The notes under the pieces are model-generated. The model ran no database searches. It worked only from the letters and a program-made list of their open reading frames with translations, and had not been told where the DNA came from. A DNA stretch of 64,000 bases, from positions 419,095 through 483,094 of the forward strand of contig NZ_JAHYCA010000001.1 of the NCBI RefSeq assembly GCF_019430905.1. The letters are read 5' to 3'. The position numbers were made by a program, and so were the translations under genes. The DNA is from Billgrantia antri. GTDB taxonomy: Bacteria > Pseudomonadota > Gammaproteobacteria > Pseudomonadales > Halomonadaceae. Below are positions 1-64,000 of this stretch, piece after piece (the stretch's first letter is position 1; each line of letters opens with the position of its first letter).

Positions 1-158
1 GCGACATCCCGTTCACCGTCGACCAATGAGAGGATCGCGCCGGCACTCTCGTTGAGCTGCACCATGCCCTCGGGATAGAGCAACACGTAGCGCTCCTGGG
101 CCTGTTCCCACTGCAAACGCCAGCCGGGGCGTAGCGTCGGTACATCGCGTGCGTTCAT
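1..158 (-). CDS. pqqD: PqqD, PQQ precursor-peptide chaperone (partial)
   Basis: PqqD is the small peptide-binding partner that presents PqqA to the radical-SAM enzyme PqqE during PQQ synthesis. The visible N-terminus ([19 protein letters not shown], then VLLYPEG and LNESAGAIL) fits the family, in which a Pro- and Trp-containing start precedes a winged-helix-like fold. The start codon at 158 overlaps the pqqC stop as ATGA, so the two are translationally coupled. The 3' part lies beyond the left edge, where pqqE would be expected next. I am confident of the call from both sequence and operon position. Confidence 0.9.
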
Positions 159-922
159 GCCAGCCCCCGGTGGTACACGGCTTGGTCGGTGACGCTGTGG
201 TAAGGCGGTCGCTCGAGCTGGTAGGCCAGGGTCATGGCATCGAGCATGCTCCACAATACGTCGAGCTTGAACTGCAGGATCTCCAGGGCGCGCTGCTGGG
301 TTTCCACGCTGGTGCATACCGTCAGTGCCACCTCCAGCCCGTGCTCGACGTCACGCCGCGCCTCCTTCAGGCGCTTGCGGAAGTAGCCGTAGCCGGCCTC
401 GTCGATCCAGGGGTAGTGGCCCGGCCAGGTGTCCAGCCGACTCTGATGTGCCAAGGGAGCGAACAGCTCGGTCAGCGACGAGATGGCCGCCTCCTGCCAG
501 CTCGCCCGGCGCACGAAGTTGACGTAGGCGTCCACGGCAAACCGAACGCCCGGCAGCACATGCTGCTGGGACATCAGTTCTTCGCGGGACAACCCCACCG
601 CTTCGCCCAGTGCCAGCCACGCCTCGATGCCGCCGGCGTCGTCATCACGACCGTCGTGGTCGAGCAGGCGCTGGATCCAGCGGCGGCGCGTGGCGGCATC
701 GGGGCAGTTGGCCAGCAGCGCCGCGTCCTTCTGCGGAATCATCACCTGGTAGTAGAAGCGGTTGGCCACCCAGCCGCGAATCTGCTCCGGGGTGGCGCGC
801 CCCTCGGCCATGTCGACCTGGTAGGGGTGGTGAATGTGGTAGTAGGCCCCCTTGGCCATCAGCGCCTGGCGGAAGGCCTCGGGCGACAGTGCAGCGGCGT
901 TTGGTGTTTGAGCGACGTTCAT
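155..922 (-). CDS. pqqC: PqqC, pyrroloquinoline-quinone synthase
   Basis: PqqC is a cofactorless oxidase that catalyses the last step of PQQ formation, ring closure and an eight-electron oxidation by O2, in the cytoplasm. The 255-residue length is typical. Characteristic stretches include YYHIHHPYQ near residue 30, [10 protein letters not shown] near 50, and [18 protein letters not shown] in the middle, which carry the His, Arg and Tyr residues typical of the all-helical active site. It lies 57 bp downstream of pqqB and overlaps pqqD by 4 bp, so it is in the pqqABCD(E) operon. Nothing looks broken. Confidence 0.96.
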
Positions 923-979
923 CTCGCGCCCCCTTTGTGGTTGTTGGTAGAGGTCTGTGGCGAGGTGCTGGCCCGGTCG

Positions 980-1909
980 CTACAGGGTGAACTGCATGCC
1001 GTCATGGGCCACCTCGATGGCGTGCTGCGCGAGTACGGCGCGCTCGGCGGAGGTTTCGTCGAGGATGGGGTTGGTGTTGTTGATATGAATCAGAATGCGC
1101 CGTGTCGAAGCCGGCAAGGCATCGAGCTCTTCGATCATGCCACCCTCCCCGGCCAGCGCCAGATGACCCATTTCGCTTCCGGTGGCGTCGGTGATGCCAA
1201 GGCGTATCATCTCGTCGTCGTGCCACAGCGTGCCATCGACCAGCACGCAGTCGGCCTCGGCCATCAGCGCCCTTGCCGCGGCGCTCGGCTGCCCCAGGCC
1301 GGGGGCATAGAACAGCGTCTTGCCCGTCGACCGGTCGCGGAACAGCAGTCCCAGATTGTCGCCGGCCGCCGGTGCTCCGCGACGCGGCGAATAGGGTGGC
1401 GCATTGGAGTGCAGCGACAGGGCCGTGATGTCCAGCTGCGGGCAGCTTGGCACCTGGAAGGTGCAACTCGGCGCATCTTGGGTCATGGGAATCTCGTGCC
1501 AGGCCAGGCCACCGTTCCAGTGGGAGAGCATGGGAAACAGCGGGAACCCCTCGACCAGGTCGCCGTGAACGCTAGCGGTACACCAGACGTCCAGCGGGCA
1601 GCCCTCGCGCAGCGACAGCAGCCCGCTGACGTGATCGATCTGGGCATCCACCAGCAGCACCTCGGCGATGCCGCTGTCACGCAGGCCACGGGTCGGCCAG
1701 AGCGCCGGATGAGCATTGAGCTGCGCGCGGATATCGGGCGAGGCGTTGCACAGCAGCCAGCGCTCGCCGTCCATGCTGACGGCGATCGAGGATTGCGTTC
1801 TGGGGCGCAGGCCGGCGCGCCCCTGGCGCACCCCGCGGCAGTTGTCACAGTTGCAGTTCCACTGCGGAAAGCCGCCCCCGGCGGCCGAGCCGAGTATGAG
1901 CACCTGCAT
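980..1909 (-). CDS. pqqB: PqqB, metallo-beta-lactamase-fold PQQ biosynthesis protein
   Basis: PqqB has the metallo-beta-lactamase fold and is thought to hydroxylate the tyrosine part of the PQQ precursor. The 309-residue protein begins [20 protein letters not shown], the standard PqqB start, and carries CNCDNCRG near residue 20, the Cys cluster typical of the family. Later motifs such as [11 protein letters not shown] and HINNTNPIL fit the metal-binding core. I chose the ATG at 1909 because a GGGGAGA ribosome-binding site lies just upstream. An in-frame upstream extension has no family support. It follows pqqA and precedes pqqC. Confidence 0.95.
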
Positions 1910-1981
1910 GACGTCTCCCCCCCCTCGAACAGAACGGGGCCATTCAGCCCCGTTCGCAGATGACATGATCCACAATCGAGA

Positions 1982-2053
1982 TCAGCGATTGGCGATATAC
2001 AAGGTGACCTCGAAACCGAGGCGCAGGTCGCGATAGCTGGGCTTGGTCCACAT
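1982..2053 (-). CDS. pqqA: PqqA, PQQ precursor peptide
   Basis: This 23-residue ribosomal peptide is the substrate from which PQQ is built. It reads [19 protein letters not shown] followed by IANR. The conserved EVTLY motif supplies Glu15 and Tyr19, which PqqE crosslinks before PqqB and PqqC finish the cofactor. A GGAGAGAC ribosome-binding site precedes the ATG. It is the first gene of pqqABCD. The roughly 200-bp gap upstream (2054-2251) should hold the operon promoter and contains a GGAGGC-A-GCCTCC palindrome near 2155-2168. The gene is too short for ordinary ORF calling. Confidence 0.97.
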
Positions 2054-2251
2054 GGTGTCTCTCCTGTCGGCAGGGTGGGTGACAGCCGTGCCTTGCGGCA
2101 ACGACTCGAACCCAGTAAAGCATTCAGGGAGAGTTCGGGGGGCAGTACTTTGGAGGGAGGCTGCCTCCTACATTGGCGTCAGTCGGGAAGTTGGGAGCGC
2201 ACTCGCGGCAGGCGCGACGCAGACCAAGCCAGGTATCTGCGCGAGTCCCGG

Positions 2252-4435
2252 CTAGCGAGACTCCACGTGGGCATTCCGCCACTGCTCGAGTGCCTCGAGC
2301 GTGACGGGAATACCGGCCAGCAAGGCGCGGAGCTCGATACCCGCCTCGTGATGCTGCCCAGCATGGGCGTATCGCTCCAGGCGCTGGGCCATTGCGGCCA
2401 GCCGGCACCCGCCGACGCTGCCGGTCTCGCCCTTGATACGGTGTGCGCTTTCCTCCAATCGCGTCATGTCGCCGCACTCCCAGGCGGACCGAAGGTTGTC
2501 GATATGCTGCTGCAGTTGCTCGCGGTGGACACCGAACAGTGTATCGAGCGCCTCCGCGCCCAGTATTGCCCGCAAATCGACCAGCACGGCCTCATCCACG
2601 ATACCGTCAGGCGAGTTCTCCTCCACAAGCAAAACCGGCAAGTCAGCCCTCGCTCGCCCGCCCAGGCCATGCCGAAGCGACGCCGCCAGTTCATCTCGCC
2701 GCAGCGGCTTGGTCAGGTAGTCGGTCATCCCCGCGGCCAGGCAGCGCTCGCGCTCGGCGCCCGGTCCGCCTGCGGTCATTGCCACGATCGGCACTCTGGC
2801 ACTCCAGCCAGTGGCCGCCCGCAAGCGCCGGGTAGTTTCCAACCCATCCATGCCGGGCATCTGCACGTCCATGAAGATCAGATCGAAAGTCTCTCTGGCG
2901 GCCAGTGCCAGCGCCTTGCTACCGCTCTCCGCCACACGCACCTGGCAACCATGGCGCTCGAGGAGCGCTACCGCCACCTGCTGGTTCACCGGGTCGTCTT
3001 CCACCAGTAATACCCTGACACCTATCGCCGGCTCCAGCTTCGCCGGCTCGGGCGCTTCCGGCTCCTGTTCGTCGTGGGACGGCTCCAGCGGCAGCTCTAG
3101 CCAGAAACGGCTACCGCGGCCGAGATGGCTATCGACGCCGATGCTGCCCCCCATGGCCTCGGTCAGGCGTCGGCAGATGGCCAGCCCAAGCCCGGTACCG
3201 CCATAGCGCCTTGCCGTCGAGGCATCACCTTGCCGGAAGGGCTCGAAGAGCCACGCCTGCTTGTCCTCGGGTATGCCAGGGCCGGTATCGCAGACCGCCA
3301 GGCTCAGGCGTCCTTGCGCACTCACCTTGGCTTCGATACGGATCTCGCCCTGTTCGGTGAACTTGATGGCATTGGAAAGCAGGTTGAGCAGCACCTGGCG
3401 CAAGCGTGTCGGGTCGCCCATCAGCGGCTCGGGCAGGTCAGGCGACACATACGTGACCAGCTCCAGCCCCTTGGCCCTGGCGCGGGGGGTGAAGAGTTCG
3501 CAGGCATCCCTGATCAGCGCAGTCAGGCGGAAGGCGCGTCGCTCGAGTTCCAGCTTGCCCGATTCGATCTTGGAGAAGTCGAGAATGTCATTGATCAACT
3601 CGAGCAGACGCGCCGCGCTGACGTGCAGCGTGCGGGCATACTCGCGCGACTGTGCGTCGATCGGCTGGTCCAGGAGCAGATCGCTCATGCCTATGACGCC
3701 GTTGAGAGGCGTGCGAATCTCGTGGCTGACCGTGGCCAGGAATTCCGACTTCGCCTGGCTGGCGGCCTCGGCCCGACGGGCAGTGGTTTGCAGCTTGCGA
3801 CTCAGAGATTCCAGCGAGCGGCGCGCCTGGGCATTGTCACGCGCCTCGCGTACCAGAAAGACGATCACCAGCATGGCGGCCAGGCTCATGGCAAGGATCA
3901 GCGCCAATAGCAGGGCGTAGAGGGTCTGCAGCACCTTGCGATCATGAGTCGCCGATTCGGCAAGATGGCCGTTGACGGCAATGATCAACTGCTCGGTCAG
4001 TCCCCCTACCCGCTCCAGCCGGTCGGACAAGACCCAGCGCTCTTCCTCTTCCAACTGCCCGATCTCTTCAAGCAGGCGATCCAGGTCATCGATACGCACG
4101 ATCAGGTCGGACAGCAATCGGTCGGCCAGGGGCACCTGGGCGACCGCTCGGCTGATGTCGCCGCGCTGCAGCAGATTGACGCGGCTGTAGATCAGTTCGA
4201 AACGCAGCCTCACCGACGACAGGGAGCGCGCATTGGCCGCTTTCAAGGCCAGGTCGCTACGCAGTTGCGTAACGTCACGATCGAGTTTGTAGGCGTGCCA
4301 AGCCGCATCTTCGATCACGCTCTGGTGGAGCTGCTCCTGGCGCCAGGCTGCCAGCCCCACCACCACCAGAGCGGCCGTGAAGAAGATCAGCGCCGCCGCT
4401 GATACCAGCTTCAGGCGTAGCGGATAACGCAGCAT
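2252..4435 (-). CDS. Hybrid sensor histidine kinase with REC and Hpt domains
   Basis: This is an inner-membrane hybrid kinase of 727 residues. Membrane segments lie at about 10-30 and 172-195 and enclose a roughly 140-residue helical periplasmic sensor region. A short linker leads to the HisKA domain ([11 protein letters not shown], phospho-acceptor His238), the HATPase domain ([25 protein letters not shown]), a receiver domain (LLVEDD; phospho-acceptor Asp523 in [11 protein letters not shown]), and a C-terminal Hpt domain with AHRIKGE (His665). The full phosphorelay is present, but no cognate response regulator lies in the window. It is 27 bp downstream of the periplasmic molybdopterin-domain-like gene and directly upstream of pqqA on the same strand. 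A link to PQQ-dependent alcohol or sugar oxidation is plausible but is inference. Confidence 0.88.
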
Positions 4436-4462
4436 GCGACGATGCCTCGCATCGGGCCAAGA

Positions 4463-5002
4463 TTACGGGACATGGACGCTGCCCACATGCCACACCGAGC
4501 GGTGGCGAATGGTCTCGTTGAGCAACTCAGGGTGCTCATCGAAGGGGTAGAGGACGAACATAGGACCCAGATCACGCACGGCAATGGGCGCCCCATCACG
4601 TTTCATCGCCAGAATCACGCCGTACTGGTGAAAGTCGGCTACCGGCACCTCGGCTTCGTAATCGTTCAACGCCCGGATCCGCACATGCTCGCTGTCAACA
4701 CCGGCCACTTCAAGCAGAGCCCGTAGCAATGGACCCTCGAATCGACCGACGCCCTCGGTCCAGGGCGTGCTCGTCTCGATCACGCCCTGGTCGAGCGCCA
4801 TCAGCATCGCGCGGTCGAGGTGCAGCTCAGCTCCGACGTTGGGATGGTCGAGGTCGCCCGTGACCCTGAGCAGCACCTCGCCTTCCGGGGGAGGCAGGGA
4901 CTCAGCCAGCGCGGCGGTCGTGATGCTGCACAGGAGTAGGCTAAGGGTCAGGACGGCGCGGCAGGGCCACAGGGCATGCATCGGTGGGGCTTCCGTATTC
5001 AT
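4463..5002 (-). CDS. Periplasmic molybdopterin-binding-domain-like protein
   Basis: This 179-residue protein has an N-terminal signal segment (about residues 8-34, LTLSLLLCSITTAALA). The remainder resembles the small sulfite-oxidase-type molybdopterin-binding fold: a GEVLLRVTGDLDHPN strand, a WTEGVGRFEGPLLRALLEVAG stretch (residues about 82-103), then YEAEVP and MFVLYPFDEHPELL. I do not see the conserved Cys ligand of true sulfite oxidases after the signal segment, so it may bind no cofactor. It sits 27 bp upstream of the hybrid kinase gene on the same strand, and such pairs suggest an accessory ligand-sensing protein. The family assignment is moderate and the function is unproven. Confidence 0.6.
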   Translation of the reverse strand: MNTEAPPMHALWPCRAVLTLSLLLCSITTAALAESLPPPEGEVLLRVTGDLDHPNVGAELHLDRAMLMALDQGVIETSTPWTEGVGRFEGPLLRALLEVAGVDSEHVRIRALNDYEAEVPVADFHQYGVILAMKRDGAPIAVRDLGPMFVLYPFDEHPELLNETIRHRSVWHVGSVHVP

Positions 5003-5063
5003 GATGAAGCCCCAAGCCTACTCGAATCCCAAGAGAAGTTCAGTTCCTCAGCGGCAATGTCGA

Positions 5064-5089
5064 GCCGCAGGGGGCGATCCCCCTGCGGC
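5064..5089 (-). terminator. Perfect 11-bp hairpin after the DUF2189 gene
   Basis: GCCGCAGGGGG and CCCCCTGCGGC form a perfect stem closed by a CGAT tetraloop, eight bases past the stop of the gene ending at 5097. No T-run follows on the minus strand, so it may be an end-protecting hairpin or a weak terminator separating that gene from the sensor operon. Confidence 0.6.
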
Positions 5090-5096
5090 CCCATCG

Positions 5097-5909
5097 TCAC
5101 GGATTCCCGTCTCTCTGCTCACAGCGCACCAGATCCTCGTAGGCGTGCCAGCTGGCATGTCCCAGCACGGGCAGTATCAAGGCCAAGCCGATATAGAAGG
5201 TAAGCACGCCCACCAGGACGCATGCAGTCAGGATGAGGGCCCACAGCAGCATGGGACGAAAATTGCGTGCGACGGCACGTATACTGGCCTCGATGCCCTC
5301 CATGAAGGTCAGATCCTGATCCATCAGGGTCGGGATGGCGACCACACTGATCGTAAAGGCACCGAAAGCCAGCACGGCCCCCACCGCGGTTCCTACCGCT
5401 ATCAGGCCAAGCCCGTCGGGGGTGGTCAACAGCGAAGCGTAGAGCTCCGTCGCCCCAGGCGCCTCGAAACCGAAGAAGAGCGCGAACAGCAGCGTGGCCA
5501 GGCGAATCCAGGCGAGGAAGAAGATCATCATCATCACGCCCATCATCGCCAACTGCCCGGCGTGCGGACGCCAAGCACTGAAGGCGTCACCCAGATGCGG
5601 AGCGCGGCCCTCCTCGATGGCACGACTGATACCGTAGGAACCGACCGCTACCAGCGGCCCCAGGAACATGAAGCCTGCCACCAGCGGCAGCAGCCAGTGC
5701 CACAGGCCAAGCACGATGGCACCCGCCGTGATGGCGATACTCAAACCGACCCAGAACATGCCGTAGGCGAGGCTGACGGCGGCGGCCTGGCGGAAATCCT
5801 CGAAACCGGCAAGCAACCAGGCCTTGGGCCTGTCCATGCCAATCGAGTTGATGATGATCTTGACGTTGGGAGTGGAGGGTTGTCCGGCGCTTCTTGCGGC
5901 TGCGTTCAT
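5097..5909 (-). CDS. DUF2189 integral membrane protein
   Basis: This is a 270-residue inner-membrane protein with about six hydrophobic helices (AYGMFWVGLSIAITAGAIVL, WLLPLVAGFMFLGPLVAVG, MMMIFFLAWIRLATLLFALF and others). The pattern of an N-terminal cytosolic segment followed by FEDFRQAA and GPLVAVGSYGISRAIE fits DUF2189, a family described only as putative cytochrome c oxidase-associated or membrane proteins. The ATG at 5909 has GGGG about eight bases upstream. An ATG at 5933 is also in frame but lacks a ribosome-binding site. It is a single-gene unit, divergent from the cytochrome pair at 6147. No substrate can be inferred. Confidence 0.7.
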   Translation of the reverse strand: MNAAARSAGQPSTPNVKIIINSIGMDRPKAWLLAGFEDFRQAAAVSLAYGMFWVGLSIAITAGAIVLGLWHWLLPLVAGFMFLGPLVAVGSYGISRAIEEGRAPHLGDAFSAWRPHAGQLAMMGVMMMIFFLAWIRLATLLFALFFGFEAPGATELYASLLTTPDGLGLIAVGTAVGAVLAFGAFTISVVAIPTLMDQDLTFMEGIEASIRAVARNFRPMLLWALILTACVLVGVLTFYIGLALILPVLGHASWHAYEDLVRCEQRDGNP

Positions 5910-6146
5910 TGTCGTACCCCGTCTGGTCGCCATGAGAAGGACGATGCGAGCGTTCTACCGGCCGGGAGGTCCGGATCACGTCTTGTTGTCTTAACGCAGT
6001 TTTAATGTAGTTGACCGAACGCAAGACTGCCGCGCGAAGTTGTCAACGCAACAGGTCGACCTGCTCAACTCATGCATGTCGTCCTCACATGAACGGGCAC
6101 GCCAAAGGCGTGGTCCAACCAAGAACATGCTACTCAGGACCTGCCG

Positions 6147-6518
6147 ATGAAACGGACTCTTCACCTGGCATCCTCGGCGCTGCTCGTTGCGCTATCGGGA
6201 GTTGCCCTCCCCTGCCTTGCCGAGGCCACCTCCTCCACCGAACGTACCGCCCTGATGGCCGACAGCTGTGCCAATTGTCACGGCACCGACGGACAGCTGA
6301 TAGGCAGCGTACCGACGATTGCAGGGAGACCGGCGGCCGTTCTCGAAGCGCGGCTGCTCGCGTTCAAGCACGACGAAGCGAGCGATGCCACCATCATGGA
6401 TCGCATCGCCAAGGGCTTCACCGACGACGAGCTGGCCGTACTGGCCGAGCATTTTTCCGCTATCGACCCGGAAGAAGCCGACGACACCGGGGATACCGAA
6501 CCACAGCAGCAGGAGTGA
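6147..6518 (+). CDS. Sulfide-dehydrogenase-type c-type cytochrome subunit
   Basis: This is a small periplasmic cytochrome c of 123 residues with a Sec signal peptide (residues 1-25). One haem-binding site, CANCH, lies at residues 41-45, and a likely distal Met ligand follows in the ATIMDRIAKGF stretch. The layout matches the single-haem subunits that pair with flavocytochrome c sulfide dehydrogenase flavoproteins. Its stop lies 10 bp before the flavoprotein start, so the two form an operon. It would accept electrons from the FAD subunit and pass them to the respiratory chain. The real substrate (sulfide, polysulfide or another) cannot be fixed from sequence. Confidence 0.8.
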   Translation: MKRTLHLASSALLVALSGVALPCLAEATSSTERTALMADSCANCHGTDGQLIGSVPTIAGRPAAVLEARLLAFKHDEASDATIMDRIAKGFTDDELAVLAEHFSAIDPEEADDTGDTEPQQQE

Positions 6519-6528
6519 GACGTACGCC

Positions 6529-7845
6529 ATGACGCAGCATTCCCCACGTTCGGGCCTCGACCGGCGCCAGTTGATCAAGGGTCTTGGGGCCGCCTCGCTG
6601 CTGCCCCTGCTCGGCAGCGTGCCCCCTTTCACCATCGGCAATCAGCATGCCGGTCAGGTGGTCGTGGCGGGCGGAGGCTTTGGTGGCGCCACCGCCGCCA
6701 AGTATCTCAAACGGGCCAATCCCGCCATTGAAGTGATACTGGTAGAGCCCGCCGAGATCTTCCACACCTGTCCCGGCAGCAATCTGCACCTGGGCGGGTT
6801 ACGCAGCATGGAGTCCATCGCCCAGGGCTATGACGAACTCAAGGATCACTATGGAGTTCGCGTGATCCATGCCAGCGTGGATGATGTCGACCCCACCGCC
6901 CATACGGCGAGACTGTCCACCGGTCGCGAGCTGAAATACGACCGTCTGATTCTCTCGCCGGGAATCGACTTCCGCTGGAGCGCGCTGGAGGGCTACGATG
7001 AGACAGCCGCCCAGCAGGTACCGCATGCATGGAAAGCCGGCGCCCAGACGGAGCTGCTGCGCTCCCAGTTACTGGCCATGGAAGAAGGCGGTACCTTCGT
7101 CATGGTCGTCCCGGCCAACCCTTACCGCTGCCCACCCGCCCCCTACGAGCGCGCCAGCCTGGTGGCCAGTTTCCTGGCCCGGTACAAGCCGAAAGCCAAG
7201 GTGCTGATTCTCGACGCCAAGGACAGCTTCTCCAAGCAGGCGCTGTTCCAGCAGGGGTGGGAGGAGCTTTATGGCGATCGCATCGAGTGGGTGGGGCATT
7301 CGGACGGCGGTCGCGCTATCCGGGTCGATGCCGCACGCCGGGAGGTCGAGACCGAGTCCGGCACCGTGCATCGGGCCGACGTGCTCAACGTGATACCGCC
7401 GCAGAAGGCCGGCACGATCGCCGAGCGTGCCGGCACGACCGACGACTCAGGCTGGGCACCAGTCAAGCCCGAGACTTTCGAGTCGCAGCACGTCGAGGAT
7501 GTCTTCGTCATCGGCGACGCCGCCATTGCCGACCCGATGCCCAAGTCGGCCTTCTGTGCCAGCGCCCAGGCCAAGGTAGTGGCGGCAGCCGTTGCCGCCT
7601 CACTGGAGGCACGCCCGGCGCCGGAAGCGTACTGGACCCATGCCTGCTACAGCCTGATTGGTCCCGAGTATGCCGTCTCGGAGGCGGGCGTCTATCGCGT
7701 TCAGGACGGCGTCATTGCCGAGGTCGCAGGAGCCGGCGGCCTGAGTCCGCAGGATGCCTCCAGGACCACTCGCGCCCTGGAAGCCGAGTACGCCATCGGC
7801 TGGTACAACGCGATCTGCCAGGACACCTGGGGAACCAAGGCCTGA
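6529..7845 (+). CDS. Flavocytochrome c / sulfide dehydrogenase flavoprotein subunit
   Basis: This is an FAD-dependent pyridine-nucleotide-disulfide-type oxidoreductase of 438 residues. The N-terminus carries a twin-arginine signal (DRRQLIKGLGAASLLPLLG, Arg12-Arg13), so it is exported folded with FAD. The Rossmann motif VVVAGGGFGGATAAKYL follows near residue 42. Cys residues in HTCPGSN and AFCASAQAK lie where the FccB/SoxF family has its redox cysteines, and FVIGDAAIADPMPKSA is the C-terminal FAD motif. The start at 6529 is chosen because the Tat signal begins there. It is co-transcribed with the cytochrome at 6147. Sulfide:cytochrome c reductase is the best guess. Confidence 0.82.
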   Translation: MTQHSPRSGLDRRQLIKGLGAASLLPLLGSVPPFTIGNQHAGQVVVAGGGFGGATAAKYLKRANPAIEVILVEPAEIFHTCPGSNLHLGGLRSMESIAQGYDELKDHYGVRVIHASVDDVDPTAHTARLSTGRELKYDRLILSPGIDFRWSALEGYDETAAQQVPHAWKAGAQTELLRSQLLAMEEGGTFVMVVPANPYRCPPAPYERASLVASFLARYKPKAKVLILDAKDSFSKQALFQQGWEELYGDRIEWVGHSDGGRAIRVDAARREVETESGTVHRADVLNVIPPQKAGTIAERAGTTDDSGWAPVKPETFESQHVEDVFVIGDAAIADPMPKSAFCASAQAKVVAAAVAASLEARPAPEAYWTHACYSLIGPEYAVSEAGVYRVQDGVIAEVAGAGGLSPQDASRTTRALEAEYAIGWYNAICQDTWGTKA

Positions 7846-7862
7846 TGTCCCGGCACGCCAGC

Positions 7863-8291
7863 TCAGCGCACGATCATCACCGACATCTTCGAGTGGTGCA
7901 CTACGTGTTCGGCATTGGGTCCCAGCACGTAGTCGGCGAACTTGCGCTTGTTGTGCGAGGCCATGACGATCAGGTCGACCTGGAGCTTCTTGGCCGCCTT
8001 GACGATCGCCTCCCAAGGTGAGCCGTCGACGATCACCGACTGCACCTTGACGTCATCTGGCACATGCTCCTGGATGAAGCGATGCTGCGCCTGCGACAGG
8101 GCCTGGTGCGCCTTTTCCTCGAAATCGCTGGGGAAATAGGAACCGACCAGCGGCATGTGGTAATCCGGCAGCACCGTCACCACGTGCAACGAGGCACCGA
8201 AGGTACGGCACAGGGTCAGCGCCGTGGGCAGTGCCTTGGCCCAGGAGGCTTCCTCATTGAGGTCCACCGGCAACATTATCTTGTCGTACAT
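7863..8291 (-). CDS. Universal stress protein, TRAP-associated (TeaD-like)
   Basis: This is a 142-residue UspA-domain protein. It begins MYDKIMLPVDLNEEASW, and the C-terminal motif GPNAEHVVHHSKMSVMIV corresponds to the G-x9-G(S/T) ATP-binding region, although here the pattern is less canonical (VLGPNAEHVVHHS). It is the last gene of the TAXI-TRAP operon, 12 bp after the permease gene. In Halomonas elongata, TeaD, a UspA protein at the end of the ectoine TRAP operon, binds ATP and restrains transport. This gene is a plausible analogue for a different TRAP system. A GGGGAGAAG ribosome-binding site supports the start. Confidence 0.88.
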   Translation of the reverse strand: MYDKIMLPVDLNEEASWAKALPTALTLCRTFGASLHVVTVLPDYHMPLVGSYFPSDFEEKAHQALSQAQHRFIQEHVPDDVKVQSVIVDGSPWEAIVKAAKKLQVDLIVMASHNKRKFADYVLGPNAEHVVHHSKMSVMIVR

Positions 8292-8303
8292 CTTCTCCCC
8301 TCC

Positions 8304-10910
8304 TCAAGCTGCCTGGGCGGTCGACGGCTGCCGTTGGCGCCGCCGACGCTGCAACAGCACTACCAGGCCGAACACCAGGAAGCCCGGCAACCACATCCAC
8401 TCCTTGGCCCAGCGATCCACCGGAGCCAACACCTCGACGATCTCCTGGTCGAAATCGAAGCCGAGATCTTCGGCCGTGCTGCCGAACTCGACGAAGTCGA
8501 CGAGGGTTCGATCGTCTTCGGTCAACAGCTCGAGTCCCAGACGCTGCATGCGCTCTTCGGCAGTGTCGCCGCGGGGTACCGGTACCTGGATATAGGTGGT
8601 CATGGGCTCGCCGTAGGGGTTCAGGCCCTCGATCTGCACCCTGAGCTGGCTGTCTTCGTCGACATTGCCCAGGGCCTCGACGAACTGCTGCGGCGGCACC
8701 GACCGGTAGGGATCGTGAATGCGATCCATCCAGAAGCCGGGGCGGAACAGGGTGAAGGCCACCAGCAGCAGCAGCAGCGACTCGTACCAGCGACTGCGCA
8801 CCAGGAAATAGCCCTGGGTGCCGGCGGCGAAGATGAGCATGGCGATCGTCGCGATGACAAAGATCACCATTCCCTGCAGCCAGTTGACCTCGATCAGCAG
8901 CAGGTCGGTATTGAAGATGAACAGGAACGGCAGCGCCGCGGTACGCAGGCTGTAGTAGAACGCCTGGAAGCCAGTGCGCAGCGGATCTCCCCCGGACACT
9001 GCGGCCGCGGCAAACGAGGCCAGCCCCACCGGTGGCGTCACGTCAGCCATGATGCCGAAGTAGAAGACGAACAGATGCACCGCGATCAGCGGCACGATCA
9101 AGCCATTCTGCTGGCCCAGTAACACGATGACGGGGGCCATCAGCGCCGACACCACGATGTAGTTGGCGGTGGTGGGCAGCCCCATGCCCAGGATCAGGCT
9201 GAGCAGGGCGGTAAACAGCAGGATCAGCAACAGGTTGCCCATGGCCAGGATCTCGACCACGTCGGCCAGTACCAGGCCCACGCCGGTTTGGGACACCGCC
9301 CCCACCACGATCCCCGCGGTCGCCGTAGCGATGCCGATGCCGATCATGTTGCGCGCACCGGCGATCAGCCCGTCCCACAGGTCGACGAAGCCCTCCTTGA
9401 TGTCGGCAGCCAGGCGGCTACGGCCACGGAAAAAGGCGGTGATGGGCCGCTGGGTGAGCATGATGAAGATCATCAGCACGGTGGCCCAGAAGGCCGACAA
9501 CCCCGGCGAGAGGCGCTCCACCATCAGGCACCAGACCAGCACCACCACCGGCAGGATGTAGTGCAGGCCAACCATGACCGTTGGCCGGGTCTGCGGCAGG
9601 TTGATCACCGGCGAGGCAGGGTCATCGAGTTCGAGCTCCGGATAGAATGAGCCAAGCTTGAGCAGGCCGACATAGACGACGGCCAGGATGATCCCCACTA
9701 CCCAGGGCGTGGCATCGCCCAGCACCGGCTTGAGCCAACCGAGGCCATAGTACACGGCAAACGAGAGCCCCATGAGCAGCAGCAGGCCGGTCAGGAAGCC
9801 AATCGCCTTGTTGAGGAAGGGGCGCGCGGGATTGCTCGACGGCAAGCCCTTCATATTCGCCTTGAGCGCCTCGAGGTGGACGATGTAGATCAGTGCGATA
9901 TAGGAGATCAGCGCCGGCAGGAAGGCATGCTTGATCACCTCCACATAGGAGATGCCGACGTATTCCACCATCAGGAAGGCCGCAGCCCCCATGACCGGCG
10001 GCATGATCTGGCCGTTCACCGAGGACGACACCTCCACCGCACCAGCCTTCTCGGCCGAGAAGCCGACCCGTTTCATCATCGGAATGGTGAAGGTACCGGT
10101 GGTCACGGTATTGGCGATGGATGAGCCGGAAATCAGCCCCGTCATGCCGGAGGCCACCACCGCGGCCTTGGCAGGCCCGCCCTTGTAGTGGCCGAGCAGC
10201 GAAAAGGCCACCTTGATGAAGTAGTTTCCTGCGCCCGCCTTGTCGAGCAGAGCCCCGAACAGCACGAACAGGAACACGAAACTGGTGGAGACGCCCAGGG
10301 CAATGCCGAATACGCCCTGAGTAGTCAGCCACTGGTGATTGATGAGCCCATAAAGGCTGACCCCACGGTGGGCCAGGATGCCCGGCATGTAGGGACCGAG
10401 CAAAGTATAGAGGATAAAGACCGAAGCCACGATCATCAGCGGTGGGCCGAGAGCGCGCCGGGTCGCTTCGAGCAGGACCAGTATACCGGTGATACCAACG
10501 ATCACGTCCTGCAGGATGGGGGCGCCAGGTCGCTGGGCCAGTGCGTCGTAAAAAATGAAGATATACAGGCTGCAGAAGGCACCGACCAGGGCCAGTCCCC
10601 AGTCCGGCAGCGGAATGCGATCGCGCGGTGAGCGCTGGAACGCCGGATAGGCCAGGAAGGCCAGAAAAATGGCGAAGGCCAGGTGAATCGAGCGCGACTC
10701 GGTTGCGTTGAAGACACCGAAGCCGACCATGAAAGGCAGCGGCGAGGCGATCCAGAGCTGAAACAGCGACCAGGCGGCGGCAACGCCGACCAGCAGCCTG
10801 CCTGGCGCGCCGAGCGGCTTGCGAGCACCCGAGTCGCTCGAGGCCACCATATCCTCGAGATCCACCTCGGACTTTTGTGGATTTGTCTTTTCGTCAGTCA
10901 TTACCGTCAT
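8304..10910 (-). CDS. TRAP transporter fused 4TM/12TM permease with C-terminal DUF3394-like region
   Basis: This 868-residue inner-membrane permease fuses the DctQ-like and DctM-like parts, as usual in TAXI-type TRAP systems. The N-terminal hydrophilic tail (residues 1-35) precedes about 18 membrane helices. Motifs typical of the large subunit include SGSSIANTVTTGTFTIPMMK and LGMGLPTTANYIV. The last 150 residues hold a polar, presumably periplasmic region (DRIHDPYRSVPP through VEVLAPVDRW) and a final helix, as in DUF3394-bearing permeases. A start at 10901 is also possible. It is driven by Na+ or H+ and partners the solute receptor at 11030. The solute is unknown. Confidence 0.9.
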   Translation of the reverse strand: MTVMTDEKTNPQKSEVDLEDMVASSDSGARKPLGAPGRLLVGVAAAWSLFQLWIASPLPFMVGFGVFNATESRSIHLAFAIFLAFLAYPAFQRSPRDRIPLPDWGLALVGAFCSLYIFIFYDALAQRPGAPILQDVIVGITGILVLLEATRRALGPPLMIVASVFILYTLLGPYMPGILAHRGVSLYGLINHQWLTTQGVFGIALGVSTSFVFLFVLFGALLDKAGAGNYFIKVAFSLLGHYKGGPAKAAVVASGMTGLISGSSIANTVTTGTFTIPMMKRVGFSAEKAGAVEVSSSVNGQIMPPVMGAAAFLMVEYVGISYVEVIKHAFLPALISYIALIYIVHLEALKANMKGLPSSNPARPFLNKAIGFLTGLLLLMGLSFAVYYGLGWLKPVLGDATPWVVGIILAVVYVGLLKLGSFYPELELDDPASPVINLPQTRPTVMVGLHYILPVVVLVWCLMVERLSPGLSAFWATVLMIFIMLTQRPITAFFRGRSRLAADIKEGFVDLWDGLIAGARNMIGIGIATATAGIVVGAVSQTGVGLVLADVVEILAMGNLLLILLFTALLSLILGMGLPTTANYIVVSALMAPVIVLLGQQNGLIVPLIAVHLFVFYFGIMADVTPPVGLASFAAAAVSGGDPLRTGFQAFYYSLRTAALPFLFIFNTDLLLIEVNWLQGMVIFVIATIAMLIFAAGTQGYFLVRSRWYESLLLLLVAFTLFRPGFWMDRIHDPYRSVPPQQFVEALGNVDEDSQLRVQIEGLNPYGEPMTTYIQVPVPRGDTAEERMQRLGLELLTEDDRTLVDFVEFGSTAEDLGFDFDQEIVEVLAPVDRWAKEWMWLPGFLVFGLVVLLQRRRRQRQPSTAQAA

Positions 10911-10968
10911 GCCCCACGATCGCTGCAGCCCTCAAGGGCTTTGGTAGTCTGTGCAGGTCCAAACGGAC

Positions 10969-10992
10969 GCGCGGACCCTTCAGGGTCCGCGC
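10969..10992 (-). other. Intercistronic hairpin between TAXI receptor and permease genes
   Basis: GCGCGGACCCT and AGGGTCCGCGC form a perfect inverted repeat with two bases between the arms. It lies between the receptor stop (11030) and the permease start (10910) and has no T-run. In binding-protein transporter operons such stems commonly protect the upstream receptor mRNA and lower downstream expression, so I read it as a stoichiometry-setting element. Confidence 0.65.
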
Positions 10993-11029
10993 ATCTCAGC
11001 AGAGGGACGCCTTACCCCTCAGTACCGGA

Positions 11030-12010
11030 TCACTCGATCCAGCCACGCTCACGATAATAGCGAGCGGCACCGTCGTGCAGCGGTGCGGTCAGGCCGTCCG
11101 AGATCATTTCTTCTTCGCTGAGATTCTCGAACGCCGGGTGCAGGCGCTTGAAGCGATCGAAATTCTCGAACACCGCCTTCACGGTTTCGTAGACGATCTC
11201 TTCGTCCACTTCGGCTGAAGTCACGAAGGTGGCTGCAACGCCGAAGGTCTCGACGTCCTCGTCGTTGCCACGATACAGACCGCCGGGAATGACCGAACGG
11301 GTGTAGTAGGGATGCTCCTCGATGAGGGCATCGATCTCCTCGCCGGTCACCGGGACAAGGCGAGCGTCGATAGTGGTAGTCGCTTCCTGGATGGAGCCAT
11401 TGGGATGTCCCACCACGTAGACCATGGCATCGATGTTGTTGTCGGCCAATGCCGCGGCCTGCTCGGCGGCATCGAGCTGAGAGGCCAGCGAGAAGGTGTC
11501 GGTGTCCCAACCCATCGCATCCATCACCACGTTCATGGTGTTGCGCTGGCCGGAGCCCGGGTTGCCGATGTTGACACGCTTGCCGGGGAAGTCGGTGAAG
11601 TGCTCGATGCCGGAGTCGGCGCGCGCGACCACGGTCAGCGGCTCGCCGTGCATGGTGAAGACGGCACGCATGTCTTCCCAAGCGCCGTCTGACTCGAAGT
11701 TGTCCTCGCCGTGGTAGGCGCGATACTGGACGTCGGATTGCACCACGCCCATGTCGAGCTCGCCGCTGCGCATGCCATTGACGTTGGCCACGGAGCCCCC
11801 CGTGGACGGGGCGTTACAGCGAATGTTGTGCTCGTCACTGCCGCGATTCACCATGCGGCAGACGGACTGGCCCACGACATAATAGACGCCCGTCTGGCCA
11901 CCGGTACCGATGGTGATGAAGCGTTCCTGGGCCACGGCCGGCGCGGAGAACATGGCGGCGCCCAGGAGCGCTCCCGAAAAGGCTGCCGCGGAAAAAGCAT
12001 GGCGTTTCAT
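11030..12010 (-). CDS. TAXI-family TRAP transporter solute receptor
   Basis: This is a 326-residue periplasmic binding protein. A Sec signal peptide (residues about 1-28, ending AVAQ) precedes RFITIGTGGQTGVYYVVGQ, the hallmark N-terminus of the TAXI subfamily. Other family stretches are STGGSVANVNGMRSGELDMG and GNPGSGQRNTMNVV. It captures an unknown small carboxylate-type solute for the fused permease. The ATG at 12010 has AGAGG seven bases upstream. A GTG at 12016 is less likely. It heads the operon receptor-permease-UspA. Confidence 0.92.
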   Translation of the reverse strand: MKRHAFSAAAFSGALLGAAMFSAPAVAQERFITIGTGGQTGVYYVVGQSVCRMVNRGSDEHNIRCNAPSTGGSVANVNGMRSGELDMGVVQSDVQYRAYHGEDNFESDGAWEDMRAVFTMHGEPLTVVARADSGIEHFTDFPGKRVNIGNPGSGQRNTMNVVMDAMGWDTDTFSLASQLDAAEQAAALADNNIDAMVYVVGHPNGSIQEATTTIDARLVPVTGEEIDALIEEHPYYTRSVIPGGLYRGNDEDVETFGVAATFVTSAEVDEEIVYETVKAVFENFDRFKRLHPAFENLSEEEMISDGLTAPLHDGAARYYRERGWIE

Positions 12011-12160
12011 TAACACACCTCTTTGACGTTATTGGCGAGTCGTCATTGCTGACGAGCTGATCCCTGAGTTGCCAGTCGCTGACGCCACTGGCTGGCGGAA
12101 ACAACCGCTCCTCTCTACTTTAGCGAAAAAAACGTCGGGATGATGGGTCTTTTTCCATTC

Positions 12161-12174
12161 GACTAAGTTTAGTC
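12161..12174. promoter_or_regulatory. Palindrome GACTAA-GT-TTAGTC upstream of the TAXI operon
   Basis: A perfect inverted repeat with 6-bp arms lies in the AT-rich stretch about 150 bp upstream of the receptor start. It is a candidate operator or part of the promoter. The binding protein is unknown. Confidence 0.35.
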
Positions 12175-12292
12175 CGACTTTCCGTTAAGTGTGCGTTAAT
12201 TCCTCATATGCATGCCCCATGAGCCCCTTAATCCTTCGCGCCGGCAAGCCCGCCGACTGGCGGAAGCAGGCGAGGCCGCTCGACGAAAGCTC

Positions 12293-13681
12293 TCAGGATG
12301 CCGTCATGATCAGCGCCTGCTTCTCCTCCTTCATCGCGGCGAAGCCGGCCTCGAAGAAGAACTCGCTCTCTCCCAGTGCCGGTTTCAGGTGATTGAGCCA
12401 GGTGGCGGCCTCGTCGTACCTGGCAAAGAACGGCTGCTGCACCCAGTCACTGTCACGGCCCTGGATGAAGCGCAGCACGAAGACCTTCTCGCCGCGGATC
12501 TCGGCCACACCCTGTATCTCGACCTTGCCCGGATCGGCGGACATCGACGGTCCGCGGGCGGTGCGCGCCAGCCCCGGCACCTGTTTCATCGCCTCACGGT
12601 AGATCTCCCAGGCGCGCACCAGCGGCACTTCGAAATAGTGGCGGGCGCCGGTATCGCGCTCCACGAACATGTAATAGGGGATCATGCCCAGGCGAACCTG
12701 GGTGGTCCACATGCGCGCCCACTGCTCGGCATCGTCGTTGATGTGCTTGAGCAGTGGCGCCTGGGTGCGGATTTCGGCCCCGGTGGCACGAATGCGGCGG
12801 ATCGCCTCACGGCAGATGGGGGTGTCCATCTCCTTCCAGTGGTTGAAATGTGCCATGAAGGCCACATGCTTGCCGGCGACGGTCAGTTCACGAAACAGCG
12901 CCAGGATGTCTTCGGCATCCGGGTCGGTGACGAAGCGATAAGGCCAGAAGGTCAGGCTCTTGGAGCCGATGCGAATGTCCTGTACGTGGTCCAGCTCAGG
13001 CGCCATCAACCCTTCCAGATACATGCGCAGATGCTTGGCCTTCATCACCATCGGGTCGCCACCGGTCATCAACAGGTCGGTCACCTCGGTATGCTCGGCC
13101 AGGTAGCGGTGCAGGGAATCCGCCTCGCTGGAGGCGAACTTGAGATCCTTGTCGCCGACGAACTGCGCCCAGCGGAAGCAGAAGGTGCAATAGCTATGGC
13201 ATACCTGTCCCTGGCTGGGGAAAAACAGCACGGTCTCGCGATACTTGTGCTGCATGCCGGGGAGCGGCTCGCCATCGAGCAATGGCAGATTGAGGTCCAT
13301 CTGCCCCGCCGGGTGCGGATTGAGTTCGGCACGAATGCGCTCGATGACCGGCTTCATTTCGTCGGCGCCGGCGTCGCGGCGAACCAGTTCGGCAACCTCA
13401 GCGTAATGCTCGGGCAGCAGCATGCCGCGCTGGGGGAAAGTGAGCTGGAAGATGGGATCGGCCGGCACATCGTCCCAATCGATCAGCTCCTCGATGACGT
13501 ATTCGTTGACACGAAACGGCAGCACCTGGCTGACCACCCGCATGTCGAAACGCAGGTCGTCAGGCAGACGCTGGATCGCCTCGATCTTGTCCAACTGGCG
13601 ATGGGTATAGACCTTGAATTGGCGGGCCTCGATGGCCTCGACCCCAGCGTTGCCGAGATCGAGATTCACATGCTGGTTCAT
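12293..13681 (-). CDS. KamA-family radical SAM protein (lysine 2,3-aminomutase-like)
   Basis: This is a 462-residue radical SAM enzyme of the KamA/aminomutase group. The iron-sulfur motif CHSYCTFC (C-x3-C-x2-C, Cys at about 161, 165 and 168) is followed by FRWAQF instead of the TRR run usual in lysine 2,3-aminomutase. LLMTGGDPMVM corresponds to the SAM-binding glycine motif. A C-terminal DPGKVEI may carry the PLP lysine. The ATG at 13681 has a strong GGAGGAGAC ribosome-binding site. It stands alone, and there is no acetyltransferase partner (AblB) for N-acetyl-beta-lysine synthesis nearby. The substrate is therefore open: aminomutase chemistry is likely, but lysine is unproven. Confidence 0.7.
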   Translation of the reverse strand: MNQHVNLDLGNAGVEAIEARQFKVYTHRQLDKIEAIQRLPDDLRFDMRVVSQVLPFRVNEYVIEELIDWDDVPADPIFQLTFPQRGMLLPEHYAEVAELVRRDAGADEMKPVIERIRAELNPHPAGQMDLNLPLLDGEPLPGMQHKYRETVLFFPSQGQVCHSYCTFCFRWAQFVGDKDLKFASSEADSLHRYLAEHTEVTDLLMTGGDPMVMKAKHLRMYLEGLMAPELDHVQDIRIGSKSLTFWPYRFVTDPDAEDILALFRELTVAGKHVAFMAHFNHWKEMDTPICREAIRRIRATGAEIRTQAPLLKHINDDAEQWARMWTTQVRLGMIPYYMFVERDTGARHYFEVPLVRAWEIYREAMKQVPGLARTARGPSMSADPGKVEIQGVAEIRGEKVFVLRFIQGRDSDWVQQPFFARYDEAATWLNHLKPALGESEFFFEAGFAAMKEEKQALIMTAS

Positions 13682-13892
13682 GTCTCCTCCTATTGTCGTG
13701 GGCCATGGCCGGCAACCCTGCATTGCGGCGCAGCAACGCCGACACGCCAAGCGGGAGTCGGCGAGCCGTGGCTTATCGGGGGGGAGCACATTGGTACCGC
13801 CTAGACAGGCGAGTTGCAAGTTTTCGCAGCCTTTTGCAACGAATGTCGCGGAAAATAGCAAAAACGTTACGCAGCGTCTCGTCCGGCCTCGT

Positions 13893-14123
13893 CTAGTCCT
13901 TACGCACCAGACGCCCCACCAGCCGCTGGAGGCGCGGCGCTCCGAGCAGGATGAGGGCAAAGGCTATCGGCCAGGCGATATAAAAGGCGCGCCACCAGCG
14001 TGCAAGAAACTCAGCATCGAGTCCGGTATTGACCCACGTGATGACGAAAGTCATCAGCGTCACCATGTAGATCGACATGAGCAGTGCAAAAGTCAGCGGC
14101 GCGTAGCGCGGAGCAATCGACAT
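13893..14123 (-). CDS. DUF2798 small membrane protein
   Basis: This is a 76-residue protein with two hydrophobic helices (about 8-30 and 45-64). The pattern TFALLMSIYMVTLMTFVITW, then FLARWWRAFYIAWPIAF and a basic C-terminus, matches DUF2798, a family of two-helix inner-membrane proteins of unknown role. It is a monocistronic gene between the radical SAM protein and the macrodomain gene. Confidence 0.75.
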   Translation of the reverse strand: MSIAPRYAPLTFALLMSIYMVTLMTFVITWVNTGLDAEFLARWWRAFYIAWPIAFALILLGAPRLQRLVGRLVRKD

Positions 14124-14276
14124 CGTTCGCCTCCGTCATAAGATTAATATAACCATATAACCGTAATGACATCGCTCAAATACGGCACGATGCCGCAGCT
14201 TCTCGCATGGCGGCGCGCCTTGGACATCGGCGCTTCATACCGCCACACTCAAGGCTCAGGCAAGAGGAGACCGCCC

Positions 14277-14792
14277 ATGACAGGCCAACTGGAGTGCCGC
14301 CAGGGAGATATCGCCCGGCAGTCCGACATGGATGCCGTGGTCAATGCCGCCAACGCCGAACTGCGCCCCGGCGGGGGCGTGGCCGGCGCCCTGCACCGGA
14401 TGGCCGGGCCGGAGCTGGAGCAGGCCTGCCGCCCGCTGGCGCCGATCGTGCCGGGCCAGGCGGTGCTCACCGAGGCCTTCGGCCTGCCCAACCGCTACGT
14501 CATCCACTGCCTGGGACCGGTATACGGCCGCGACACGCCGGAAGCGGAACTGCTCGCCGCCTGCTATCGCAACGCACTCGAGCTGGCCGAACGCCATGGG
14601 CTAGCCAGCGTTGCCTTCCCGGCCCTGTCGGCTGGCGCCTTCGGCTACCCCCTCGAGGAAGCGGCCCGGATCGCCCTCGCCACGGTTCGCGAGACGCTGC
14701 CGCGCTGCCCAGGCATTGAAAAGGTGCGCTTCGTGCTGTTCGATGCCGGCAGCACTCAGGTTTTCCAGCGCATCCTGGATCAGACGTTGTAG
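14277..14792 (+). CDS. Macrodomain protein (O-acetyl-ADP-ribose deacetylase type)
   Basis: This is a 171-residue stand-alone macrodomain. The signature DAVVNAANAELRPGGGVAGAL near residue 20 forms the ADP-ribose pocket (Asn-Ala-Ala-Asn plus the glycine loop). VIHCLGPVYG and VAFPALSAGAFGYPLEEAA complete the YmdB-type core. Such enzymes remove acetyl groups from O-acetyl-ADP-ribose or reverse mono-ADP-ribosylation. The ATG at 14277 follows AGAGGAGACC. Its end overlaps the end of the convergent dctM gene by 13 bp. Confidence 0.9.
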   Translation: MTGQLECRQGDIARQSDMDAVVNAANAELRPGGGVAGALHRMAGPELEQACRPLAPIVPGQAVLTEAFGLPNRYVIHCLGPVYGRDTPEAELLAACYRNALELAERHGLASVAFPALSAGAFGYPLEEAARIALATVRETLPRCPGIEKVRFVLFDAGSTQVFQRILDQTL

Positions 14793-16084
14793 CCGAGTGT
14801 CCTCGGTAACCACAGCGCAATCTGCGGAAAGATCGCCACCAGCGCCAGGGCACTGGCCATGGCAAGTACGAACAGCAGTGCCCAGCCCAGGGTCTGCTCT
14901 AGACGGATCCTGGCAATCTCGGTGGTTACCATCAGGTTGACTGCTACCGGCGGGGTAAACTGGCCGATGGCGATGTTCATCGCCAGGAGAATGCCGAACC
15001 ACACCGGGTTCCAGCCGAAGTGCTGCATCACGGGAATGAGGATCGGCATCATGATCAGATAGATCGAGATGGCATCGAGCAGCATCCCCGCCAGTAGCAC
15101 CGCCAGCATGACCAGGATCAGCAGCAACGCGCCGTTGTCTGACAGGCCGATGACCCACTCCGCCAGGTGGCGGAAGGTTCCAAGCATGGTGCCGGCCCAG
15201 GCGAAGATGCCGGCCAGGGCGATGATCAGCATCACCACGCCGGAGATGACCGCCGCCTCGCCGAGCAGATTCCACAGATCGCGCAAGCCGATCTCACGGG
15301 TCAGCAACAGCCCCACCATGGCACCGTAAGCTACCGCCACCACGGCCGCCTCGGTCGGCGTGAACAGCCCCGAGCGCAGCCCGCCGAGGATCAGTACCGG
15401 AGCGAACAGCGCCGGCAGCGCCTGCTTGAAGGTCTCGCCCACTGCGAGGCGTTCAGCCCTCTCCCCGGGCGTGCCCCCCTCCCAGCCGTAGCGCCGGGAG
15501 ACCACCAGCGCCGGCAGCAGTAATGCCAAGCCAGCCAGCACGCCGGGGAAGAGCCCGGCCGCGAACAGGGCCCGCAGGTCGACCCCGGGCACCACGATGG
15601 AGTAGAGAATCAACGCCACCGAGGGCGGGATCAGGATCGCCGTGGAGGCGGAAGCGGCGATCAGCGTGGCCGAAAAAGGCCTGGGGTAGCCCGCCTTGGT
15701 CATGCTCGGCAGCATCACCATGGCCACTGCCGCAGCATCCGCCGGACCGGAGCCGCTCATGCCGCCCATGATCATGCATACCAGTACCGCCACCAGGGCC
15801 AGGCCGCCGTGACGGGGACCGATCAGCGCCTGGGCGAAGCGCACCAGGCGCAGCGCCACCCCGGCTCGCTCGAAGATCAGGCCGGTGAGAATGAACAGCG
15901 GAATGGCAATCAACGGGTACTTGGCAATGCTGTTGTAGGTATTGGTACCGAGCGTGGCCAGCATTGCCGGCGAGAGGCCCGAGAGAATGCCCACCGCACC
16001 GGCCAGCGCCAGCGAAAAAGCCACCGGCACACCGGCGACCAGCAGCCCGGCGAAGGCCAGAATCATCCACAGGTCAGGGTTCAT
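14780..16084 (-). CDS. dctM: TRAP dicarboxylate-type transporter, large permease DctM
   Basis: This is a 434-residue inner-membrane protein with about twelve helices. The start (LWMILAFAGLLVAGVPVAFSL), GGMSGSGPADAAAVAMVMLP and FTPTEAAVVAVAYG are diagnostic for the large TRAP subunit. It couples ion flow to uptake of the solute captured by DctP. It overlaps dctQ by 11 bp. The operon order is dctP-dctQ-dctM. The solute is undefined; sugar acids or C4-acids are common for this group. Confidence 0.93.
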   Translation of the reverse strand: MNPDLWMILAFAGLLVAGVPVAFSLALAGAVGILSGLSPAMLATLGTNTYNSIAKYPLIAIPLFILTGLIFERAGVALRLVRFAQALIGPRHGGLALVAVLVCMIMGGMSGSGPADAAAVAMVMLPSMTKAGYPRPFSATLIAASASTAILIPPSVALILYSIVVPGVDLRALFAAGLFPGVLAGLALLLPALVVSRRYGWEGGTPGERAERLAVGETFKQALPALFAPVLILGGLRSGLFTPTEAAVVAVAYGAMVGLLLTREIGLRDLWNLLGEAAVISGVVMLIIALAGIFAWAGTMLGTFRHLAEWVIGLSDNGALLLILVMLAVLLAGMLLDAISIYLIMMPILIPVMQHFGWNPVWFGILLAMNIAIGQFTPPVAVNLMVTTEIARIRLEQTLGWALLFVLAMASALALVAIFPQIALWLPRTLGYNV

Positions 16085-16553
16085 CGTCGAGCCTCCCGCG
16101 CAGGCGGTCGACGGTCTGCTGTACCAGCCGAACCAACATCGCCGTCGTCAACAGTGGCAGCCACGCCAAGTACCACCACTGGGGCAGACCGAGTCCCGGC
16201 GACAGCGATTCCCACTGGTACTCCTGCCAGGTCAACTTGGCGCCGTACCAGATGATCAAGCCCAGCACGACGGCGGTACACAAGCCCTGAAACAGGATCA
16301 GCACCCGGCGCGGCACGTCCGGCAGCGCACGCTCGAGCATCCCGATGCGGATATGGCCGTTTCGCCGCAGCGCTACCGAAGCGCCGGTGAAGGTCAACAC
16401 CACCAGCAGAAACACCGAGAACTCCTCGGTAAAGGCCAGTGAGCCACCGGTCACGTAGCGCGTCACGACATTGCCCAGGCTGATCAGCGAAATGATCGCC
16501 AGCGCCAGTGCGCCCAGCCAGCGCTCCGGCCTGGCGTCGGGGGAGAATTTCAT
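16074..16553 (-). CDS. dctQ: TRAP transporter small permease DctQ
   Basis: This is a 159-residue protein with four membrane helices. The motif FTEEFSVFLLVVLTFTGASVALRRNGHIRIGML is the usual DctQ core (here spread over residues 40-75). It docks with DctM to form the membrane part of the transporter. It overlaps dctM and is preceded by an intercistronic hairpin after dctP. Confidence 0.9.
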   Translation of the reverse strand: MKFSPDARPERWLGALALAIISLISLGNVVTRYVTGGSLAFTEEFSVFLLVVLTFTGASVALRRNGHIRIGMLERALPDVPRRVLILFQGLCTAVVLGLIIWYGAKLTWQEYQWESLSPGLGLPQWWYLAWLPLLTTAMLVRLVQQTVDRLRGRLDDEP

Positions 16554-16573
16554 CGCAGCCTCGCGGTCACAGG

Positions 16574-16597
16574 CCCGGCGTCGTGGAAGACGCCGGG
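16574..16597 (-). other. Intercistronic hairpin between dctP and dctQ
   Basis: CCCGGCGTC and GACGCCGGG form a perfect 9-bp stem around a GTGGAA loop between the dctP stop and the dctQ start. No T-run follows. It occupies the same position as the hairpin in the TAXI operon and may likewise stabilise the receptor mRNA. Confidence 0.6.
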
Positions 16598-16623
16598 ATC
16601 AGGCTTGTTGTACCACTAGGGTC

Positions 16624-17634
16624 TCAGCGCGACTCGATGGCCTCACGCGCGGCATCGACCAGTTCCTCGCCGATACGCGGGGTCCACTTTTCGTGCACGC
16701 TCTGGGTCGCGTTGACGAACGCCTGATGCTGCTCCTCGGTTAGCTCGGTGACCTCCACGCCGCGCTCTTGAATGGCGGCCAGACGCTCGCTCTCCTGCTC
16801 ACGGGTCATGGCAATCTCCCACTCCCCCGCCTCGACGGCGGTCTCGCGCAGGATCGTGCGCTCCTCCTCCGAAAGCGTCTCCCAAACCTGTTGATTGACG
16901 GCGAAGACCAGCGGATCGTTCATGTAGTTCCACAGCGTCAGGTATTGCTGGCCAACCTGGTCGATACGCGCCACGTCGAACACCGAGAGCGGATTCTCCT
17001 GGCCATCCACGGCACCGGTGGTCAGCGCCGGCTTGGCATCGGCCCAGCTCATCTGGGTCGGGTCGGCACCGAGCGCGGTGAAGGTATCCTGGAACAGCGG
17101 CGAGCCGACCACGCGAATCTTCAGGCCATCGAGGTCAGCGGGCTCGTCGATCGGCCCGCGGGAGTTGGAGAGCTGGCGAAAGCCGTTCTCTCCCCAGGCT
17201 AGCGGGATCACACCGCGCGACTCGATGGCTTCGAAGATCATTTCGCCGGACGCACCGCTGGTCACGGCGTCCACGGCCGCTTCATCAGGCATGAAGAACG
17301 GCAACGAGAAGAGATTGAGTTCGGGAACCTGGGGCGACCAGTTGATGGTCGAGCCCACGGCCATGTCGATCAGCCCCGAACGCATGGCCGAGAACTCCCG
17401 TGTCTGGTCGCCGGCGACAAGCTGCGAGTTGGGGTAGACGCGCAGGGTGAGCTCTCCGCCGGTACGTTCCTCCACCAGTTCGGCCCACTTCTCCGCCGCT
17501 TGGCCCCAGGGGAACGCATCGGAGAGCACGGTGGAGACCGAGAGTTCACGCGCCTGGGCGGAGAGAGCAGCGGTCAGCACGGCGGCACCGGCAACGGCCG
17601 CGGCGATACGGGAGATACGGCTTGCTGATTTCAT
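16624..17634 (-). CDS. dctP: TRAP transporter solute receptor DctP
   Basis: This is a 336-residue periplasmic binding protein with a Sec signal peptide (residues 1-28, ending SAQA). The DctP pattern is clear: WAELVEERTGGELTLRVYPN, the PADLDGLKIRVVGSPLF stretch with the substrate-binding Arg, then QENPLSVF. An AAGGACA ribosome-binding site precedes the ATG. It captures an organic acid for DctQM. The GntR gene at 19183 is a possible regulator but is not adjacent. Confidence 0.93.
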   Translation of the reverse strand: MKSASRISRIAAAVAGAAVLTAALSAQARELSVSTVLSDAFPWGQAAEKWAELVEERTGGELTLRVYPNSQLVAGDQTREFSAMRSGLIDMAVGSTINWSPQVPELNLFSLPFFMPDEAAVDAVTSGASGEMIFEAIESRGVIPLAWGENGFRQLSNSRGPIDEPADLDGLKIRVVGSPLFQDTFTALGADPTQMSWADAKPALTTGAVDGQENPLSVFDVARIDQVGQQYLTLWNYMNDPLVFAVNQQVWETLSEEERTILRETAVEAGEWEIAMTREQESERLAAIQERGVEVTELTEEQHQAFVNATQSVHEKWTPRIGEELVDAAREAIESR

Positions 17635-17825
17635 GGCGTGTCCTTGCGACTGAGGCCGGCTGCGATATCACCGGCCATGATTATCGTTCTGGCGGGCAGC
17701 GACGAATGTAACATCACGACTCGACATTCTACGATGTCACGCGTTGAATGGTAGCCCGTTAACGATATTGGCCGACGACGGGCACAAGACGCTACCCGGC
17801 CGAGCCAACGACATGAGGAACCACC

Positions 17826-18683
17826 GTGCCGCTGCGCGACCTGCTGCTTGGCCTAGCGATCGTGGCGATCTGGGCCTTGAACATCATCGTCATCAAGCTG
17901 GGCGTCACCGAGCTGCCGCCGCTGCTGCTGACGACCCTGCGTTTCATCCTGGTCGCCGTCCTGCTGGTGCCCTTTCATCCCGTGGCGCGCCACCAGCTGC
18001 CCTTCCTCGTGCTGATCTCGGCGACCTTCGGCACCCTGCACTTCGCCCTGCTGTTCATCGGCCTGGGACAGGCGGAGGCCGGCACCGGGGCACTGCTGGT
18101 GCAGATGGGCACCCCCTTTGCCACCCTGCTGGCGGTCATCTTCCTGGGCGAAAGACTGAGCGCCAAACGGCTGGCCGGCCTCGCGCTGTCGTTCGGCGGG
18201 GTGGTGGTACTCGCCGGTGGCCCCAGCCTACCTTCGCCGTTGCCCATGACATTGCTGCTGCTCAGCGCTTTCGGCTGGGCGGTCTCGCAGTTGCTGATCA
18301 AGAAAGGACCCAATCTCGCCCCCATGGCACTGGCGGGCTGGACGGCACTGTTCGCCGTGCCCCAGGTGGCGCTCGGCTCCTGGTGGTTCGAGCAGGATCA
18401 GGTGGGCGCCTTGTACACGGCTGGCTGGTTCGGCTGGGGCGCGGTGTTCTATACCGCGGTGATGTCGTCGATCGTCGCCTATGGGATGTGGTACGGCCTG
18501 CTGCGCCGTCATCCGGTGAGTCGACTGGCGCCACTGAGTCTACTGGTGCCGGCGGGCGCCGTGGTGCTTGGCATCGTACTGCTGGATGAGACCCTCAATG
18601 CGCACATCGCCGTTGGTGGGGCCATGGTCATCGCCGGAGTGGGGTTGATCGTGATTCGCTTCCGCGCGCTGCTAGGGCGTTGA
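17826..18683 (+). CDS. EamA/DMT-family transporter
   Basis: This is a 285-residue inner-membrane protein with ten helices made of two EamA repeats (LLGLAIVAIWALNIIVIKLG and LLLLSAFGWAVSQLLIKKG). It probably exports an amino acid or other metabolite, but family members differ too much to name a substrate. It starts with GTG at 17826, with GAGGA about nine bases upstream. It is divergent from dctP, and its last 12 bp overlap the convergent DUF192 gene. Confidence 0.85.
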   Translation: MPLRDLLLGLAIVAIWALNIIVIKLGVTELPPLLLTTLRFILVAVLLVPFHPVARHQLPFLVLISATFGTLHFALLFIGLGQAEAGTGALLVQMGTPFATLLAVIFLGERLSAKRLAGLALSFGGVVVLAGGPSLPSPLPMTLLLLSAFGWAVSQLLIKKGPNLAPMALAGWTALFAVPQVALGSWWFEQDQVGALYTAGWFGWGAVFYTAVMSSIVAYGMWYGLLRRHPVSRLAPLSLLVPAGAVVLGIVLLDETLNAHIAVGGAMVIAGVGLIVIRFRALLGR

Positions 18684-19178
18684 GCGGCAACCGCCCTGTC
18701 GCCCGGACCAGACGATGCAGGCCCCCTCCTCGATCCCACGCGCCTCGAAGTAGCCGGCATTGACCTCCAGCGCGGCATGATAGTCGGCGCCGGCCACGGT
18801 GACCGGGCAATCATAGGGGTTGCTCGAGGTACAGGGCTGCATGGTGTGCATGGCGACGACAATTCCCTCGGCGTCGAGGAAGGCGATGTCCAGCGCAATA
18901 CGGGTGCGGTACATCCAGAAGCCTGCCTGTGCTGACTGGGTCTCATCGTAGAGGAACAGCATGCCGCCATCCTCGGCGAGATGGTCCCGATCCATCAGCC
19001 CCCTGCGCCGTTCGGCTGCCGTACGTGCCAGCTCTACCTCCAACCGGTAGCTCTCATCCTCAACATGGATGACCAGTGGGGCACGCGGAAGCGCTGACGA
19101 CACGTCGGCCCAGACCGGCGATTGCCAGGCCAGCAGCATCGTCAGCCCGACGACAGAAAGCATGCGCTTGGCAAGCAT
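18672..19178 (-). CDS. DUF192 secreted protein
   Basis: This is a 168-residue protein with a signal peptide (residues 1-25, ending VWA). The DUF192 core is evident: VELARTAAERRRGLMDRDHL, GMLFLYDE, FWMYRTRIALDIAFLD, and VNAGYFEARGI. Members are small periplasmic or surface proteins of unknown role. It begins 4 bp after the GntR gene on the same strand and is probably co-transcribed with it. Confidence 0.82.
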   Translation of the reverse strand: MLAKRMLSVVGLTMLLAWQSPVWADVSSALPRAPLVIHVEDESYRLEVELARTAAERRRGLMDRDHLAEDGGMLFLYDETQSAQAGFWMYRTRIALDIAFLDAEGIVVAMHTMQPCTSSNPYDCPVTVAGADYHAALEVNAGYFEARGIEEGACIVWSGRQGGCRSTP

Positions 19179-19182
19179 GACG

Positions 19183-19932
19183 TCACCCCCTGCTCAGGCT
19201 CATCCGGGCTCCCTCACCCTGCCCGAGGATCGCCATCAGGTCGATACGCGTCTCACGGATGGACAGGTCGAGCAATCCCTCGAGTGCCTGAAGATGCTCG
19301 TGGATGCTGCGCCTTGCGGCCTCGGCATCACCGCTGCGCAAATGGGCAAGCAGCGCCGGATGATCCTCAGCCAGGTAGCAGCTGGCGAGTCCCGCGCGCT
19401 TGTACAGGGCAATGACGATGGAAGTGCGCAGGATCAGGTCGGTGAGCATGGCGCCGAGCACGCGATTGGGTGAGTGCTCGGCGAGCAGATGATGGATGGC
19501 CAGCGAATGCTCGATGCGCGCCGGTTCGTCACCACGAGCATGGGCCTCGGCCTCACGTTCGACCAGCAGGGCGATCTCCTCCAGCAGCGTCGGAGTACTC
19601 CCCCCGGCCAGCAGTGCCGCCACCTCGCCTTCCACCAGGCGGCGGGCGGCGAAGGTCTCGCGGGTCTCTTCGATGCTGGGCGCGCGCACCCGGGCCACCT
19701 GATTGGGCTGCTGGCTGACGACATGGTCGGCAGCCAGCCGGGTCAGCGCCTTGCGCACCACCGAGCGGCTGACGCCGAAGATCTCGCCCAGCGCCACTTC
19801 CGGCAGGCGTGTACCCGGCGGCAGGCGCTGGGTCAACACGGCAGCACGCACCTTGTCGACGATGAAACGATCGCTGATCCGTCTCCCGGCGCGTGTCTCG
19901 GCGGCGATCTCGTCCTGCCAGGTCGTGCTCAT
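19183..19932 (-). CDS. GntR-family (FCD) transcriptional regulator
   Basis: This is a 249-residue regulator with an N-terminal winged helix (residues about 30-95; LGEIFGVSRSVVRKALTRLA includes the recognition helix) and a C-terminal FCD ligand-binding domain in which Asp/His residues normally hold a metal. The recognition helix resembles that of the second GntR gene at 34083 (SRxxxRKxLxRLA), so the two may read similar DNA. An ATGTATACAA site lies 78 bp upstream of its start, which suggests autoregulation. Possible targets are the neighbouring transporters or part of the ureide region. Confidence 0.88.
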   Translation of the reverse strand: MSTTWQDEIAAETRAGRRISDRFIVDKVRAAVLTQRLPPGTRLPEVALGEIFGVSRSVVRKALTRLAADHVVSQQPNQVARVRAPSIEETRETFAARRLVEGEVAALLAGGSTPTLLEEIALLVEREAEAHARGDEPARIEHSLAIHHLLAEHSPNRVLGAMLTDLILRTSIVIALYKRAGLASCYLAEDHPALLAHLRSGDAEAARRSIHEHLQALEGLLDLSIRETRIDLMAILGQGEGARMSLSRG

Positions 19933-20009
19933 GGGTCACCCTCGTCTCCCTCGTTCATGAGCTTACCTTCGCACGTTTCGCCTATCCTGGCCACACGAAA
20001 GCCAACCTT

Positions 20010-20019
20010 ATGTATACAA
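20010..20019. promoter_or_regulatory. GntR-type operator, ATGTATACAA
   Basis: This palindrome (core TGTATAC) lies between the pyruvate kinase end and the GntR start. It is one of twelve related sites in the window and probably serves GntR autoregulation. Confidence 0.6.
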
Positions 20020-20037
20020 AAATTCAGGTCCCGAAAC

Positions 20038-21525
20038 TCAGGTCTCGGCGTGCCTCTCGGAGACGTCGAGTATCTTCAAGGTATTGGTACCGCCGTGGGC
20101 GTTCATGTGGTCGCCCCGGGTCAGGATGACATGATCGCCGGGTTCGGCAATGCCCTGTTCCACCAGCAGCGCCAGGGCCCGGTCGTTGAGCTCGCTGGCC
20201 GCCATCGCCGTGGTGTCGAACGGCAGCGAGACCACCCCGCGATAGAGCGCCATGCGGCGCTGGGCGATGGGGCTGTGGGCCAGCCCGACGATGGGCAGCC
20301 CCGAGCGGATGCGCGAGGCGATCAGCGGGGTATAGCCGGTGGAGGTCATGCAGGCGATGGCGGCCACCCCGGTGAGGTGGTTGGCGGCGTACATGGCGGA
20401 GAGTGCGATGGTCTCGTCGATGCGCGAGAAGCCCTCGTGGATGCGGTGGCCCGACTCCTGGGCGACGCGCTCGCGCTCGGCGCCGAGGCATACCCGGCGC
20501 ATGGCCTCCAGGGTCTCCACCGGGTAGTCGCCGGCGGCGGTCTCGGCTGAGAGCATCACCGCGTCGGTGCCGTCGAGCACGGCGTTGGCGACGTCGAACA
20601 CCTCGGCGCGGGTGGGCAGCGGCGAGGTAATCATCGACTCCATCATCTGCGTCGCGGTGATCACCGCGCGGTTGAGCGTGCGGGCGCGCTTGATGATGCG
20701 CTTCTGCATGCCGATCAGCTTCTCGTCGCCGATCTCCACGCCGAGGTCGCCGCGCGCCACCATCACCGCCTCGGAGGCCTCGATGATGCCGTTGAGCGTG
20801 GCGTCGTCGGCCACCGCCTCGGCGCGCTCGAGCTTGGCCACCAGGCCGATCTCGCGGCCCGCCTCGCCCAGCAGGCGCCGCGCCTCGTGCATGTCCTCGG
20901 CCGAGCGCGGGAAGGAGACGGCGAGATAATCCACGCCGATCTCGATGGCGGTCTCGAGGTCGGCCTTGTCCTTGTCGGTGAGCGCCGGGGCCGAGAGCCC
21001 GCCGCCCTGCTTGTTGATGCCCTTGTTGTTGGAGAGCTTGCCGCCGGTGACCACGGTGGTGTGGACCTGCTGGCCCTCGACCCGCTCCACCGTCAGTACC
21101 AGGCGGCCGTCGTCGAGCAGCAGGCGGTCGCCGGCGGTGACGTCGTCGGCCAGCTGGGTGTACTCGCAGCCGACGCGGCTGGCGTCGCCGGCCTCGGTGT
21201 CCATGCCCATGTCGAGGACGAAGGGCTGGCCCTCTTCGAGCACCACCGCGCCGTCGCGGAAGCGGGCGATGCGGATCTTGGGCCCCTGCAGGTCGCCCAG
21301 GGCGGCCACGCTCCTGCCCAGGCGCTCGGCGATCTGGCGCACGGCGATCAACCGGCGGCGGTGGTCGGCGGCGCTGCCGTGGGAGAAGTTGAGGCGCACC
21401 ACGTCGACGCCGGTGCGGATCATTGCCTCCAGCACGCCCTCGCGGTCGCTGGCCGGCCCCAGGGTGGCGACGATCTTGGTACGGCGGATGGGGTCGTGAA
21501 TGGGAGCGTGTGGCGGAAGCGTCAT
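20038..21525 (-). CDS. pyk: Pyruvate kinase
   Basis: This 495-residue cytoplasmic enzyme converts phosphoenolpyruvate and ADP to pyruvate and ATP. Visible motifs are [15 protein letters not shown] near residue 12, VVRLNFSHG, the active-site Lys in [23 protein letters not shown], and the cation-site region [20 protein letters not shown]. Its start overlaps the glycerate kinase stop by 4 bp (ATGA), so it is the terminal step of the glyoxylate-to-pyruvate operon rather than a stand-alone glycolytic gene. Codon use is very GC-rich at third positions. Confidence 0.95.
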
Positions 21526-22826
21526 GGTGTCCTCGGCAAGACCAGAATGGCACGGAAGTCGTTGACATTGGTACGGGTCGGCCCGGTGACGATGAGTCGA
21601 TCCAATGCCTGGAAGAAAGTATACGCGTCGTTGCGTGACAGGTAATCGGCGGGGTCGAGGCCTTGTTCCTTGGCGCGGGGCCAGTCGTCCGGCGAGAACA
21701 GCGCGCCGGCGTTGTCCTCGGAGCCATCGATGCCGTCGGTATCGATGGCCAGGGCATGGATGCCTGGAGCACCTTGCAGCGCTTCGAACAGCCCCAACAG
21801 GTACTCGACGTTGCGCCCGCCACGCCCGTCACCACGAACGGTGACGCTGGTCTCGCCGCCGGACAGGATCAGCAGTGGCGAAGCGATCTCATCGCGCGCC
21901 TCGAGTGCCATGCGCGCCTGGTCCCGCCCCAGTTCACGGGCCTCGCCCTCCAGGTCGTCGCCCAGCACACGTACCAGCACGCCTGCCTCCTCCGCCGCGT
22001 TCCTGGCGGCTTCCAGGGCGTCGCGGGCTCGCGCCAGGGTTACGCTGTCATCACGCTCAAACGCCTTGTCTTCGGGCGAGGGAGCAGAGCGATCCCGCTC
22101 GAGATGCTGGCGCACATGAGCAGGTATCGCTATCGCGTAGCGCTCGAGTACCGCCAAGGCATCGGCCGGGGTCGAACGATCCGGCAGGGTCGGCCCCGAG
22201 GCGATCTGGGTGGCCACATCGCCGGGAATGTCGGAAATCAGCCAGGTCACCACCTGGGCGGGATGTGCCGCCGCCGCGAGGCGACCGCCCTTGATCGCCG
22301 AAAGATGACGACGCACGGTGTTCATCTGCCCAATCGGCGCTCCGCAGCGCAGCAGCTCGCGGTTGATGGCCTGCTTGTCGGCAAGCGAAATGCCCTCGGC
22401 CGGCAGCGTCATCAGCGCCGAACCGCCGCCGGAGATCAGCGCGATCACGCGGTCGTCCTCACCCAGGTCCGTGACTGCCTCGAGCATGCGACGGGCCGCC
22501 TTTTCGCCCAGATCGTCAGGCATCGGGTGAGAGGCCTCCAGTACCTCGATCACGTCGCAGTCGGCACCGTGGCCATAGCGCGTGACCACCAGGCCGGTGA
22601 GCGGTGCGTTGGGACAGCGCGACTGCCAGGCGCGCTCCAGCGCCGCGGCCATGGAAGCGGCCGCCTTGCCGGCCCCCACCACCACGGTACGCCCCGCAGG
22701 CGGATCGGGAAGCAGGTCGGCGACCAGGGAATCGGGATGTACGGCGGTCACGGCCACATCGGCGAGCCGGCGCAGCCAGTCCGCCACGTCCCATTCAGGA
22801 TCGAAGGATGGGAGTACAGAAGTCAT
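21522..22826 (-). CDS. ttuD: Glycerate 2-kinase (MOFRL family, TtuD-like)
   Basis: This 434-residue protein phosphorylates glycerate formed by GlxR, giving 2-phosphoglycerate. [12 protein letters not shown] near the N-terminus, [16 protein letters not shown] in the middle and the C-terminal MOFRL segment ([41 protein letters not shown]) identify the family. Older annotations call these hydroxypyruvate reductases. ATG 22826 has GAGGTG eight bases upstream; the in-frame GTG at 22835 has none at usable spacing. It overlaps pyk and lies downstream of a terminator that separates it from glxR. Confidence 0.93.
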
Positions 22827-22880
22827 TCTTGGCACACCTCGCAGGCGACAGGCTTCGACGTTAACAGCCGGAAGGGGCAG

Positions 22881-22900
22881 AAAAAAGCCCGACGGCGGGC
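22881..22900 (-). terminator. Rho-independent terminator after glxR
   Basis: On the minus strand GCCCG-CCGT-CGGGC is followed directly by six T. It lies about 150 bp past the glxR stop and just before the glycerate kinase gene, so ttuD-pyk probably has its own promoter or depends on read-through. Confidence 0.8.
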
Positions 22901-23046
22901 GGGGTCCAGCCGGGGATCCCGCCGCCGGGTAAAGCCGTACAGGGTACGGCCGGTTGGCGAGCGCCGAACCGACGCCCGCCGGAGGGAAATTTGGCCTACC
23001 GTCTGCGCGACTGGCGGACCGAATAGCACCTCCTCGTTGGTGACTG

Positions 23047-23931
23047 TCAGCTACCTACCTCATGGCCGGCCAGCGACTCCAGCGCGCGCAGGATACCGGC
23101 GTGATCCCACTCCTCTCCGCCATGCGCGGCACAGGCCTGGAACAGCTGCTGGGCATTGGCGGTACCGGGCAGCGCCAGGTTGAGGCTGCGTGCCCCTTCG
23201 AGCGCCAGGTTGAGATCCTTCTGGTGCAGCTTGATCTTGAAGCCCGGGTCGAAGGTGCGCTTGAGCATGCGCTCACCGTGCACGTCGAGGATCTTCGACT
23301 GGGCCAGGCCGCCGAGCAGCGACTCGCGCACCTTGGCCACGTCGGCGCCCGCCTTCGAGGCGAACAGCAGGCCCTCGGCCACCGCCTCGATGGTGAGTGC
23401 CACCACGATCTGGTTGGCCACCTTGCAGGTCTGGCCGGCACCGTGGCCGCCGATGTGCGTGATGGTCTTGCCCATCACCTCGAGGAGCGGCTTGGCACGT
23501 GAAAAGCCCTCTTCGGTAGCGCCGACCATGATCGTCAGCGCCGCGTTGATGGCGCCGCCCTCGCCGCCGGAAACCGGCGCATCGACGTACTCACCGCCGG
23601 CTTCATGGATGCGCTTGGCGAAGCCCTGGGTGGCAATGGGCGCGATGGAGCTCATGTCGATGACCAGGGTGCCCGGCTTGAGCCCCTCGGCGACGCCGTC
23701 CTCGCCGAACAGCACCTGCTCGACGTCGGGGGTATCCGGCACCATGGTGATGACCACCTCGGCCTGCTCGGCCACGGCGCGGGGGCTGTCGAGCTCGCGC
23801 ATGCCTTTCTCGGCCAAGGTGGCATCCAGCGTGCCGCGCTTGACGGTGATGAGTTCGTGGCCGGCATCCAGCAGATGCCCCGCCATGGGACGGCCCATGA
23901 TGCCAAGGCCAATAAAACCGATCTTGCTCAT
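23047..23931 (-). CDS. glxR: 2-hydroxy-3-oxopropionate (tartronate semialdehyde) reductase
   Basis: This 294-residue NAD(P)H-dependent reductase turns tartronate semialdehyde from Gcl into D-glycerate. It is a beta-hydroxyacid dehydrogenase: the nucleotide-binding motif IGFIGLGIMGRPMA is at the start, the substrate motif DAPVSGGEGGA near residue 120, and the catalytic Lys in GAGQTCKVANQ near 170. The ATG at 23931 has AAAGGAGAA upstream; the longer in-frame reading runs into a repeat element and is rejected. It is third in the gcl-hyi-glxR set. Confidence 0.95.
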   Translation of the reverse strand: MSKIGFIGLGIMGRPMAGHLLDAGHELITVKRGTLDATLAEKGMRELDSPRAVAEQAEVVITMVPDTPDVEQVLFGEDGVAEGLKPGTLVIDMSSIAPIATQGFAKRIHEAGGEYVDAPVSGGEGGAINAALTIMVGATEEGFSRAKPLLEVMGKTITHIGGHGAGQTCKVANQIVVALTIEAVAEGLLFASKAGADVAKVRESLLGGLAQSKILDVHGERMLKRTFDPGFKIKLHQKDLNLALEGARSLNLALPGTANAQQLFQACAAHGGEEWDHAGILRALESLAGHEVGS

Positions 23932-24031
23932 GATGGTTCTCCTTTCAGCTTGTCTTTGACGTTTCAAACTACCCGACGGCTGTTGCAGACATCGTCGCCA
24001 CTCGGGGCTGAGCCGTCGTCGGGCGGAAGGG

Positions 24032-24116
24032 GACCGGTCGAAGAGGAGGTCTTTTGCCATGGATGGCAAAAGTAGCGCCCAGGGATGGGTTCACAGCGCC
24101 TCCTCGCAGACCGGTC
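24032..24116 (+). repeat. Structured intergenic repeat, copy 1 (glxR-hyi)
   Basis: This element of about 85 bp contains the core hairpin CTTTTGCCATGGATGGCAAA, then GTAGCGCCC and GGTTCACAGCGCC. The outer arms carry GACCGGTC on both sides, joined to AGGAGG and CCTCCT. The same core occurs at 27503, 28542 (both inverted) and 52673, with different but self-complementary arms. Confidence 0.85.
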
Positions 24117-24160
24117 GCCGACGCCCCGCGCCCTGCTCCGTTGCCTGCTCCCGCTAGCCT

Positions 24161-24934
24161 CTATGACCGATCGAGCCAGCCCAGACCTTCTTGGGTTGTC
24201 GTGGCCGGCTTGTACTCGCAGCCGATCCAGCCGTCGTAGCCCAACCGGTCGAGGTGGGCGAACAGGAACGGGTAGTTGATCTCGCCGGTGCCCGGCTCGT
24301 GGCGCCCCGGGTTGTCGGCCAGCTGCACGTGGGCGATGCGCTCCAGGTGCTTCTCGATGGTCGGCGCCAGGTCGCCCTCCATGATCTGCATATGGTAGAT
24401 GTCGTACTGCAGCTTGAGGTTATTGCTGCCCACCTCGTCGAAGATCGCCAGGGCCTGCTCGGTGCGGTTGAGGAAGAACCCGGGAATGTCGCGAGTATTG
24501 ATCGGCTCTGCGAGCAGCAGGATGCCGGCGGCTTCGAGCTTCTCCGCAGCGTAGCGCAGGTTCTCCACCAGGGTGCGCCGCGCCTGCTCCAGGCTCACCC
24601 CCTGCGGCTGGATGCCGGCCAGGCAGTTGACCTGCTTGCAGCCGATCGCGGTGGCGTAGTCGATGGCCTTCTCCACACCGGCACGAAACTCCTCGACGCG
24701 ATCCGGGTGGCAGGCGATGCCGCGCTCGCCGGCACCCCAGTCGCCCGCCGGCAGGTTGTGCAGCACCTGGGTAAGGCCGTGCTCGTCGAGACGCGCCTTG
24801 ATCTCGGTGGCGGGGTAATCGTAGGGAAAGAGATATTCCACCCCCTTGAAGCCCGCCTCGGCGGCGGCCTTGAAGCGGTCGAGGAAATCCTCCTCGGTGA
24901 ACAGCATGCTGAGGTTGGCGGCAAACTTGGGCAT
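24161..24934 (-). CDS. hyi: Hydroxypyruvate isomerase
   Basis: This is a 257-residue TIM-barrel enzyme of the xylose-isomerase-like family, which interconverts hydroxypyruvate and tartronate semialdehyde beside Gcl. It begins MPKFAANLSMLFTEEDFLDR; LLAEPINTRDIPGFFLN carries a catalytic Glu, and GTGEINYPFLFAHLDRLGY leads to the second active-site Glu in GCEYKP. The start at 24934 has an AGAGGGAGA ribosome-binding site. It lies 79 bp after gcl. A repeat element separates it from glxR, so a processed polycistronic transcript is likely. Confidence 0.94.
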   Translation of the reverse strand: MPKFAANLSMLFTEEDFLDRFKAAAEAGFKGVEYLFPYDYPATEIKARLDEHGLTQVLHNLPAGDWGAGERGIACHPDRVEEFRAGVEKAIDYATAIGCKQVNCLAGIQPQGVSLEQARRTLVENLRYAAEKLEAAGILLLAEPINTRDIPGFFLNRTEQALAIFDEVGSNNLKLQYDIYHMQIMEGDLAPTIEKHLERIAHVQLADNPGRHEPGTGEINYPFLFAHLDRLGYDGWIGCEYKPATTTQEGLGWLDRS

Positions 24935-25013
24935 GTTGGGTCTCCCTCTATTTGTGTTGTCGAGTATGGAACGTTGCCGCGTCACCGTCCCCACGATGAC
25001 GCAGCGCAAGGCG

Positions 25014-26789
<1,776 letters not shown>

Positions 26790-26825
26790 GACGGTTCCTC
26801 CCGTGAGTGGCGATCGGATTGTTTT

Positions 26826-26840
26826 TGGAAAATATTTCTG
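26826..26840. promoter_or_regulatory. IclR/AllR-like operator upstream of gcl, proximal
   Basis: TGGAAAATATTTCTG matches 12 of 14 defined positions of the E. coli IclR consensus TGGAAATNATTTCCA as I recall it. It sits 37 bp upstream of the gcl start. No IclR-family gene is in the window. Confidence 0.5.
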
Positions 26841-26883
26841 TATTACGAGATTAGGAGCCGACACGCACCGCGTCAACATTTTC

Positions 26884-26898
26884 TGGAAAATATTTTTA
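26884..26898. promoter_or_regulatory. IclR/AllR-like operator upstream of gcl, distal
   Basis: TGGAAAATATTTTTA repeats the first 12 bases of the proximal motif, with 58 bp between equivalent positions. A related TGAAAATATTTTCCA lies in the glcC-glcD gap. Confidence 0.5.
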
Positions 26899-26915
26899 TA
26901 AAATCAATAAGGCAC

Positions 26916-26945
26916 AAAAAACCCAGGCCAAAACAGCAACCTGGG
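26916..26945 (-). terminator. Rho-independent terminator after allA
   Basis: On the minus strand CCCAGG, a 12-base loop and CCTGGG are followed by six T. It starts about 18 bp past the allA stop and separates the ureide genes from gcl. Confidence 0.8.
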
Positions 26946-26963
26946 AAACTCTAGACCGAAAGC

Positions 26964-27449
26964 TTAGAGCGTGACGCGTATCGCCAGCGGGTACTCGTCG
27001 CAGTTATTGCCCTCGCCGCCGCGATCGACGACCAGGAACTCACCCTCCCGCTCCAGCACCGACTGGATGGCATGCCAGGTACCGGCGCGATAGTTGACAC
27101 CCTGACGGCCATCGGTGACGAAGGCGCGAACCTCGGCCGGGTCGATGGTCTCGCCGGGTGGCGCCACCACGATCACGAAGCGCTCCTCGTGCAGCGGCAT
27201 GAAGGCCTGGCTGCCTTGGGGGTGGCGCTCGAGGAAATCGAGCTCCAGCGGGATCGAGACCGGCTGGCTGACGAAGATGCTGATCAGCGCCCTCGCCTGC
27301 TCGCCCAGGGTCTCGACCCTGGCCAGGTCGTGGTAGCGCCGGGTACGCCCGGCGTTGATGTGAAAGTAGTCCGCCGTGCGCGTATCGATGACGTCGCCGA
27401 AGGGCGCGAAGGCCTCCGGCGTCAGCGGCTCGGCTTTGAGATCCAGCAT
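26964..27449 (-). CDS. allA: Ureidoglycolate lyase
   Basis: This 161-residue cupin-fold enzyme splits (S)-ureidoglycolate into glyoxylate and urea, feeding Gcl. The family pattern is clear: LKAEPLTPEAFAPFGDVID at the start, FHINAGRTRRYHDLA, ISIFVSQP, LDFLERHPQGSQAFMPL (metal or substrate face) and NYRAGTWHAIQSVL. The start at 27449 is set by homology; the longer frame runs into repeat copy 2. It is the last gene of the puuE-allE-allA group and is followed by a terminator. Confidence 0.95.
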   Translation of the reverse strand: MLDLKAEPLTPEAFAPFGDVIDTRTADYFHINAGRTRRYHDLARVETLGEQARALISIFVSQPVSIPLELDFLERHPQGSQAFMPLHEERFVIVVAPPGETIDPAEVRAFVTDGRQGVNYRAGTWHAIQSVLEREGEFLVVDRGGEGNNCDEYPLAIRVTL

Positions 27450-27502
27450 GTCAGCCTCTCGTTTTTTCGGCAGTCGCCCATATCGCCGGGGCTGTTCCGG
27501 CG

Positions 27503-27586
27503 GCAGGCCTGCGAGGAAGCGCTGTGAACCCATCCCTGGGCGCTACTTTTGCCATCCCTGGCAAAAGACCTCCTCTTCGGCCTGCC
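27503..27586 (-). repeat. Structured intergenic repeat, copy 2 (allA-allE)
   Basis: This copy is inverted relative to copy 1 (AGCGCTGTGAACCCATCCCT through GGGCGCTAC, then the hairpin TTTTGCCATCCCTGGCAAAA). The outer arms are GGCAGGCCTGCGAGG and CCTCTTCGGCCTGCC, which pair with each other but differ from those of copies 1 and 4. Confidence 0.85.
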
Positions 27587-27651
27587 CCCGGCGCCCCTCA
27601 CGTCGCTGAGATTCGGAAAACTCGGTGATACTAATGCAAGTCCGCTACGCC

Positions 27652-28485
27652 TTAGCGAGCACCAAGCCGCAGCGCCGCGTGGCGGTTCACGTCCTTATAG
27701 AGCAGATAACGGAACGGCCCCGGCCCCCCGGCATAGCACGCCTGCGGGCAGAAGGCGCGCAGCCACATGAAGTCGCCGGCCTCGACCTCGACCCAGTCCT
27801 GATTGAGATGGTAGACCGCCTTGCCCTCGAGCACGTAGAGGCCGTGCTCCATGACGTGGGTCTCGTCGAAGGGGATCACCCCGCCGGGCTGGAAGGTGAC
27901 GATGTTGACGTGCATGTCGTGGCGCACGTCGGCCGGATCGACGAAGCGAGTGGTGGCCCAGCGTCCCTCGGTATCGGGCATCTCGTTGGGCGCTATGTCG
28001 TTCTCGTTGGTGACGAACGCCTCGGGTACCTCGATGCCCTCGACGTACTCATAGGCTTTGCGCACCCAGTGGAAACGTACCGGCGCATCCGACTCGTTAC
28101 GCAGCTGCCAGTGGCAGCCCGGCGGCAGGAAAGCGTAGCCGCCCGGAGTCATCTCATGGCGCTCGCCGGCAATGGTCAGGGTCATCTCGCCTTCGACCAC
28201 GAACAGCACGCCTTCGGCGGCGGGGTCGAGTTCGGGACGCTCGCTGCCGCCACCCGGGCCCACTTCCATGATGTACTGCGAGAAGGTCTCGGCGAAGCCG
28301 GAGAGCGGACGCGCCAGCACCCACAGCCGGGTCTCCTCCCAGAACGGCAGGTTGCTGGTGACGATGTCGCGCATCACGCCCTTGGGAATGAAGGCGTAGG
28401 CTTCGGTGAACACTGCCCGGTCGGAGAGCAGCTGGGTCTGGGGCGGATGACCGCCGTGGGGGGCATAATAGGTGCGTTGGCTCAT
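27652..28485 (-). CDS. allE: (S)-ureidoglycine aminohydrolase
   Basis: This 277-residue bicupin, Mn-dependent enzyme (AllE/UGHY) converts (S)-ureidoglycine to (S)-ureidoglycolate and ammonia. It begins MSQRTYYAPHGGHPPQ and has FIPKGVMRDIVTSNLPFW. The C-terminal cupin has the metal-binding pattern FDETHVMEHGLYVLEGK with a later FCPQACYAGG, matching the Glu-His-His-Gln ligands of the family. A TAAGGA ribosome-binding site precedes the ATG. Its substrate should come from allantoate amidohydrolase, whose gene is not in this window. Confidence 0.94.
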   Translation of the reverse strand: MSQRTYYAPHGGHPPQTQLLSDRAVFTEAYAFIPKGVMRDIVTSNLPFWEETRLWVLARPLSGFAETFSQYIMEVGPGGGSERPELDPAAEGVLFVVEGEMTLTIAGERHEMTPGGYAFLPPGCHWQLRNESDAPVRFHWVRKAYEYVEGIEVPEAFVTNENDIAPNEMPDTEGRWATTRFVDPADVRHDMHVNIVTFQPGGVIPFDETHVMEHGLYVLEGKAVYHLNQDWVEVEAGDFMWLRAFCPQACYAGGPGPFRYLLYKDVNRHAALRLGAR

Positions 28486-28541
28486 GAAAGTTCCTTAACG
28501 ATGAAGTTGGCCAACCTTGTGGCACTCGGGGCTACCCCGGC

Positions 28542-28626
28542 GACAGACCTTTGAGAAGGCGCTGTGAACCCGTCCCTGGGCGCTACCTTCGCCATCCATG
28601 GCGAAGGACCTCCTCTCCGGCCTGCC
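28542..28626 (-). repeat. Structured intergenic repeat, copy 3 (allE-puuE)
   Basis: This copy has the same orientation as copy 2. In the core hairpin both arms have changed together (CCTTCGCC and GGCGAAGG replace CTTTTGCC and GGCAAAAG), a compensatory change that keeps the stem. Outer arms are GACAGACCTTTGAGAAGG and CCTCCTCTCCGGCCTGCC, a weaker pairing. Confidence 0.85.
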
Positions 28627-28665
28627 CCGGCGCCCCGCATCAAGCAGTCCTGTCGGGATGCGGCG

Positions 28666-29598
28666 TTATCGACCCGGCGCCGGATGGTGCTCCATCCAGT
28701 GCCTGGCGATATCCACTCGGCGTGTCACCCACACCCGGTCGTGGGCCTCGATATGGTCGAGGAAGCGCTGCAGGGCGCGGAAGCGGCCGGGGCGACCGAG
28801 CAGCCGGCAGTGCATGCCCACCGAGAGCATCTTGGGCGCCTCCTCGCCTTCGGCATACAGCACGTCGAAGGCGTCGCGCAGGTAGGTGAAGAAGTGGTCG
28901 GCGGTATTGAAGCCCTGCGGCGCGGCGAAGCGCATGTCGTTGCTGTCCAGAGTGTAGGGAACGATCAGGTGGTCATGCTCGTTGCCCTGACTGTCCGCGG
29001 CACGGGTCCAGAACGGCAGGTCGTCGCCGTAGTTATCGCTGTCGTAGAGGAAGCCGCCCTCATCGAGTACCAGCCGGCGGGTATTGGGGCTGTCGCGTCC
29101 GGTGTACCACCCCTGCGGCTTCTCGCCGTAGAGACGCTGGAAGATCTCCATGGCGTGCTGCAGATGCTCGCGCTCGACGTGCTCCGGCACCTCCTGGTAA
29201 TGGATCCAGCGGTAGCCGTGGCAAGCGATCTCGTGGCCCAGCTCCTTGAAGGCGTGGGCGACCTCGGGATGGCGCTCCAGCGCCATGGCCACCCCGAACA
29301 CCGTCAGCGGCAGGCCACGACGCTCGAATTCCCGCAGGATGCGCCACACGCCCGCACGCGAGCCGTATTCGTAGATCGATTCCATGCTCAAGTGGCGGTC
29401 GGGAAAAGCCGGCGCGCCAATGATCTCGGAGAGGAACTGCTCGGAGCCGGCATCACCATGCAGGACGCAGTTCTCCCCACCCTCTTCATAGTTGAGCACG
29501 AACTGGACGGCGACCTTGGCTCGCCCCGGCCAGTTGGCATGAGGCGGATTGCGGCCATAGCCGATGAGATCACGGGGGTAGTCAGGGCCAACGCTCAT
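28666..29598 (-). CDS. puuE: Allantoinase PuuE (polysaccharide-deacetylase fold)
   Basis: This 310-residue cytoplasmic enzyme hydrolyses allantoin to allantoate. Unlike amidohydrolase-type allantoinases, it belongs to the NodB/polysaccharide deacetylase fold. VGPDYPRDLIGYGRNPPHA at the start, VQFVLNYEEGGENCVLHGD, HEIACHGYRWIHYQ and GWYTGRDSPNTRRL are PuuE signatures. ATG 29598 has AGAGGAAG upstream and is preferred to the in-frame GTG at 29604. It is first in puuE-allE-allA and has an ATGTATACAA operator 72 bp upstream. Confidence 0.95.
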   Translation of the reverse strand: MSVGPDYPRDLIGYGRNPPHANWPGRAKVAVQFVLNYEEGGENCVLHGDAGSEQFLSEIIGAPAFPDRHLSMESIYEYGSRAGVWRILREFERRGLPLTVFGVAMALERHPEVAHAFKELGHEIACHGYRWIHYQEVPEHVEREHLQHAMEIFQRLYGEKPQGWYTGRDSPNTRRLVLDEGGFLYDSDNYGDDLPFWTRAADSQGNEHDHLIVPYTLDSNDMRFAAPQGFNTADHFFTYLRDAFDVLYAEGEEAPKMLSVGMHCRLLGRPGRFRALQRFLDHIEAHDRVWVTRRVDIARHWMEHHPAPGR

Positions 29599-29669
29599 GA
29601 GCACTTCCTCTTGTTTTTGCTGCTGTTGCGCGGCTCGGCATCGCTCTCAGCAGCCTCTCGCAACACCTA

Positions 29670-29679
29670 ATGTATACAA
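29670..29679. promoter_or_regulatory. GntR-type operator, ATGTATACAA (puuE)
   Basis: The site lies 72 bp upstream of the puuE start, within an AATGTATACAATA context. Confidence 0.65.
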
Positions 29680-29815
29680 TAAATAAGATAGACTGTATCC
29701 CACGTAGCTGCAACCAAGCGCCGACTGTTCGTATGGTCTTTCACAGCACTTGGGTCACGCCTGCAAGATGCGCTCGCTTCTCCTTGTGCAGGCGATGGTA
29801 GAACGCACTCGCACT

Positions 29816-29825
29816 TTGTATACAA
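29816..29825. promoter_or_regulatory. GntR-type operator, TTGTATACAA
   Basis: This is a perfect palindrome extended to TTTGTATACAAA, the best match of the set, in the puuE-racemase gap. Confidence 0.75.
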
Positions 29826-29932
29826 AAAATACCCCCACTTGCAACTGTGCTTCAAGTCCAGCTGCCCCCTGACTCTCATTCTCGCTTTCTTGCGGCTCAG
29901 ACCGGGCAGGAGCGCACAGAAAATCCAACAAA

Positions 29933-29942
29933 TTGTATACAT
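29933..29942. promoter_or_regulatory. GntR-type operator, TTGTATACAT
   Basis: This is the third site in the divergent gap, in an AATTGTATACATTT context. Confidence 0.65.
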
Positions 29943-30119
29943 TTGCATAGATAAATAGTCGCCACTCAATCCTTTATTATCGCAACTTCGACCTAAGTCT
30001 AGGTACAAGAAACCTCCCCCATCAAGAAAAATAAATCCTAAGTTATTGAATAAAATTGATTTTTTCAGGATCAGCCAGATGGAACGAAGTACTTGCGCCC
30101 GGTGCTTGCAGCGCCTATT

Positions 30120-30129
30120 TTGTGTACAA
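30120..30129. promoter_or_regulatory. GntR-type operator, TTGTGTACAA (racemase)
   Basis: This variant has one central change. It lies 41 bp upstream of the racemase start and would overlap a promoter there. Confidence 0.6.
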
Positions 30130-30169
30130 AGAGATTTTTTATTGTTCACATGAAGACTTCGGAGTTCGC

Positions 30170-30916
30170 ATGCGCCTACGCATCATCAATCCCAACACCA
30201 CGGTCGCCATGACCCGAAAGATCGGTGAAGCGGCACGGCGCGTTGCCGCCGCCGATACCACCATCGTGGCGACACAGCCGGCGGACGGCCCGGTGTCGAT
30301 CGAGAGCCACTTCGACGAGGCCATCAGCGCGGTTGGCGTGGCGGAAGAAGTGCTGGCCGGAGAAAGGGATAGCACCGATGCCTACGTGATTGCCTGTTTC
30401 GGTGACCCGGGCCTGCTGGCGGCGCGCGAGCTGACCCGCGCCCCGGTAATCGGTATCGCCGAAGCGGCTTTCCACGCCGCCACCCTGATCAGCACGCGGT
30501 TCTCGGTGGTGACCACCCTCTCGCGCACCGGCATCATCGCCGAACACCTGCTGGAGCAGTACGGGTTTCGCCACCATTGTCGCCGTGTCCGCGCCGCGGA
30601 GATTCCCGTGCTGGACCTTGAGGAGAACGGTTCGGCGGCGCTTTCGCGCATCGTCGAGGAGTGCCGCCGGGCGCGCGACGAGGATGGCATCGGCGCCATC
30701 GTGTTGGGTTGCGGCGGCATGGCCGACCTGACCGACACCATTTCGCGCGAGGTCGGCCTGCCGGTGATCGAGGGCGTCACGGCCGCGGTCAAGCTGGCCG
30801 AGGCCCTCGTCGGCCTGGGACTCGGCACCAGCAAGCATGGCGACCTGGCGTTCCCGCGCCCCAAACCCTTCACAGGTCGCTTCGAGAGGTACTCGAACCT
30901 GACGCCGGAACACTGA
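30170..30916 (+). CDS. Allantoin/hydantoin racemase (Asp/Glu racemase family)
   Basis: This 248-residue cytoplasmic racemase of the HyuE/HpxA group uses two Cys as acid and base: VIACFGDPGLLAARE near residue 80 and AIVLGCGGMADLTD near 180. It begins MRLRIINPNTTVAMTRKIGE, a hallmark of hydantoin and allantoin racemases. In this setting it most likely interconverts allantoin enantiomers, so that both can be used by a stereospecific PuuE. The upstream in-frame extension is rejected because it crosses an operator. The NCS1 permease genes follow on the same strand. Confidence 0.85.
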   Translation: MRLRIINPNTTVAMTRKIGEAARRVAAADTTIVATQPADGPVSIESHFDEAISAVGVAEEVLAGERDSTDAYVIACFGDPGLLAARELTRAPVIGIAEAAFHAATLISTRFSVVTTLSRTGIIAEHLLEQYGFRHHCRRVRAAEIPVLDLEENGSAALSRIVEECRRARDEDGIGAIVLGCGGMADLTDTISREVGLPVIEGVTAAVKLAEALVGLGLGTSKHGDLAFPRPKPFTGRFERYSNLTPEH

Positions 30917-31035
30917 GATTCCCTGACCAACAACGACATTCATAACAACATGCCTTGAGCACGTCTCGCCACAGAGCCCGAGAGCAGCAGCGGGCACAAC
31001 CACAACACAGAGCAACGACTCGCGAGGACAGACCC

Positions 31036-32412
31036 ATGCAACATACCAACCCACACAGCACGGCGGCCGACCCTGCCTCCTTGGCTGCCTCCGAGCCCGG
31101 CGCCTCCAAAGCGCTTGGCGAGGAGTCGCTGGCGCCCCAGAAGACCCGCATCATGGGGCGTACCTCCTACTTCCTGGCATGGTTCGGTGGCTGCGTGTCG
31201 ATCGGTACGTTCGCCATGGGCTCCAGCGTGGTCGGCACCCTCAACCTGATCCAGGCAACCCTGGCCATCGCCATTGGCTGCTTCGTGATCGGCATCGCGC
31301 TGGCGATCAATGGTGCCGCCGGCTACAAGTACGGCATTCCCTTCATGGTGCAGGCACGCAGCGCCTTCGGCTTTGCCGGCACTAGGCTGCCCGGCCTGGT
31401 CCGGGCGGTGCCCGCGGTGGTGTGGTACGGCTTTCAGAGCTGGATCGGCGCCGGGGCGCTGAACATGGTCTCGGCGACCCTGTTCGGCTTCGACAACCTG
31501 GTGTTCTACTTCATCACCTTCCAGTTCCTGCAGATCGGCCTGTCGGTGATGGGCTTCCAGGGCATCAAGTGGCTGGAGAATATCGGCAGCGCCTTCATTC
31601 TCGCCTCGCTGACCTACATGTTCTATGCCACGGTGCAGCGCTACGGTGACGAACTTTCGGCCAGCCTGCTGACCATGGAAGGCTCATGGGGCATGCCGTT
31701 CTGGGGCGCCACCATGCTGTTCCTGGGCATCTACAGCACCATGATGCTCAACGTCAGCGACTACTCACGGGAGCACAAGCACGGTACCGGGCCAGGCATC
31801 CTGACTACCATCTATGCCATGTCCATTCTTCCCTGCACGCTGTTCATGGGTCTGATTGGCTACATGGTCTCCGAAGCCACCGGCACGGCCGACCCGATCC
31901 AGGTGTTCGCCAATGCCGTGGACAACACGCCGCTGCTGATGACCACGCTGCTGTTCATCGCCTTCGCCCAGGTCACTACCAACGTGCTCAACAACGTGGT
32001 GCCGCCGACCTATGTGCTGATGGATGTGTTCAAGCTGAAATTCTCCACTTCCACGGTCATCGTCGGCCTGCTGGCCTTCGCCACCTTCCCCTGGAAGCTG
32101 GTGCAGCCCGATTCCGCCGCCGGCCTGCAGCTGTTCGTGCAGACCTATTCCGCCTTCCTCGGCCCGATCTTTGCCATCCTGGTGGTCGACTATTATCTGA
32201 TCCGCCGCCGTACCCTCGATCTCGGCAAGCTCTACGACGAGAACGGCCCCTACCAGGGTGTCAACAAAGCGGCGCTGGTCGCCACCGCTGTGGGCATCGT
32301 CGCGGCGTTGTCCTTCTCCGCCGTCTCCTGGTACGCCAGCCTGGTCCCGGCAGGCCTGACCTACTATCTGCTGATGAAGCACTGGGCCCCCTGCCAGCGC
32401 TTCCGCCAGTAG
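31036..32412 (+). CDS. NCS1-family purine/ureide permease (first)
   Basis: This 458-residue inner-membrane symporter has about twelve helices and a polar N-terminal tail of about 40 residues. GINGAAGYKYG-like (INGAAGYKYGIPFMVQARSAF) and VPAVVWYGFQSWIGAGALN are NCS1 signatures from the cytosine/purine/allantoin group. The start at 31036 follows GAGGACAGACCC. It is 119 bp after the racemase and 76 bp before a second NCS1 gene, so all three may be one transcript. Substrate: a nucleobase, allantoin or hydantoin; which one is unclear. Confidence 0.85.
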   Translation: MQHTNPHSTAADPASLAASEPGASKALGEESLAPQKTRIMGRTSYFLAWFGGCVSIGTFAMGSSVVGTLNLIQATLAIAIGCFVIGIALAINGAAGYKYGIPFMVQARSAFGFAGTRLPGLVRAVPAVVWYGFQSWIGAGALNMVSATLFGFDNLVFYFITFQFLQIGLSVMGFQGIKWLENIGSAFILASLTYMFYATVQRYGDELSASLLTMEGSWGMPFWGATMLFLGIYSTMMLNVSDYSREHKHGTGPGILTTIYAMSILPCTLFMGLIGYMVSEATGTADPIQVFANAVDNTPLLMTTLLFIAFAQVTTNVLNNVVPPTYVLMDVFKLKFSTSTVIVGLLAFATFPWKLVQPDSAAGLQLFVQTYSAFLGPIFAILVVDYYLIRRRTLDLGKLYDENGPYQGVNKAALVATAVGIVAALSFSAVSWYASLVPAGLTYYLLMKHWAPCQRFRQ

Positions 32413-32488
32413 TTCCGCGCGCCCCTGCTTCGCCCTCCCGCTCATGGCGGGGGGGCGAACCTGCCTAATAACGACAATGGTGACGACG

Positions 32489-33946
32489 ATGCAAGACAAC
32501 GAGCTGAACATTCAGAACATCGATCCCACGCTATATAACGAGGACCTGGCCCCGCTGAAACACAAGGATCGCAGCTGGGGCGCCTTCGAGATCTTCAACG
32601 TCTGGTCCAACGACATTCAGAGCCTGTTCGGCTACACCCTGGCCGCCTCGCTGTTCCTGACCTATGGGCTCAACGGCTGGGCGGTCATGGCGGCGATCAT
32701 CCTGGCAGGCTTCATCGTCATGTATCTGGTCAACCTCACCGGCAAGCCCAGCGTGAAGTACGGCATTCCCTTTCCGGTCATGGTCCGTGCCAGCATGGGC
32801 GTGCGCGGCGCCAACCTGCCGGCCATGCTGCGCGCCATCATCGGCATCTTCTGGTACGGCGTGCAGACCTACTTCGCCTCCACCGCGGTGGCACTGTTGA
32901 TTACGGCATTCGTCGGTGCCGGCGATGGCAGCACCTTCCTCGGCCTCTCCGGCGTCGCCTGGGTCTCGTTCGTGATCGTCTGGCTGTTCCAGATCGCGAT
33001 CTTCTGGTCCGGCATCGAGCGCATCAAGCACTTCCTCAACTGGGCGGGACCGCTGGTCTACGTGGTGATGGTGGCGCTGATGATCGTGGTCTGGTACCAG
33101 GCCGGCGACGAGCTGCTGCCCGCCATCGACACCATCTTCAGTGCCGATGGCGAGCGCAGCGGCAGCTCGGTGGCGGCCTTCCTGGCCATCGTCGGCACCA
33201 TGGTGGCCTACTTCGCCGCGGTGGTGATCAACTTCGGCGACTTCACTCGCTTCGTCAGGACCGAGCGCCAGATGAAGCTCGGCAACCTGCTGGGACTGCC
33301 GCTCAATGTGGCCTTCTTCTCCTTCATCGCGCTGATCATTACCGCCGGTACCCTGGTACTTTTCGGCGAGGCACTGACCAACCCTGCGGATATCGTCGAG
33401 CGGGTCGATTCGCTGCCGCTGACCATCATCGCTGCGTTGACCTTCTTCGCCGCCACCGTCGGCATCAACCTGGTCGCCAACTTCATTCCGCCGGCCTATG
33501 ATCTGGCCAATCTGTTCCCCAGCAAGATCAGTTTCAAGGTGGGCGGTCTGATCACTGCCATCGTGGCCTTCTTCGTCGGTGCGCTGTGGGTCTCGCTGAT
33601 CAGCCAGATCGGCGTGCCCGGCTTCGTCAATGCGCTTGGCGCCGTCGTGGCCCCCTTCTACGGCATCATCGTGGTGGACTACTATCTGGTAAAGCGTCAG
33701 CACCTCGACATGCAGCAGCTGTTCTCCTCCGAGCCGGGCAGCGCCTACTACTACGTGAAGGGTTGGAACTCACGTGCCCTCGCGGCGTTCGGCGGCGCCG
33801 CGCTGTTCTCGGTATCCACCGTTGTCGTGCCGGCACTCTCCGGCCTTGGCGGCTACGGCTGGATGATGGGCGCCGCGCTCGGCGGCCTGTTCTATTACGG
33901 GCTGATGGCCAGCCATCGCCCCATCACGGCCACTCCCGCGGCCTGA
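32489..33946 (+). CDS. NCS1-family permease, allantoin-permease-like
   Basis: This 485-residue inner-membrane symporter contains KHKDRSWGAFEIFNVWSND, the N-terminal motif of allantoin and nucleobase permeases. GKPSVKYGIPFPVMVRASMG and IFWYGVQTYFAS follow in helices 2-4, and NFIPPAYDLANLFPSKI in the second half. I prefer ATG 32489 because GGTGA lies 7 bases upstream; 32477 is possible. It is more typical of allantoin carriers (PucI/PuuP-like) than the first NCS1 protein. The gene ends before two hairpins. Confidence 0.87.
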   Translation: MQDNELNIQNIDPTLYNEDLAPLKHKDRSWGAFEIFNVWSNDIQSLFGYTLAASLFLTYGLNGWAVMAAIILAGFIVMYLVNLTGKPSVKYGIPFPVMVRASMGVRGANLPAMLRAIIGIFWYGVQTYFASTAVALLITAFVGAGDGSTFLGLSGVAWVSFVIVWLFQIAIFWSGIERIKHFLNWAGPLVYVVMVALMIVVWYQAGDELLPAIDTIFSADGERSGSSVAAFLAIVGTMVAYFAAVVINFGDFTRFVRTERQMKLGNLLGLPLNVAFFSFIALIITAGTLVLFGEALTNPADIVERVDSLPLTIIAALTFFAATVGINLVANFIPPAYDLANLFPSKISFKVGGLITAIVAFFVGALWVSLISQIGVPGFVNALGAVVAPFYGIIVVDYYLVKRQHLDMQQLFSSEPGSAYYYVKGWNSRALAAFGGAALFSVSTVVVPALSGLGGYGWMMGAALGGLFYYGLMASHRPITATPAA

Positions 33947-33963
33947 CAGGCTCGGCTTCCACA

Positions 33964-33985
33964 CGCCCCGGCGATAGCTGGGGCG
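33964..33985. terminator. Hairpin with GATA tetraloop after the NCS1 genes
   Basis: CGCCCCGGC and GCTGGGGCG pair (one G-T wobble) around GATA, about 18 bp after the permease stop. It is probably a termination or end-protection hairpin for the racemase-NCS1 transcript. Confidence 0.6.
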
Positions 33986-34015
33986 CACTACAAACGATAG
34001 CCGATGGGGGTAACC

Positions 34016-34060
34016 GCAACGAGAACCGCCGAAGGCAGAAGCTTCGGCGGTTCTCGTTGC
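34016..34060. terminator. Perfect 19-bp inverted repeat between convergent genes
   Basis: Arms GCAACGAGAACCGCCGAAG and CTTCGGCGGTTCTCGTTGC pair without a mismatch around a 7-base loop. It lies between the convergent NCS1 and GntR genes, ending 22 bp from the GntR stop. It lacks a clear T-run. A bidirectional terminator is the simplest reading, although the length is unusual. Confidence 0.65.
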
Positions 34061-34082
34061 GTATCGAAGGTAGCAGCGCCGC

Positions 34083-34829
34083 TCAGGCGCCGAAGATACG
34101 CTGCAGGTCCGGCGTGTCTTCCTCTTCCTCGACGATGGAGAGCGAGGCTTCGATGGCCTTGAGGTGTCGACTCATGAAGGCGGCAGCACGCTCGCCGTTG
34201 CCGGCGTCCAGATAACCGATCAGGTCGTCGTGATCATGGGATTCGCAGCCCAGGTGCCCCGAGCTGCCGTAGACAGCGAGAATCAGCGACGAACGTGAAC
34301 AGAGCTGGCCGACGAAAGACGCCAGGGTGGCATTGCCGGAAAGCTGGGCGATACGTTCGTGGAAGGCGGCGGAAAGCTTGATCGCACGGCTCTGCTCACC
34401 CGACTTGAGCGCCTCGCGCTCGCGTCGGGCCATGTCACGCAGTTCGCGCACGTTCTCGGCGGTGATGCGACGAGCCACTTCGGGCATCAGTCCGCATTCC
34501 ACCATCTGGCGCGCGTCGAAGACATCCTTGGCCTCGTCGGCGGTCGGACGGGTGACGCTGGCTCCGCGCCGCGGCGTCAGGGTGACCAACTGCTCCAGGG
34601 CCAGGCGCTGAAGAATCTTGCGAATGCCGGTGCGGCTGATGCCGAACACCTCGGCCAGGGCATCCTCGCGCAGGCGCGCTCCGGGGCGCAGGCGGTGCTC
34701 GATGATGGCATCGCTGATCGTGCGATAGATCGCCTCGTGGCGCTCCGCCCCATCGCCGTTCTTGCCCAGGCGCCGAGGCTTGGCCTTGCTCGAATCGCCC
34801 GCCTCGGCCAGGCTCTGCCGCTGGTTCAT
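34083..34829 (-). CDS. GntR-family (FCD) regulator of the purine/ureide region
   Basis: This is a 248-residue regulator with an N-terminal winged helix (residues about 32-100; LAEVFGISRTGIRKILQRLA) and a C-terminal FCD helical domain (from about 105, DVFDARQMVECGLMPEVA) that should bind a small acid or ureide through a metal. It lies in the middle of the urate/allantoin genes. A TTGTATACGT site is 35 bp upstream of its start, consistent with autoregulation. Eleven related sites around the cluster make it the best candidate for the regulon regulator. Whether it represses or activates, and its ligand, are unknown. A GGAGGGCGA ribosome-binding site supports the start. Confidence 0.9.
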   Translation of the reverse strand: MNQRQSLAEAGDSSKAKPRRLGKNGDGAERHEAIYRTISDAIIEHRLRPGARLREDALAEVFGISRTGIRKILQRLALEQLVTLTPRRGASVTRPTADEAKDVFDARQMVECGLMPEVARRITAENVRELRDMARREREALKSGEQSRAIKLSAAFHERIAQLSGNATLASFVGQLCSRSSLILAVYGSSGHLGCESHDHDDLIGYLDAGNGERAAAFMSRHLKAIEASLSIVEEEEDTPDLQRIFGA

Positions 34830-34863
34830 GGTCGCCCTCCTCGCATACCGTCACTGCCAATCA

Positions 34864-34873
34864 TTGTATACGT
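34864..34873. promoter_or_regulatory. GntR-type operator, TTGTATACGT (gntR autoregulation)
   Basis: The site lies 35 bp upstream of the GntR start at 34829, where it would cover the promoter. Confidence 0.65.
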
Positions 34874-34951
34874 CTTCCGCCAACTATCGAACCAGAAGCC
34901 CCCAGCACCGTCGACAAGCGGGCTGGGGGCCAGCGGATCAGCCAACGCGGT

Positions 34952-36154
34952 CTACTCCGACCAGGCGGCGATCGCGTCGCGCTCCTCGTCGGTCATTCCG
35001 GTCATATTGCCAAGTGGCATGTACTTGCTGGCCACGACCTCCTGGATCTTCTCGCGATGCCCCTCGATCTGCGCCGTGGTGTCGTAGATCACCCCTGCCG
35101 GCGCCGAACCGAAGCCCGCCTGGGTCGGGCTGGCCGAATGGCAGGCGACGCAGCGTGACTCGATGATGGCCTCGACCTCAGCCAAACTCGGCCCCTCGCT
35201 GCTTGCAGCCCCCTCAGACGCACTGTTGGCCGGCATGCCGATCCAGAAGGCCACGGCGATCAGCGCCGCACCGGCCACCGGGTAAGCGGGCTGGATCTTG
35301 CCGGCGTGCATCAGCACGAAGAACTGGCGAATCAGCGCACCGGCGAAGATGAACAGTGACATCAGCACCCAGGCGTATTCGTGGTTGTACACGAAGGAGT
35401 AGTGGTTGCTGATCATCAGCAGCACGACCGGCAGGGTGAAGTAGGTGTTGTGCACCGAGCGCTGCTTGCCGCGCTTGCCGTCCAGCGGATTGGGCGCCTC
35501 GCCCGCCTTCATGGCCTTCACCATGCGCCGCTGGCCGGGAATGATCCAGAAGAAGACGTTGGCCGACATGGCGGTGGCCATGACGGCACCGGTGAGCAGG
35601 AAGGCGGCACGACCGGAGAACAGGTGCACGCTGAGGTAGGACACCACGACCATCAGCACGGCGACCGCCAGGCTCAGGATCCCGTCGCGATCCATGTTGG
35701 GACTGATGCGCTTGCACATCTCGTTGTAGACGACCCAGCCCCCCAGCAGGAATGCCAGCGCCAGTATGTTGGCCTGCCAGCCGCTCAAGTCGGCGGCCCA
35801 CGCCCAGTCGCTGTTGGGGTTGACCAGGTAGAAGCCCGGGTTGGCCATGTACAGCAGCACGAACAGGGCGAAGCCGGAAAGCCAGGTGGTATAGGCCTTC
35901 CAGAACGACCAGTGCAGGTCTTCCGGCAGTTTGGCGGGCGCCGTGGCGTACTTCTGGTTGTGATAGAAGCCGCCGCCATGCACGGCCCACATCTCCCCGA
36001 ATACGCCCTTGTCGCGATCCTCGGCTGCCTTGGGCTTACGCAGGCCGTTGTCCAGCATCACGAAGTATATCGACTCGCCGATCCAGGCAATTGCCGCGAT
36101 GACGTGAAGCCAGCGCAGCATGAAATTGACGAACTCCAGTAGGTAAGCTTGCAT
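34952..36154 (-). CDS. puuD: Urate hydroxylase PuuD (membrane urate oxidase with cytochrome c domain)
   Basis: This 400-residue inner-membrane enzyme oxidises urate to 5-hydroxyisourate and passes electrons to cytochromes rather than making H2O2. The N-terminal part has about eight helices with His-rich motifs (LRWLHVIAAIAWIGESIYFV at about 13-33, VHGGGFYHNQKYATAP, SNHYSFVYNHEYAW). The C-terminal 75 residues form a cytochrome c domain with CVACH and a Met ligand in YMPLGNMTGMT. It lies 79 bp downstream of hiuH on the same strand, so hiuH-puuD is an operon that makes and consumes 5-hydroxyisourate. Confidence 0.95.
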   Translation of the reverse strand: MQAYLLEFVNFMLRWLHVIAAIAWIGESIYFVMLDNGLRKPKAAEDRDKGVFGEMWAVHGGGFYHNQKYATAPAKLPEDLHWSFWKAYTTWLSGFALFVLLYMANPGFYLVNPNSDWAWAADLSGWQANILALAFLLGGWVVYNEMCKRISPNMDRDGILSLAVAVLMVVVSYLSVHLFSGRAAFLLTGAVMATAMSANVFFWIIPGQRRMVKAMKAGEAPNPLDGKRGKQRSVHNTYFTLPVVLLMISNHYSFVYNHEYAWVLMSLFIFAGALIRQFFVLMHAGKIQPAYPVAGAALIAVAFWIGMPANSASEGAASSEGPSLAEVEAIIESRCVACHSASPTQAGFGSAPAGVIYDTTAQIEGHREKIQEVVASKYMPLGNMTGMTDEERDAIAAWSE

Positions 36155-36233
36155 CTGAGGGGTCTCGATCGGTGTTGTTGTTCAGTGGCCCGGGGCCAAC
36201 GCAGCGACTCTCAAGGCGAAGAGATGCCCTTTC

Positions 36234-36587
36234 CTAGCTGCCGCGGTAGGTGGAATAACCATACGGGGAGAGCAACAGCGGCACATGGTAGTGCTGCGAA
36301 TCGTCGGCCACGCCAAAGCGCAGCGGGATGACGTCGAGGAAGCGCGGTTCGTCCGCCTGGATGCCCTGCTGGCGCAGGTAGTCACCGGCATGGAAGACCA
36401 GTTCGTATTCGCCGGCCTTGAAGTCGTCCCCTTCCAGGATGGGCGCATCGCAGCGGCCATCGTCGTTGGTCGTGACCGTCTTGAGCGGAGTGCGCTGCGC
36501 CCCCTCCAGGCGATAGACCTCAATGCGAATGCCTTCTCCGGGGCGGCCCTGGGCGGTATCCAATACGTGCGTGGTCAGTCGTCCCAT
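36234..36587 (-). CDS. hiuH: 5-hydroxyisourate hydrolase
   Basis: This 117-residue transthyretin-like enzyme hydrolyses 5-hydroxyisourate to [24 protein letters not shown] carries the catalytic His near residue 7, and the chain ends in YRGS, the HIUHase signature that distinguishes it from transthyretin. The start at 36587 is set by this N-terminus. It is upstream of puuD and divergent from uraD, so three consecutive urate steps share the 192-bp gap with one TTGTATACAC site. Confidence 0.96.
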
Positions 36588-36714
36588 TTCGTTACTCCCA
36601 TCGTTAGCCCGGTAGCTGCCGGCTCCGGGTCGAGCCAATACCTGGCGGGCTTGAGCCCGCCCCTCTATCATGAAGACAGTTTTAGCTTGTTATATGGTAC
36701 ATTTCAAAGATTTT

Positions 36715-36724
36715 TTGTATACAC
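36715..36724. promoter_or_regulatory. GntR-type operator, TTGTATACAC (hiuH/uraD)
   Basis: This is a single site in the divergent gap, 56 bp upstream of uraD and 128 bp upstream of hiuH. Confidence 0.65.
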
Positions 36725-36779
36725 TTTGAGTATGACACGCTACGAGCACTCTCTTGCAGCCCGACCAAGGAGGATCACG

Positions 36780-37304
36780 ATGAACGATAAGAAACTGACG
36801 CCACGCCCCAGCACGCTCGACCGCGATGACTTCGTCACCAGCTTCGGCGACATCTACGAGCACTCACCCTGGGTGGCGGAATTGACCTGGGAACGCGGCC
36901 TGACGGATCAGCACGACACGCCGTCCGGCCTCGCCGATGCCATGGGCACAACGCTGCGCAGCGCCACGCCGGAGCGTCAGCTCGAGGTGATTCGCGCCCA
37001 CCCCGACCTGGCCGGCAAGGCCGCCATTGCCGGTGAACTGACCGACGACTCCACGCGCGAGCAGGCCGGCGCCGGGCTCGATCAGTGCACCCCCGAGGAA
37101 ATGGCTCGCTTCGAGCGCCTCAATGCTGCGTACAAGGACAAGTTCGGCTTTCCCTTCGTCATGGCCGTGAAGGGCAGCGACCGGCATGCCATTCTCGCGG
37201 CCTTCGTGACCCGCCTGGAAAATTCCCCCGAAGAAGAGCGCCGCACCGCCATCGAGCAGATCAACCGCATCGCCCGCTTCCGGCTCGACGACCGCGCGCG
37301 CTGA
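36780..37304 (+). CDS. uraD: OHCU decarboxylase
   Basis: This 174-residue all-helical enzyme decarboxylates 2-oxo-4-hydroxy-4-carboxy-5-ureidoimidazoline to (S)-allantoin. The catalytic motif AHPDLAGKAAIAG (His74), LNAAYKDKFGFPFVMAVKG and the C-terminal EINR-like EQINRIARFRL identify UraD. The start at 36780 has a near-perfect AAGGAGGATC ribosome-binding site. It is transcribed divergently from hiuH-puuD. Confidence 0.96.
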   Translation: MNDKKLTPRPSTLDRDDFVTSFGDIYEHSPWVAELTWERGLTDQHDTPSGLADAMGTTLRSATPERQLEVIRAHPDLAGKAAIAGELTDDSTREQAGAGLDQCTPEEMARFERLNAAYKDKFGFPFVMAVKGSDRHAILAAFVTRLENSPEEERRTAIEQINRIARFRLDDRAR

Positions 37305-37322
37305 CCCTCACCATGACGCCAA

Positions 37323-37347
37323 GACCCGTGGGGCTTCACCGCGGGTC
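37323..37347. terminator. Hairpin between uraD and the chemoreceptor gene
   Basis: GACCCGTGG pairs with CCGCGGGTC (one G-T wobble) around GGCTTCA, between the convergent uraD and chemoreceptor genes. It has no strong T-run. Confidence 0.5.
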
Positions 37348-37434
37348 GTGGTGTGTACGAAGTACCGCTCGCCAGCCCTCCCGAGCTGCGCCGGTGCTGC
37401 CGGACCGTCACAGCGTTAGGTACGAGTCAGCCAA

Positions 37435-39099
37435 TCAACCAGCCGGCTGAGTGGTGAGATCCGGCAGGGCGGCACCGGCGAGGCCATGTGATGATGAGGG
37501 GGGAGCCGCATCCCCGTGGTCATGCGCTCGCGACGAATCTTGCTCGCCAAGCCGGAAGCGCTCAACGGCCGTCTGCAGATCGCCAGCCACGCCGCTCAGC
37601 TGATTGGCCGCCTCACTGGCCTGCAACACCATGGCGGCATTCTGCTGCGTCGTGTCGTCCATGTCGGACACAGCGCGATTGATCTCGTCGATGCCGGCTT
37701 CCTGCTCGCGCGAGGCATGGGCGATCTCTCCCATCAACCGGTTAACCTCGTGGATCGACTGCCGGATGGCCTCCACGGCTTCGCCGGCCTTGTCGGCGCT
37801 CGCCGTCCCCGCCCGGGTCTGCTCGACGGAATGCACGATCAGCGATCGAATTTCGGCGGAGGCGTCCGCACTGCGGGTGGCCAATTTCCTCACTTCATTG
37901 GCGACGACGGCAAAGCCTCGCCCGTGCTCACCCGCACGTGCCGCCTCGACCGAGGCGTTAAGGGCGAGAATATTGGTTTGGAAGGCGATCTGGTCAATCA
38001 GGCCGATGATGTCGGTAATGCGCTCCGCCCCTTCGCGAACCTGATGCATCTGCTCGACGAGACCGGCCACGATACTCCCGCCCTCCTCGGCCTGACCGGC
38101 GGCGCGCTCCGCCATCTGGCTCGCATCGGCGGCATTCTGGCTGTTGCTTCTCACCGTCGCCGTAATCTCCTCCATACTCGAGGCGGTCTCGGTCAGCGCA
38201 GCGGCCTGGCGCTCGGTGCGCGCCGAGAGGTCGCGATTGGCACTGACGATTCGGGATGCACCGGCATACACCTCGCCACTGCTATCCCGCATCCGTGAGA
38301 CCGTGTCGCGAAGTGCGGCCTGCATGTCGTCGAGAGCGGAGAGTAGCTTGCCGATCTCGTTACTCCCCCGGCGCTCGACCACTTCGGCCAGGTTACCCTG
38401 GGCCATCTGCTGGAAATGTTCGATGACCCGCTCGAGCGGACGGATGAGGTGCTGGGTCACGCCCCAGAAGACGACCACGATCATGACGATCACACCGATG
38501 AAGACGACTATGATGGCCTTGCGCGTGACATCGACCACCCAGCCGAAGTCGCTGGCCCGTGCGGCCCCCTCCGCCTCAGCTGTACGAAAAAACCCTACCG
38601 CTGCCTGGTAGAAGTCGTCGTAAGCGGCATAAGCGACATCCCTCGAACGCGCATAATCCTCCCACCTGCCTTCGGCCAGGGCACTTAACTGGGGCTCCAC
38701 GGCTCTCTCCAGCAACTGGGCAAAGCGATCCTGGACAGGCGTAATGAGCGCATCCTGCCCCGGCTGTCGCGGCAGCGATGTGAACTCCCCGAAGACCTCC
38801 GAGGCCATGGCCAAACGCTGCTGCAGGTCGTCTAACGGCTCCCTATCGACCCTCTGCCGGTTCTCCAGGGCCTGCTCATAGTGCCGTGCCATGTCGAGCC
38901 GTACGCTCTGCAACATCGAATTGGCACGGTTCAGGGTTGCCTGCTGGTTCACGTTTACCGCCTCGAACGCATCGAAGTTCCGCTGGCTATGGGTAACGGC
39001 CCACAGGCCGATGGCACTCAAGGCCACCAGCATCGTCAAGAAACCCAGCAACACCAGGAACCAACTGGCCCGCACCGTCAGGTTGTGTAGTTGTCGCAT
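37435..39099 (-). CDS. Methyl-accepting chemotaxis protein, putative purine-linked chemoreceptor
   Basis: This 554-residue inner-membrane receptor has TM1 at about residues 11-33, a periplasmic four-helix-bundle-type sensor (about 35-190), TM2 near 195-218 ([18 protein letters not shown]), a HAMP domain ([20 protein letters not shown]), and a signalling hairpin containing [20 protein letters not shown]. There is no C-terminal NWETF-like pentapeptide. The start at 39099 is chosen because the longer reading begins with TTG inside an operator. A perfect TTGTATACAA site lies 24 bp upstream, so it probably belongs to the purine regulon. It lies between uraD and an NCS2 permease. Confidence 0.92.
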
Positions 39100-39122
39100 A
39101 TCGATAACCCTGTATCCATTTT

Positions 39123-39132
39123 TTGTATACAA
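39123..39132. promoter_or_regulatory. GntR-type operator, TTGTATACAA (chemoreceptor)
   Basis: This perfect palindrome lies 24 bp upstream of the chemoreceptor start, where it should overlap its promoter or 5' leader. Confidence 0.7.
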
Positions 39133-39266
39133 CAATCTCTGAAAGCATACCGTACCATGCCTCGCCCAAGAGACCTTTCAACGCTGCACAAGATCGTCAG
39201 ATTGTGAGAATTGAACAATAATATCAGTTATTTACCATTGAAAATATCAGCGTTGACAAGCCCATT

Positions 39267-39284
39267 GAGGCCAATGGTGGCCTC
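39267..39284. promoter_or_regulatory. Palindrome GAGGCCA-N4-TGGCCTC
   Basis: It has perfect 7-bp arms with a 4-base spacer, in the gap between the chemoreceptor and NCS2 genes. It may be an operator; the protein is unknown. Confidence 0.35.
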
Positions 39285-39315
39285 GCACTTCGCCTCTCTC
39301 CAGAAAGGTCTTGGC

Positions 39316-39331
39316 CTGACCAATCGGTCAA
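39316..39331. promoter_or_regulatory. RutR-like operator upstream of NCS2 permease 1
   Basis: The minus-strand reading TTGACCGATTGGTCAG agrees with the E. coli RutR consensus TTGACCANNTGGTCAA at 12 of 14 defined positions. A near-identical site precedes the second NCS2 gene. Confidence 0.6.
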
Positions 39332-39417
39332 TTAATTTCTTATAAGCCACTGTTTCAAAAGAAAAAGTAAAATAAATCCGCCCTGTACACGACAATTGTC
39401 TTTTAAAAAAACAAGCA

Positions 39418-39427
39418 TTGTGTACAT
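39418..39427. promoter_or_regulatory. GntR-type operator, TTGTGTACAT (NCS2 permease 1)
   Basis: This variant site lies about 92 bp upstream of the permease start, 87 bp after the RutR-like site. Confidence 0.5.
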
Positions 39428-39518
39428 TTACTATTGACTCTGACGCACAGAGGTAAAGGCAGACCGCCAGTCCTCAACCAGGCATCCCTCCCAACAACAA
39501 CGAATCGTGAGCTTGAAC

Positions 39519-40910
39519 ATGTCCACAACCCGCTCCGCACCTCATCCCCAGCGTAATCCCACACGCACCATCAATCAGGACCCTGACGCCATGCCGCCGC
39601 TGTCCAAGGCCATCCCTCTCGGCCTGCAGCACATCATGGCCATGTTCGCTGGCAACGTGACCCCACCGATCATCATTGCCGGCGTCATCGGTGCCAGCGC
39701 TGGGGAGCAGATCTTCCTGATCCAGGTGGCCCTGTTCGTGGCAGGTGTCTCGACCTTGATCCAGACCATTGGCGTCGGCCCGATTGGCGCCCGCCTGCCG
39801 ATCGTCCAGGGCACGAGCTTCGGCTTCCTGCCGGTCGCCCTACCACTGGCCAAGGCCTTCGGCCTGCCCGCGGTACTCGGCGCCTCGTTCGTTGCCGGCT
39901 TGCTGCAGGTGGTACTCGGAACTTTTCTGAAGAAGATTCGACACTGGTTCTCTCCGGTGGTGACCGGCATCGTGGTACTGCTGATCGGCATCACCCTAAT
40001 GCCCGTAGGTCTCAAGTACGCGGCTGGCGGCGTGGGCTCCCCTGACTTCGCTTCGCCAACGAACCTACTGCTGGCGCTGTTCGTGCTGGTCGTGTGCATT
40101 GCCGTGCACCAGTTGGGGCGCGGATTCGTCAAGGCCTCCTCGATTCTCTTCGGCCTGCTGGCCGGTTATCTGGCAGCGATTGCGCTTGGCATGGTGGACT
40201 TCACCAACCTGCGCGAGGCGAGCTGGTTCGCCCTGCCCAAACCGCTCGAATACGGTATGGAGTTCTCACTTACGGCTGTCGTCGGCATGGCGCTGATTAT
40301 GTTCGTGGTGGGCCTCGAGACCATCGGCAACATTTCCGCCATCACCGCCGGCGGCGCGGGGCGTGCGGCCAAGGACCGCGAACTCTCCGGTGGCGTAATG
40401 GCCGATGGCGTGGCGACATCGTTCGCGGCGGTTTTCAACACCCTTCCCAATACGGCCTACGCTCAAAACGTCGGCTTGATCACTCTTACCGGCGTGGTCA
40501 GCCGACACGTGGTAACCATTGGCGGGTTGTTGCTCATCGCCATGGGCCTGTTCCCCAAGCTGGGCGGTCTGGTCGCTGCCATGCCCCATGCCGTGTTAGG
40601 AGGCGCCGGCATCGTCATGTTCGGCATGATCGCCTCGGCCGGCCTCAAGATCATCCAGGAGTGCGAATTGGATCAGCGGGCCATGTTGATCATCGCCGTA
40701 TCGCTGAGCCTGGGCATCGGTCTGCCCGCGGTGGAGGAGATTTCCCAGACTCTGCCCGGTCAGGTCGGCCTGCTGCTCAAGTCCGGCCTGGTGCCGGCGG
40801 CTGTGGCTGCCTTGCTGCTGGATGCGCTGCTGCCCGGAAAGCCTCGCCGTCAGCGCGGTGGTGAGGAACCGGCCACCGGCGAAGCGGAGAAGACCGGCGC
40901 CGAAGTCTGA
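39519..40910 (+). CDS. NCS2 xanthine/uric-acid permease (first)
   Basis: This 463-residue inner-membrane symporter of the uracil-xanthine family has about 14 helices. LGLQHIMAMFAGNVTPPIIIAG at the N-terminus, LPIVQGTSFGFLPVA, the FVVGLETIGNISAITAGG region (helix 8, substrate-binding Glu), and NTLPNTAYAQNVGLITLTGV (helix 10) fit purine-type NCS2 carriers. Start 39519 is a choice between this ATG and a GTG at 39507. It is flanked by regulon-type operators and a RutR-like site. Urate or xanthine is the likely substrate. Confidence 0.9.
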   Translation: MSTTRSAPHPQRNPTRTINQDPDAMPPLSKAIPLGLQHIMAMFAGNVTPPIIIAGVIGASAGEQIFLIQVALFVAGVSTLIQTIGVGPIGARLPIVQGTSFGFLPVALPLAKAFGLPAVLGASFVAGLLQVVLGTFLKKIRHWFSPVVTGIVVLLIGITLMPVGLKYAAGGVGSPDFASPTNLLLALFVLVVCIAVHQLGRGFVKASSILFGLLAGYLAAIALGMVDFTNLREASWFALPKPLEYGMEFSLTAVVGMALIMFVVGLETIGNISAITAGGAGRAAKDRELSGGVMADGVATSFAAVFNTLPNTAYAQNVGLITLTGVVSRHVVTIGGLLLIAMGLFPKLGGLVAAMPHAVLGGAGIVMFGMIASAGLKIIQECELDQRAMLIIAVSLSLGIGLPAVEEISQTLPGQVGLLLKSGLVPAAVAALLLDALLPGKPRRQRGGEEPATGEAEKTGAEV

Positions 40911-40930
40911 TCGTCCCTTTGTCATCACGT

Positions 40931-40950
40931 GCCGCCGGCAAGCTGGCGGC
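40931..40950. terminator. Hairpin after NCS2 permease 1
   Basis: GCCGCCGGC pairs with GCTGGCGGC (one wobble) with a two-base gap, about 20 bp past the stop. It is a likely terminator for the plus-strand permease. Confidence 0.45.
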
Positions 40951-41049
40951 GCACCGTCGTCTTCTATCCTCTTCTCCCGTTCGGCACCGCTCGACGACAC
41001 CACGACTTGCATCACCAAACTGACCGCACCCCAGTGCTTCGAAATAAGT

Positions 41050-41072
41050 AGGGCCGCCTTCTGGGCGGCCCT
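41050..41072 (-). terminator. Terminator after the outer-membrane channel gene
   Basis: AGGGCCGCC and GGCGGCCCT form a perfect stem with a 5-base loop. On the minus strand it is followed by T-rich ACTTATTTC, 25 bp past the stop at 41097. Confidence 0.7.
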
Positions 41073-41096
41073 GCTCGTTGTCGATAAATGTCTGAT

Positions 41097-41948
41097 TTAG
41101 AAATGCCACTCCAGCTGCAGGGTGGCCGCATCGGTATCGACGCCCGGTTTGTCATGGTTGCCGAACTTGTTGCGCCAGTATTCATAGCCGACCCCGGCCC
41201 ATAGGCGATTTTCCTCGCCCCATGCCAGTTGGCCCACGTCAAGCATCAGCGCCGTACGCAGCAGTTGCTCGGCCTCGGTGGCGTTGCCTTGGTAGTCCTC
41301 GCCCTTCTCGTGGTTATAGTTGTAGAAGCCTTGAAATTTCATCGGCAGCGCCCCCACGGAGAAGGGCAGCCCCCATGCCAGGTTGAGCTGGTAATAGGGG
41401 TCGAACTCGATCTCGTTGATCTCACAGAATCCCGCACCGCAGTGATTCCACTCATGGGCATAGAACAGGCTGAGATCGAGGAAGCCCTTGGGCACGTCGA
41501 ATTTAAGGGTGGGGCCCGCCACCAGCATGCGCTTACGCGGAGCGAACTCGGTGTTCTTGGTGTTGAGGTCGAACCCGCCGGTTAGCCCCACCTCCTTGAC
41601 CGGGCCGAAGGCCAGCGGCTCGCCGAACAGCTTGCCGAAATGAAGCTGGTGACGGTAGGTGAGGTAGGCCTCGGTGGCACCGCTCTCGCCGCCGCTGGCC
41701 GGATCGGTACTGTCCGACTGCAGCACGTCCACGTTCAGGAAGTTCTGGCCCAGTGTGTAGCCACTTACATGGGTGAACTGAAGGATGTGCTTCTCGACAT
41801 CATTCGGATTGCCCGGCTCCGTGAACCGGGTGCCATAGCGATAACCGAGGAAGGTATCGCTCCAGGTGGCTGCCTGAGCCGTGCCGACCGACAGGCCGCA
41901 CAGCAGCGCGACACCAGTGGCAAGACGCCAAGTCGTTCGATCATGCAT
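41097..41948 (-). CDS. Tsx-like outer-membrane channel protein
   Basis: This 283-residue protein has a signal peptide (residues 1-27, ending AQA), a beta-strand-rich body (TFLGYRYGTRF, DVLQSDSTDP, YLTYRHQL, GFYNYNHEKG, WAGVGYEYW) and a C-terminal Phe (LQLEWHF), the hallmark of an outer-membrane barrel. Its general pattern resembles the nucleoside-specific Tsx channel group. It sits between two NCS2 permease genes and has an ATGTATACAG operator 69 bp upstream, so a role in purine uptake across the outer membrane is likely but inferred. Confidence 0.75.
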   Translation of the reverse strand: MHDRTTWRLATGVALLCGLSVGTAQAATWSDTFLGYRYGTRFTEPGNPNDVEKHILQFTHVSGYTLGQNFLNVDVLQSDSTDPASGGESGATEAYLTYRHQLHFGKLFGEPLAFGPVKEVGLTGGFDLNTKNTEFAPRKRMLVAGPTLKFDVPKGFLDLSLFYAHEWNHCGAGFCEINEIEFDPYYQLNLAWGLPFSVGALPMKFQGFYNYNHEKGEDYQGNATEAEQLLRTALMLDVGQLAWGEENRLWAGVGYEYWRNKFGNHDKPGVDTDAATLQLEWHF

Positions 41949-42016
41949 GGGTAGATCCTTTGTTGTGATTATGAGGCTATAACTGAATACATTTTCCGCT
42001 TCCCATGAAAACTAAA

Positions 42017-42026
42017 ATGTATACAG
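42017..42026. promoter_or_regulatory. GntR-type operator, ATGTATACAG (channel gene)
   Basis: The site lies 69 bp upstream of the outer-membrane channel start, in the 110-bp gap after the second NCS2 gene. Confidence 0.6.
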
Positions 42027-42058
42027 AAATAGTTTCCAAAAAAATAACGTGCTGAAGG

Positions 42059-43477
42059 TCAGCCACGCGGCGCCTTGCCGAGCGGTTGGCGCATCTCCTG
42101 TCGCGCCCCACAGCCAGACTCCCCCTTGTCATCGCTTGCCATCGCCTCGCGCTCGCGAGCCTCGTCGTCCAGGGTCACGTTCGGCAGCAGCAGGTTGAGC
42201 ACGAAGGCGGTAATGGCGGCCACCACGATGGGTGCACCACCGACCAGGTTCTGCAGCCATTCGGGGAAGCGTTCGATCGCCGCCGGCACCTCGGCGATAC
42301 CCAGGCTGAGCGCCAGTGCCAGGCCCACGATGGTCATGTTGCGGGCGGAGAGTTCGTCCTTTATCAGCAGCTTGATGCCGGTCATGGTGATCATGCCGAA
42401 CACGGTGATGGTGGCTCCGCCGAGCACCGGATAAGGGATGGTGGTCATGATCGCACCGAATTTGGGGCTGAGGCCCGCCAGCAGCATGAAGCCGCCGGCC
42501 AGCGCCAGCACGAAGCGGCTGATCACCTTGGTCATGGCGACAATGCCCACGTTCTGGCTGAACGTGGAGGTAGGCAGGGCACCGAAGAAGGCGCTTGCCG
42601 TCGTGGTCAGGCCGTTGCCCAGCAAACCGCCGGTGAGTTCCCGCGTCTTCAGCTCGCGATTCATGCCACCCACGGTGGTCGCCGAGAGGTCGCCAATGGT
42701 CTGGACCGAGTTGATCACGCAGATGACCACCATGGCGGCGATTGCCGAGGCATGGAATTCCATGCTGAAGGGCATGAGCTGGGGCACCGCCACCCAACTG
42801 GCTTGGGCCACCGTACCGAAGCTGACCATCCCCAGCGCCAGCGACAGAAGATAGCCCACCAGAATCCCCACGATGATCGCCGATAGCTTGATCACCCCCC
42901 TGCCGAACTGCGAGGCGACGAGCACCGTAACCAGCGTTACCAGGCCCACGGCCCAGTTTTGCGGATCGCCGAACCCGGGAGCGTTGACGTTGCCGTTACC
43001 GGCCATGTAGCGCACCGCGATGTCGTAGAGCGACAGGCCGATCACCAGCACCACCGTGCCAGCCACCACCGGCGGAAACAGGTGGCGGATGTACTGTATG
43101 AAGTACCCCACCACCATCATGGTGATACCGCCAATCAGTTGAGCGCCGAGGATTCCCTCGATGCCGAACTGTGCGCCCACTGCGATCAGCGTAGGCACAT
43201 AGGCAAAGCCCACGCCGAAGATTGCCGGCAACCGGGCACCGAATTTCCAGACGCCGTAAAGATGAAACAGCGTGCAAACGCCCGAGGCCAACACGGCAAT
43301 TTGTATCAGCAAGAGCTTCTCTTCCGGCGTTGCGCCCACCACGCCCGCAATGATGATCGGTGGGGTGATGACACCGGCAATCATGGCCAGCACGTGCTGC
43401 AGCGACAAGGGTAGGGCCTTGGTCAGCGCAGGCCGCCCATGAAAGTCGAAAATCGAAGTGTTCTGAATCTTTCGCAT
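42059..43477 (-). CDS. NCS2 uric-acid/xanthine permease (second)
   Basis: This is a 472-residue inner-membrane symporter. PLSLQHVLAMIAGVITPPIIIAG, LPAIFGVGFAYVPTLIAVG, VICVINSVQTIGDLSATTVGG (helix 8 region) and GALPTSTFSQNVGIVAMTKVISR (helix 10) place it in the purine NCS2 group, closest in pattern to UacT/XanP types. ATG 43477 is the homology-based start; the in-frame upstream extension runs into an operator. Upstream lie two GntR-type sites and one RutR-like site. It is distinct from the first NCS2 protein, so the two may separate urate from xanthine. Confidence 0.92.
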   Translation of the reverse strand: MRKIQNTSIFDFHGRPALTKALPLSLQHVLAMIAGVITPPIIIAGVVGATPEEKLLLIQIAVLASGVCTLFHLYGVWKFGARLPAIFGVGFAYVPTLIAVGAQFGIEGILGAQLIGGITMMVVGYFIQYIRHLFPPVVAGTVVLVIGLSLYDIAVRYMAGNGNVNAPGFGDPQNWAVGLVTLVTVLVASQFGRGVIKLSAIIVGILVGYLLSLALGMVSFGTVAQASWVAVPQLMPFSMEFHASAIAAMVVICVINSVQTIGDLSATTVGGMNRELKTRELTGGLLGNGLTTTASAFFGALPTSTFSQNVGIVAMTKVISRFVLALAGGFMLLAGLSPKFGAIMTTIPYPVLGGATITVFGMITMTGIKLLIKDELSARNMTIVGLALALSLGIAEVPAAIERFPEWLQNLVGGAPIVVAAITAFVLNLLLPNVTLDDEAREREAMASDDKGESGCGARQEMRQPLGKAPRG

Positions 43478-43503
43478 GGATCCATCCAGTCGTTGTTGTG
43501 TTT

Positions 43504-43513
43504 CTGTATACGG
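43504..43513. promoter_or_regulatory. GntR-type operator, CTGTATACGG
   Basis: This weaker match lies 27 bp upstream of the second NCS2 start. Confidence 0.5.
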
Positions 43514-43600
43514 AGAGCCGGCACCGTGATTTGTTCGAATTGCGGCCAGAGACTTTCCAGTACACGCCGAGCTAACCGCGCCCGTTGCGACTCGCATTTC

Positions 43601-43616
43601 CTGTCCAATCGGTCAA
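43601..43616. promoter_or_regulatory. RutR-like operator upstream of NCS2 permease 2
   Basis: The minus-strand reading TTGACCGATTGGACAG differs by one base from the site at 39316. Both precede NCS2 permease genes. Confidence 0.6.
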
Positions 43617-43664
43617 AAAATGTATTCCAAATCGCGCCCCAATGAGCGACAGTACATCAATTTA

Positions 43665-43674
43665 TTGTATACAG
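43665..43674. promoter_or_regulatory. GntR-type operator, TTGTATACAG
   Basis: The site lies about 190 bp upstream of the second NCS2 start, 161 bp from the sister site, in an ATTGTATACAGAAAT context. Confidence 0.65.
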
Positions 43675-43792
43675 AAATTATTTCCACCTCTTTCTCACTC
43701 CGCTCCTGATCCAGCCGCCTGGTACCGCCTCTCTCACGAGAAAGGGCCAGCTACACTGGGAGAGAATCGGCAGCGGAGGAAAGGAGAGCGAC

Positions 43793-44404
43793 ATGTTTCG
43801 TGATCGACTGGACGCGGCAGAGCTACTCGCCGAGCGCCTGTCACACCTCAAGGGTTCCAATCCGCTGGTACTCGCCATCCCTCGTGGTGGGGTTCCCATG
43901 GGGCGTCACCTGGCCGATGCCTTGGAGGGTGAACTCGACGTGGTGCTGGTACGCAAGATACGCGCCCCTGGCAGCCCCGAGTTCGCCATCGGCGCGATCA
44001 GCGAAGACGGCACCATGAAGCTCGACGAGGCTGCCTCGCACTTCTCGAAAGAGGCGATCGAGCGCGAGGCCGAGCAGCAGCGCAAGCTGCTCGAGGAGAG
44101 GCGTCGACGCTACAGCCCGGTGCGCCCGCCGATCCCACCCGAGGGCCGGATCGTGGTGATCGTCGACGACGGCAGTGCCACCGGCGCGACCATGGAAGCC
44201 GCGCTAAAGACCTTGAAGGATCGCGCCGAACGACTGATCGCCGCTCTCGGCGTAGCCTCGCCCAGCGCCGTCACACGGCTGGAGGCGATTGCCGACGAAG
44301 TGGTCTGCCTCGACGTGCCGCAGCGCTTCATGGCGGTGGGCCAGTTCTATGCCGATTTCGGCCAGGTGGAGGAAGAAGAAGTGATGGAGCTACTTGGCGA
44401 ATGA
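43793..44404 (+). CDS. Phosphoribosyltransferase-domain protein
   Basis: This 203-residue type I phosphoribosyltransferase-fold protein has a PRPP-binding loop, VVIVDDGSATGATM, at residues 121-134. The N-terminal pattern LAIPRGGVPMGRHLADAL and VLVRKIRAPGSPEFAIGAI is common in stand-alone PRTase-domain proteins of unknown substrate. An AAAGGAGAGC ribosome-binding site precedes the ATG. Despite its position beside purine transporters, nothing shows that it is a purine salvage enzyme. The gene ends before a bidirectional terminator. Confidence 0.85.
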   Translation: MFRDRLDAAELLAERLSHLKGSNPLVLAIPRGGVPMGRHLADALEGELDVVLVRKIRAPGSPEFAIGAISEDGTMKLDEAASHFSKEAIEREAEQQRKLLEERRRRYSPVRPPIPPEGRIVVIVDDGSATGATMEAALKTLKDRAERLIAALGVASPSAVTRLEAIADEVVCLDVPQRFMAVGQFYADFGQVEEEEVMELLGE

Positions 44405-44442
44405 CGGGACTGGCAACGAGTTGGCGGACGCTACCCACGAGA

Positions 44443-44473
44443 AAAGGCCGCCGCCCGGAGGGCGACGGCCTTT
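44443..44473. terminator. Bidirectional terminator, phosphoribosyltransferase and phasin genes
   Basis: Arms AAAGGCCGCCGCCC and GGGCGACGGCCTTT pair over 14 bp (one wobble) around GGA, with A- and T-tracts at the stem ends. It is shared by two convergent genes. Confidence 0.75.
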
Positions 44474-44498
44474 CGATGTCAGCGGCGCACGCTGCGAC

Positions 44499-44852
44499 TT
44501 ACTTGGTCGCAGCGCTGGCGGCCTTGACGTTCTGCTCGGTCAGTTGCTGACCCTTCTGCAGGAACTCCTGGCTCAGGTCGACGACCTTCTTGGTGTCGCC
44601 CTGCAGACGCTCGCCCAGTTCCTTGACGGCTTTCTGCTGGGTCTCGAGCACCTGCTTGAGGCCCTCGGAGTCCTTGACGTCGACCCAGGCACGGGCTTGG
44701 GCCAGGCTCAGGTCGGAGTAGCTACGGAAGGCATCCAGTTGTGCCGACAGCAGCTTCTCGTAGTATTCCAGGGACAGCGAGCCATAAGCGCGCGCCGGGG
44801 CGAAGAACAGGGTTTCGAACTGCTGGGTCGCCTTGTCTTGGGTCTTGCTCAT
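44499..44852 (-). CDS. Phasin family protein
   Basis: This 117-residue helical protein coats polyhydroxyalkanoate granules. Family-like features include FETLFFAPARAYGSLSLEYYEKLL near the start, a long amphipathic helix (SYSDLSLAQARAWVDVKDSEGL) and an Ala-rich C-terminus (NVKAASAATK). The start at 44852 has GGAGGTGTC upstream. Two TGC/GCA inverted repeats lie in its promoter region. No PHA synthase is in the window. Confidence 0.82.
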   Translation of the reverse strand: MSKTQDKATQQFETLFFAPARAYGSLSLEYYEKLLSAQLDAFRSYSDLSLAQARAWVDVKDSEGLKQVLETQQKAVKELGERLQGDTKKVVDLSQEFLQKGQQLTEQNVKAASAATK

Positions 44853-44894
44853 GAGACACCTCCTACGTTGCGTTGCCAAGGCAGGATTGCGCCT

Positions 44895-44909
44895 TGTTGC
44901 AATGCAACA
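44895..44909. promoter_or_regulatory. TGTTGC-AAT-GCAACA palindrome upstream of phasin
   Basis: It has perfect 6-bp arms 43 bp upstream of the phasin start. A degenerate copy (TTGTGCAGTGCAACA) follows at 44922-44936. TGC/GCA-rich repeats are typical of PHA-responsive PhaR-type repressor sites, so regulation by a PhaR homologue is inferred. Confidence 0.5.
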
Positions 44910-44971
44910 TAGCAGCTCTTTTTGTGCAGTGCAACATTCTTTGAGCATCCCCTTCCAATAGCTTCATCCCT

Positions 44972-45679
44972 TCAGCGGTAAGCCCCCTCGATATCGGTAA
45001 TCCGCATCGCCTTTCGACCCAGGCCGTCATGCAGGTCGAGCATGCGCTCGATCCAGCCGTAGACCGGGTCGGCGTTGGACACCAGATCGGCTGTGGAGAC
45101 CACCCTCGCCCACATGAAGCTGCCGAACACCAGATAGTCGGCCGCCGCCGGTGCCTCGCCGTCGAGGAAGTCACTCTCCTGCAGTTGGCCACGCAAAGGT
45201 GCCAGAGCGGCATCGAGCTGGGCCAGCCCCTTGGCCGGCGAGTGGAACTCCTCGAGTGTGCGGCCGAAGCGCTTCTCGCGGCTCTCGCGGAAGTAATCGC
45301 GATCCTTGGGATCGATGGCGTTGAGCAGATCCATGATGATGGTGCGCATCATGGCCGGCGCCAGCGCCCGCTCGGCGTAGTGCTTGAAGAAGCGCGCCCG
45401 GGCTTCAGCCATGTCATCACCCAGCAGGGGCGCCTCGGGATAGGTCCGGTCCAGATAGCGCAGGATCGCGTAGCTGTCGGTGATCGTCGCTTCGCCATCG
45501 ACCAATACCGGCACCTTGTCGTAGTCGGCGAAGGCCAGTGCTTGCTTGTCGGTGAAGTGCCACGGGCGCATCTCCGCCTCGAGCCCCTTGTGGGCCAGCG
45601 CATAGCGTACCCGCCAGCAGTAGGGGGAAAAGCGCAACCCTTCGTCGATACCGCAGAGGTCGTAGAGAACCCGTGCCAT
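44972..45679 (-). CDS. Glutathione S-transferase family protein
   Basis: This 235-residue cytoplasmic protein has an N-terminal thioredoxin-like domain (FSPYCWRVRYALAHKGLEAEM, then DKVPVLVDGEATITDSYAIL with the cis-Pro and glutathione gamma-Glu site) and a helical C-terminal domain. Its pattern resembles the GST group that includes beta-etherase-like enzymes, but the substrate cannot be named. A GGAGTG ribosome-binding site precedes the start. It is monocistronic. Confidence 0.85.
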   Translation of the reverse strand: MARVLYDLCGIDEGLRFSPYCWRVRYALAHKGLEAEMRPWHFTDKQALAFADYDKVPVLVDGEATITDSYAILRYLDRTYPEAPLLGDDMAEARARFFKHYAERALAPAMMRTIIMDLLNAIDPKDRDYFRESREKRFGRTLEEFHSPAKGLAQLDAALAPLRGQLQESDFLDGEAPAAADYLVFGSFMWARVVSTADLVSNADPVYGWIERMLDLHDGLGRKAMRITDIEGAYR

Positions 45680-46040
45680 GCATCACTCCTGAGAAATCCG
45701 TTGGTCGTCCTCGGATAGTGCCAGCCTCCCCGAGCAGATGCCAACTGGTTCAGGCTCGGCCTGGCCGTGACCGCCTTCCTGTCCATTAGTCTAATAACGA
45801 GTAAAGAAGATACTCTTATCAGCAGCAAGAAAGCCACTCTAAATCATTGATTTCAAAGAAATAAACCTGGACCACCCGGCACAGTGACAAGGCCTTCATA
45901 TTGGTAAGACCAATGAACCGTGGATAGCAACTTACCAGCACTCTCCGTATCGTTGCCGCCTGGCCGGCCACGGCAGAAGCGCCACGCCGGGTGACCTTCG
46001 CCCTGCCGGACGCCAATAAGGAGACATCCGAGGAAACGTC
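45680..46040. promoter_or_regulatory. Control region of the lactate/glycolate permease gene
   Basis: This 361-bp gap contains no gene. It includes an ATTAGTCTAAT palindrome at 45785 and an ATTGGT-AAG-ACCAAT operator at 45900. The right part carries the permease leader with AAGGAGACAT and GAGGAAACG. Confidence 0.6.
45900..45914. promoter_or_regulatory. LldR/PdhR/GlcC-type operator, ATTGGT-N3-ACCAAT
   Basis: This perfect inverted repeat with a 3-base spacer matches the consensus of the PdhR/LldR/GlcC branch of GntR regulators. It lies 127 bp upstream of the permease start. A sister site lies at 48649. Confidence 0.7.
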
Positions 46041-47744
46041 ATGACGGATACCACCCTAGCACTTCTTGCTTTCACGCCACTGATCCTGGCTGGCGTGCTG
46101 CTCATCGGTTTTCGCCTGGCGGCACGAACCGCCATGCCGATCGTCTTCGTGGTCACCGCCCTGATCGGGCTGTTCGCCTGGGAGATGAGCTTCAACCGGG
46201 TACTGGCCTCCACATTCCAAGGCCTGCTCCTGACCGTGTCGATCCTGTGGATCATCTTCGGCGCCATCCTGCTGCTAAACACGCTGAAGCACTCCGGCGG
46301 CATCGCGGCCATCCGCAACGGCTTTTCCGGGATCAGCCCCGACCGTCGCGTGCAGGCACTGATCGTCGCCTGGCTGTTCGGCTGCTTCATCGAAGGCGCC
46401 TCGGGCTTCGGCACCCCGGCGGCGGTGGCAGCCCCGCTGATGGTTGCACTGGGCTTTCCCGCCCTATCCGCCGTGGTGGTGGGCATGATGATCCAGTCCA
46501 CGCCCGTCTCCTTCGGCGCGGTGGGCACCCCGATCGTGGTCGGCGTGTCCGGGGGCGTCAACATGAATGCCATCACCGAGCAGCTCGAGGCGGGCGGCTT
46601 CACCTGGCTCGAGTACTTCCGTCTGATCGCCGCGGAAGTCGCCATCGTGCATGCCATCGTCGGCATCCTGATGCCGTTGATCATGGTGGTGATCATGGTG
46701 CGCTTCTTCGGCGCCAATCGCTCCTGGAAGGAGGGGCTCTCGATCACCCCGTTCGCCCTCTTCACCGGCGTGGCCTTCGTGGTGCCTTATGCCCTGGCGG
46801 GTGTACTGCTGGGGCCGGAATTCCCCTCGATGATCGGCGCCATGGTGGGGCTTGCCATCGTCGTGCCCGCGGCACGCCGCGGCTTCCTGCTGCCCAAGGA
46901 CAGTTGGGACTTCCCCGAGCGCGACGCCTGGCCGGCCGGCTGGATCGGCAAGATCGAGATCAAGATCGACGACATCGCCGGCAAGACGCCGCTCTCCACC
47001 TGGATGGGCTGGCTGCCCTACGTGCTGCTGGCGCTGTTCCTGGTGGCATCTCGCGTCATCGACCCGCTGCGTGAGGCGCTCACCGCCTTTGCCTTCGGCT
47101 GGAGCAACATCCTCGGCGAAACCGGCGTGTCCGGCAGCATCGCCCCGCTCTATCTCCCCGGCGGTATCCTGCTGATGGTGGTGCTGGTCACGGCGGTGCT
47201 GCATCGCATGCGCATCGGCGAGCTCAAGGCCGCCTTCGGCGAATCCTCACGCACCCTGCTCGGGGCCGGCTTCGTGCTGATCTTCACCATTCCCATGGTG
47301 CGCATCCTGATCAACTCCGGCGTCAACGCCGCCGACCTGGTCTCCATGCCGGTCGCCATGGCCCAGTTCGTGGCCGACAGCGTGGGCAGCGTCTACCCCT
47401 TCTTCGCCCCCGCCGTGGGTGCGCTGGGCGCCTTCATCGCCGGCTCCAATACGGTATCGAACCTGATGCTGGCCGAGTTCCAGTTCAACGTGGCCCAGCA
47501 ACTCGGTCTTTCCACCGCCTTCATGGTGGCGCTGCAGGCCGTCGGAGCCGCCGCCGGCAACATGATCGCCATCCACAACGTGGTGGCGGCATCGGCCACC
47601 GTGGGCCTGCTCGGCCGCGAAGGCGAGACGATCCGCAAGACTATCCTGCCGACGCTCTACTACCTGGTATTCGCCGGCGCGATCGGCTTGATCGCCTTCT
47701 ATGCACTCGGGGTGTCGGATCCGCTGATTCAGGTCGGGGGGTAA
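46041..47744 (+). CDS. L-lactate/glycolate permease (LldP/GlcA family)
   Basis: This 567-residue inner-membrane proton symporter has about 13-14 helices. [43 protein letters not shown] and [18 protein letters not shown] are signatures of the lactate permease family. E. coli LldP and GlcA both belong to it and carry lactate and glycolate. Its position next to glcC-glcDEFG and the shared operator type favour glycolate or broad 2-hydroxyacid uptake. It is convergent with glcC, and a GAGGAAACG ribosome-binding site is present. Confidence 0.92.
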
Positions 47745-47750
47745 TCCCCC

Positions 47751-47779
47751 GACGCCGCTGCCATCAGGGCAGCGGCGTC
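47751..47779. terminator. Perfect 12-bp hairpin between permease and glcC
   Basis: GACGCCGCTGCC and GGCAGCGGCGTC pair around ATCAG. It lies 6 bp after the permease stop, and its right arm overlaps the glcC stop codon. It is probably a two-way terminator for the convergent genes. Confidence 0.65.
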
Positions 47780-48555
47780 ACTCCCACTCCTGCAACCGCA
47801 TGGCCGAGCGCTCCAGGCGCTGATCCTCGGCCTCGATCTCTCTCAGCTCCGCTTCGATCGCCGACAGGTGATCGAGCGCGGCGCGCCGAGCTGCCTGGGG
47901 CTTGCCTCCCATCACGGCCCGGTAGAGCCGGGCGTGTTGGCGGTTGATCATCTGCCGCGGCGCCTCGCGGTGATAGAGGTTCTTCACCGAGGCGAATACC
48001 GAACTCAACAGCAGGTCGGTGAGCGACTGCAGCGTGTGCACCAGCACCGGGTTGTGCGATGCCTGGCAGATCGCCAGATGGAAGGCGTGGTCCAGGTGCG
48101 CCAGCCGCTCCACGTCGATCTCCTGTCCCGCCTCGACGTACTCGACCATCGCCTCGTAGCGACGCTGGATCAGCACCCGATCCGCCGGCGTGGCGCGCTC
48201 CGCTGCGAGACTGGCCGACTCGCCCTCCAGCAGCGAGCGCACTTCCAGCAAATCGAACAGCGTACGAGGGTGGTCGCGAAACAGGTGCATCAAGGGGCTG
48301 TCGTCCCCCCCCCGGCACCAGCGCCGCCACCACCGATCCGCGTCCTTGACGGGTGACGATGATGCCCTTGCTGCGCAGCACCCGCAGGCCCTCTCGTAGC
48401 GAGGTCCGCGAAACGCCGAGGCGATCGCACAGGCGTCGCTCGGAAGGCAGTAACTGCCCAGGGCGAAAGACGCCATCGAGTATCAACTCCTCCAGACGCG
48501 CCGCCACGGCATCGGGCGTACGCATCGGCGACAGCGGCTCACTATCCTCAAGCAT
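47778..48555 (-). pseudogene. glcC: GlcC-type GntR regulator, frameshifted in a G9 run
   Basis: GlcC is the regulator of the glycolate operon. The N-terminal winged helix reads in one frame (LEELILDGVFRPGQLLPSER, RLCDRLGVSRTSLREGLRVL) from ATG 48555, which has a GGAGGAGCC ribosome-binding site. The FCD domain continues in another frame (SPLMHLFRDHPRTLFDLLEV, then DHAFHLAICQASHNPVLVHT), closely matching E. coli GlcC. The switch falls in nine consecutive C on the plus strand (48305-48313); removing one restores a continuous protein of about 258 residues. Either the gene is inactivated, it is phase-variable through the homopolymer, or the run was miscounted. It is divergent from glcD. Confidence 0.85.
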
Positions 48556-48618
48556 GGGCTCCTCCGGCACGCAAGGCAGCGACTTGTATCCGTCGAGCGG
48601 TTGGGCCATGGTGTGACA

Positions 48619-48633
48619 TGAAAATATTTTCCA
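48619..48633. promoter_or_regulatory. IclR/AllR-like motif in the glcC-glcD gap
   Basis: TGAAAATATTTTCCA resembles the TGGAAAATATTT motifs upstream of gcl. It lies between glcC and glcD, 30 bp from the TGGT-N3-ACCA site. Confidence 0.4.
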
Positions 48634-48648
48634 AGATAGCTGGAAATA

Positions 48649-48663
48649 ACTGGTAATACCAGT
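48649..48663. promoter_or_regulatory. GlcC-type operator, ACTGGT-AAT-ACCAGT
   Basis: This perfect inverted repeat with a 3-base spacer lies in the 199-bp divergent gap. It is 92 bp upstream of glcD and 94 bp upstream of glcC, so it could serve both. Confidence 0.7.
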
Positions 48664-48754
48664 GGACCGGATGCTGGACAGGACGACCGGCTGGGCGCAA
48701 ATTGGGCCCTGCACCAGGACAACCCTGCCGCCAAGACTCGCAACGAGGCGCTAG

Positions 48755-50251
48755 ATGAACATCCTCTACGATGAACGACTCGACGGCCCGGCCCCCGAGC
48801 AGGACAGGGCAGCTATCCGCGACAGTCTCGCCCAGGCCATTCCGGACATGACCCTGTTGCACCGCGAGGAGGACATGCGCCCCTTCGAGTGCGATGGCCT
48901 TTCCGTCTACCGCACCCTGCCCTTGCTGGTGGCGCTACCCGACTCCCTCGACCAGGTCCAGCGCCTGCTGGTGGAGTGCCACCGCCTGGGCGTACCGGTA
49001 GTCACCCGTGGTGCCGGAACGGGGCTTTCCGCCGGCGCCCTGCCGCTCACGCATGGCGTGCTGCTGGTGATGTCGCGCTTCTCGCGCATTCTCGAGATCG
49101 ACCCCGAGGCGCGTATCGCCCGGGTCGAACCCGGCGTGCGCAACCTGGCCATCTCCGAGGCGGCTTCGCCCTACGGGCTCTACTACGCGCCGGACCCCTC
49201 GTCGCAGATCGCCTGTTCGATCGGCGGCAACGTTGCCGAGAACGCCGGCGGCGTGCACTGCCTGAAGTACGGCCTCACCGTGCACAACGTGATCAAGGTC
49301 GAGATTCTCACCATCGAAGGCGAGCGCATGACGCTGGGCAGCGATGCGCTGGATGCGCCCGGCTTCGACCTGCTGGCGCTGTACAACGGCTCCGAGGGCA
49401 TGCTCGGCGTGGTCACCGAAATCACCGTCAAGCTGCTGCCCAAGCCGGAGGTGGCCAAGGTGCTGATGGCCAGCTTCGATGACGTGGAGAAGGCCGGCAA
49501 CGCGGTCGGCGCCATCATCGAGGCCGGCATCATCCCCGGTGGCCTGGAGATGATGGACAAGCTCGCCATCATCGCTGCCGAGGATTTCATCGGCGCCGGC
49601 TACCCGGTGGATGCCGAGGCGATCCTGCTGTGCGAGCTCGACGGTGTCGAGGCCGATGTCGACGATGACTGCGAGACCGTGCGCCGCGTGCTCGAGAACG
49701 CCGGCGCCACCGGTATCCAGCAGGCCCGCGACGACGCCGAGCGCGCCAGGTTCTGGGCCGGGCGCAAGAACGCCTTCCCCGCCGTGGGGCGCATGTCGCC
49801 CGACTACTACTGCATGGACGGCACCATCCCGCGGCGCGAGCTGGCCCGCGTGCTCAAGGGCATCAGCGACCTCTCCGAGCGCTACGGGCTCAAGGTGGCC
49901 AACGTCTTCCATGCCGGCGACGGCAACATGCACCCGCTGATCCTGTTCGACGCCAACCGCGAGGGCGAACTGGCCGTGGCCGAAGCGCTGGGTGGCGAGA
50001 TCCTCGAGCTGTGCGTCAGAGTCGGGGGCACCATCACCGGCGAGCACGGGGTCGGTCGCGAAAAGATCAACCAGATGTGCGCCCAGTTCCGCCCCGACGA
50101 ACTGGCCACCTTCCGCGCTACCAAGGCCGCCTTCGATCCACGCGACCTGCTCAACCCGGGCAAGAACATCCCCACCCCGGCGCGCTGCTCGGAGTTCCGC
50201 ACCATCAAGAGTGCGAGTGCTGATACCGCGCCCGGCAAGTTGCAAGGCTGA
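48755..50251 (+). CDS. glcD: Glycolate oxidase subunit GlcD
   Basis: This 498-residue FAD subunit oxidises glycolate (and often D-lactate) to glyoxylate. The VAO-type FAD domain shows VTRGAGTGLSAGALPLTHGV near residue 85 and CSIGGNVAENAGGVHCLKYG near 150. The C-terminal half contains VFHAGDGNMHPL, and GEHGVGREK is near the end. A GAGGCG ribosome-binding site precedes ATG 48755. It forms the glcDEF complex at the inner membrane and supplies glyoxylate to Gcl. glcE starts 12 bp after its stop. Confidence 0.96.
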   Translation: MNILYDERLDGPAPEQDRAAIRDSLAQAIPDMTLLHREEDMRPFECDGLSVYRTLPLLVALPDSLDQVQRLLVECHRLGVPVVTRGAGTGLSAGALPLTHGVLLVMSRFSRILEIDPEARIARVEPGVRNLAISEAASPYGLYYAPDPSSQIACSIGGNVAENAGGVHCLKYGLTVHNVIKVEILTIEGERMTLGSDALDAPGFDLLALYNGSEGMLGVVTEITVKLLPKPEVAKVLMASFDDVEKAGNAVGAIIEAGIIPGGLEMMDKLAIIAAEDFIGAGYPVDAEAILLCELDGVEADVDDDCETVRRVLENAGATGIQQARDDAERARFWAGRKNAFPAVGRMSPDYYCMDGTIPRRELARVLKGISDLSERYGLKVANVFHAGDGNMHPLILFDANREGELAVAEALGGEILELCVRVGGTITGEHGVGREKINQMCAQFRPDELATFRATKAAFDPRDLLNPGKNIPTPARCSEFRTIKSASADTAPGKLQG

Positions 50252-50263
50252 ACGGGAATGACC

Positions 50264-51355
50264 ATGGCTAACACAACGCATCTCACTGACCATGATGCCA
50301 GCGCCGCCCTGGCCGAGCGCATCCGCCAGGCCGGCAGCGAGGGCACGTCGCTGCGCATCGTGGGTGGCGACACGCGCTTCTTCTATGGCCGCGAGGTGGC
50401 AGGCGAAGTGCTCTCCACCCGCGAACACCGCGGCATACGCTTCTACGACCCGGTGGAGTTGGTAGTGTCGGTGCGCGCCGGCACCCCGCTCAGCGAACTC
50501 GAAGCCACCCTGGCCAAGCATGGCCAGATGCTGCCCTTCGAGCCGCCGCGCTACGGCGAGGTCAGCACGGTCGGAGGCATGGTCGCCACGGGGCTCTCCG
50601 GTCCGCGTCGCCCCTGGGCCGGCAGCGTGCGCGACTTCGTGCTGGGCGCCCGGGTCATCAACCACGAAGGCATCGAACAGCGCTTCGGCGGCGAGGTGAT
50701 GAAGAACGTCGCCGGCTACGATCTGTCGCGCCTGATGGTCGGCGCCCAGGGCACCCTGGGGCTGATCACCGAGGTCTCGTTCAAGGTGCTGCCGATGCCC
50801 GGCGCCACCCGCAGCCTGCACTTGGAGCTGCCGCTCGACGAGGCCCGCCAGCGCCTGGCCGAGTGGGGCCGCGAGCCGTTGCCGATCAGTGCCGCGGCCT
50901 GGCTCGATGGCGCCCTTCACCTGCGCCTGGAAGGCGGCCCCAGCTCGGTGGCCGCCACCCGCGCACGCATCGGTGGCGACGACCTCGAAAACGACTTCTG
51001 GGCCGCCCTGCGCGACCAGCGCCTGGCGTTCTTCCGTGCCGGCCAGGCGCCGCTGTGGCGCCTCTCGCTGCCCCACCGCACGCCAGCGCTGGACCTGCCC
51101 GGCATCGACGAGAGCCACATGATTCACGATTGGGCCGGTGCCCAGCGCTGGCTACGCGCCGAGCTGGATGCCGAGGCCGTGCGCCGGGCCTGCCAGACAG
51201 CCGGCGGCCATGCCACCTGCTACGGCCCACGTCCGACCGCGATAGAGCCCTTCGCGCCGCTTCCCGAGGTACTGATGAAATATCACCGCAACCTCAAGGC
51301 CCAGCTCGACCCCAAGGGAATCTTCAACCCCGGCCGGCTCTACGCGGCGCTCTGA
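50264..51355 (+). CDS. glcE: Glycolate oxidase FAD-binding subunit GlcE
   Basis: This 363-residue protein has a truncated FAD-binding domain: GEVSTVGGMVATGLSGPRRP near residue 105 and GGEVMKNVAGYDLSRLMVGA near 145. It is the second FAD-type subunit of the glycolate oxidase complex. ATG 50264 is preferred over 50258 because CGGGA sits at usable spacing. The C-terminus FNPGRLYAAL is characteristic of GlcE. It is followed 18 bp later by glcF. Confidence 0.95.
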   Translation: MANTTHLTDHDASAALAERIRQAGSEGTSLRIVGGDTRFFYGREVAGEVLSTREHRGIRFYDPVELVVSVRAGTPLSELEATLAKHGQMLPFEPPRYGEVSTVGGMVATGLSGPRRPWAGSVRDFVLGARVINHEGIEQRFGGEVMKNVAGYDLSRLMVGAQGTLGLITEVSFKVLPMPGATRSLHLELPLDEARQRLAEWGREPLPISAAAWLDGALHLRLEGGPSSVAATRARIGGDDLENDFWAALRDQRLAFFRAGQAPLWRLSLPHRTPALDLPGIDESHMIHDWAGAQRWLRAELDAEAVRRACQTAGGHATCYGPRPTAIEPFAPLPEVLMKYHRNLKAQLDPKGIFNPGRLYAAL

Positions 51356-51373
51356 GAAGCACAGGATCTCGAC

Positions 51374-52621
51374 ATGCAGACGCACTTCACCGAGGAAGCC
51401 CTCAAGCAGCCGCACATCCAGGAGGCCGACCGCGTCCTGCGCAGCTGCGTGCACTGCGGCTTCTGCAACGCCACCTGCCCTACCTACCAGTTGCTGGGCG
51501 ACGAGCGCGACGGGCCACGCGGGCGCATCTACCTGATGAAGCAGATGCTGGAGAACCCGGACGACAGCGAGAACGTCACCGAGCAGACCCGCCTGCACCT
51601 GGACCGCTGCCTGACCTGTCGCAACTGCGAAACGACCTGCCCCTCGGGCGTGGAGTACCACAAGCTGCTCGACATCGGCCGCGCCGAGATCGAGCGCCGC
51701 GTGCCGCGCAGCACCGCCGACCGCGCCCAGCGCTACGTCCTGCGCAAGACCCTGGTCGAGCCCAAACGCTTCCAGGCGCTGCTCAAGCTGGGCCAGACCT
51801 TCCGCCCGCTGGTGCCCGGCAAGCTCAAGGACAAGCTGCCACCCAAGCCGGTGGATGCCGGCACGCGCCCCGACCACCAGCGTCATGCGCGGCAGATGCT
51901 GGTTCTCGAAGGCTGCGTGCAGCCGGGCCTCTCGCCCAACACCAACGCCGCCACTGCGCGGGTGCTCGACCGCCTGGGCATCGGCCTCACGCCGGTGGCC
52001 GAGGCCGGCTGCTGCGGCGCCATCGACTTTCACCTCAATGCCCAGGACGACGGCCGCGCCCGTGCACGGGCCAACATCGACGCCTGGTGGCCGCATATCG
52101 AGGCCGGCTGTGAGGCCATCGTCCAGACCGCCAGCGGCTGCGGCGCCTTCGTCAAGGAGTACGTCGACATCCTCAATGACGACCCCGCCTACGCCGACAA
52201 GGCCAGGCGGGTGAGCGAACTGGCCAAGGACCTGGTCGAGGTGCTGCGCGAAGAAGACCTGCAAGGCTTGAAAGTCGACGCGGGCCGCAGGCTGGCCTTC
52301 CACTGCCCCTGCACCCTGCAGCACGCCCAGCGGCTCGGCGGCGCGGTGGAGGGCGTGCTGGTCAAGCTCGGCTTCACCCTGACCCCGGTAGCCGACGCCC
52401 ACCTCTGCTGCGGCTCGGCAGGCACCTACTCGATCACCCAGCTGGAGCTGGCCACCCAACTGCGCGACAACAAGCTCAACGCCCTTGAGGCCGGCAACCC
52501 GGAAACCATCGTCACCGCCAACATCGGCTGCCAGACCCACCTCAACGGCGCGGGGCGCACACCGGTCAGGCATTGGATAGAAGTTGTCGATGACGCATTG
52601 GCACCGCCCGTAAGCAGCTAG
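51374..52621 (+). CDS. glcF: Glycolate oxidase iron-sulfur subunit GlcF
   Basis: This 415-residue electron-transfer subunit has two 4Fe-4S motifs (CVHCGFCNATCP near residue 24 and CLTCRNCETTCP near 77) and the two CCG domains of the family (EAGCCGAIDFHLNA and LCCGSAGTYS). It passes electrons from GlcD/E to the quinone pool. It begins ETHF-like as MQTHFTEEALKQP. It is third in the glcDEFG operon. Confidence 0.97.
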   Translation: MQTHFTEEALKQPHIQEADRVLRSCVHCGFCNATCPTYQLLGDERDGPRGRIYLMKQMLENPDDSENVTEQTRLHLDRCLTCRNCETTCPSGVEYHKLLDIGRAEIERRVPRSTADRAQRYVLRKTLVEPKRFQALLKLGQTFRPLVPGKLKDKLPPKPVDAGTRPDHQRHARQMLVLEGCVQPGLSPNTNAATARVLDRLGIGLTPVAEAGCCGAIDFHLNAQDDGRARARANIDAWWPHIEAGCEAIVQTASGCGAFVKEYVDILNDDPAYADKARRVSELAKDLVEVLREEDLQGLKVDAGRRLAFHCPCTLQHAQRLGGAVEGVLVKLGFTLTPVADAHLCCGSAGTYSITQLELATQLRDNKLNALEAGNPETIVTANIGCQTHLNGAGRTPVRHWIEVVDDALAPPVSS

Positions 52622-52672
52622 CTTCGTCGGGTAGCGAGTAAGAGAGCATTCAGCACCGCATCCGATGAGCGA

Positions 52673-52764
52673 CGGGGACAAGCCAAAGCGAGGGTCTTTT
52701 GCCATGGATGGCAAAAGTAGCGCCCAAGTACGGGTTCACAGCGCCCTCGCGTGGCTTTGTCGCC
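52673..52764 (+). repeat. Structured intergenic repeat, copy 4 (glcF-glcG)
   Basis: This copy has the same orientation as copy 1 and the identical core hairpin CTTTTGCCATGGATGGCAAA. The outer arms GACAAGCCAAAGCGAGGG and CCCTCGCGTGGCTTTGTC pair with each other and differ from the arms in the other copies. It splits glcF from glcG by 186 bp. Confidence 0.85.
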
Positions 52765-52807
52765 GGGAAGCTCATCACCGACAACATTGCGACTCAAGGA
52801 GAGTCCC

Positions 52808-53209
52808 ATGAAGACCAAACCCGTACTCACCCTGACCGACGTCAACGCCATCCTCGACGCGGCCCAGCAAGAAGCCGAAGCCAACGACTGGAAAGTGACC
52901 ATCGCCGTGGCCGACGACGGCGGCCACCTGCTCGGCCTGCGCCGCCTCGACGGCGCCCCGGCCATGACCCCCGACATCGCCACCCAGAAAGCCCGCAGCT
53001 CGGCGCTCGGTGCCCGCGAAACCCAGGCCTTCGAGGACATGATCAACGGCGGCCGCAACGCCTTCCTCTCCGCGCCGATGCAGGGCCTGCTCGCCGGCGG
53101 CGTGCCGGTAATGGTCGAGGGCCAGATGGCCGGCACCGTGGGCGTTTCCGGCGTCAAGCCCGATCAGGACGTACAGGTCGCCAAGGCCGGCATCGCCGCC
53201 GTCGGTTGA
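52808..53209 (+). CDS. glcG: GlcG/HbpS-family protein
   Basis: This 133-residue protein belongs to the GlcG/HbpS family (DUF336), members of which bind haem or act with redox enzymes. LTLTDVNAILDAAQQEAEAN at the start and VTIAVADDGGHLLGLRRLDGA are diagnostic, as are KARSSALGARETQ and GTVGVSGVKPDQD. The start at 52808 has AGGAGAGTC upstream. It is the last gene of glcDEFG, as in E. coli where glcG follows glcF, and its exact role remains unknown. A terminator follows. Confidence 0.92.
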   Translation: MKTKPVLTLTDVNAILDAAQQEAEANDWKVTIAVADDGGHLLGLRRLDGAPAMTPDIATQKARSSALGARETQAFEDMINGGRNAFLSAPMQGLLAGGVPVMVEGQMAGTVGVSGVKPDQDVQVAKAGIAAVG

Positions 53210-53232
53210 TCTCCTCTCGCCATCAATGCCAT

Positions 53233-53262
53233 GCGCCCTGCCCGCTCACGTCGGCAGGGCGC
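53233..53262 (+). terminator. Terminator after glcG
   Basis: GCGCCCTGCC and GGCAGGGCGC form a perfect 10-bp stem with a 10-base loop, followed by TGTCGTTTCG, 23 bp past the glcG stop. Confidence 0.65.
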
Positions 53263-53427
53263 TGTCGTTTCGGTATGAATCGCTACGGCGATCTATACTG
53301 ACAGCGCCCGACCGCAGCTCCACCACCTGGCCAGCAGCCGGAGCACGACTGGGCAACTGACGCGAGGCATTCATCGGGGGCCCGGCCTGGGTAGCATCGT
53401 AGGCCGCGCCCAACGGGAGGAACCACA

Positions 53428-53679
53428 ATGATCAAGAAACTCTTTGCCGCCCTGGTGCTGATGGCTTTCATGGCACCCGCCTGGGCGCATATGTGTCCAT
53501 CGCTGTTGTCCGATATTGACCAGGCACTGGAGGATGATGCCAAGGTTTCCCAGCTCAGCGAGGACGAGCTGGCCCAGGTACGCGACCTGCGCGAGCAGGG
53601 CGAGAAATATCACAACGATGGCGACCACGACCAATCGGTAGAGGTTCTGAACCAGGCCAAAGAGATCCTTGGCGTCTGA
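53428..53679 (+). CDS. Small secreted protein of unknown function
   Basis: This 83-residue protein has a clear signal peptide (residues 1-20, ending AWA). The mature part of about 63 residues is acidic and helical (SLLSDIDQALEDDAKVSQL, then a QVRDLREQGEKYHNDGDHDQ stretch) with one Cys and no recognised domain. The DHDQSVEVLNQAKEIL portion looks like a TPR-type helix pair. A GGGAGGAAC ribosome-binding site supports it as a real gene. It is monocistronic. Confidence 0.75.
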   Translation: MIKKLFAALVLMAFMAPAWAHMCPSLLSDIDQALEDDAKVSQLSEDELAQVRDLREQGEKYHNDGDHDQSVEVLNQAKEILGV

Positions 53680-53733
53680 GCTATGCCGGGCGTGAATTAA
53701 CCGCGCCCGGCATTCCTCTCCCAGCAGTTCTCT

Positions 53734-54648
53734 TCAGACTTCCGCCTGAGCCGCACATTCCAGCACCCACTCCTGTAGCGCCCGCTTAGCTTCACCCGGC
53801 GAATCGGGGCGCGCATCAATCAGCCCATAACCCTGCGTCGAGCGCAGCATCAGCTCGTGCAGACCGACCAGCATGCCGCCGTCGAGCAGGTCGTCGACCA
53901 GGCCTCGCCAGCCCATGCCGATGCCCTGCCCGGCAATCGCCGCCTGGATCAGCAGGGTGTAGTTGTTGAAGGTCAGCTCCGACGCTTCCTGATAGTCGAT
54001 GCCCGCGAGTTGTTCGAAGTAGCGCGGCCAGTCCAGCCAGCTCTGGCCCTGGTCGGCGGTCAGGGTCAGCAACGGTAACTCGACCAGCCGTTGCGGCGAG
54101 TCGATGGGCCCAGCCTGCTCTAGAAACCCCGGACTGCAGACCGGCAAGACCAGCTCCGGGAACAGCCGCGGCACCCCGGAAGCCAGGGTGCGCTCATCAC
54201 AGAACAGGATGGCCACATCGACTTCCTGGGCCCGCCAGTCAAGCACGCCCTGGTTGGTCACGATACGCACATCGATATTCGGATGCCGCTCCCGAAAGTG
54301 CGGCAGCCTCGGCATCAGCCAGTAAGCCGCGAACGAGAAGTCGGTCAGGATGTTCACGTGGGGGTGGCGATGCTTGTGCTGCAAGCGATCGATTGTACGG
54401 TCGATGGTCGCGAAGCCCTCCTGCACGCTGACGAACAGCGCCTGTCCCGCCTCGGTCAGCCTCACTCCACGATAGATGCGCTCGAACAAAGGCAAGCCGA
54501 GCTGTTCTTCGAGGCTGCGAACCTGCTGGCTGACGGCCGACTGGGTCGAGCGAAGTTCACGTGCCGCGGCGGTGAAGCTCAGGTGCCGGGCAGCCGCCTC
54601 GAACACACGCAGGCTATTGGGCGAAGCCGCCCTGGCTATCCATGACAT
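53734..54648 (-). CDS. LysR-family regulator of choline-sulfate use
   Basis: This 304-residue LysR protein has its winged helix in residues 1-65 (SLRVFEAAARHLSFTAAARE, then STQSAVSQQVRSLEEQLGLPLF) followed by a periplasmic-binding-protein-like effector domain. It resembles the GcvA-like group often found beside choline-sulfatase. It is divergent from betC with a 137-bp gap. Its start overlaps a CATTAG-N5-CTAATG palindrome, suggesting autoregulation. The effector could be choline-O-sulfate or choline. Confidence 0.85.
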   Translation of the reverse strand: MSWIARAASPNSLRVFEAAARHLSFTAAARELRSTQSAVSQQVRSLEEQLGLPLFERIYRGVRLTEAGQALFVSVQEGFATIDRTIDRLQHKHRHPHVNILTDFSFAAYWLMPRLPHFRERHPNIDVRIVTNQGVLDWRAQEVDVAILFCDERTLASGVPRLFPELVLPVCSPGFLEQAGPIDSPQRLVELPLLTLTADQGQSWLDWPRYFEQLAGIDYQEASELTFNNYTLLIQAAIAGQGIGMGWRGLVDDLLDGGMLVGLHELMLRSTQGYGLIDARPDSPGEAKRALQEWVLECAAQAEV

Positions 54649-54662
54649 TAGTTAGGCTAATG
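54646..54662. promoter_or_regulatory. LysR-type palindrome CATTAG-N5-CTAATG
   Basis: It has perfect 6-bp arms with a 5-base spacer, of the T-N11-A type. It spans the LysR start codon and faces betC. Confidence 0.5.
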
Positions 54663-54785
54663 CCTCCCATAAAAATTCATCGAGTTTACAGACAATGAGA
54701 TTAGCAGGGAGACTGTTTAAAGAGCCTGCCACGGTGTGGCTCGAGCATGACATACCTGTGCGCAGCGACAAGCAAGAGAGGCCCC

Positions 54786-56312
54786 ATGACCCGCAAGCAA
54801 CCCAATATCCTGTTCCTGATGGCCGACCAAATGGCCGCATCGGCGCTGCCCATCTACGGCCATTCGCTGGTCAAGACACCCAACCTGTCGCGCCTGGCCG
54901 CCGAGGGCGTGGTGTTCGACTCCGCCTATTGCAATAGCCCGCTGTGCGCGCCCTCGCGCTTCACGCTGATGGCCGGCCAACTGCCTTCGCGTATCGGCGG
55001 TTATGACAACGCCGCCGAATTCGCCTCAGACATTCCCACCTATGCCCACTATCTGCGCGATGCCGGCTATACCACTGCGCTGTCGGGCAAGATGCACTTC
55101 TGCGGACCCGACCAGCTGCATGGCTTCGAGGAGCGCCTGACCACCGACATCTATCCGGCCGACTACGGCTGGTTCGTCGACTGGGAGAACTTCGAAATAC
55201 GGCCGAGCTACTACCACAATATGTCATCGGTGATTCAGGCCGGCCCCTGCGTGCGCTCCAATCAGCTCGATTTCGACGACGAGGTCACCTTCCGCGCCAA
55301 GCGTTTCCTCTACGACTACGTGCGCAACGGCGAGCCGCGACCGTTCTGCCTGACCGTGTCGCTGACCCACCCGCATGACCCCTACACCATTCCGCAAGAA
55401 TACTGGGACCGCTACGACCACGACGCCATCGACATGCCGCGCGTGCCCTACTCGCGCGAGCTGATGGATCCCCACTCCCAGCGCCTGCGTCATGTCTATC
55501 AGCTCGACGAGGACACCATCAACGACGAGCAGATCCGCAACGCGCGGCACGCCTACTACGGAGCGCTCAGCTACGTCGATGATCAGATAGGCGAGGTGTT
55601 GAAGACCTTGAAGGAGACCGGTCTCGATGAAGACACCATCATCGTGTTTTCCGGCGACCACGGCGACATGCTCGGCGAGCGCGGCCTGTGGTACAAGATG
55701 AGCTGGTTCGAGGACTCGGCACGGGTGCCGATGATCTTCCACGCTCCCGGCCGTTTCTCCCCGGGACGCGTGCGCGAGTCGGTGTCGACCATGGACCTGC
55801 TGCCGACCTTCGCCGAACTCGCCCATGACGGCGCTGCACCGGAGTACGCCGTACCCGTCGACGGGCGCAGCCTGCTGCCGCATTTGAGCGGCAACGGCGG
55901 CCACGACGAGGTGATCGGCGAATACTTCGGCGAGGGGGCCATCGCGCCGCTGCTGATGATTCGCCGCGGCCGTTACAAGTTCGTCCACTCCGCGCCTGAT
56001 GCGGACCAGTTGTTCGATCTCGAGGCAGACCCACTCGAACTCGACAATCTGGCCGAGGATCCCGCCCACCTGGACCTGTGCAAGCAGTTTCGCGACGAAG
56101 TCGCCAGGCGCTGGGATTATGCGCGGCTGCACGACGAGGTAATTGCCAGCCAGCGTCGCCGCAAGCTGGTGTCGCGTGCGCTCATGAAAGGCAAGGTCAC
56201 GCCCTGGGATCACCAGCCGGCATTCGATGCCAGCACCCAGTACATGCGCAACACCATCGACCTTGACGATCTCGAGCGGCGAGCACGCTTCCCGGTAGCT
56301 GCCGCCGAATAG
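54786..56312 (+). CDS. betC: Choline-sulfatase
   Basis: This 508-residue sulfatase hydrolyses choline-O-sulfate to choline and sulfate in the cytoplasm. NILFLMADQM carries the metal-binding Asp, and CNSPLCAPSRFTLMAGQLPS contains the C-x-P-x-R motif whose Cys54 becomes formylglycine. IIVFSGDHGDMLGERGLWYK is the second metal site. The C-terminal RARFPVA-like end matches the choline-sulfatase extension. The start at 54786 follows AGAGAGGCC. SulP follows 2 bp later. Cys-type sulfatases need a maturase, and none is seen here. Confidence 0.95.
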   Translation: MTRKQPNILFLMADQMAASALPIYGHSLVKTPNLSRLAAEGVVFDSAYCNSPLCAPSRFTLMAGQLPSRIGGYDNAAEFASDIPTYAHYLRDAGYTTALSGKMHFCGPDQLHGFEERLTTDIYPADYGWFVDWENFEIRPSYYHNMSSVIQAGPCVRSNQLDFDDEVTFRAKRFLYDYVRNGEPRPFCLTVSLTHPHDPYTIPQEYWDRYDHDAIDMPRVPYSRELMDPHSQRLRHVYQLDEDTINDEQIRNARHAYYGALSYVDDQIGEVLKTLKETGLDEDTIIVFSGDHGDMLGERGLWYKMSWFEDSARVPMIFHAPGRFSPGRVRESVSTMDLLPTFAELAHDGAAPEYAVPVDGRSLLPHLSGNGGHDEVIGEYFGEGAIAPLLMIRRGRYKFVHSAPDADQLFDLEADPLELDNLAEDPAHLDLCKQFRDEVARRWDYARLHDEVIASQRRRKLVSRALMKGKVTPWDHQPAFDASTQYMRNTIDLDDLERRARFPVAAAE

Positions 56313-56314
56313 TC

Positions 56315-57985
56315 ATGATGACGCCACCGACCTCAATCCACCGGCACCCAGCCAGACTGCAACGCTGGTTGCCGTTTCTCGGCTGGCTGCCGCAGCAGAC
56401 CCCGCGTTCGCTGCGTGACGATGCCGTTGCCGGTTTGACCGGTGCGGTGCTGGTCGTGCCTCAGGGGGTAGCCTACGCCTTGCTGGCCGGGCTGCCTCCC
56501 GAGTATGGCCTGTACGCCGCCATCGTGCCGACGATTCTGGCCGCCCTGTTCGGTTCCTCGCGATACATGATCAGCGGACCGACGGCGGCGCTGTCGATCG
56601 CGCTGTTCGCCACTCTGCAGCCCTTTGCCGAGGCGGGAAGCGGCGAGTTCATCGTCCTGGTGCTGACGCTGACCTTTCTCGCCGGTGTCTTCCAGCTCTT
56701 GCTGGGGCTGGCACGTTTGGGCGTACTGGTCGATCTCGTCTCGCACTCGGTGGTGACGGGGTTCACCGCTGGCGCCGCGCTGATCATCGCCACCAGTCAG
56801 CTACCCTACGCGCTGGGGCTTGCCCCCCTGGGAAGCAGCGGTTTTATCGCCACATGGCCACAGCTATTGGAACGGCTAGACAGTATCCGCCCCGATAGCG
56901 TGCTGCTCGCCGGATTCACGCTCGCCGCCTGCCTGGCGTTTCGGCATTGGCTGCCACGCTGGCCGGGCATGCTACTGGCACTGCTGGCCGCCTCGTTGCT
57001 GGCCGCCTGGCTCGACCCGGCGCATGCTGAGATACTGCGCATCGCGGCGATCCCCACCGGCCTGCCTCCGCTCTCGATACCAGACCTCTCGTTGGAAACG
57101 CTGCGCCTGCTGACGCCCGGCGCCATCGCCCTGGGGTTGCTGGGATTGGTCGAAGCCGCAGCGATTGCACGAGCACTGGCAGCCCGCACCGGCCAACGAC
57201 TGGACAGCAATCAGGAGTTCATCGGCCAGGGACTCTCCAACATCGGCGGCGCCTTCTTCTCCGGCTATGTCTCGTCGGGGTCCTTCACTCGCTCGGGACT
57301 CAACGCCAGCGCCGGGGCCTGCTCGCCGTTGGCAGCGATTTTGTCAGCGCTGTTCCTGGTGCCGATCATGCTGCTGGCGGCACCACTGCTGCATCACGTG
57401 CCGATGTCGGCCATGGCAGGCCTGTTGCTGCTGGTCGCCGCTCGGCTGATCGACTGGCACAGCATTCATGAGGCACTGACCACCAGCCGTTCGGAGATGG
57501 CCGTCTTGCTGGTCACCTTCATCAGCACGCTGCTGTTGGCGCTGGAATTCGCCATCTATTTCGGCGTGCTCGCCTCGCTGGCTCTCTACCTGCGCCGCAC
57601 TACCCGCCCGCCTGTGGTGAAAGACACGCTATCCCAGGCGCCCCAAGCGATCCAGCAGGCCGTGGAAGCGCCGAGCTGCGACGTCGTCAGGATCGATGGA
57701 TCACTGTTCTTCGGTGCCTGCGAGTCGATCACCCGACGACTCGACAAGTACGACCGACCGAACCTGGTGGTCCTGGCAGCGGGCATCAACTTCATCGACC
57801 TGAGCGGCATTCACCTCCTCCAGCGCCAGGCACACCGCTGCCATGCCCGCGGTGGAAAGCTGTACCTGGCCTGGATCAAACCCGACGTGTTAGCCCGCTT
57901 GCAACGGGGCGGTCTCGTCGACAACGATCACCACGATGACAAGCCATTGGCACTGGCAATACGAAATACGAGAGGAGGCTCATGA
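56315..57985 (+). CDS. SulP-family sulfate permease with STAS domain
   Basis: This 556-residue inner-membrane anion carrier has about 12-14 helices. DDAVAGLTGAVLVVPQGVAYALLAG and GLPPEYGLYAAIVP are the SulP N-terminal signatures. A C-terminal STAS domain (about residues 445-540; VVRIDGSLFFGACESI, NFIDLSGIHLLQR) completes it. It begins 2 bp after betC and is surely co-transcribed. Because BetC releases sulfate in the cytoplasm, the carrier may export surplus sulfate or exchange it for choline-O-sulfate, rather than only import sulfate. Confidence 0.93.
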   Translation: MMTPPTSIHRHPARLQRWLPFLGWLPQQTPRSLRDDAVAGLTGAVLVVPQGVAYALLAGLPPEYGLYAAIVPTILAALFGSSRYMISGPTAALSIALFATLQPFAEAGSGEFIVLVLTLTFLAGVFQLLLGLARLGVLVDLVSHSVVTGFTAGAALIIATSQLPYALGLAPLGSSGFIATWPQLLERLDSIRPDSVLLAGFTLAACLAFRHWLPRWPGMLLALLAASLLAAWLDPAHAEILRIAAIPTGLPPLSIPDLSLETLRLLTPGAIALGLLGLVEAAAIARALAARTGQRLDSNQEFIGQGLSNIGGAFFSGYVSSGSFTRSGLNASAGACSPLAAILSALFLVPIMLLAAPLLHHVPMSAMAGLLLLVAARLIDWHSIHEALTTSRSEMAVLLVTFISTLLLALEFAIYFGVLASLALYLRRTTRPPVVKDTLSQAPQAIQQAVEAPSCDVVRIDGSLFFGACESITRRLDKYDRPNLVVLAAGINFIDLSGIHLLQRQAHRCHARGGKLYLAWIKPDVLARLQRGGLVDNDHHDDKPLALAIRNTRGGS

Positions 57986-58114
57986 CGGATGAACCATACA
58001 GGCAGAGGAATTACCTGCAGCGGCTCCATGTTCTTCAAGGTCTGCTTATGACAGTTAATTCAATGCCCTACAATTTATAATAACTCTATATCTTATAATA
58101 AGGAGTGTTTCCCC

Positions 58115-59764
58115 ATGACTCTATCAAGCGACTCGACGTCGCCCCCCGCACCAAGCGACATGCAGACGGACTACGTGGTCGGGCAGGACAATATTTCCGG
58201 GCGACTTGGCCCTATCGGCTTCGATATCCACAACCGTGTCTTCGTCGTATCGGCACTCGCTTCGGTCATCTTCATCGTCCTTACACTGCTGTTTCCGGAA
58301 AGGGCGGGGAGCCTGTTCCAGTCCATCGTCAGCTTCTCGACCGGGACGCTGGACTGGTATTTCATGATCGTGGTGGATTTCTTCATCCTGTTCTGTCTGG
58401 CGCTCATCGTCCTACCCTATGGCTCGGTCAGGCTGGGAGGGCCGGATGCCCGACCGGAGCACAGCTATTTATCCTGGTTTGCCATGTTGTTTACCGCTGG
58501 CATCGGCATCGGGCTGCTGTTCTTCAGTGTGCTGGAGCCGGTCTACCATGCCAACGTCTCGTTGCCATTGAGCATTCCCTCCCCTTTTGGAAGCGAGGGC
58601 GAACTGAACGCGGAGGCCATTCCCCAAGCCACCGCCCTGGGCCTGGCCGGCACTTTTCTGCACTGGGGCATCCATGGCTGGGCCGTCTATGTAGTCATGG
58701 CGTTGGCGCTTTCCCTTTTCACCTATAACAAGGGCCTGCCCTTTTCCATCCGTTCGGCGTTCTTCCCCATCCTTGGCGAACGTGTCTGGGGCTGGTGGGG
58801 TCATGTGATCGACATCCTGGCGGTATTCTCCACCCTGTTTGGCCTGGCCACGGCGCTCGGGCTCGGTGCACAGCAGGCCAATGCTGGGATGAATTTCGTC
58901 TTCGGCTTGGAGATCAGCACCACCTTCCAGGTCATCGTCATCGTGCTGGTGACGGCGGTGGCCCTGGTATCGGTCTGGCGCGGACTCGAGGGCGGCGTGA
59001 AGAAGCTCTCCGAGATCAACATGATCCTGGCCGTGCTGTTCTTCTTCTTCGTACTGTTCGCCGGCCCGACCCTGGTGGGTCTGAGCGGATTCTGGACGGG
59101 ACTTTCCACCTACTTCACGGACTTCATCCCGTTATCCGCTCCCTTTGGACGTGACGATGATGCCTATCGCCAAGCCTGGTCGGTCTTCTACTGGGCCTGG
59201 TGGGTCAGTTGGGCGCCGTTCGTCGGCATGTTCATCGCCCGGGTGTCGCGTGGCCGCACGGTACGGGAGTTCGTGATCTGTGTACTGGTCATTCCCAGTC
59301 TGTTCATCTTCATCTGGATGGGCGTGTTCGGCGGCATCGCGCTCGACCAGCTCTATGCCGACCCAGCGGGCAGCCTGATCAAGGATTATGTGATTGACAA
59401 TTACAGCCCTGAGCTGTCGCTGTTCGGCATGCTGAATGGACTGCCGCTGACGGGCCTGATGTCGACCCTCGGCATCACCCTGGCGTTGATCTTCTTCGTC
59501 ACCTCGTCGGATTCCGGCTCCCTGGTGATCGATACCATCACCGCCGGTGGCAAGATCGACGCCCCCAGGCCCCAGCGGATGTTCTGGGCCACGGTGGAGG
59601 GCCTGATCGCCATCGTGTTGCTGCTCGGCGGCGGCCTGTCGGCGCTTCAAGCCGGGGTGACGGCGACGGCGATCCCGTTCTCCATCGTCATGCTGCTGAT
59701 GTGCTACACCATCATCAAGGCGCTCAATGGCGAACTGGGCCAACTGCGCCGCAAATCCGCCTGA
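58115..59764 (+). CDS. BCCT-family choline/betaine transporter
   Basis: This 549-residue inner-membrane carrier has 12 helices. YFMIVVDFFILFCLALIVLPYG is near the start, and the conserved WAWWVSWAPFVGMFIARVSRGRTVREF block spans helix 8 and the loop (tryptophan-rich substrate site). Such proteins take up choline, betaine or related quaternary amines. It is 130 bp downstream of SulP and has its own AT-rich leader with TATAAT-like elements and TAAGGAG. Choline, betaine or choline-O-sulfate is the expected substrate. Confidence 0.9.
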   Translation: MTLSSDSTSPPAPSDMQTDYVVGQDNISGRLGPIGFDIHNRVFVVSALASVIFIVLTLLFPERAGSLFQSIVSFSTGTLDWYFMIVVDFFILFCLALIVLPYGSVRLGGPDARPEHSYLSWFAMLFTAGIGIGLLFFSVLEPVYHANVSLPLSIPSPFGSEGELNAEAIPQATALGLAGTFLHWGIHGWAVYVVMALALSLFTYNKGLPFSIRSAFFPILGERVWGWWGHVIDILAVFSTLFGLATALGLGAQQANAGMNFVFGLEISTTFQVIVIVLVTAVALVSVWRGLEGGVKKLSEINMILAVLFFFFVLFAGPTLVGLSGFWTGLSTYFTDFIPLSAPFGRDDDAYRQAWSVFYWAWWVSWAPFVGMFIARVSRGRTVREFVICVLVIPSLFIFIWMGVFGGIALDQLYADPAGSLIKDYVIDNYSPELSLFGMLNGLPLTGLMSTLGITLALIFFVTSSDSGSLVIDTITAGGKIDAPRPQRMFWATVEGLIAIVLLLGGGLSALQAGVTATAIPFSIVMLLMCYTIIKALNGELGQLRRKSA

Positions 59765-59792
59765 AGCATCCGGCACATGTGATAACGACTCG

Positions 59793-59827
59793 CTCCCCTG
59801 GGCTCCGTCGAGATGGGCCCCGGGGAG
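59793..59827 (+). terminator. Hairpin after the BCCT gene
   Basis: CTCCCC pairs with GGGGAG and the stem continues inside after one mismatch, about 30 bp past the stop. No T-run is seen. Confidence 0.45.
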
Positions 59828-59902
59828 TGGTCCGAACCGTTCGGATGGCCCAGAATGTCAGGATGAGTAGACGGCGCCTCGAGGGCCGAAGGAGACGACA
59901 TC

Positions 59903-60169
59903 ATGGCAGGTGGCTGGTCGCGCGACGGAGCGGTGCAAGAGCAGATCGACAGCACCGTGGAGGATGCATTGCAGCGGGCACGCAGCGAGCTGCCCCGGGG
60001 CGAGAGCCTGACCCACTGCGAAGAGTGCGACGAGCCCATTCCCCAGGCCCGCCGCGAGGCCATGCCCGGCGTACGCCTGTGCATTGCCTGCCAGAGCGAG
60101 CGCGACAAGCAGCGCACCACCTACAGCGGCTACAACCGGCGTGGCAGCAAGGACAGCCAGCTGCGCTGA
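59903..60169 (+). CDS. DksA/TraR-type zinc-finger protein
   Basis: This 88-residue protein has a C-terminal four-cysteine zinc finger (HCEECDEPIPQARREAMPGV, then LCIACQ) as in the DksA/TraR family. It is much shorter than DksA and lacks the long coiled coil that enters the RNA polymerase channel, so it resembles YbiI-like short members. Its role is unknown. It is monocistronic. Confidence 0.87.
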   Translation: MAGGWSRDGAVQEQIDSTVEDALQRARSELPRGESLTHCEECDEPIPQARREAMPGVRLCIACQSERDKQRTTYSGYNRRGSKDSQLR

Positions 60170-60289
60170 GCGTCGCACTCGGAAAACCTCTTAGCCTCCT
60201 TATCATTTGCACCGCTGCGACGGCTCGATATCATGGCGCCATTGCCGGCCCCGGTACCAGCGGGGCTTCTTTATGCTCATGAGGCCGCC

Positions 60290-61189
60290 ATGCCGCTGCT
60301 CTACTTCCTGCCACCGCTGGGTGCCGTGCTGATCTGGTCAGGCAACATGACCATCAATCAGCTTACCGTCGGGGCCATCGCGCCTAGCAGTATCGCCTTC
60401 CTGCGCTGGGTACTGGCACTCGCCGTGCTCACGCCGTTCCTGCTCCCGGCCGCCTGGCGCCACCGCGATGCGCTGCGCCGCGAGTGGCCCAAGCTGGCCA
60501 TACTGGGCCTGCTCGGTATGGGGCTGTGGCAGGGGCTCGCCTATATCGCCGCCGAGACCACCACCGCCACCAACATGGGCATTCTTGCCGCCATGGTACC
60601 GTTGCTAACGGTACTGCTCAGCGCCTTGATCCTGCGCGAGGCGCCCAGCCTCGGCGGTACGCTGGGCGGGCTTGTTGCCCTGTTCGGCGTGCTGGTGCTG
60701 CTGGGAAGGGGTGATCCACTTGCATTGCTCGACCTTGAAGTGGCACTCGGCGACCTGCTGATGGTGGTCGCCGCCACCTGCTACGCGCTCTACGGCGTGA
60801 TGCTCAAGCGCTGGCCGTTGGGCCTGCCGCCCTGGGTGGTACTCTATGGCCAGGTGGTTTTCGCCGTGCTGTTCCTGCTGCCGCCCTACCTGATGGGGCC
60901 GATGACGCCAGTCGACGGCCATAACGTATGGCTGATCCTGTATGCCGGTATCCCTGCCTCGATCATTACGACCTTCCTGTGGATGCGCGCCATCCGTCAG
61001 ATCGGCGCCAGCCAGGCCAGCATCTTCATCAACCTGATGCCGCTGTTCAGCGCGCTGATCGCCATGGCCTTCCTCGGCGAACGGATCTCGTCCTTCCACT
61101 TCATCGGCGGGACACTGGTGCTGGCCGGGGTGATCATGGCCCAGACGTTGACTCAACCACTCGTACGCAGAGCCACGCGCAGCCAATGA
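60290..61189 (+). CDS. EamA/DMT-family transporter
   Basis: This 299-residue protein has ten helices in two EamA repeats (PLGAVLIWSGNMTINQLTVG and VVAATCYALYGVMLKRWPLG). The ATG at 60290 follows GAGGCCGCC; the in-frame ATG at 60233 lacks a ribosome-binding site and would add a non-hydrophobic tail. Its stop overlaps the next start (ATGA), so it is co-translated with a ChaC protein. The substrate is unknown. Confidence 0.85.
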   Translation: MPLLYFLPPLGAVLIWSGNMTINQLTVGAIAPSSIAFLRWVLALAVLTPFLLPAAWRHRDALRREWPKLAILGLLGMGLWQGLAYIAAETTTATNMGILAAMVPLLTVLLSALILREAPSLGGTLGGLVALFGVLVLLGRGDPLALLDLEVALGDLLMVVAATCYALYGVMLKRWPLGLPPWVVLYGQVVFAVLFLLPPYLMGPMTPVDGHNVWLILYAGIPASIITTFLWMRAIRQIGASQASIFINLMPLFSALIAMAFLGERISSFHFIGGTLVLAGVIMAQTLTQPLVRRATRSQ

Positions 61190-61767
61190 CCCACGACACC
61201 ACTCTGTTGAATCGAGAGAGGAACTTCTTCACTGACGGCGAGACACTGTGGCTGTTCGGCTACGGCTCGCTGATCTGGAAGGCCGAATTTCCCTTTCACG
61301 AGCTCCGCCCCGCCCACATCGAGGGTTGGGCCCGACGCTTCTGGCAGGGCTCTCACGACCACCGCGGCACGCCCGCAGCCCCAGGGCGTGTAGCGACCCT
61401 GGTCGAGTCGCCCGGCGCGATATGCCAAGGCATGGCCTACCGTATCGACGCCGAAACCCTGGGCCCGCTGGATGTGCGCGAGAAGAACGGTTATCTGCGT
61501 GAAAGGGTGATGCTGCACTTCCACGACGGCAGCCACGCCGAGGGATTGATCTATCTTGCAGGCGAACACAACGCCGCCTTCCTCGGCGACGCTCCGCTCG
61601 ATGCCATGGCCCGGCAGATCGCCACCGCGCAGGGCCCAAGTGGCTTGAATTGCGATTACCTGCTGAAGCTTGCTGCCGCGCTGGAGGACCTCGGTGCCCA
61701 AGATGCACACGTATTTGCCTTGGTGGAGCGTGTAAAGGAGATAAAGAAGAGAGCAACAAAGAAGTAA
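61186..61767 (+). CDS. Gamma-glutamylcyclotransferase (ChaC family)
   Basis: This 193-residue cytoplasmic enzyme cleaves glutathione to 5-oxoproline and Cys-Gly. LWLFGYGSLIWKAEFPFHE is the gamma-glutamyl-binding YGSL motif. RRFWQGSHDHRGTPAAPGRV is the ChaC-specific run, and REKNGYLRERVML contains the catalytic Glu. It overlaps the EamA gene by 4 bp. The pairing could link glutathione turnover to export of a product, but that is inference. Confidence 0.93.
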   Translation: MTHDTTLLNRERNFFTDGETLWLFGYGSLIWKAEFPFHELRPAHIEGWARRFWQGSHDHRGTPAAPGRVATLVESPGAICQGMAYRIDAETLGPLDVREKNGYLRERVMLHFHDGSHAEGLIYLAGEHNAAFLGDAPLDAMARQIATAQGPSGLNCDYLLKLAAALEDLGAQDAHVFALVERVKEIKKRATKK

Positions 61768-61846
61768 AGTTAGGTCTTTTTTGGCCGATAACCCTTTCAG
61801 AGCACCAAGCCAAAAAATGGTGCCATCATGTGAGGGGGGGCCGGCT

Positions 61847-63052
61847 GTGAAAGAAACCTTGCTACAAGCCGTTGAGTTGGACTTGAGCAGGCCCTGGCAT
61901 CGCTTGCGCTTCAGCCACGCCGTGGAGACACGCTTCGAAGCCGATACCTCCGTTCAGCGCGGTCGTCACTTGGTGATCGCCGGTATCATGGCGTTGGTCA
62001 TCTACGACCTCTACATCATCAACGACTATGCCTTCCGCCCTGAAGCCGTGCACATTGCCGCCTGGATCCGCTTCGGCCTGATGACACCCTTGGCTCTCGC
62101 AGTGTTTTACTGCATACGCCGCGGGCTACCGTCGCTCCTGCGCGAGGCGGCGATGGCGGCCACCATCGTCGTGGCCATGCTGCTCTCCAACGTGATCTTC
62201 TTCCTGTCCAAGTCCCCCTATTCGTTTCTCGATACCTTCTCGTTCGGGTTGATCCTGCTGGTCGGCAATATCGTGCTTTCGCTGCGTTTCGCCTTTGCTG
62301 TCGGCTCGTCGCTGTTCTGCGCTCTGATCGTGGCTACGTTCGTGGTGACCTACGAGCCCATGCCAACGGAAGTGAAGATCAATACCCTCGTCGTCTTTAC
62401 CTCAAGTGCGCTGTTTACATTAGTGGCCAACTTCCGCCTGGAAGCCAGCGAGCGGCAGTCCTATCTGCTGCTCCTGCGCGAGCAGTTACGCAACCAGGCC
62501 GCCCGGAAGGACAACCAGGTCTTGGCCAAGATATCGATTACCGATCCCTTGACCGGGGTCGCCAACCGACGCCATTTCGACACCATGCTGGAACAGCGCT
62601 GGGACGAAGCCATCGCCGAGAGAACAATGCTCGGCATGCTGGTCATCGATATCGACTATTTCAAGCATTACAACGACCATTATGGCCACTTGAAGGGAGA
62701 CGCCTGCCTGCGCCAGGTTGCCCAGGAGATACAGAACCATATCCGCCAGGAGGATGATCTGGTGGTGCGTTATGGTGGCGAAGAATTCGTCGTGCTGCTG
62801 CCCAACGCCTCGGCTTCCTCGGCGATGCGCGCTGCCCAGCGCATCCGGCAAGGCATCGAGGCACTCGCCATTCCCCAGGCTGGCCCCGGGGTGATTACCG
62901 TCAGCGTCGGCGCAGCGGCCGTGCAACCCTCCGAAACCATGGATCCCACCATACTGCTCTCGATCGCCGACGAAGCGCTCTTCCAAGCCAAGCGGGCAGG
63001 GCGCAACCGCAGCGTACTGGCGCCGCTACAGGATGGCCCGCTGCCCGCATAA
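61847..63052 (+). CDS. Membrane-bound diguanylate cyclase
   Basis: This protein of about 401 residues has an N-terminal membrane sensor region with six hydrophobic helices (LVIAGIMALVIYDLYIINDY, FGLMTPLALAVFYC and others) and a C-terminal GGDEF domain. The catalytic motif is GGEEF (YGGEEFVVLLPN), and the metal and substrate pattern ITDPLTGVANRRHFD and DIDYFKHYND is intact, so it should make c-di-GMP. I prefer GTG 61847, which has GAGGGGGGG eight bases upstream; TTG 61781 and ATG 61817 are also in frame. It is monocistronic. Confidence 0.88.
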   Translation: MKETLLQAVELDLSRPWHRLRFSHAVETRFEADTSVQRGRHLVIAGIMALVIYDLYIINDYAFRPEAVHIAAWIRFGLMTPLALAVFYCIRRGLPSLLREAAMAATIVVAMLLSNVIFFLSKSPYSFLDTFSFGLILLVGNIVLSLRFAFAVGSSLFCALIVATFVVTYEPMPTEVKINTLVVFTSSALFTLVANFRLEASERQSYLLLLREQLRNQAARKDNQVLAKISITDPLTGVANRRHFDTMLEQRWDEAIAERTMLGMLVIDIDYFKHYNDHYGHLKGDACLRQVAQEIQNHIRQEDDLVVRYGGEEFVVLLPNASASSAMRAAQRIRQGIEALAIPQAGPGVITVSVGAAAVQPSETMDPTILLSIADEALFQAKRAGRNRSVLAPLQDGPLPA

Positions 63053-63117
63053 GCCATCGTGGGCCCGACGATACGACTAAGACCCAGCCGGTACGCCAAG
63101 TCGGCACCCGGCACGCC

Positions 63118-63885
63118 TCACAGTACGTACATGCGCAGTGGCATCCACAAGCCCATGCCGATCATGATCAGGTTCTCGGTCAGCGAGACGAACCCCAGCG
63201 GAACCTGGCTGTCGCCGCCCACGCAGGCGCACTTGAGTTCACGCTTGTCGATATAGACCGCCTTGAACACCGAGACGGCGCCCACCGTGCCGATGAACAA
63301 CGCCACGGGCGCGGCCAGCCACACCAGGGCACCGGCCAGCATCAGGATGCCGGCCAGCGTCTCGGCATAAGGGTAGACGTAGCCGTAGCGCACCTGGCGC
63401 TGGGCCAGCAGGTCATAATTGAGGAACATGGTGCTGAAGCTCTCCACGTCCTTGAGCTTCTGCAGCCCCAGCAGGGTCATGGCGATGGCCACGAAGTACT
63501 CCGGCATCCTCGCGCTCACCAGCGAACCGGTCGCGGTCCAACTGACGGCCAACCCCATCAGCAGCGCCGTGGCAAACAGCGCGATCACCGGCTGGTAGGT
63601 GGTTTCGTCCTCGCCCGGCAAATCCTTGCCGAAATACTCACGCAGCTCGTCGTAGCCGCCGATGCGCTGACCGTCGATGAAGGCCTGAGGCGTCGTATCG
63701 ACGTCGTGCTTCTGCTTGAACTCCTCGGTCTCCTCCCGCGTGGTCAGGTGATGGTCCTCCACCGCGAAGCCCTTGCGCTCCAGCAGGTCCTTGCTCTTGA
63801 GGCCGAAGGGGCACAGGTGCTCCTCCATCACCATGCGGTAGAGCTGGGCGTGCTTGCCCTGTTCTGCCGTCTGTCCTTGTGCCAT
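63118..63885 (-). CDS. Glutaredoxin-MauE/DoxX-like fusion protein
   Basis: This 255-residue protein has an N-terminal glutaredoxin-like domain (EEHLCPFGLKSKDLLERKGF; the CPFG motif keeps only one active Cys) with TTPQAFIDGQRIGGYDEL near residue 82. Four membrane helices follow in a MauE/DoxX-like arrangement, ending with ELKCACVGGDSQVPLGFVSL. The CAC motif in the membrane part may exchange electrons with the glutaredoxin part or a periplasmic partner. The start at 63885 has AAGGAGAGA upstream. The role is unproven, with thiol transfer across the membrane possible. Confidence 0.8.
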   Translation of the reverse strand: MAQGQTAEQGKHAQLYRMVMEEHLCPFGLKSKDLLERKGFAVEDHHLTTREETEEFKQKHDVDTTPQAFIDGQRIGGYDELREYFGKDLPGEDETTYQPVIALFATALLMGLAVSWTATGSLVSARMPEYFVAIAMTLLGLQKLKDVESFSTMFLNYDLLAQRQVRYGYVYPYAETLAGILMLAGALVWLAAPVALFIGTVGAVSVFKAVYIDKRELKCACVGGDSQVPLGFVSLTENLIMIGMGLWMPLRMYVL

Positions 63886-63938
63886 GACATCTCTCCTTGG
63901 GTCATGCATTCACCCCAAGGGTAGTCAATTGACCTTTA

Positions 63939-64000
63939 TCAGCGAATCCCCGCCCTGAGGAACGACTGCACGAACTGGCGCTGGAAGAGCAGGAAGGCGA
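63939..64000 (-). CDS. C-terminal end of a probable CUT1-type ABC permease (partial)
   Basis: Only the last 19-20 residues are visible (FLLFQRQFVQSFLRAGIR, then stop). The FQRQFVQSF pattern is typical of the C-terminus of MalG-like sugar or compatible-solute permeases. The body lies beyond the right edge, so this is a tentative call. Confidence 0.55.
   Translation of the reverse strand, partial: AFLLFQRQFVQSFLRAGIR

Follow-up and report, generated by a model that had tools for sequence, protein, structure and literature searches.

The glycolate regulator gene glcC of Billgrantia antri has probably been inactivated in the sequenced strain by a recent mutation. In the stretch of DNA that was analyzed (64,000 nucleotides, hereafter the window), the reading frame of glcC breaks at a run of nine G. 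This run is absent from the examined relatives, the surrounding genes are intact, and the constraint on the FCD half of the protein is undiminished. From these observations we infer the order of events, the loss of function, and the phenotype described below. An earlier note on this DNA had offered three readings of the break, namely a slippage switch, an inactivating mutation, and a sequencing or assembly error. The comparison with relatives favors a recent inactivating slip, with an error as a clearly less probable explanation and a switch as an unlikely one.

Two halves of glcC in two reading frames

The glcC-like gene is located on the minus strand between the gene for an LctP-type permease (46041-47744) and glcDEF (48755-52621). 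The coordinates of the individual features are presented in Table 1. The HTH half was identified with Pfam PF00392 (3e-20) and the FCD half with PF07729 (6.9e-25), in different frames. Using the NCBIfam model for GlcC (NF007442), the HTH piece was found to cover model positions 11-77 (97 bits) and the FCD piece positions 79-255 (267.9 bits). A profile search of the whole genome recovered the same two pieces, and over both searches their scores were 95.9-97 and 266.9-267.9 bits, respectively. The GntR HTH and FCD domains of the GlcC family are both present, but they are split over two frames, and in the whole-genome search no single open frame of glcC reached the NF007442 cut-off of 301 bits. 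A second GlcC above this cut-off was not found in the genome, where the next match scored 165.9 bits.

Table 1. Features of the glcC locus and G runs of the immunity-like array (window positions, except for the array)
Feature	Position	Strand	Remarks
LctP-type lactate/glycolate permease, open	46041..47744	+	PF02652; TIGR00795 330.1 bits, below cut-off 341.15
glcC 3' half, FCD ligand-binding domain	47778..48299	-	other frame; mechanical ORF 47778-48476
Run of nine G in gene (nine C on +)	48305..48313	-	HTH/FCD linker; frame changes here
glcC 5' half, GntR-type HTH	48316..48714	-	Pfam match ~48328-48513; frame open to 47764; mechanical GTG at 48714
Operator-like palindrome ACTGGTAATACCAGT	48649..48663	.	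between glcC and glcD
glcD, glycolate oxidase subunit, open	48755..50251	+	NF008408 919.6 bits (cut-off 897); TIGR00387 545.5 (cut-off 567.9)
glcE, open	50258..51355	+	NF008439 501.8 bits (cut-off 284)
glcF, open	51374..52621	+	NF008434 671.3 bits (cut-off 333)
HbpS-like (GlcG-type) gene, open	52751..53209	+	PF03928; NF007275 143.4 bits, below cut-off 246
Immunity-like G runs	L134 1468-1475, 5395-5404 = G000:C9:76767-76774, 80694-80703		frame junction

The matches to Pfam and NF007442 confirm what the earlier note had read from the letters, that the DNA-binding and FCD halves lie in different frames, and the nine C on the plus strand (nine G in the gene) were found as it had described them. 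Its statement that the homopolymer splits the gene holds for the reading frames; the gene is not shortened by it. The HTH frame continues past the run, in a mechanical ORF of 316 amino acids. Since no early stop is encountered, the predicted product, an HTH domain followed by ~180 out-of-frame residues, would be full-length with a wrong second half rather than truncated. The out-of-frame tail matches no Pfam family, and no encoded relative of it was found among 592 pattern stretches. The open length of the shifted frame was considered as a sign of selection and then dropped. In relatives this frame is open for anywhere from 0 to 835 codons, and its openness here therefore carries no special meaning. 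No other copy of the glcC junction was found in a pattern scan of viral contigs, and a search of plasmids returned distant relatives only (21 records, all at 60-80% identity).

The gene adjoins glcDEF divergently, as expected of GlcC, and a malate synthase G is encoded at another place in the genome. The earlier claim that all other glc genes are intact stands for GlcD, GlcE, and GlcF, each of which scores above one equivalog cut-off, with GlcD under that of TIGR00387. Two further genes, the HbpS-like one and that of the LctP-type permease, are open as well, with scores below the cut-offs of their best NCBIfam models. The palindrome ACTGGTAATACCAGT is probably an operator to which GlcC would bind. 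In 69 of 76 relative loci, the pattern TGGTNNNACCA is present no more than 500 bases upstream of the HTH match, and it is this position that supports the palindrome. The rarity of the pattern is weaker evidence; ACTGGTNNNACCAGT occurs at one place in the genome and its backward control at two.

The TGGTNNNACCA core occurs three times in the 64-kb window. Another such palindrome (ATTGGTAAGACCAAT) was observed at 45900-45914, ~130 bases upstream of the gene for the LctP-type permease, which may thus be under the control of the same or a related regulator.

The glcC junction in relatives and the age of the break

The genome of B. antri, a member of the Halomonas group, comprises 4.39 Mb in 12 contigs and is 99.99% complete. 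Among the named matches, Billgrantia species account for most of the best ones to the FCD half. A sample of 90 genomes, one per species, was searched for glcC, and a match was found in 61 and none in the other 29. The 61 consist of the genome of the window itself, 46 relatives whose match is long, and 14 genomes in which all matches are short. Loci were examined for 29 of the 46 long-match relatives, and the other 17 are perhaps partly contained within an additional set of 49 named loci. The junction was thus read in 78 loci, 29 from the genus genomes and 49 named. Because the two sets overlap, the counts are also given as distinct sequences, of which there are 58 among 76 loci.

Both halves of glcC were found in one open frame in 76 of the 78 loci. 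The other two (L022 and L044) represent a single contig of Billgrantia bachuensis that ends inside glcC; the partner contig spans the junction and has no long run there. None of the 58 distinct sequences has more than 4 consecutive G near the junction. At the site of the unbroken run in the window, eight of these read GGGG and then an arginine codon, and the others differ more. By this comparison, neither the run nor the frame break of this genome is shared by any other genome examined. In the B. bachuensis assembly, the break inside glcC falls between the end of G008:C15, the contig of L022 and L044, and the start of C16 (L145 and L146), with ~ten bases missing between them.

The constraint test covered the FCD half of the gene. 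The median omega was determined to be 0.091 over 20 comparisons of the window with its nearest relatives, versus 0.096 among those relatives. The latter value was obtained from 185 of 190 pairs, five having been dropped with a dS that was undefined or 0.2 or less. The mean dN to the outgroups was 0.210, and the 20 relatives span 0.161-0.243. Four residues are unique to the window, compared with 0-9 for each of 18 near relatives. The nucleotide tree places the window weakly (support 0.45). The smallest synonymous distance printed was 0.47. With an FCD half that has not decayed and a smallest printed dS of 0.47, the break must be recent relative to the split of the species, or not real. An omega of the FCD half that is as low as in relatives speaks against an old pseudogene, and in the absence of relaxed constraint the loss of glcC, if real, would be recent.

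A switch is expected to show a run that is kept at its place and varies in length. As in a slipped-strand contingency locus, a homopolymer inside the coding sequence of glcC sets the frame, and nine G are long enough to slip. The run at the homologous place that such a locus should have is, however, absent from all 58 distinct relative sequences. The comparison of the tract in relatives counts against the switch. Since glcC is without a kept, length-varying run, we regard as unlikely a selected slippage switch by which part of the population would lose the use of glycolate or have it constitutively. Such a switch would agree with the continued constraint on the FCD half and with the C6/C7 homopolymer of bvgS (PMC1891110), which shows that runs in regulator genes act as switches elsewhere, but it finds no support in the sequences compared here. 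Moreover, the same genome contains a better contingency candidate, described below, that does keep its place and vary in length. As judged by titles and the openings of abstracts, the papers listed in a literature search gave no sign of a glcC frameshift switch in glycolate use, and a second search found no report of phase variation by a homopolymeric tract in Halomonas.

The homopolymer at the junction and the continued constraint on the FCD half would also be compatible with slippage at the nine G, in transcription or on the ribosome, through which some full-length GlcC would still be made. This we consider very improbable, because the run is in none of the examined relatives and is thus not a conserved programmed site. 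The conserved slippery site expected of a gene with programmed frameshifting or transcriptional slippage is absent from the 58 distinct relative sequences. Transcriptional slippage is best documented at runs of A or T. A word search of PMC6260861 found no passage on slippage at G runs.

Mutation or misread base

Frameshifts in homopolymers are commonplace. The number of G/C runs of at least nine bases expected per 64 kb is 1.0, 0.10, or 0.15 for Markov models of order 1, 2, and 3, respectively. The genome has 9 such runs in 4.39 Mb, or ~0.13 per 64 kb. A run of nine is therefore not rarer than expected, and it is the broken frame at the run that stands out. An unusual abundance of long G runs was likewise rejected, with 17 overlapping nine-mers in this genome compared with 1 to 187 over the 90 genomes. 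Hypermutation through the loss of mismatch repair was rejected on the sequence, since mutS and mutL are open.

A total of 28 G/C runs of at least eight bases, merged from 45 overlapping matches, were found in the genome, and all of them were inspected. Nineteen are 8 long, six are 9 long, and there is one each of 10, 11, and 14. Eleven of the 28 are inside a Pfam match and all eleven are in frame; three of these are nine long, one of them in ftsA. Three are at frame breaks, in glcC and in two copies of an immunity-like gene. The remaining 14 are intergenic, near the ends of ORFs, or have no domain across them.

These counts bear on the possibility that the nine G are a sequencing or assembly miscall, in which case the real run would be in frame and glcC would be normal. 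We consider this the less probable explanation, though a substantial one. Long G runs are hard to read; a deposited G11 of Bifidobacterium breve was ~60% G12 and 37% G11 on maximum-depth sequencing (PMC9187656). An FCD half without relaxed constraint and the open frame in 76 of 78 relative loci are also as expected from a miscall. A survey that covered 1,106 prokaryotic genomes expected most BLASTp-supported singletons to be sequencing errors and not true indels (PMC3711429). The glcC break is of this type and does not differ in kind from the single-genome frameshifts of that GeneTack survey, which occur in one genome only and are supported by homology. The two further runs at frame breaks, in the immunity-like gene pair, could be miscalls too. 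Against a miscall, the eleven domain-internal runs in frame indicate that there is no general miscalling of homopolymers, and the assembly is good.

The same observations qualify the reading of a recent mutation, which we nevertheless favor. The absence of any decay fits a misread base equally well, BLASTp-supported singletons are expected to be errors, and with MutS and MutL open, an elevated rate of slippage is not expected. The private run, the constrained FCD half, and the intact neighbors together with intact mutS and mutL are consistent with either a miscall or a slip that occurred very recently in a run that had only just formed.

For a recent inactivating mutation, we propose that an interrupted G-rich stretch in the variable linker was turned by substitution into a long G run and that replication slippage then altered the length of this run by one base. 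The varied residues found in the linker among relatives show that it tolerates change. Ribosomes would continue out of frame past the run without soon meeting a stop codon, and the product would keep the DNA-binding domain but lack the FCD sensor domain and presumably, with it, the response to glycolate. Should GlcC activate glcDEF here, as in E. coli, these genes would no longer be inducible until the run returned to an in-frame length. Nine G could do so by ordinary slippage, which does not require that the run was ever selected as a switch. A hotspot for changes of G:C to C:G beside C runs could explain the birth of the run, but it is reported as negligible in repair-proficient strains (PMC13250602) and is therefore no more than a lead.

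The GlcC of E. coli is described as an activator of glcDEF, and the related GlcR of Paracoccus as a repressor (PMC11323563). Loss of GlcC in this strain could thus leave glcDEF uninduced or, with lower probability, expressed constitutively. A real break would predict an abnormal response to glycolate in a strain that has the enzymes, and a prediction of the pathway from gene content would then be wrong for this strain. It is also conceivable, though improbable, that glcC is a contingency locus at its birth, in which a single lineage has only now acquired a slippery G run from an interrupted linker stretch, with the use of glycolate now flickering in the population and the rest of the regulon in place.

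The locus resembles that of the E. coli GlcC (NF007442) in that the halves match successive parts of the model, the gene is divergent from glcDEF, and a TGGTNNNACCA palindrome lies between. It differs in that the halves are in different frames and no single frame is above the cut-off. In bvgS of Bordetella pertussis, the change of one base in a homopolymer (C6/C7) similarly inactivates a regulator gene (PMC1891110). Variation in the length of the bvgS tract is documented within the species and within cultures, whereas the glcC run is found in one genome and in no examined relative. The pilus genes of Bifidobacterium breve also contain a G run in the coding sequence with the two halves in different frames, but those tracts are reported to be conserved in the genus and variable in the population (PMC9187656), and the glcC run is not conserved.

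A chance frameshift in a homopolymer can be told from a contingency locus when the run, and not just the gene, is compared in relatives. An ordinary mutation of recent origin, or else a misread base, is the most likely explanation of the break in glcC, rather than a switch that evolved to turn the gene on and off.

A candidate contingency tract and other long runs in the genome

The two immunity-like runs belong to a tandem gene array on contig C9, located behind genes for VgrG, a DUF4123 protein, and a VasX_N effector. In two copies of the array gene, a G run (8 and 10) marks the point at which the frame shifts between the N-terminal part and the membrane part that follows it. The copy with 8 G also lacks ~77 bases of the query and may therefore be a remnant. 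The array genes match DUF6708 below the cut-off (23 of 27 bits); a DUF6708 protein is given as a T6SS immunity protein in PMC13340143.

Matches were found at 28 places in 21 of the 90 genomes, and 13 copies from 10 genomes that cover the run were read (relatives L150-L158, L170, and L171). The run is unbroken in 10 of the 13 copies, with 6 to 10 G, and is interrupted in the other three. Five of the 13 are out of frame, and the two copies in this genome belong to these five. A run with a constant position and a variable length in a gene of bacterial conflict looks like a contingency tract, and we conclude from these copies that the array likely contains one in type VI secretion immunity-like genes. 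Miscalls in draft genomes could add to the variation in length. A literature search found no paper joining a phase-variable homopolymeric tract with type VI secretion immunity proteins.

Two other long runs were noted. Eleven G are found just before the ATG of pqqD (L112 1507-1517; G000:C1:405306-405316), about where the ribosome-binding site would be, and the length of this run could tune the translation of pqqD. The longest G/C run of the genome consists of fourteen C and is apparently intergenic (L117 1515-1528; G000:C2:68214-68227).
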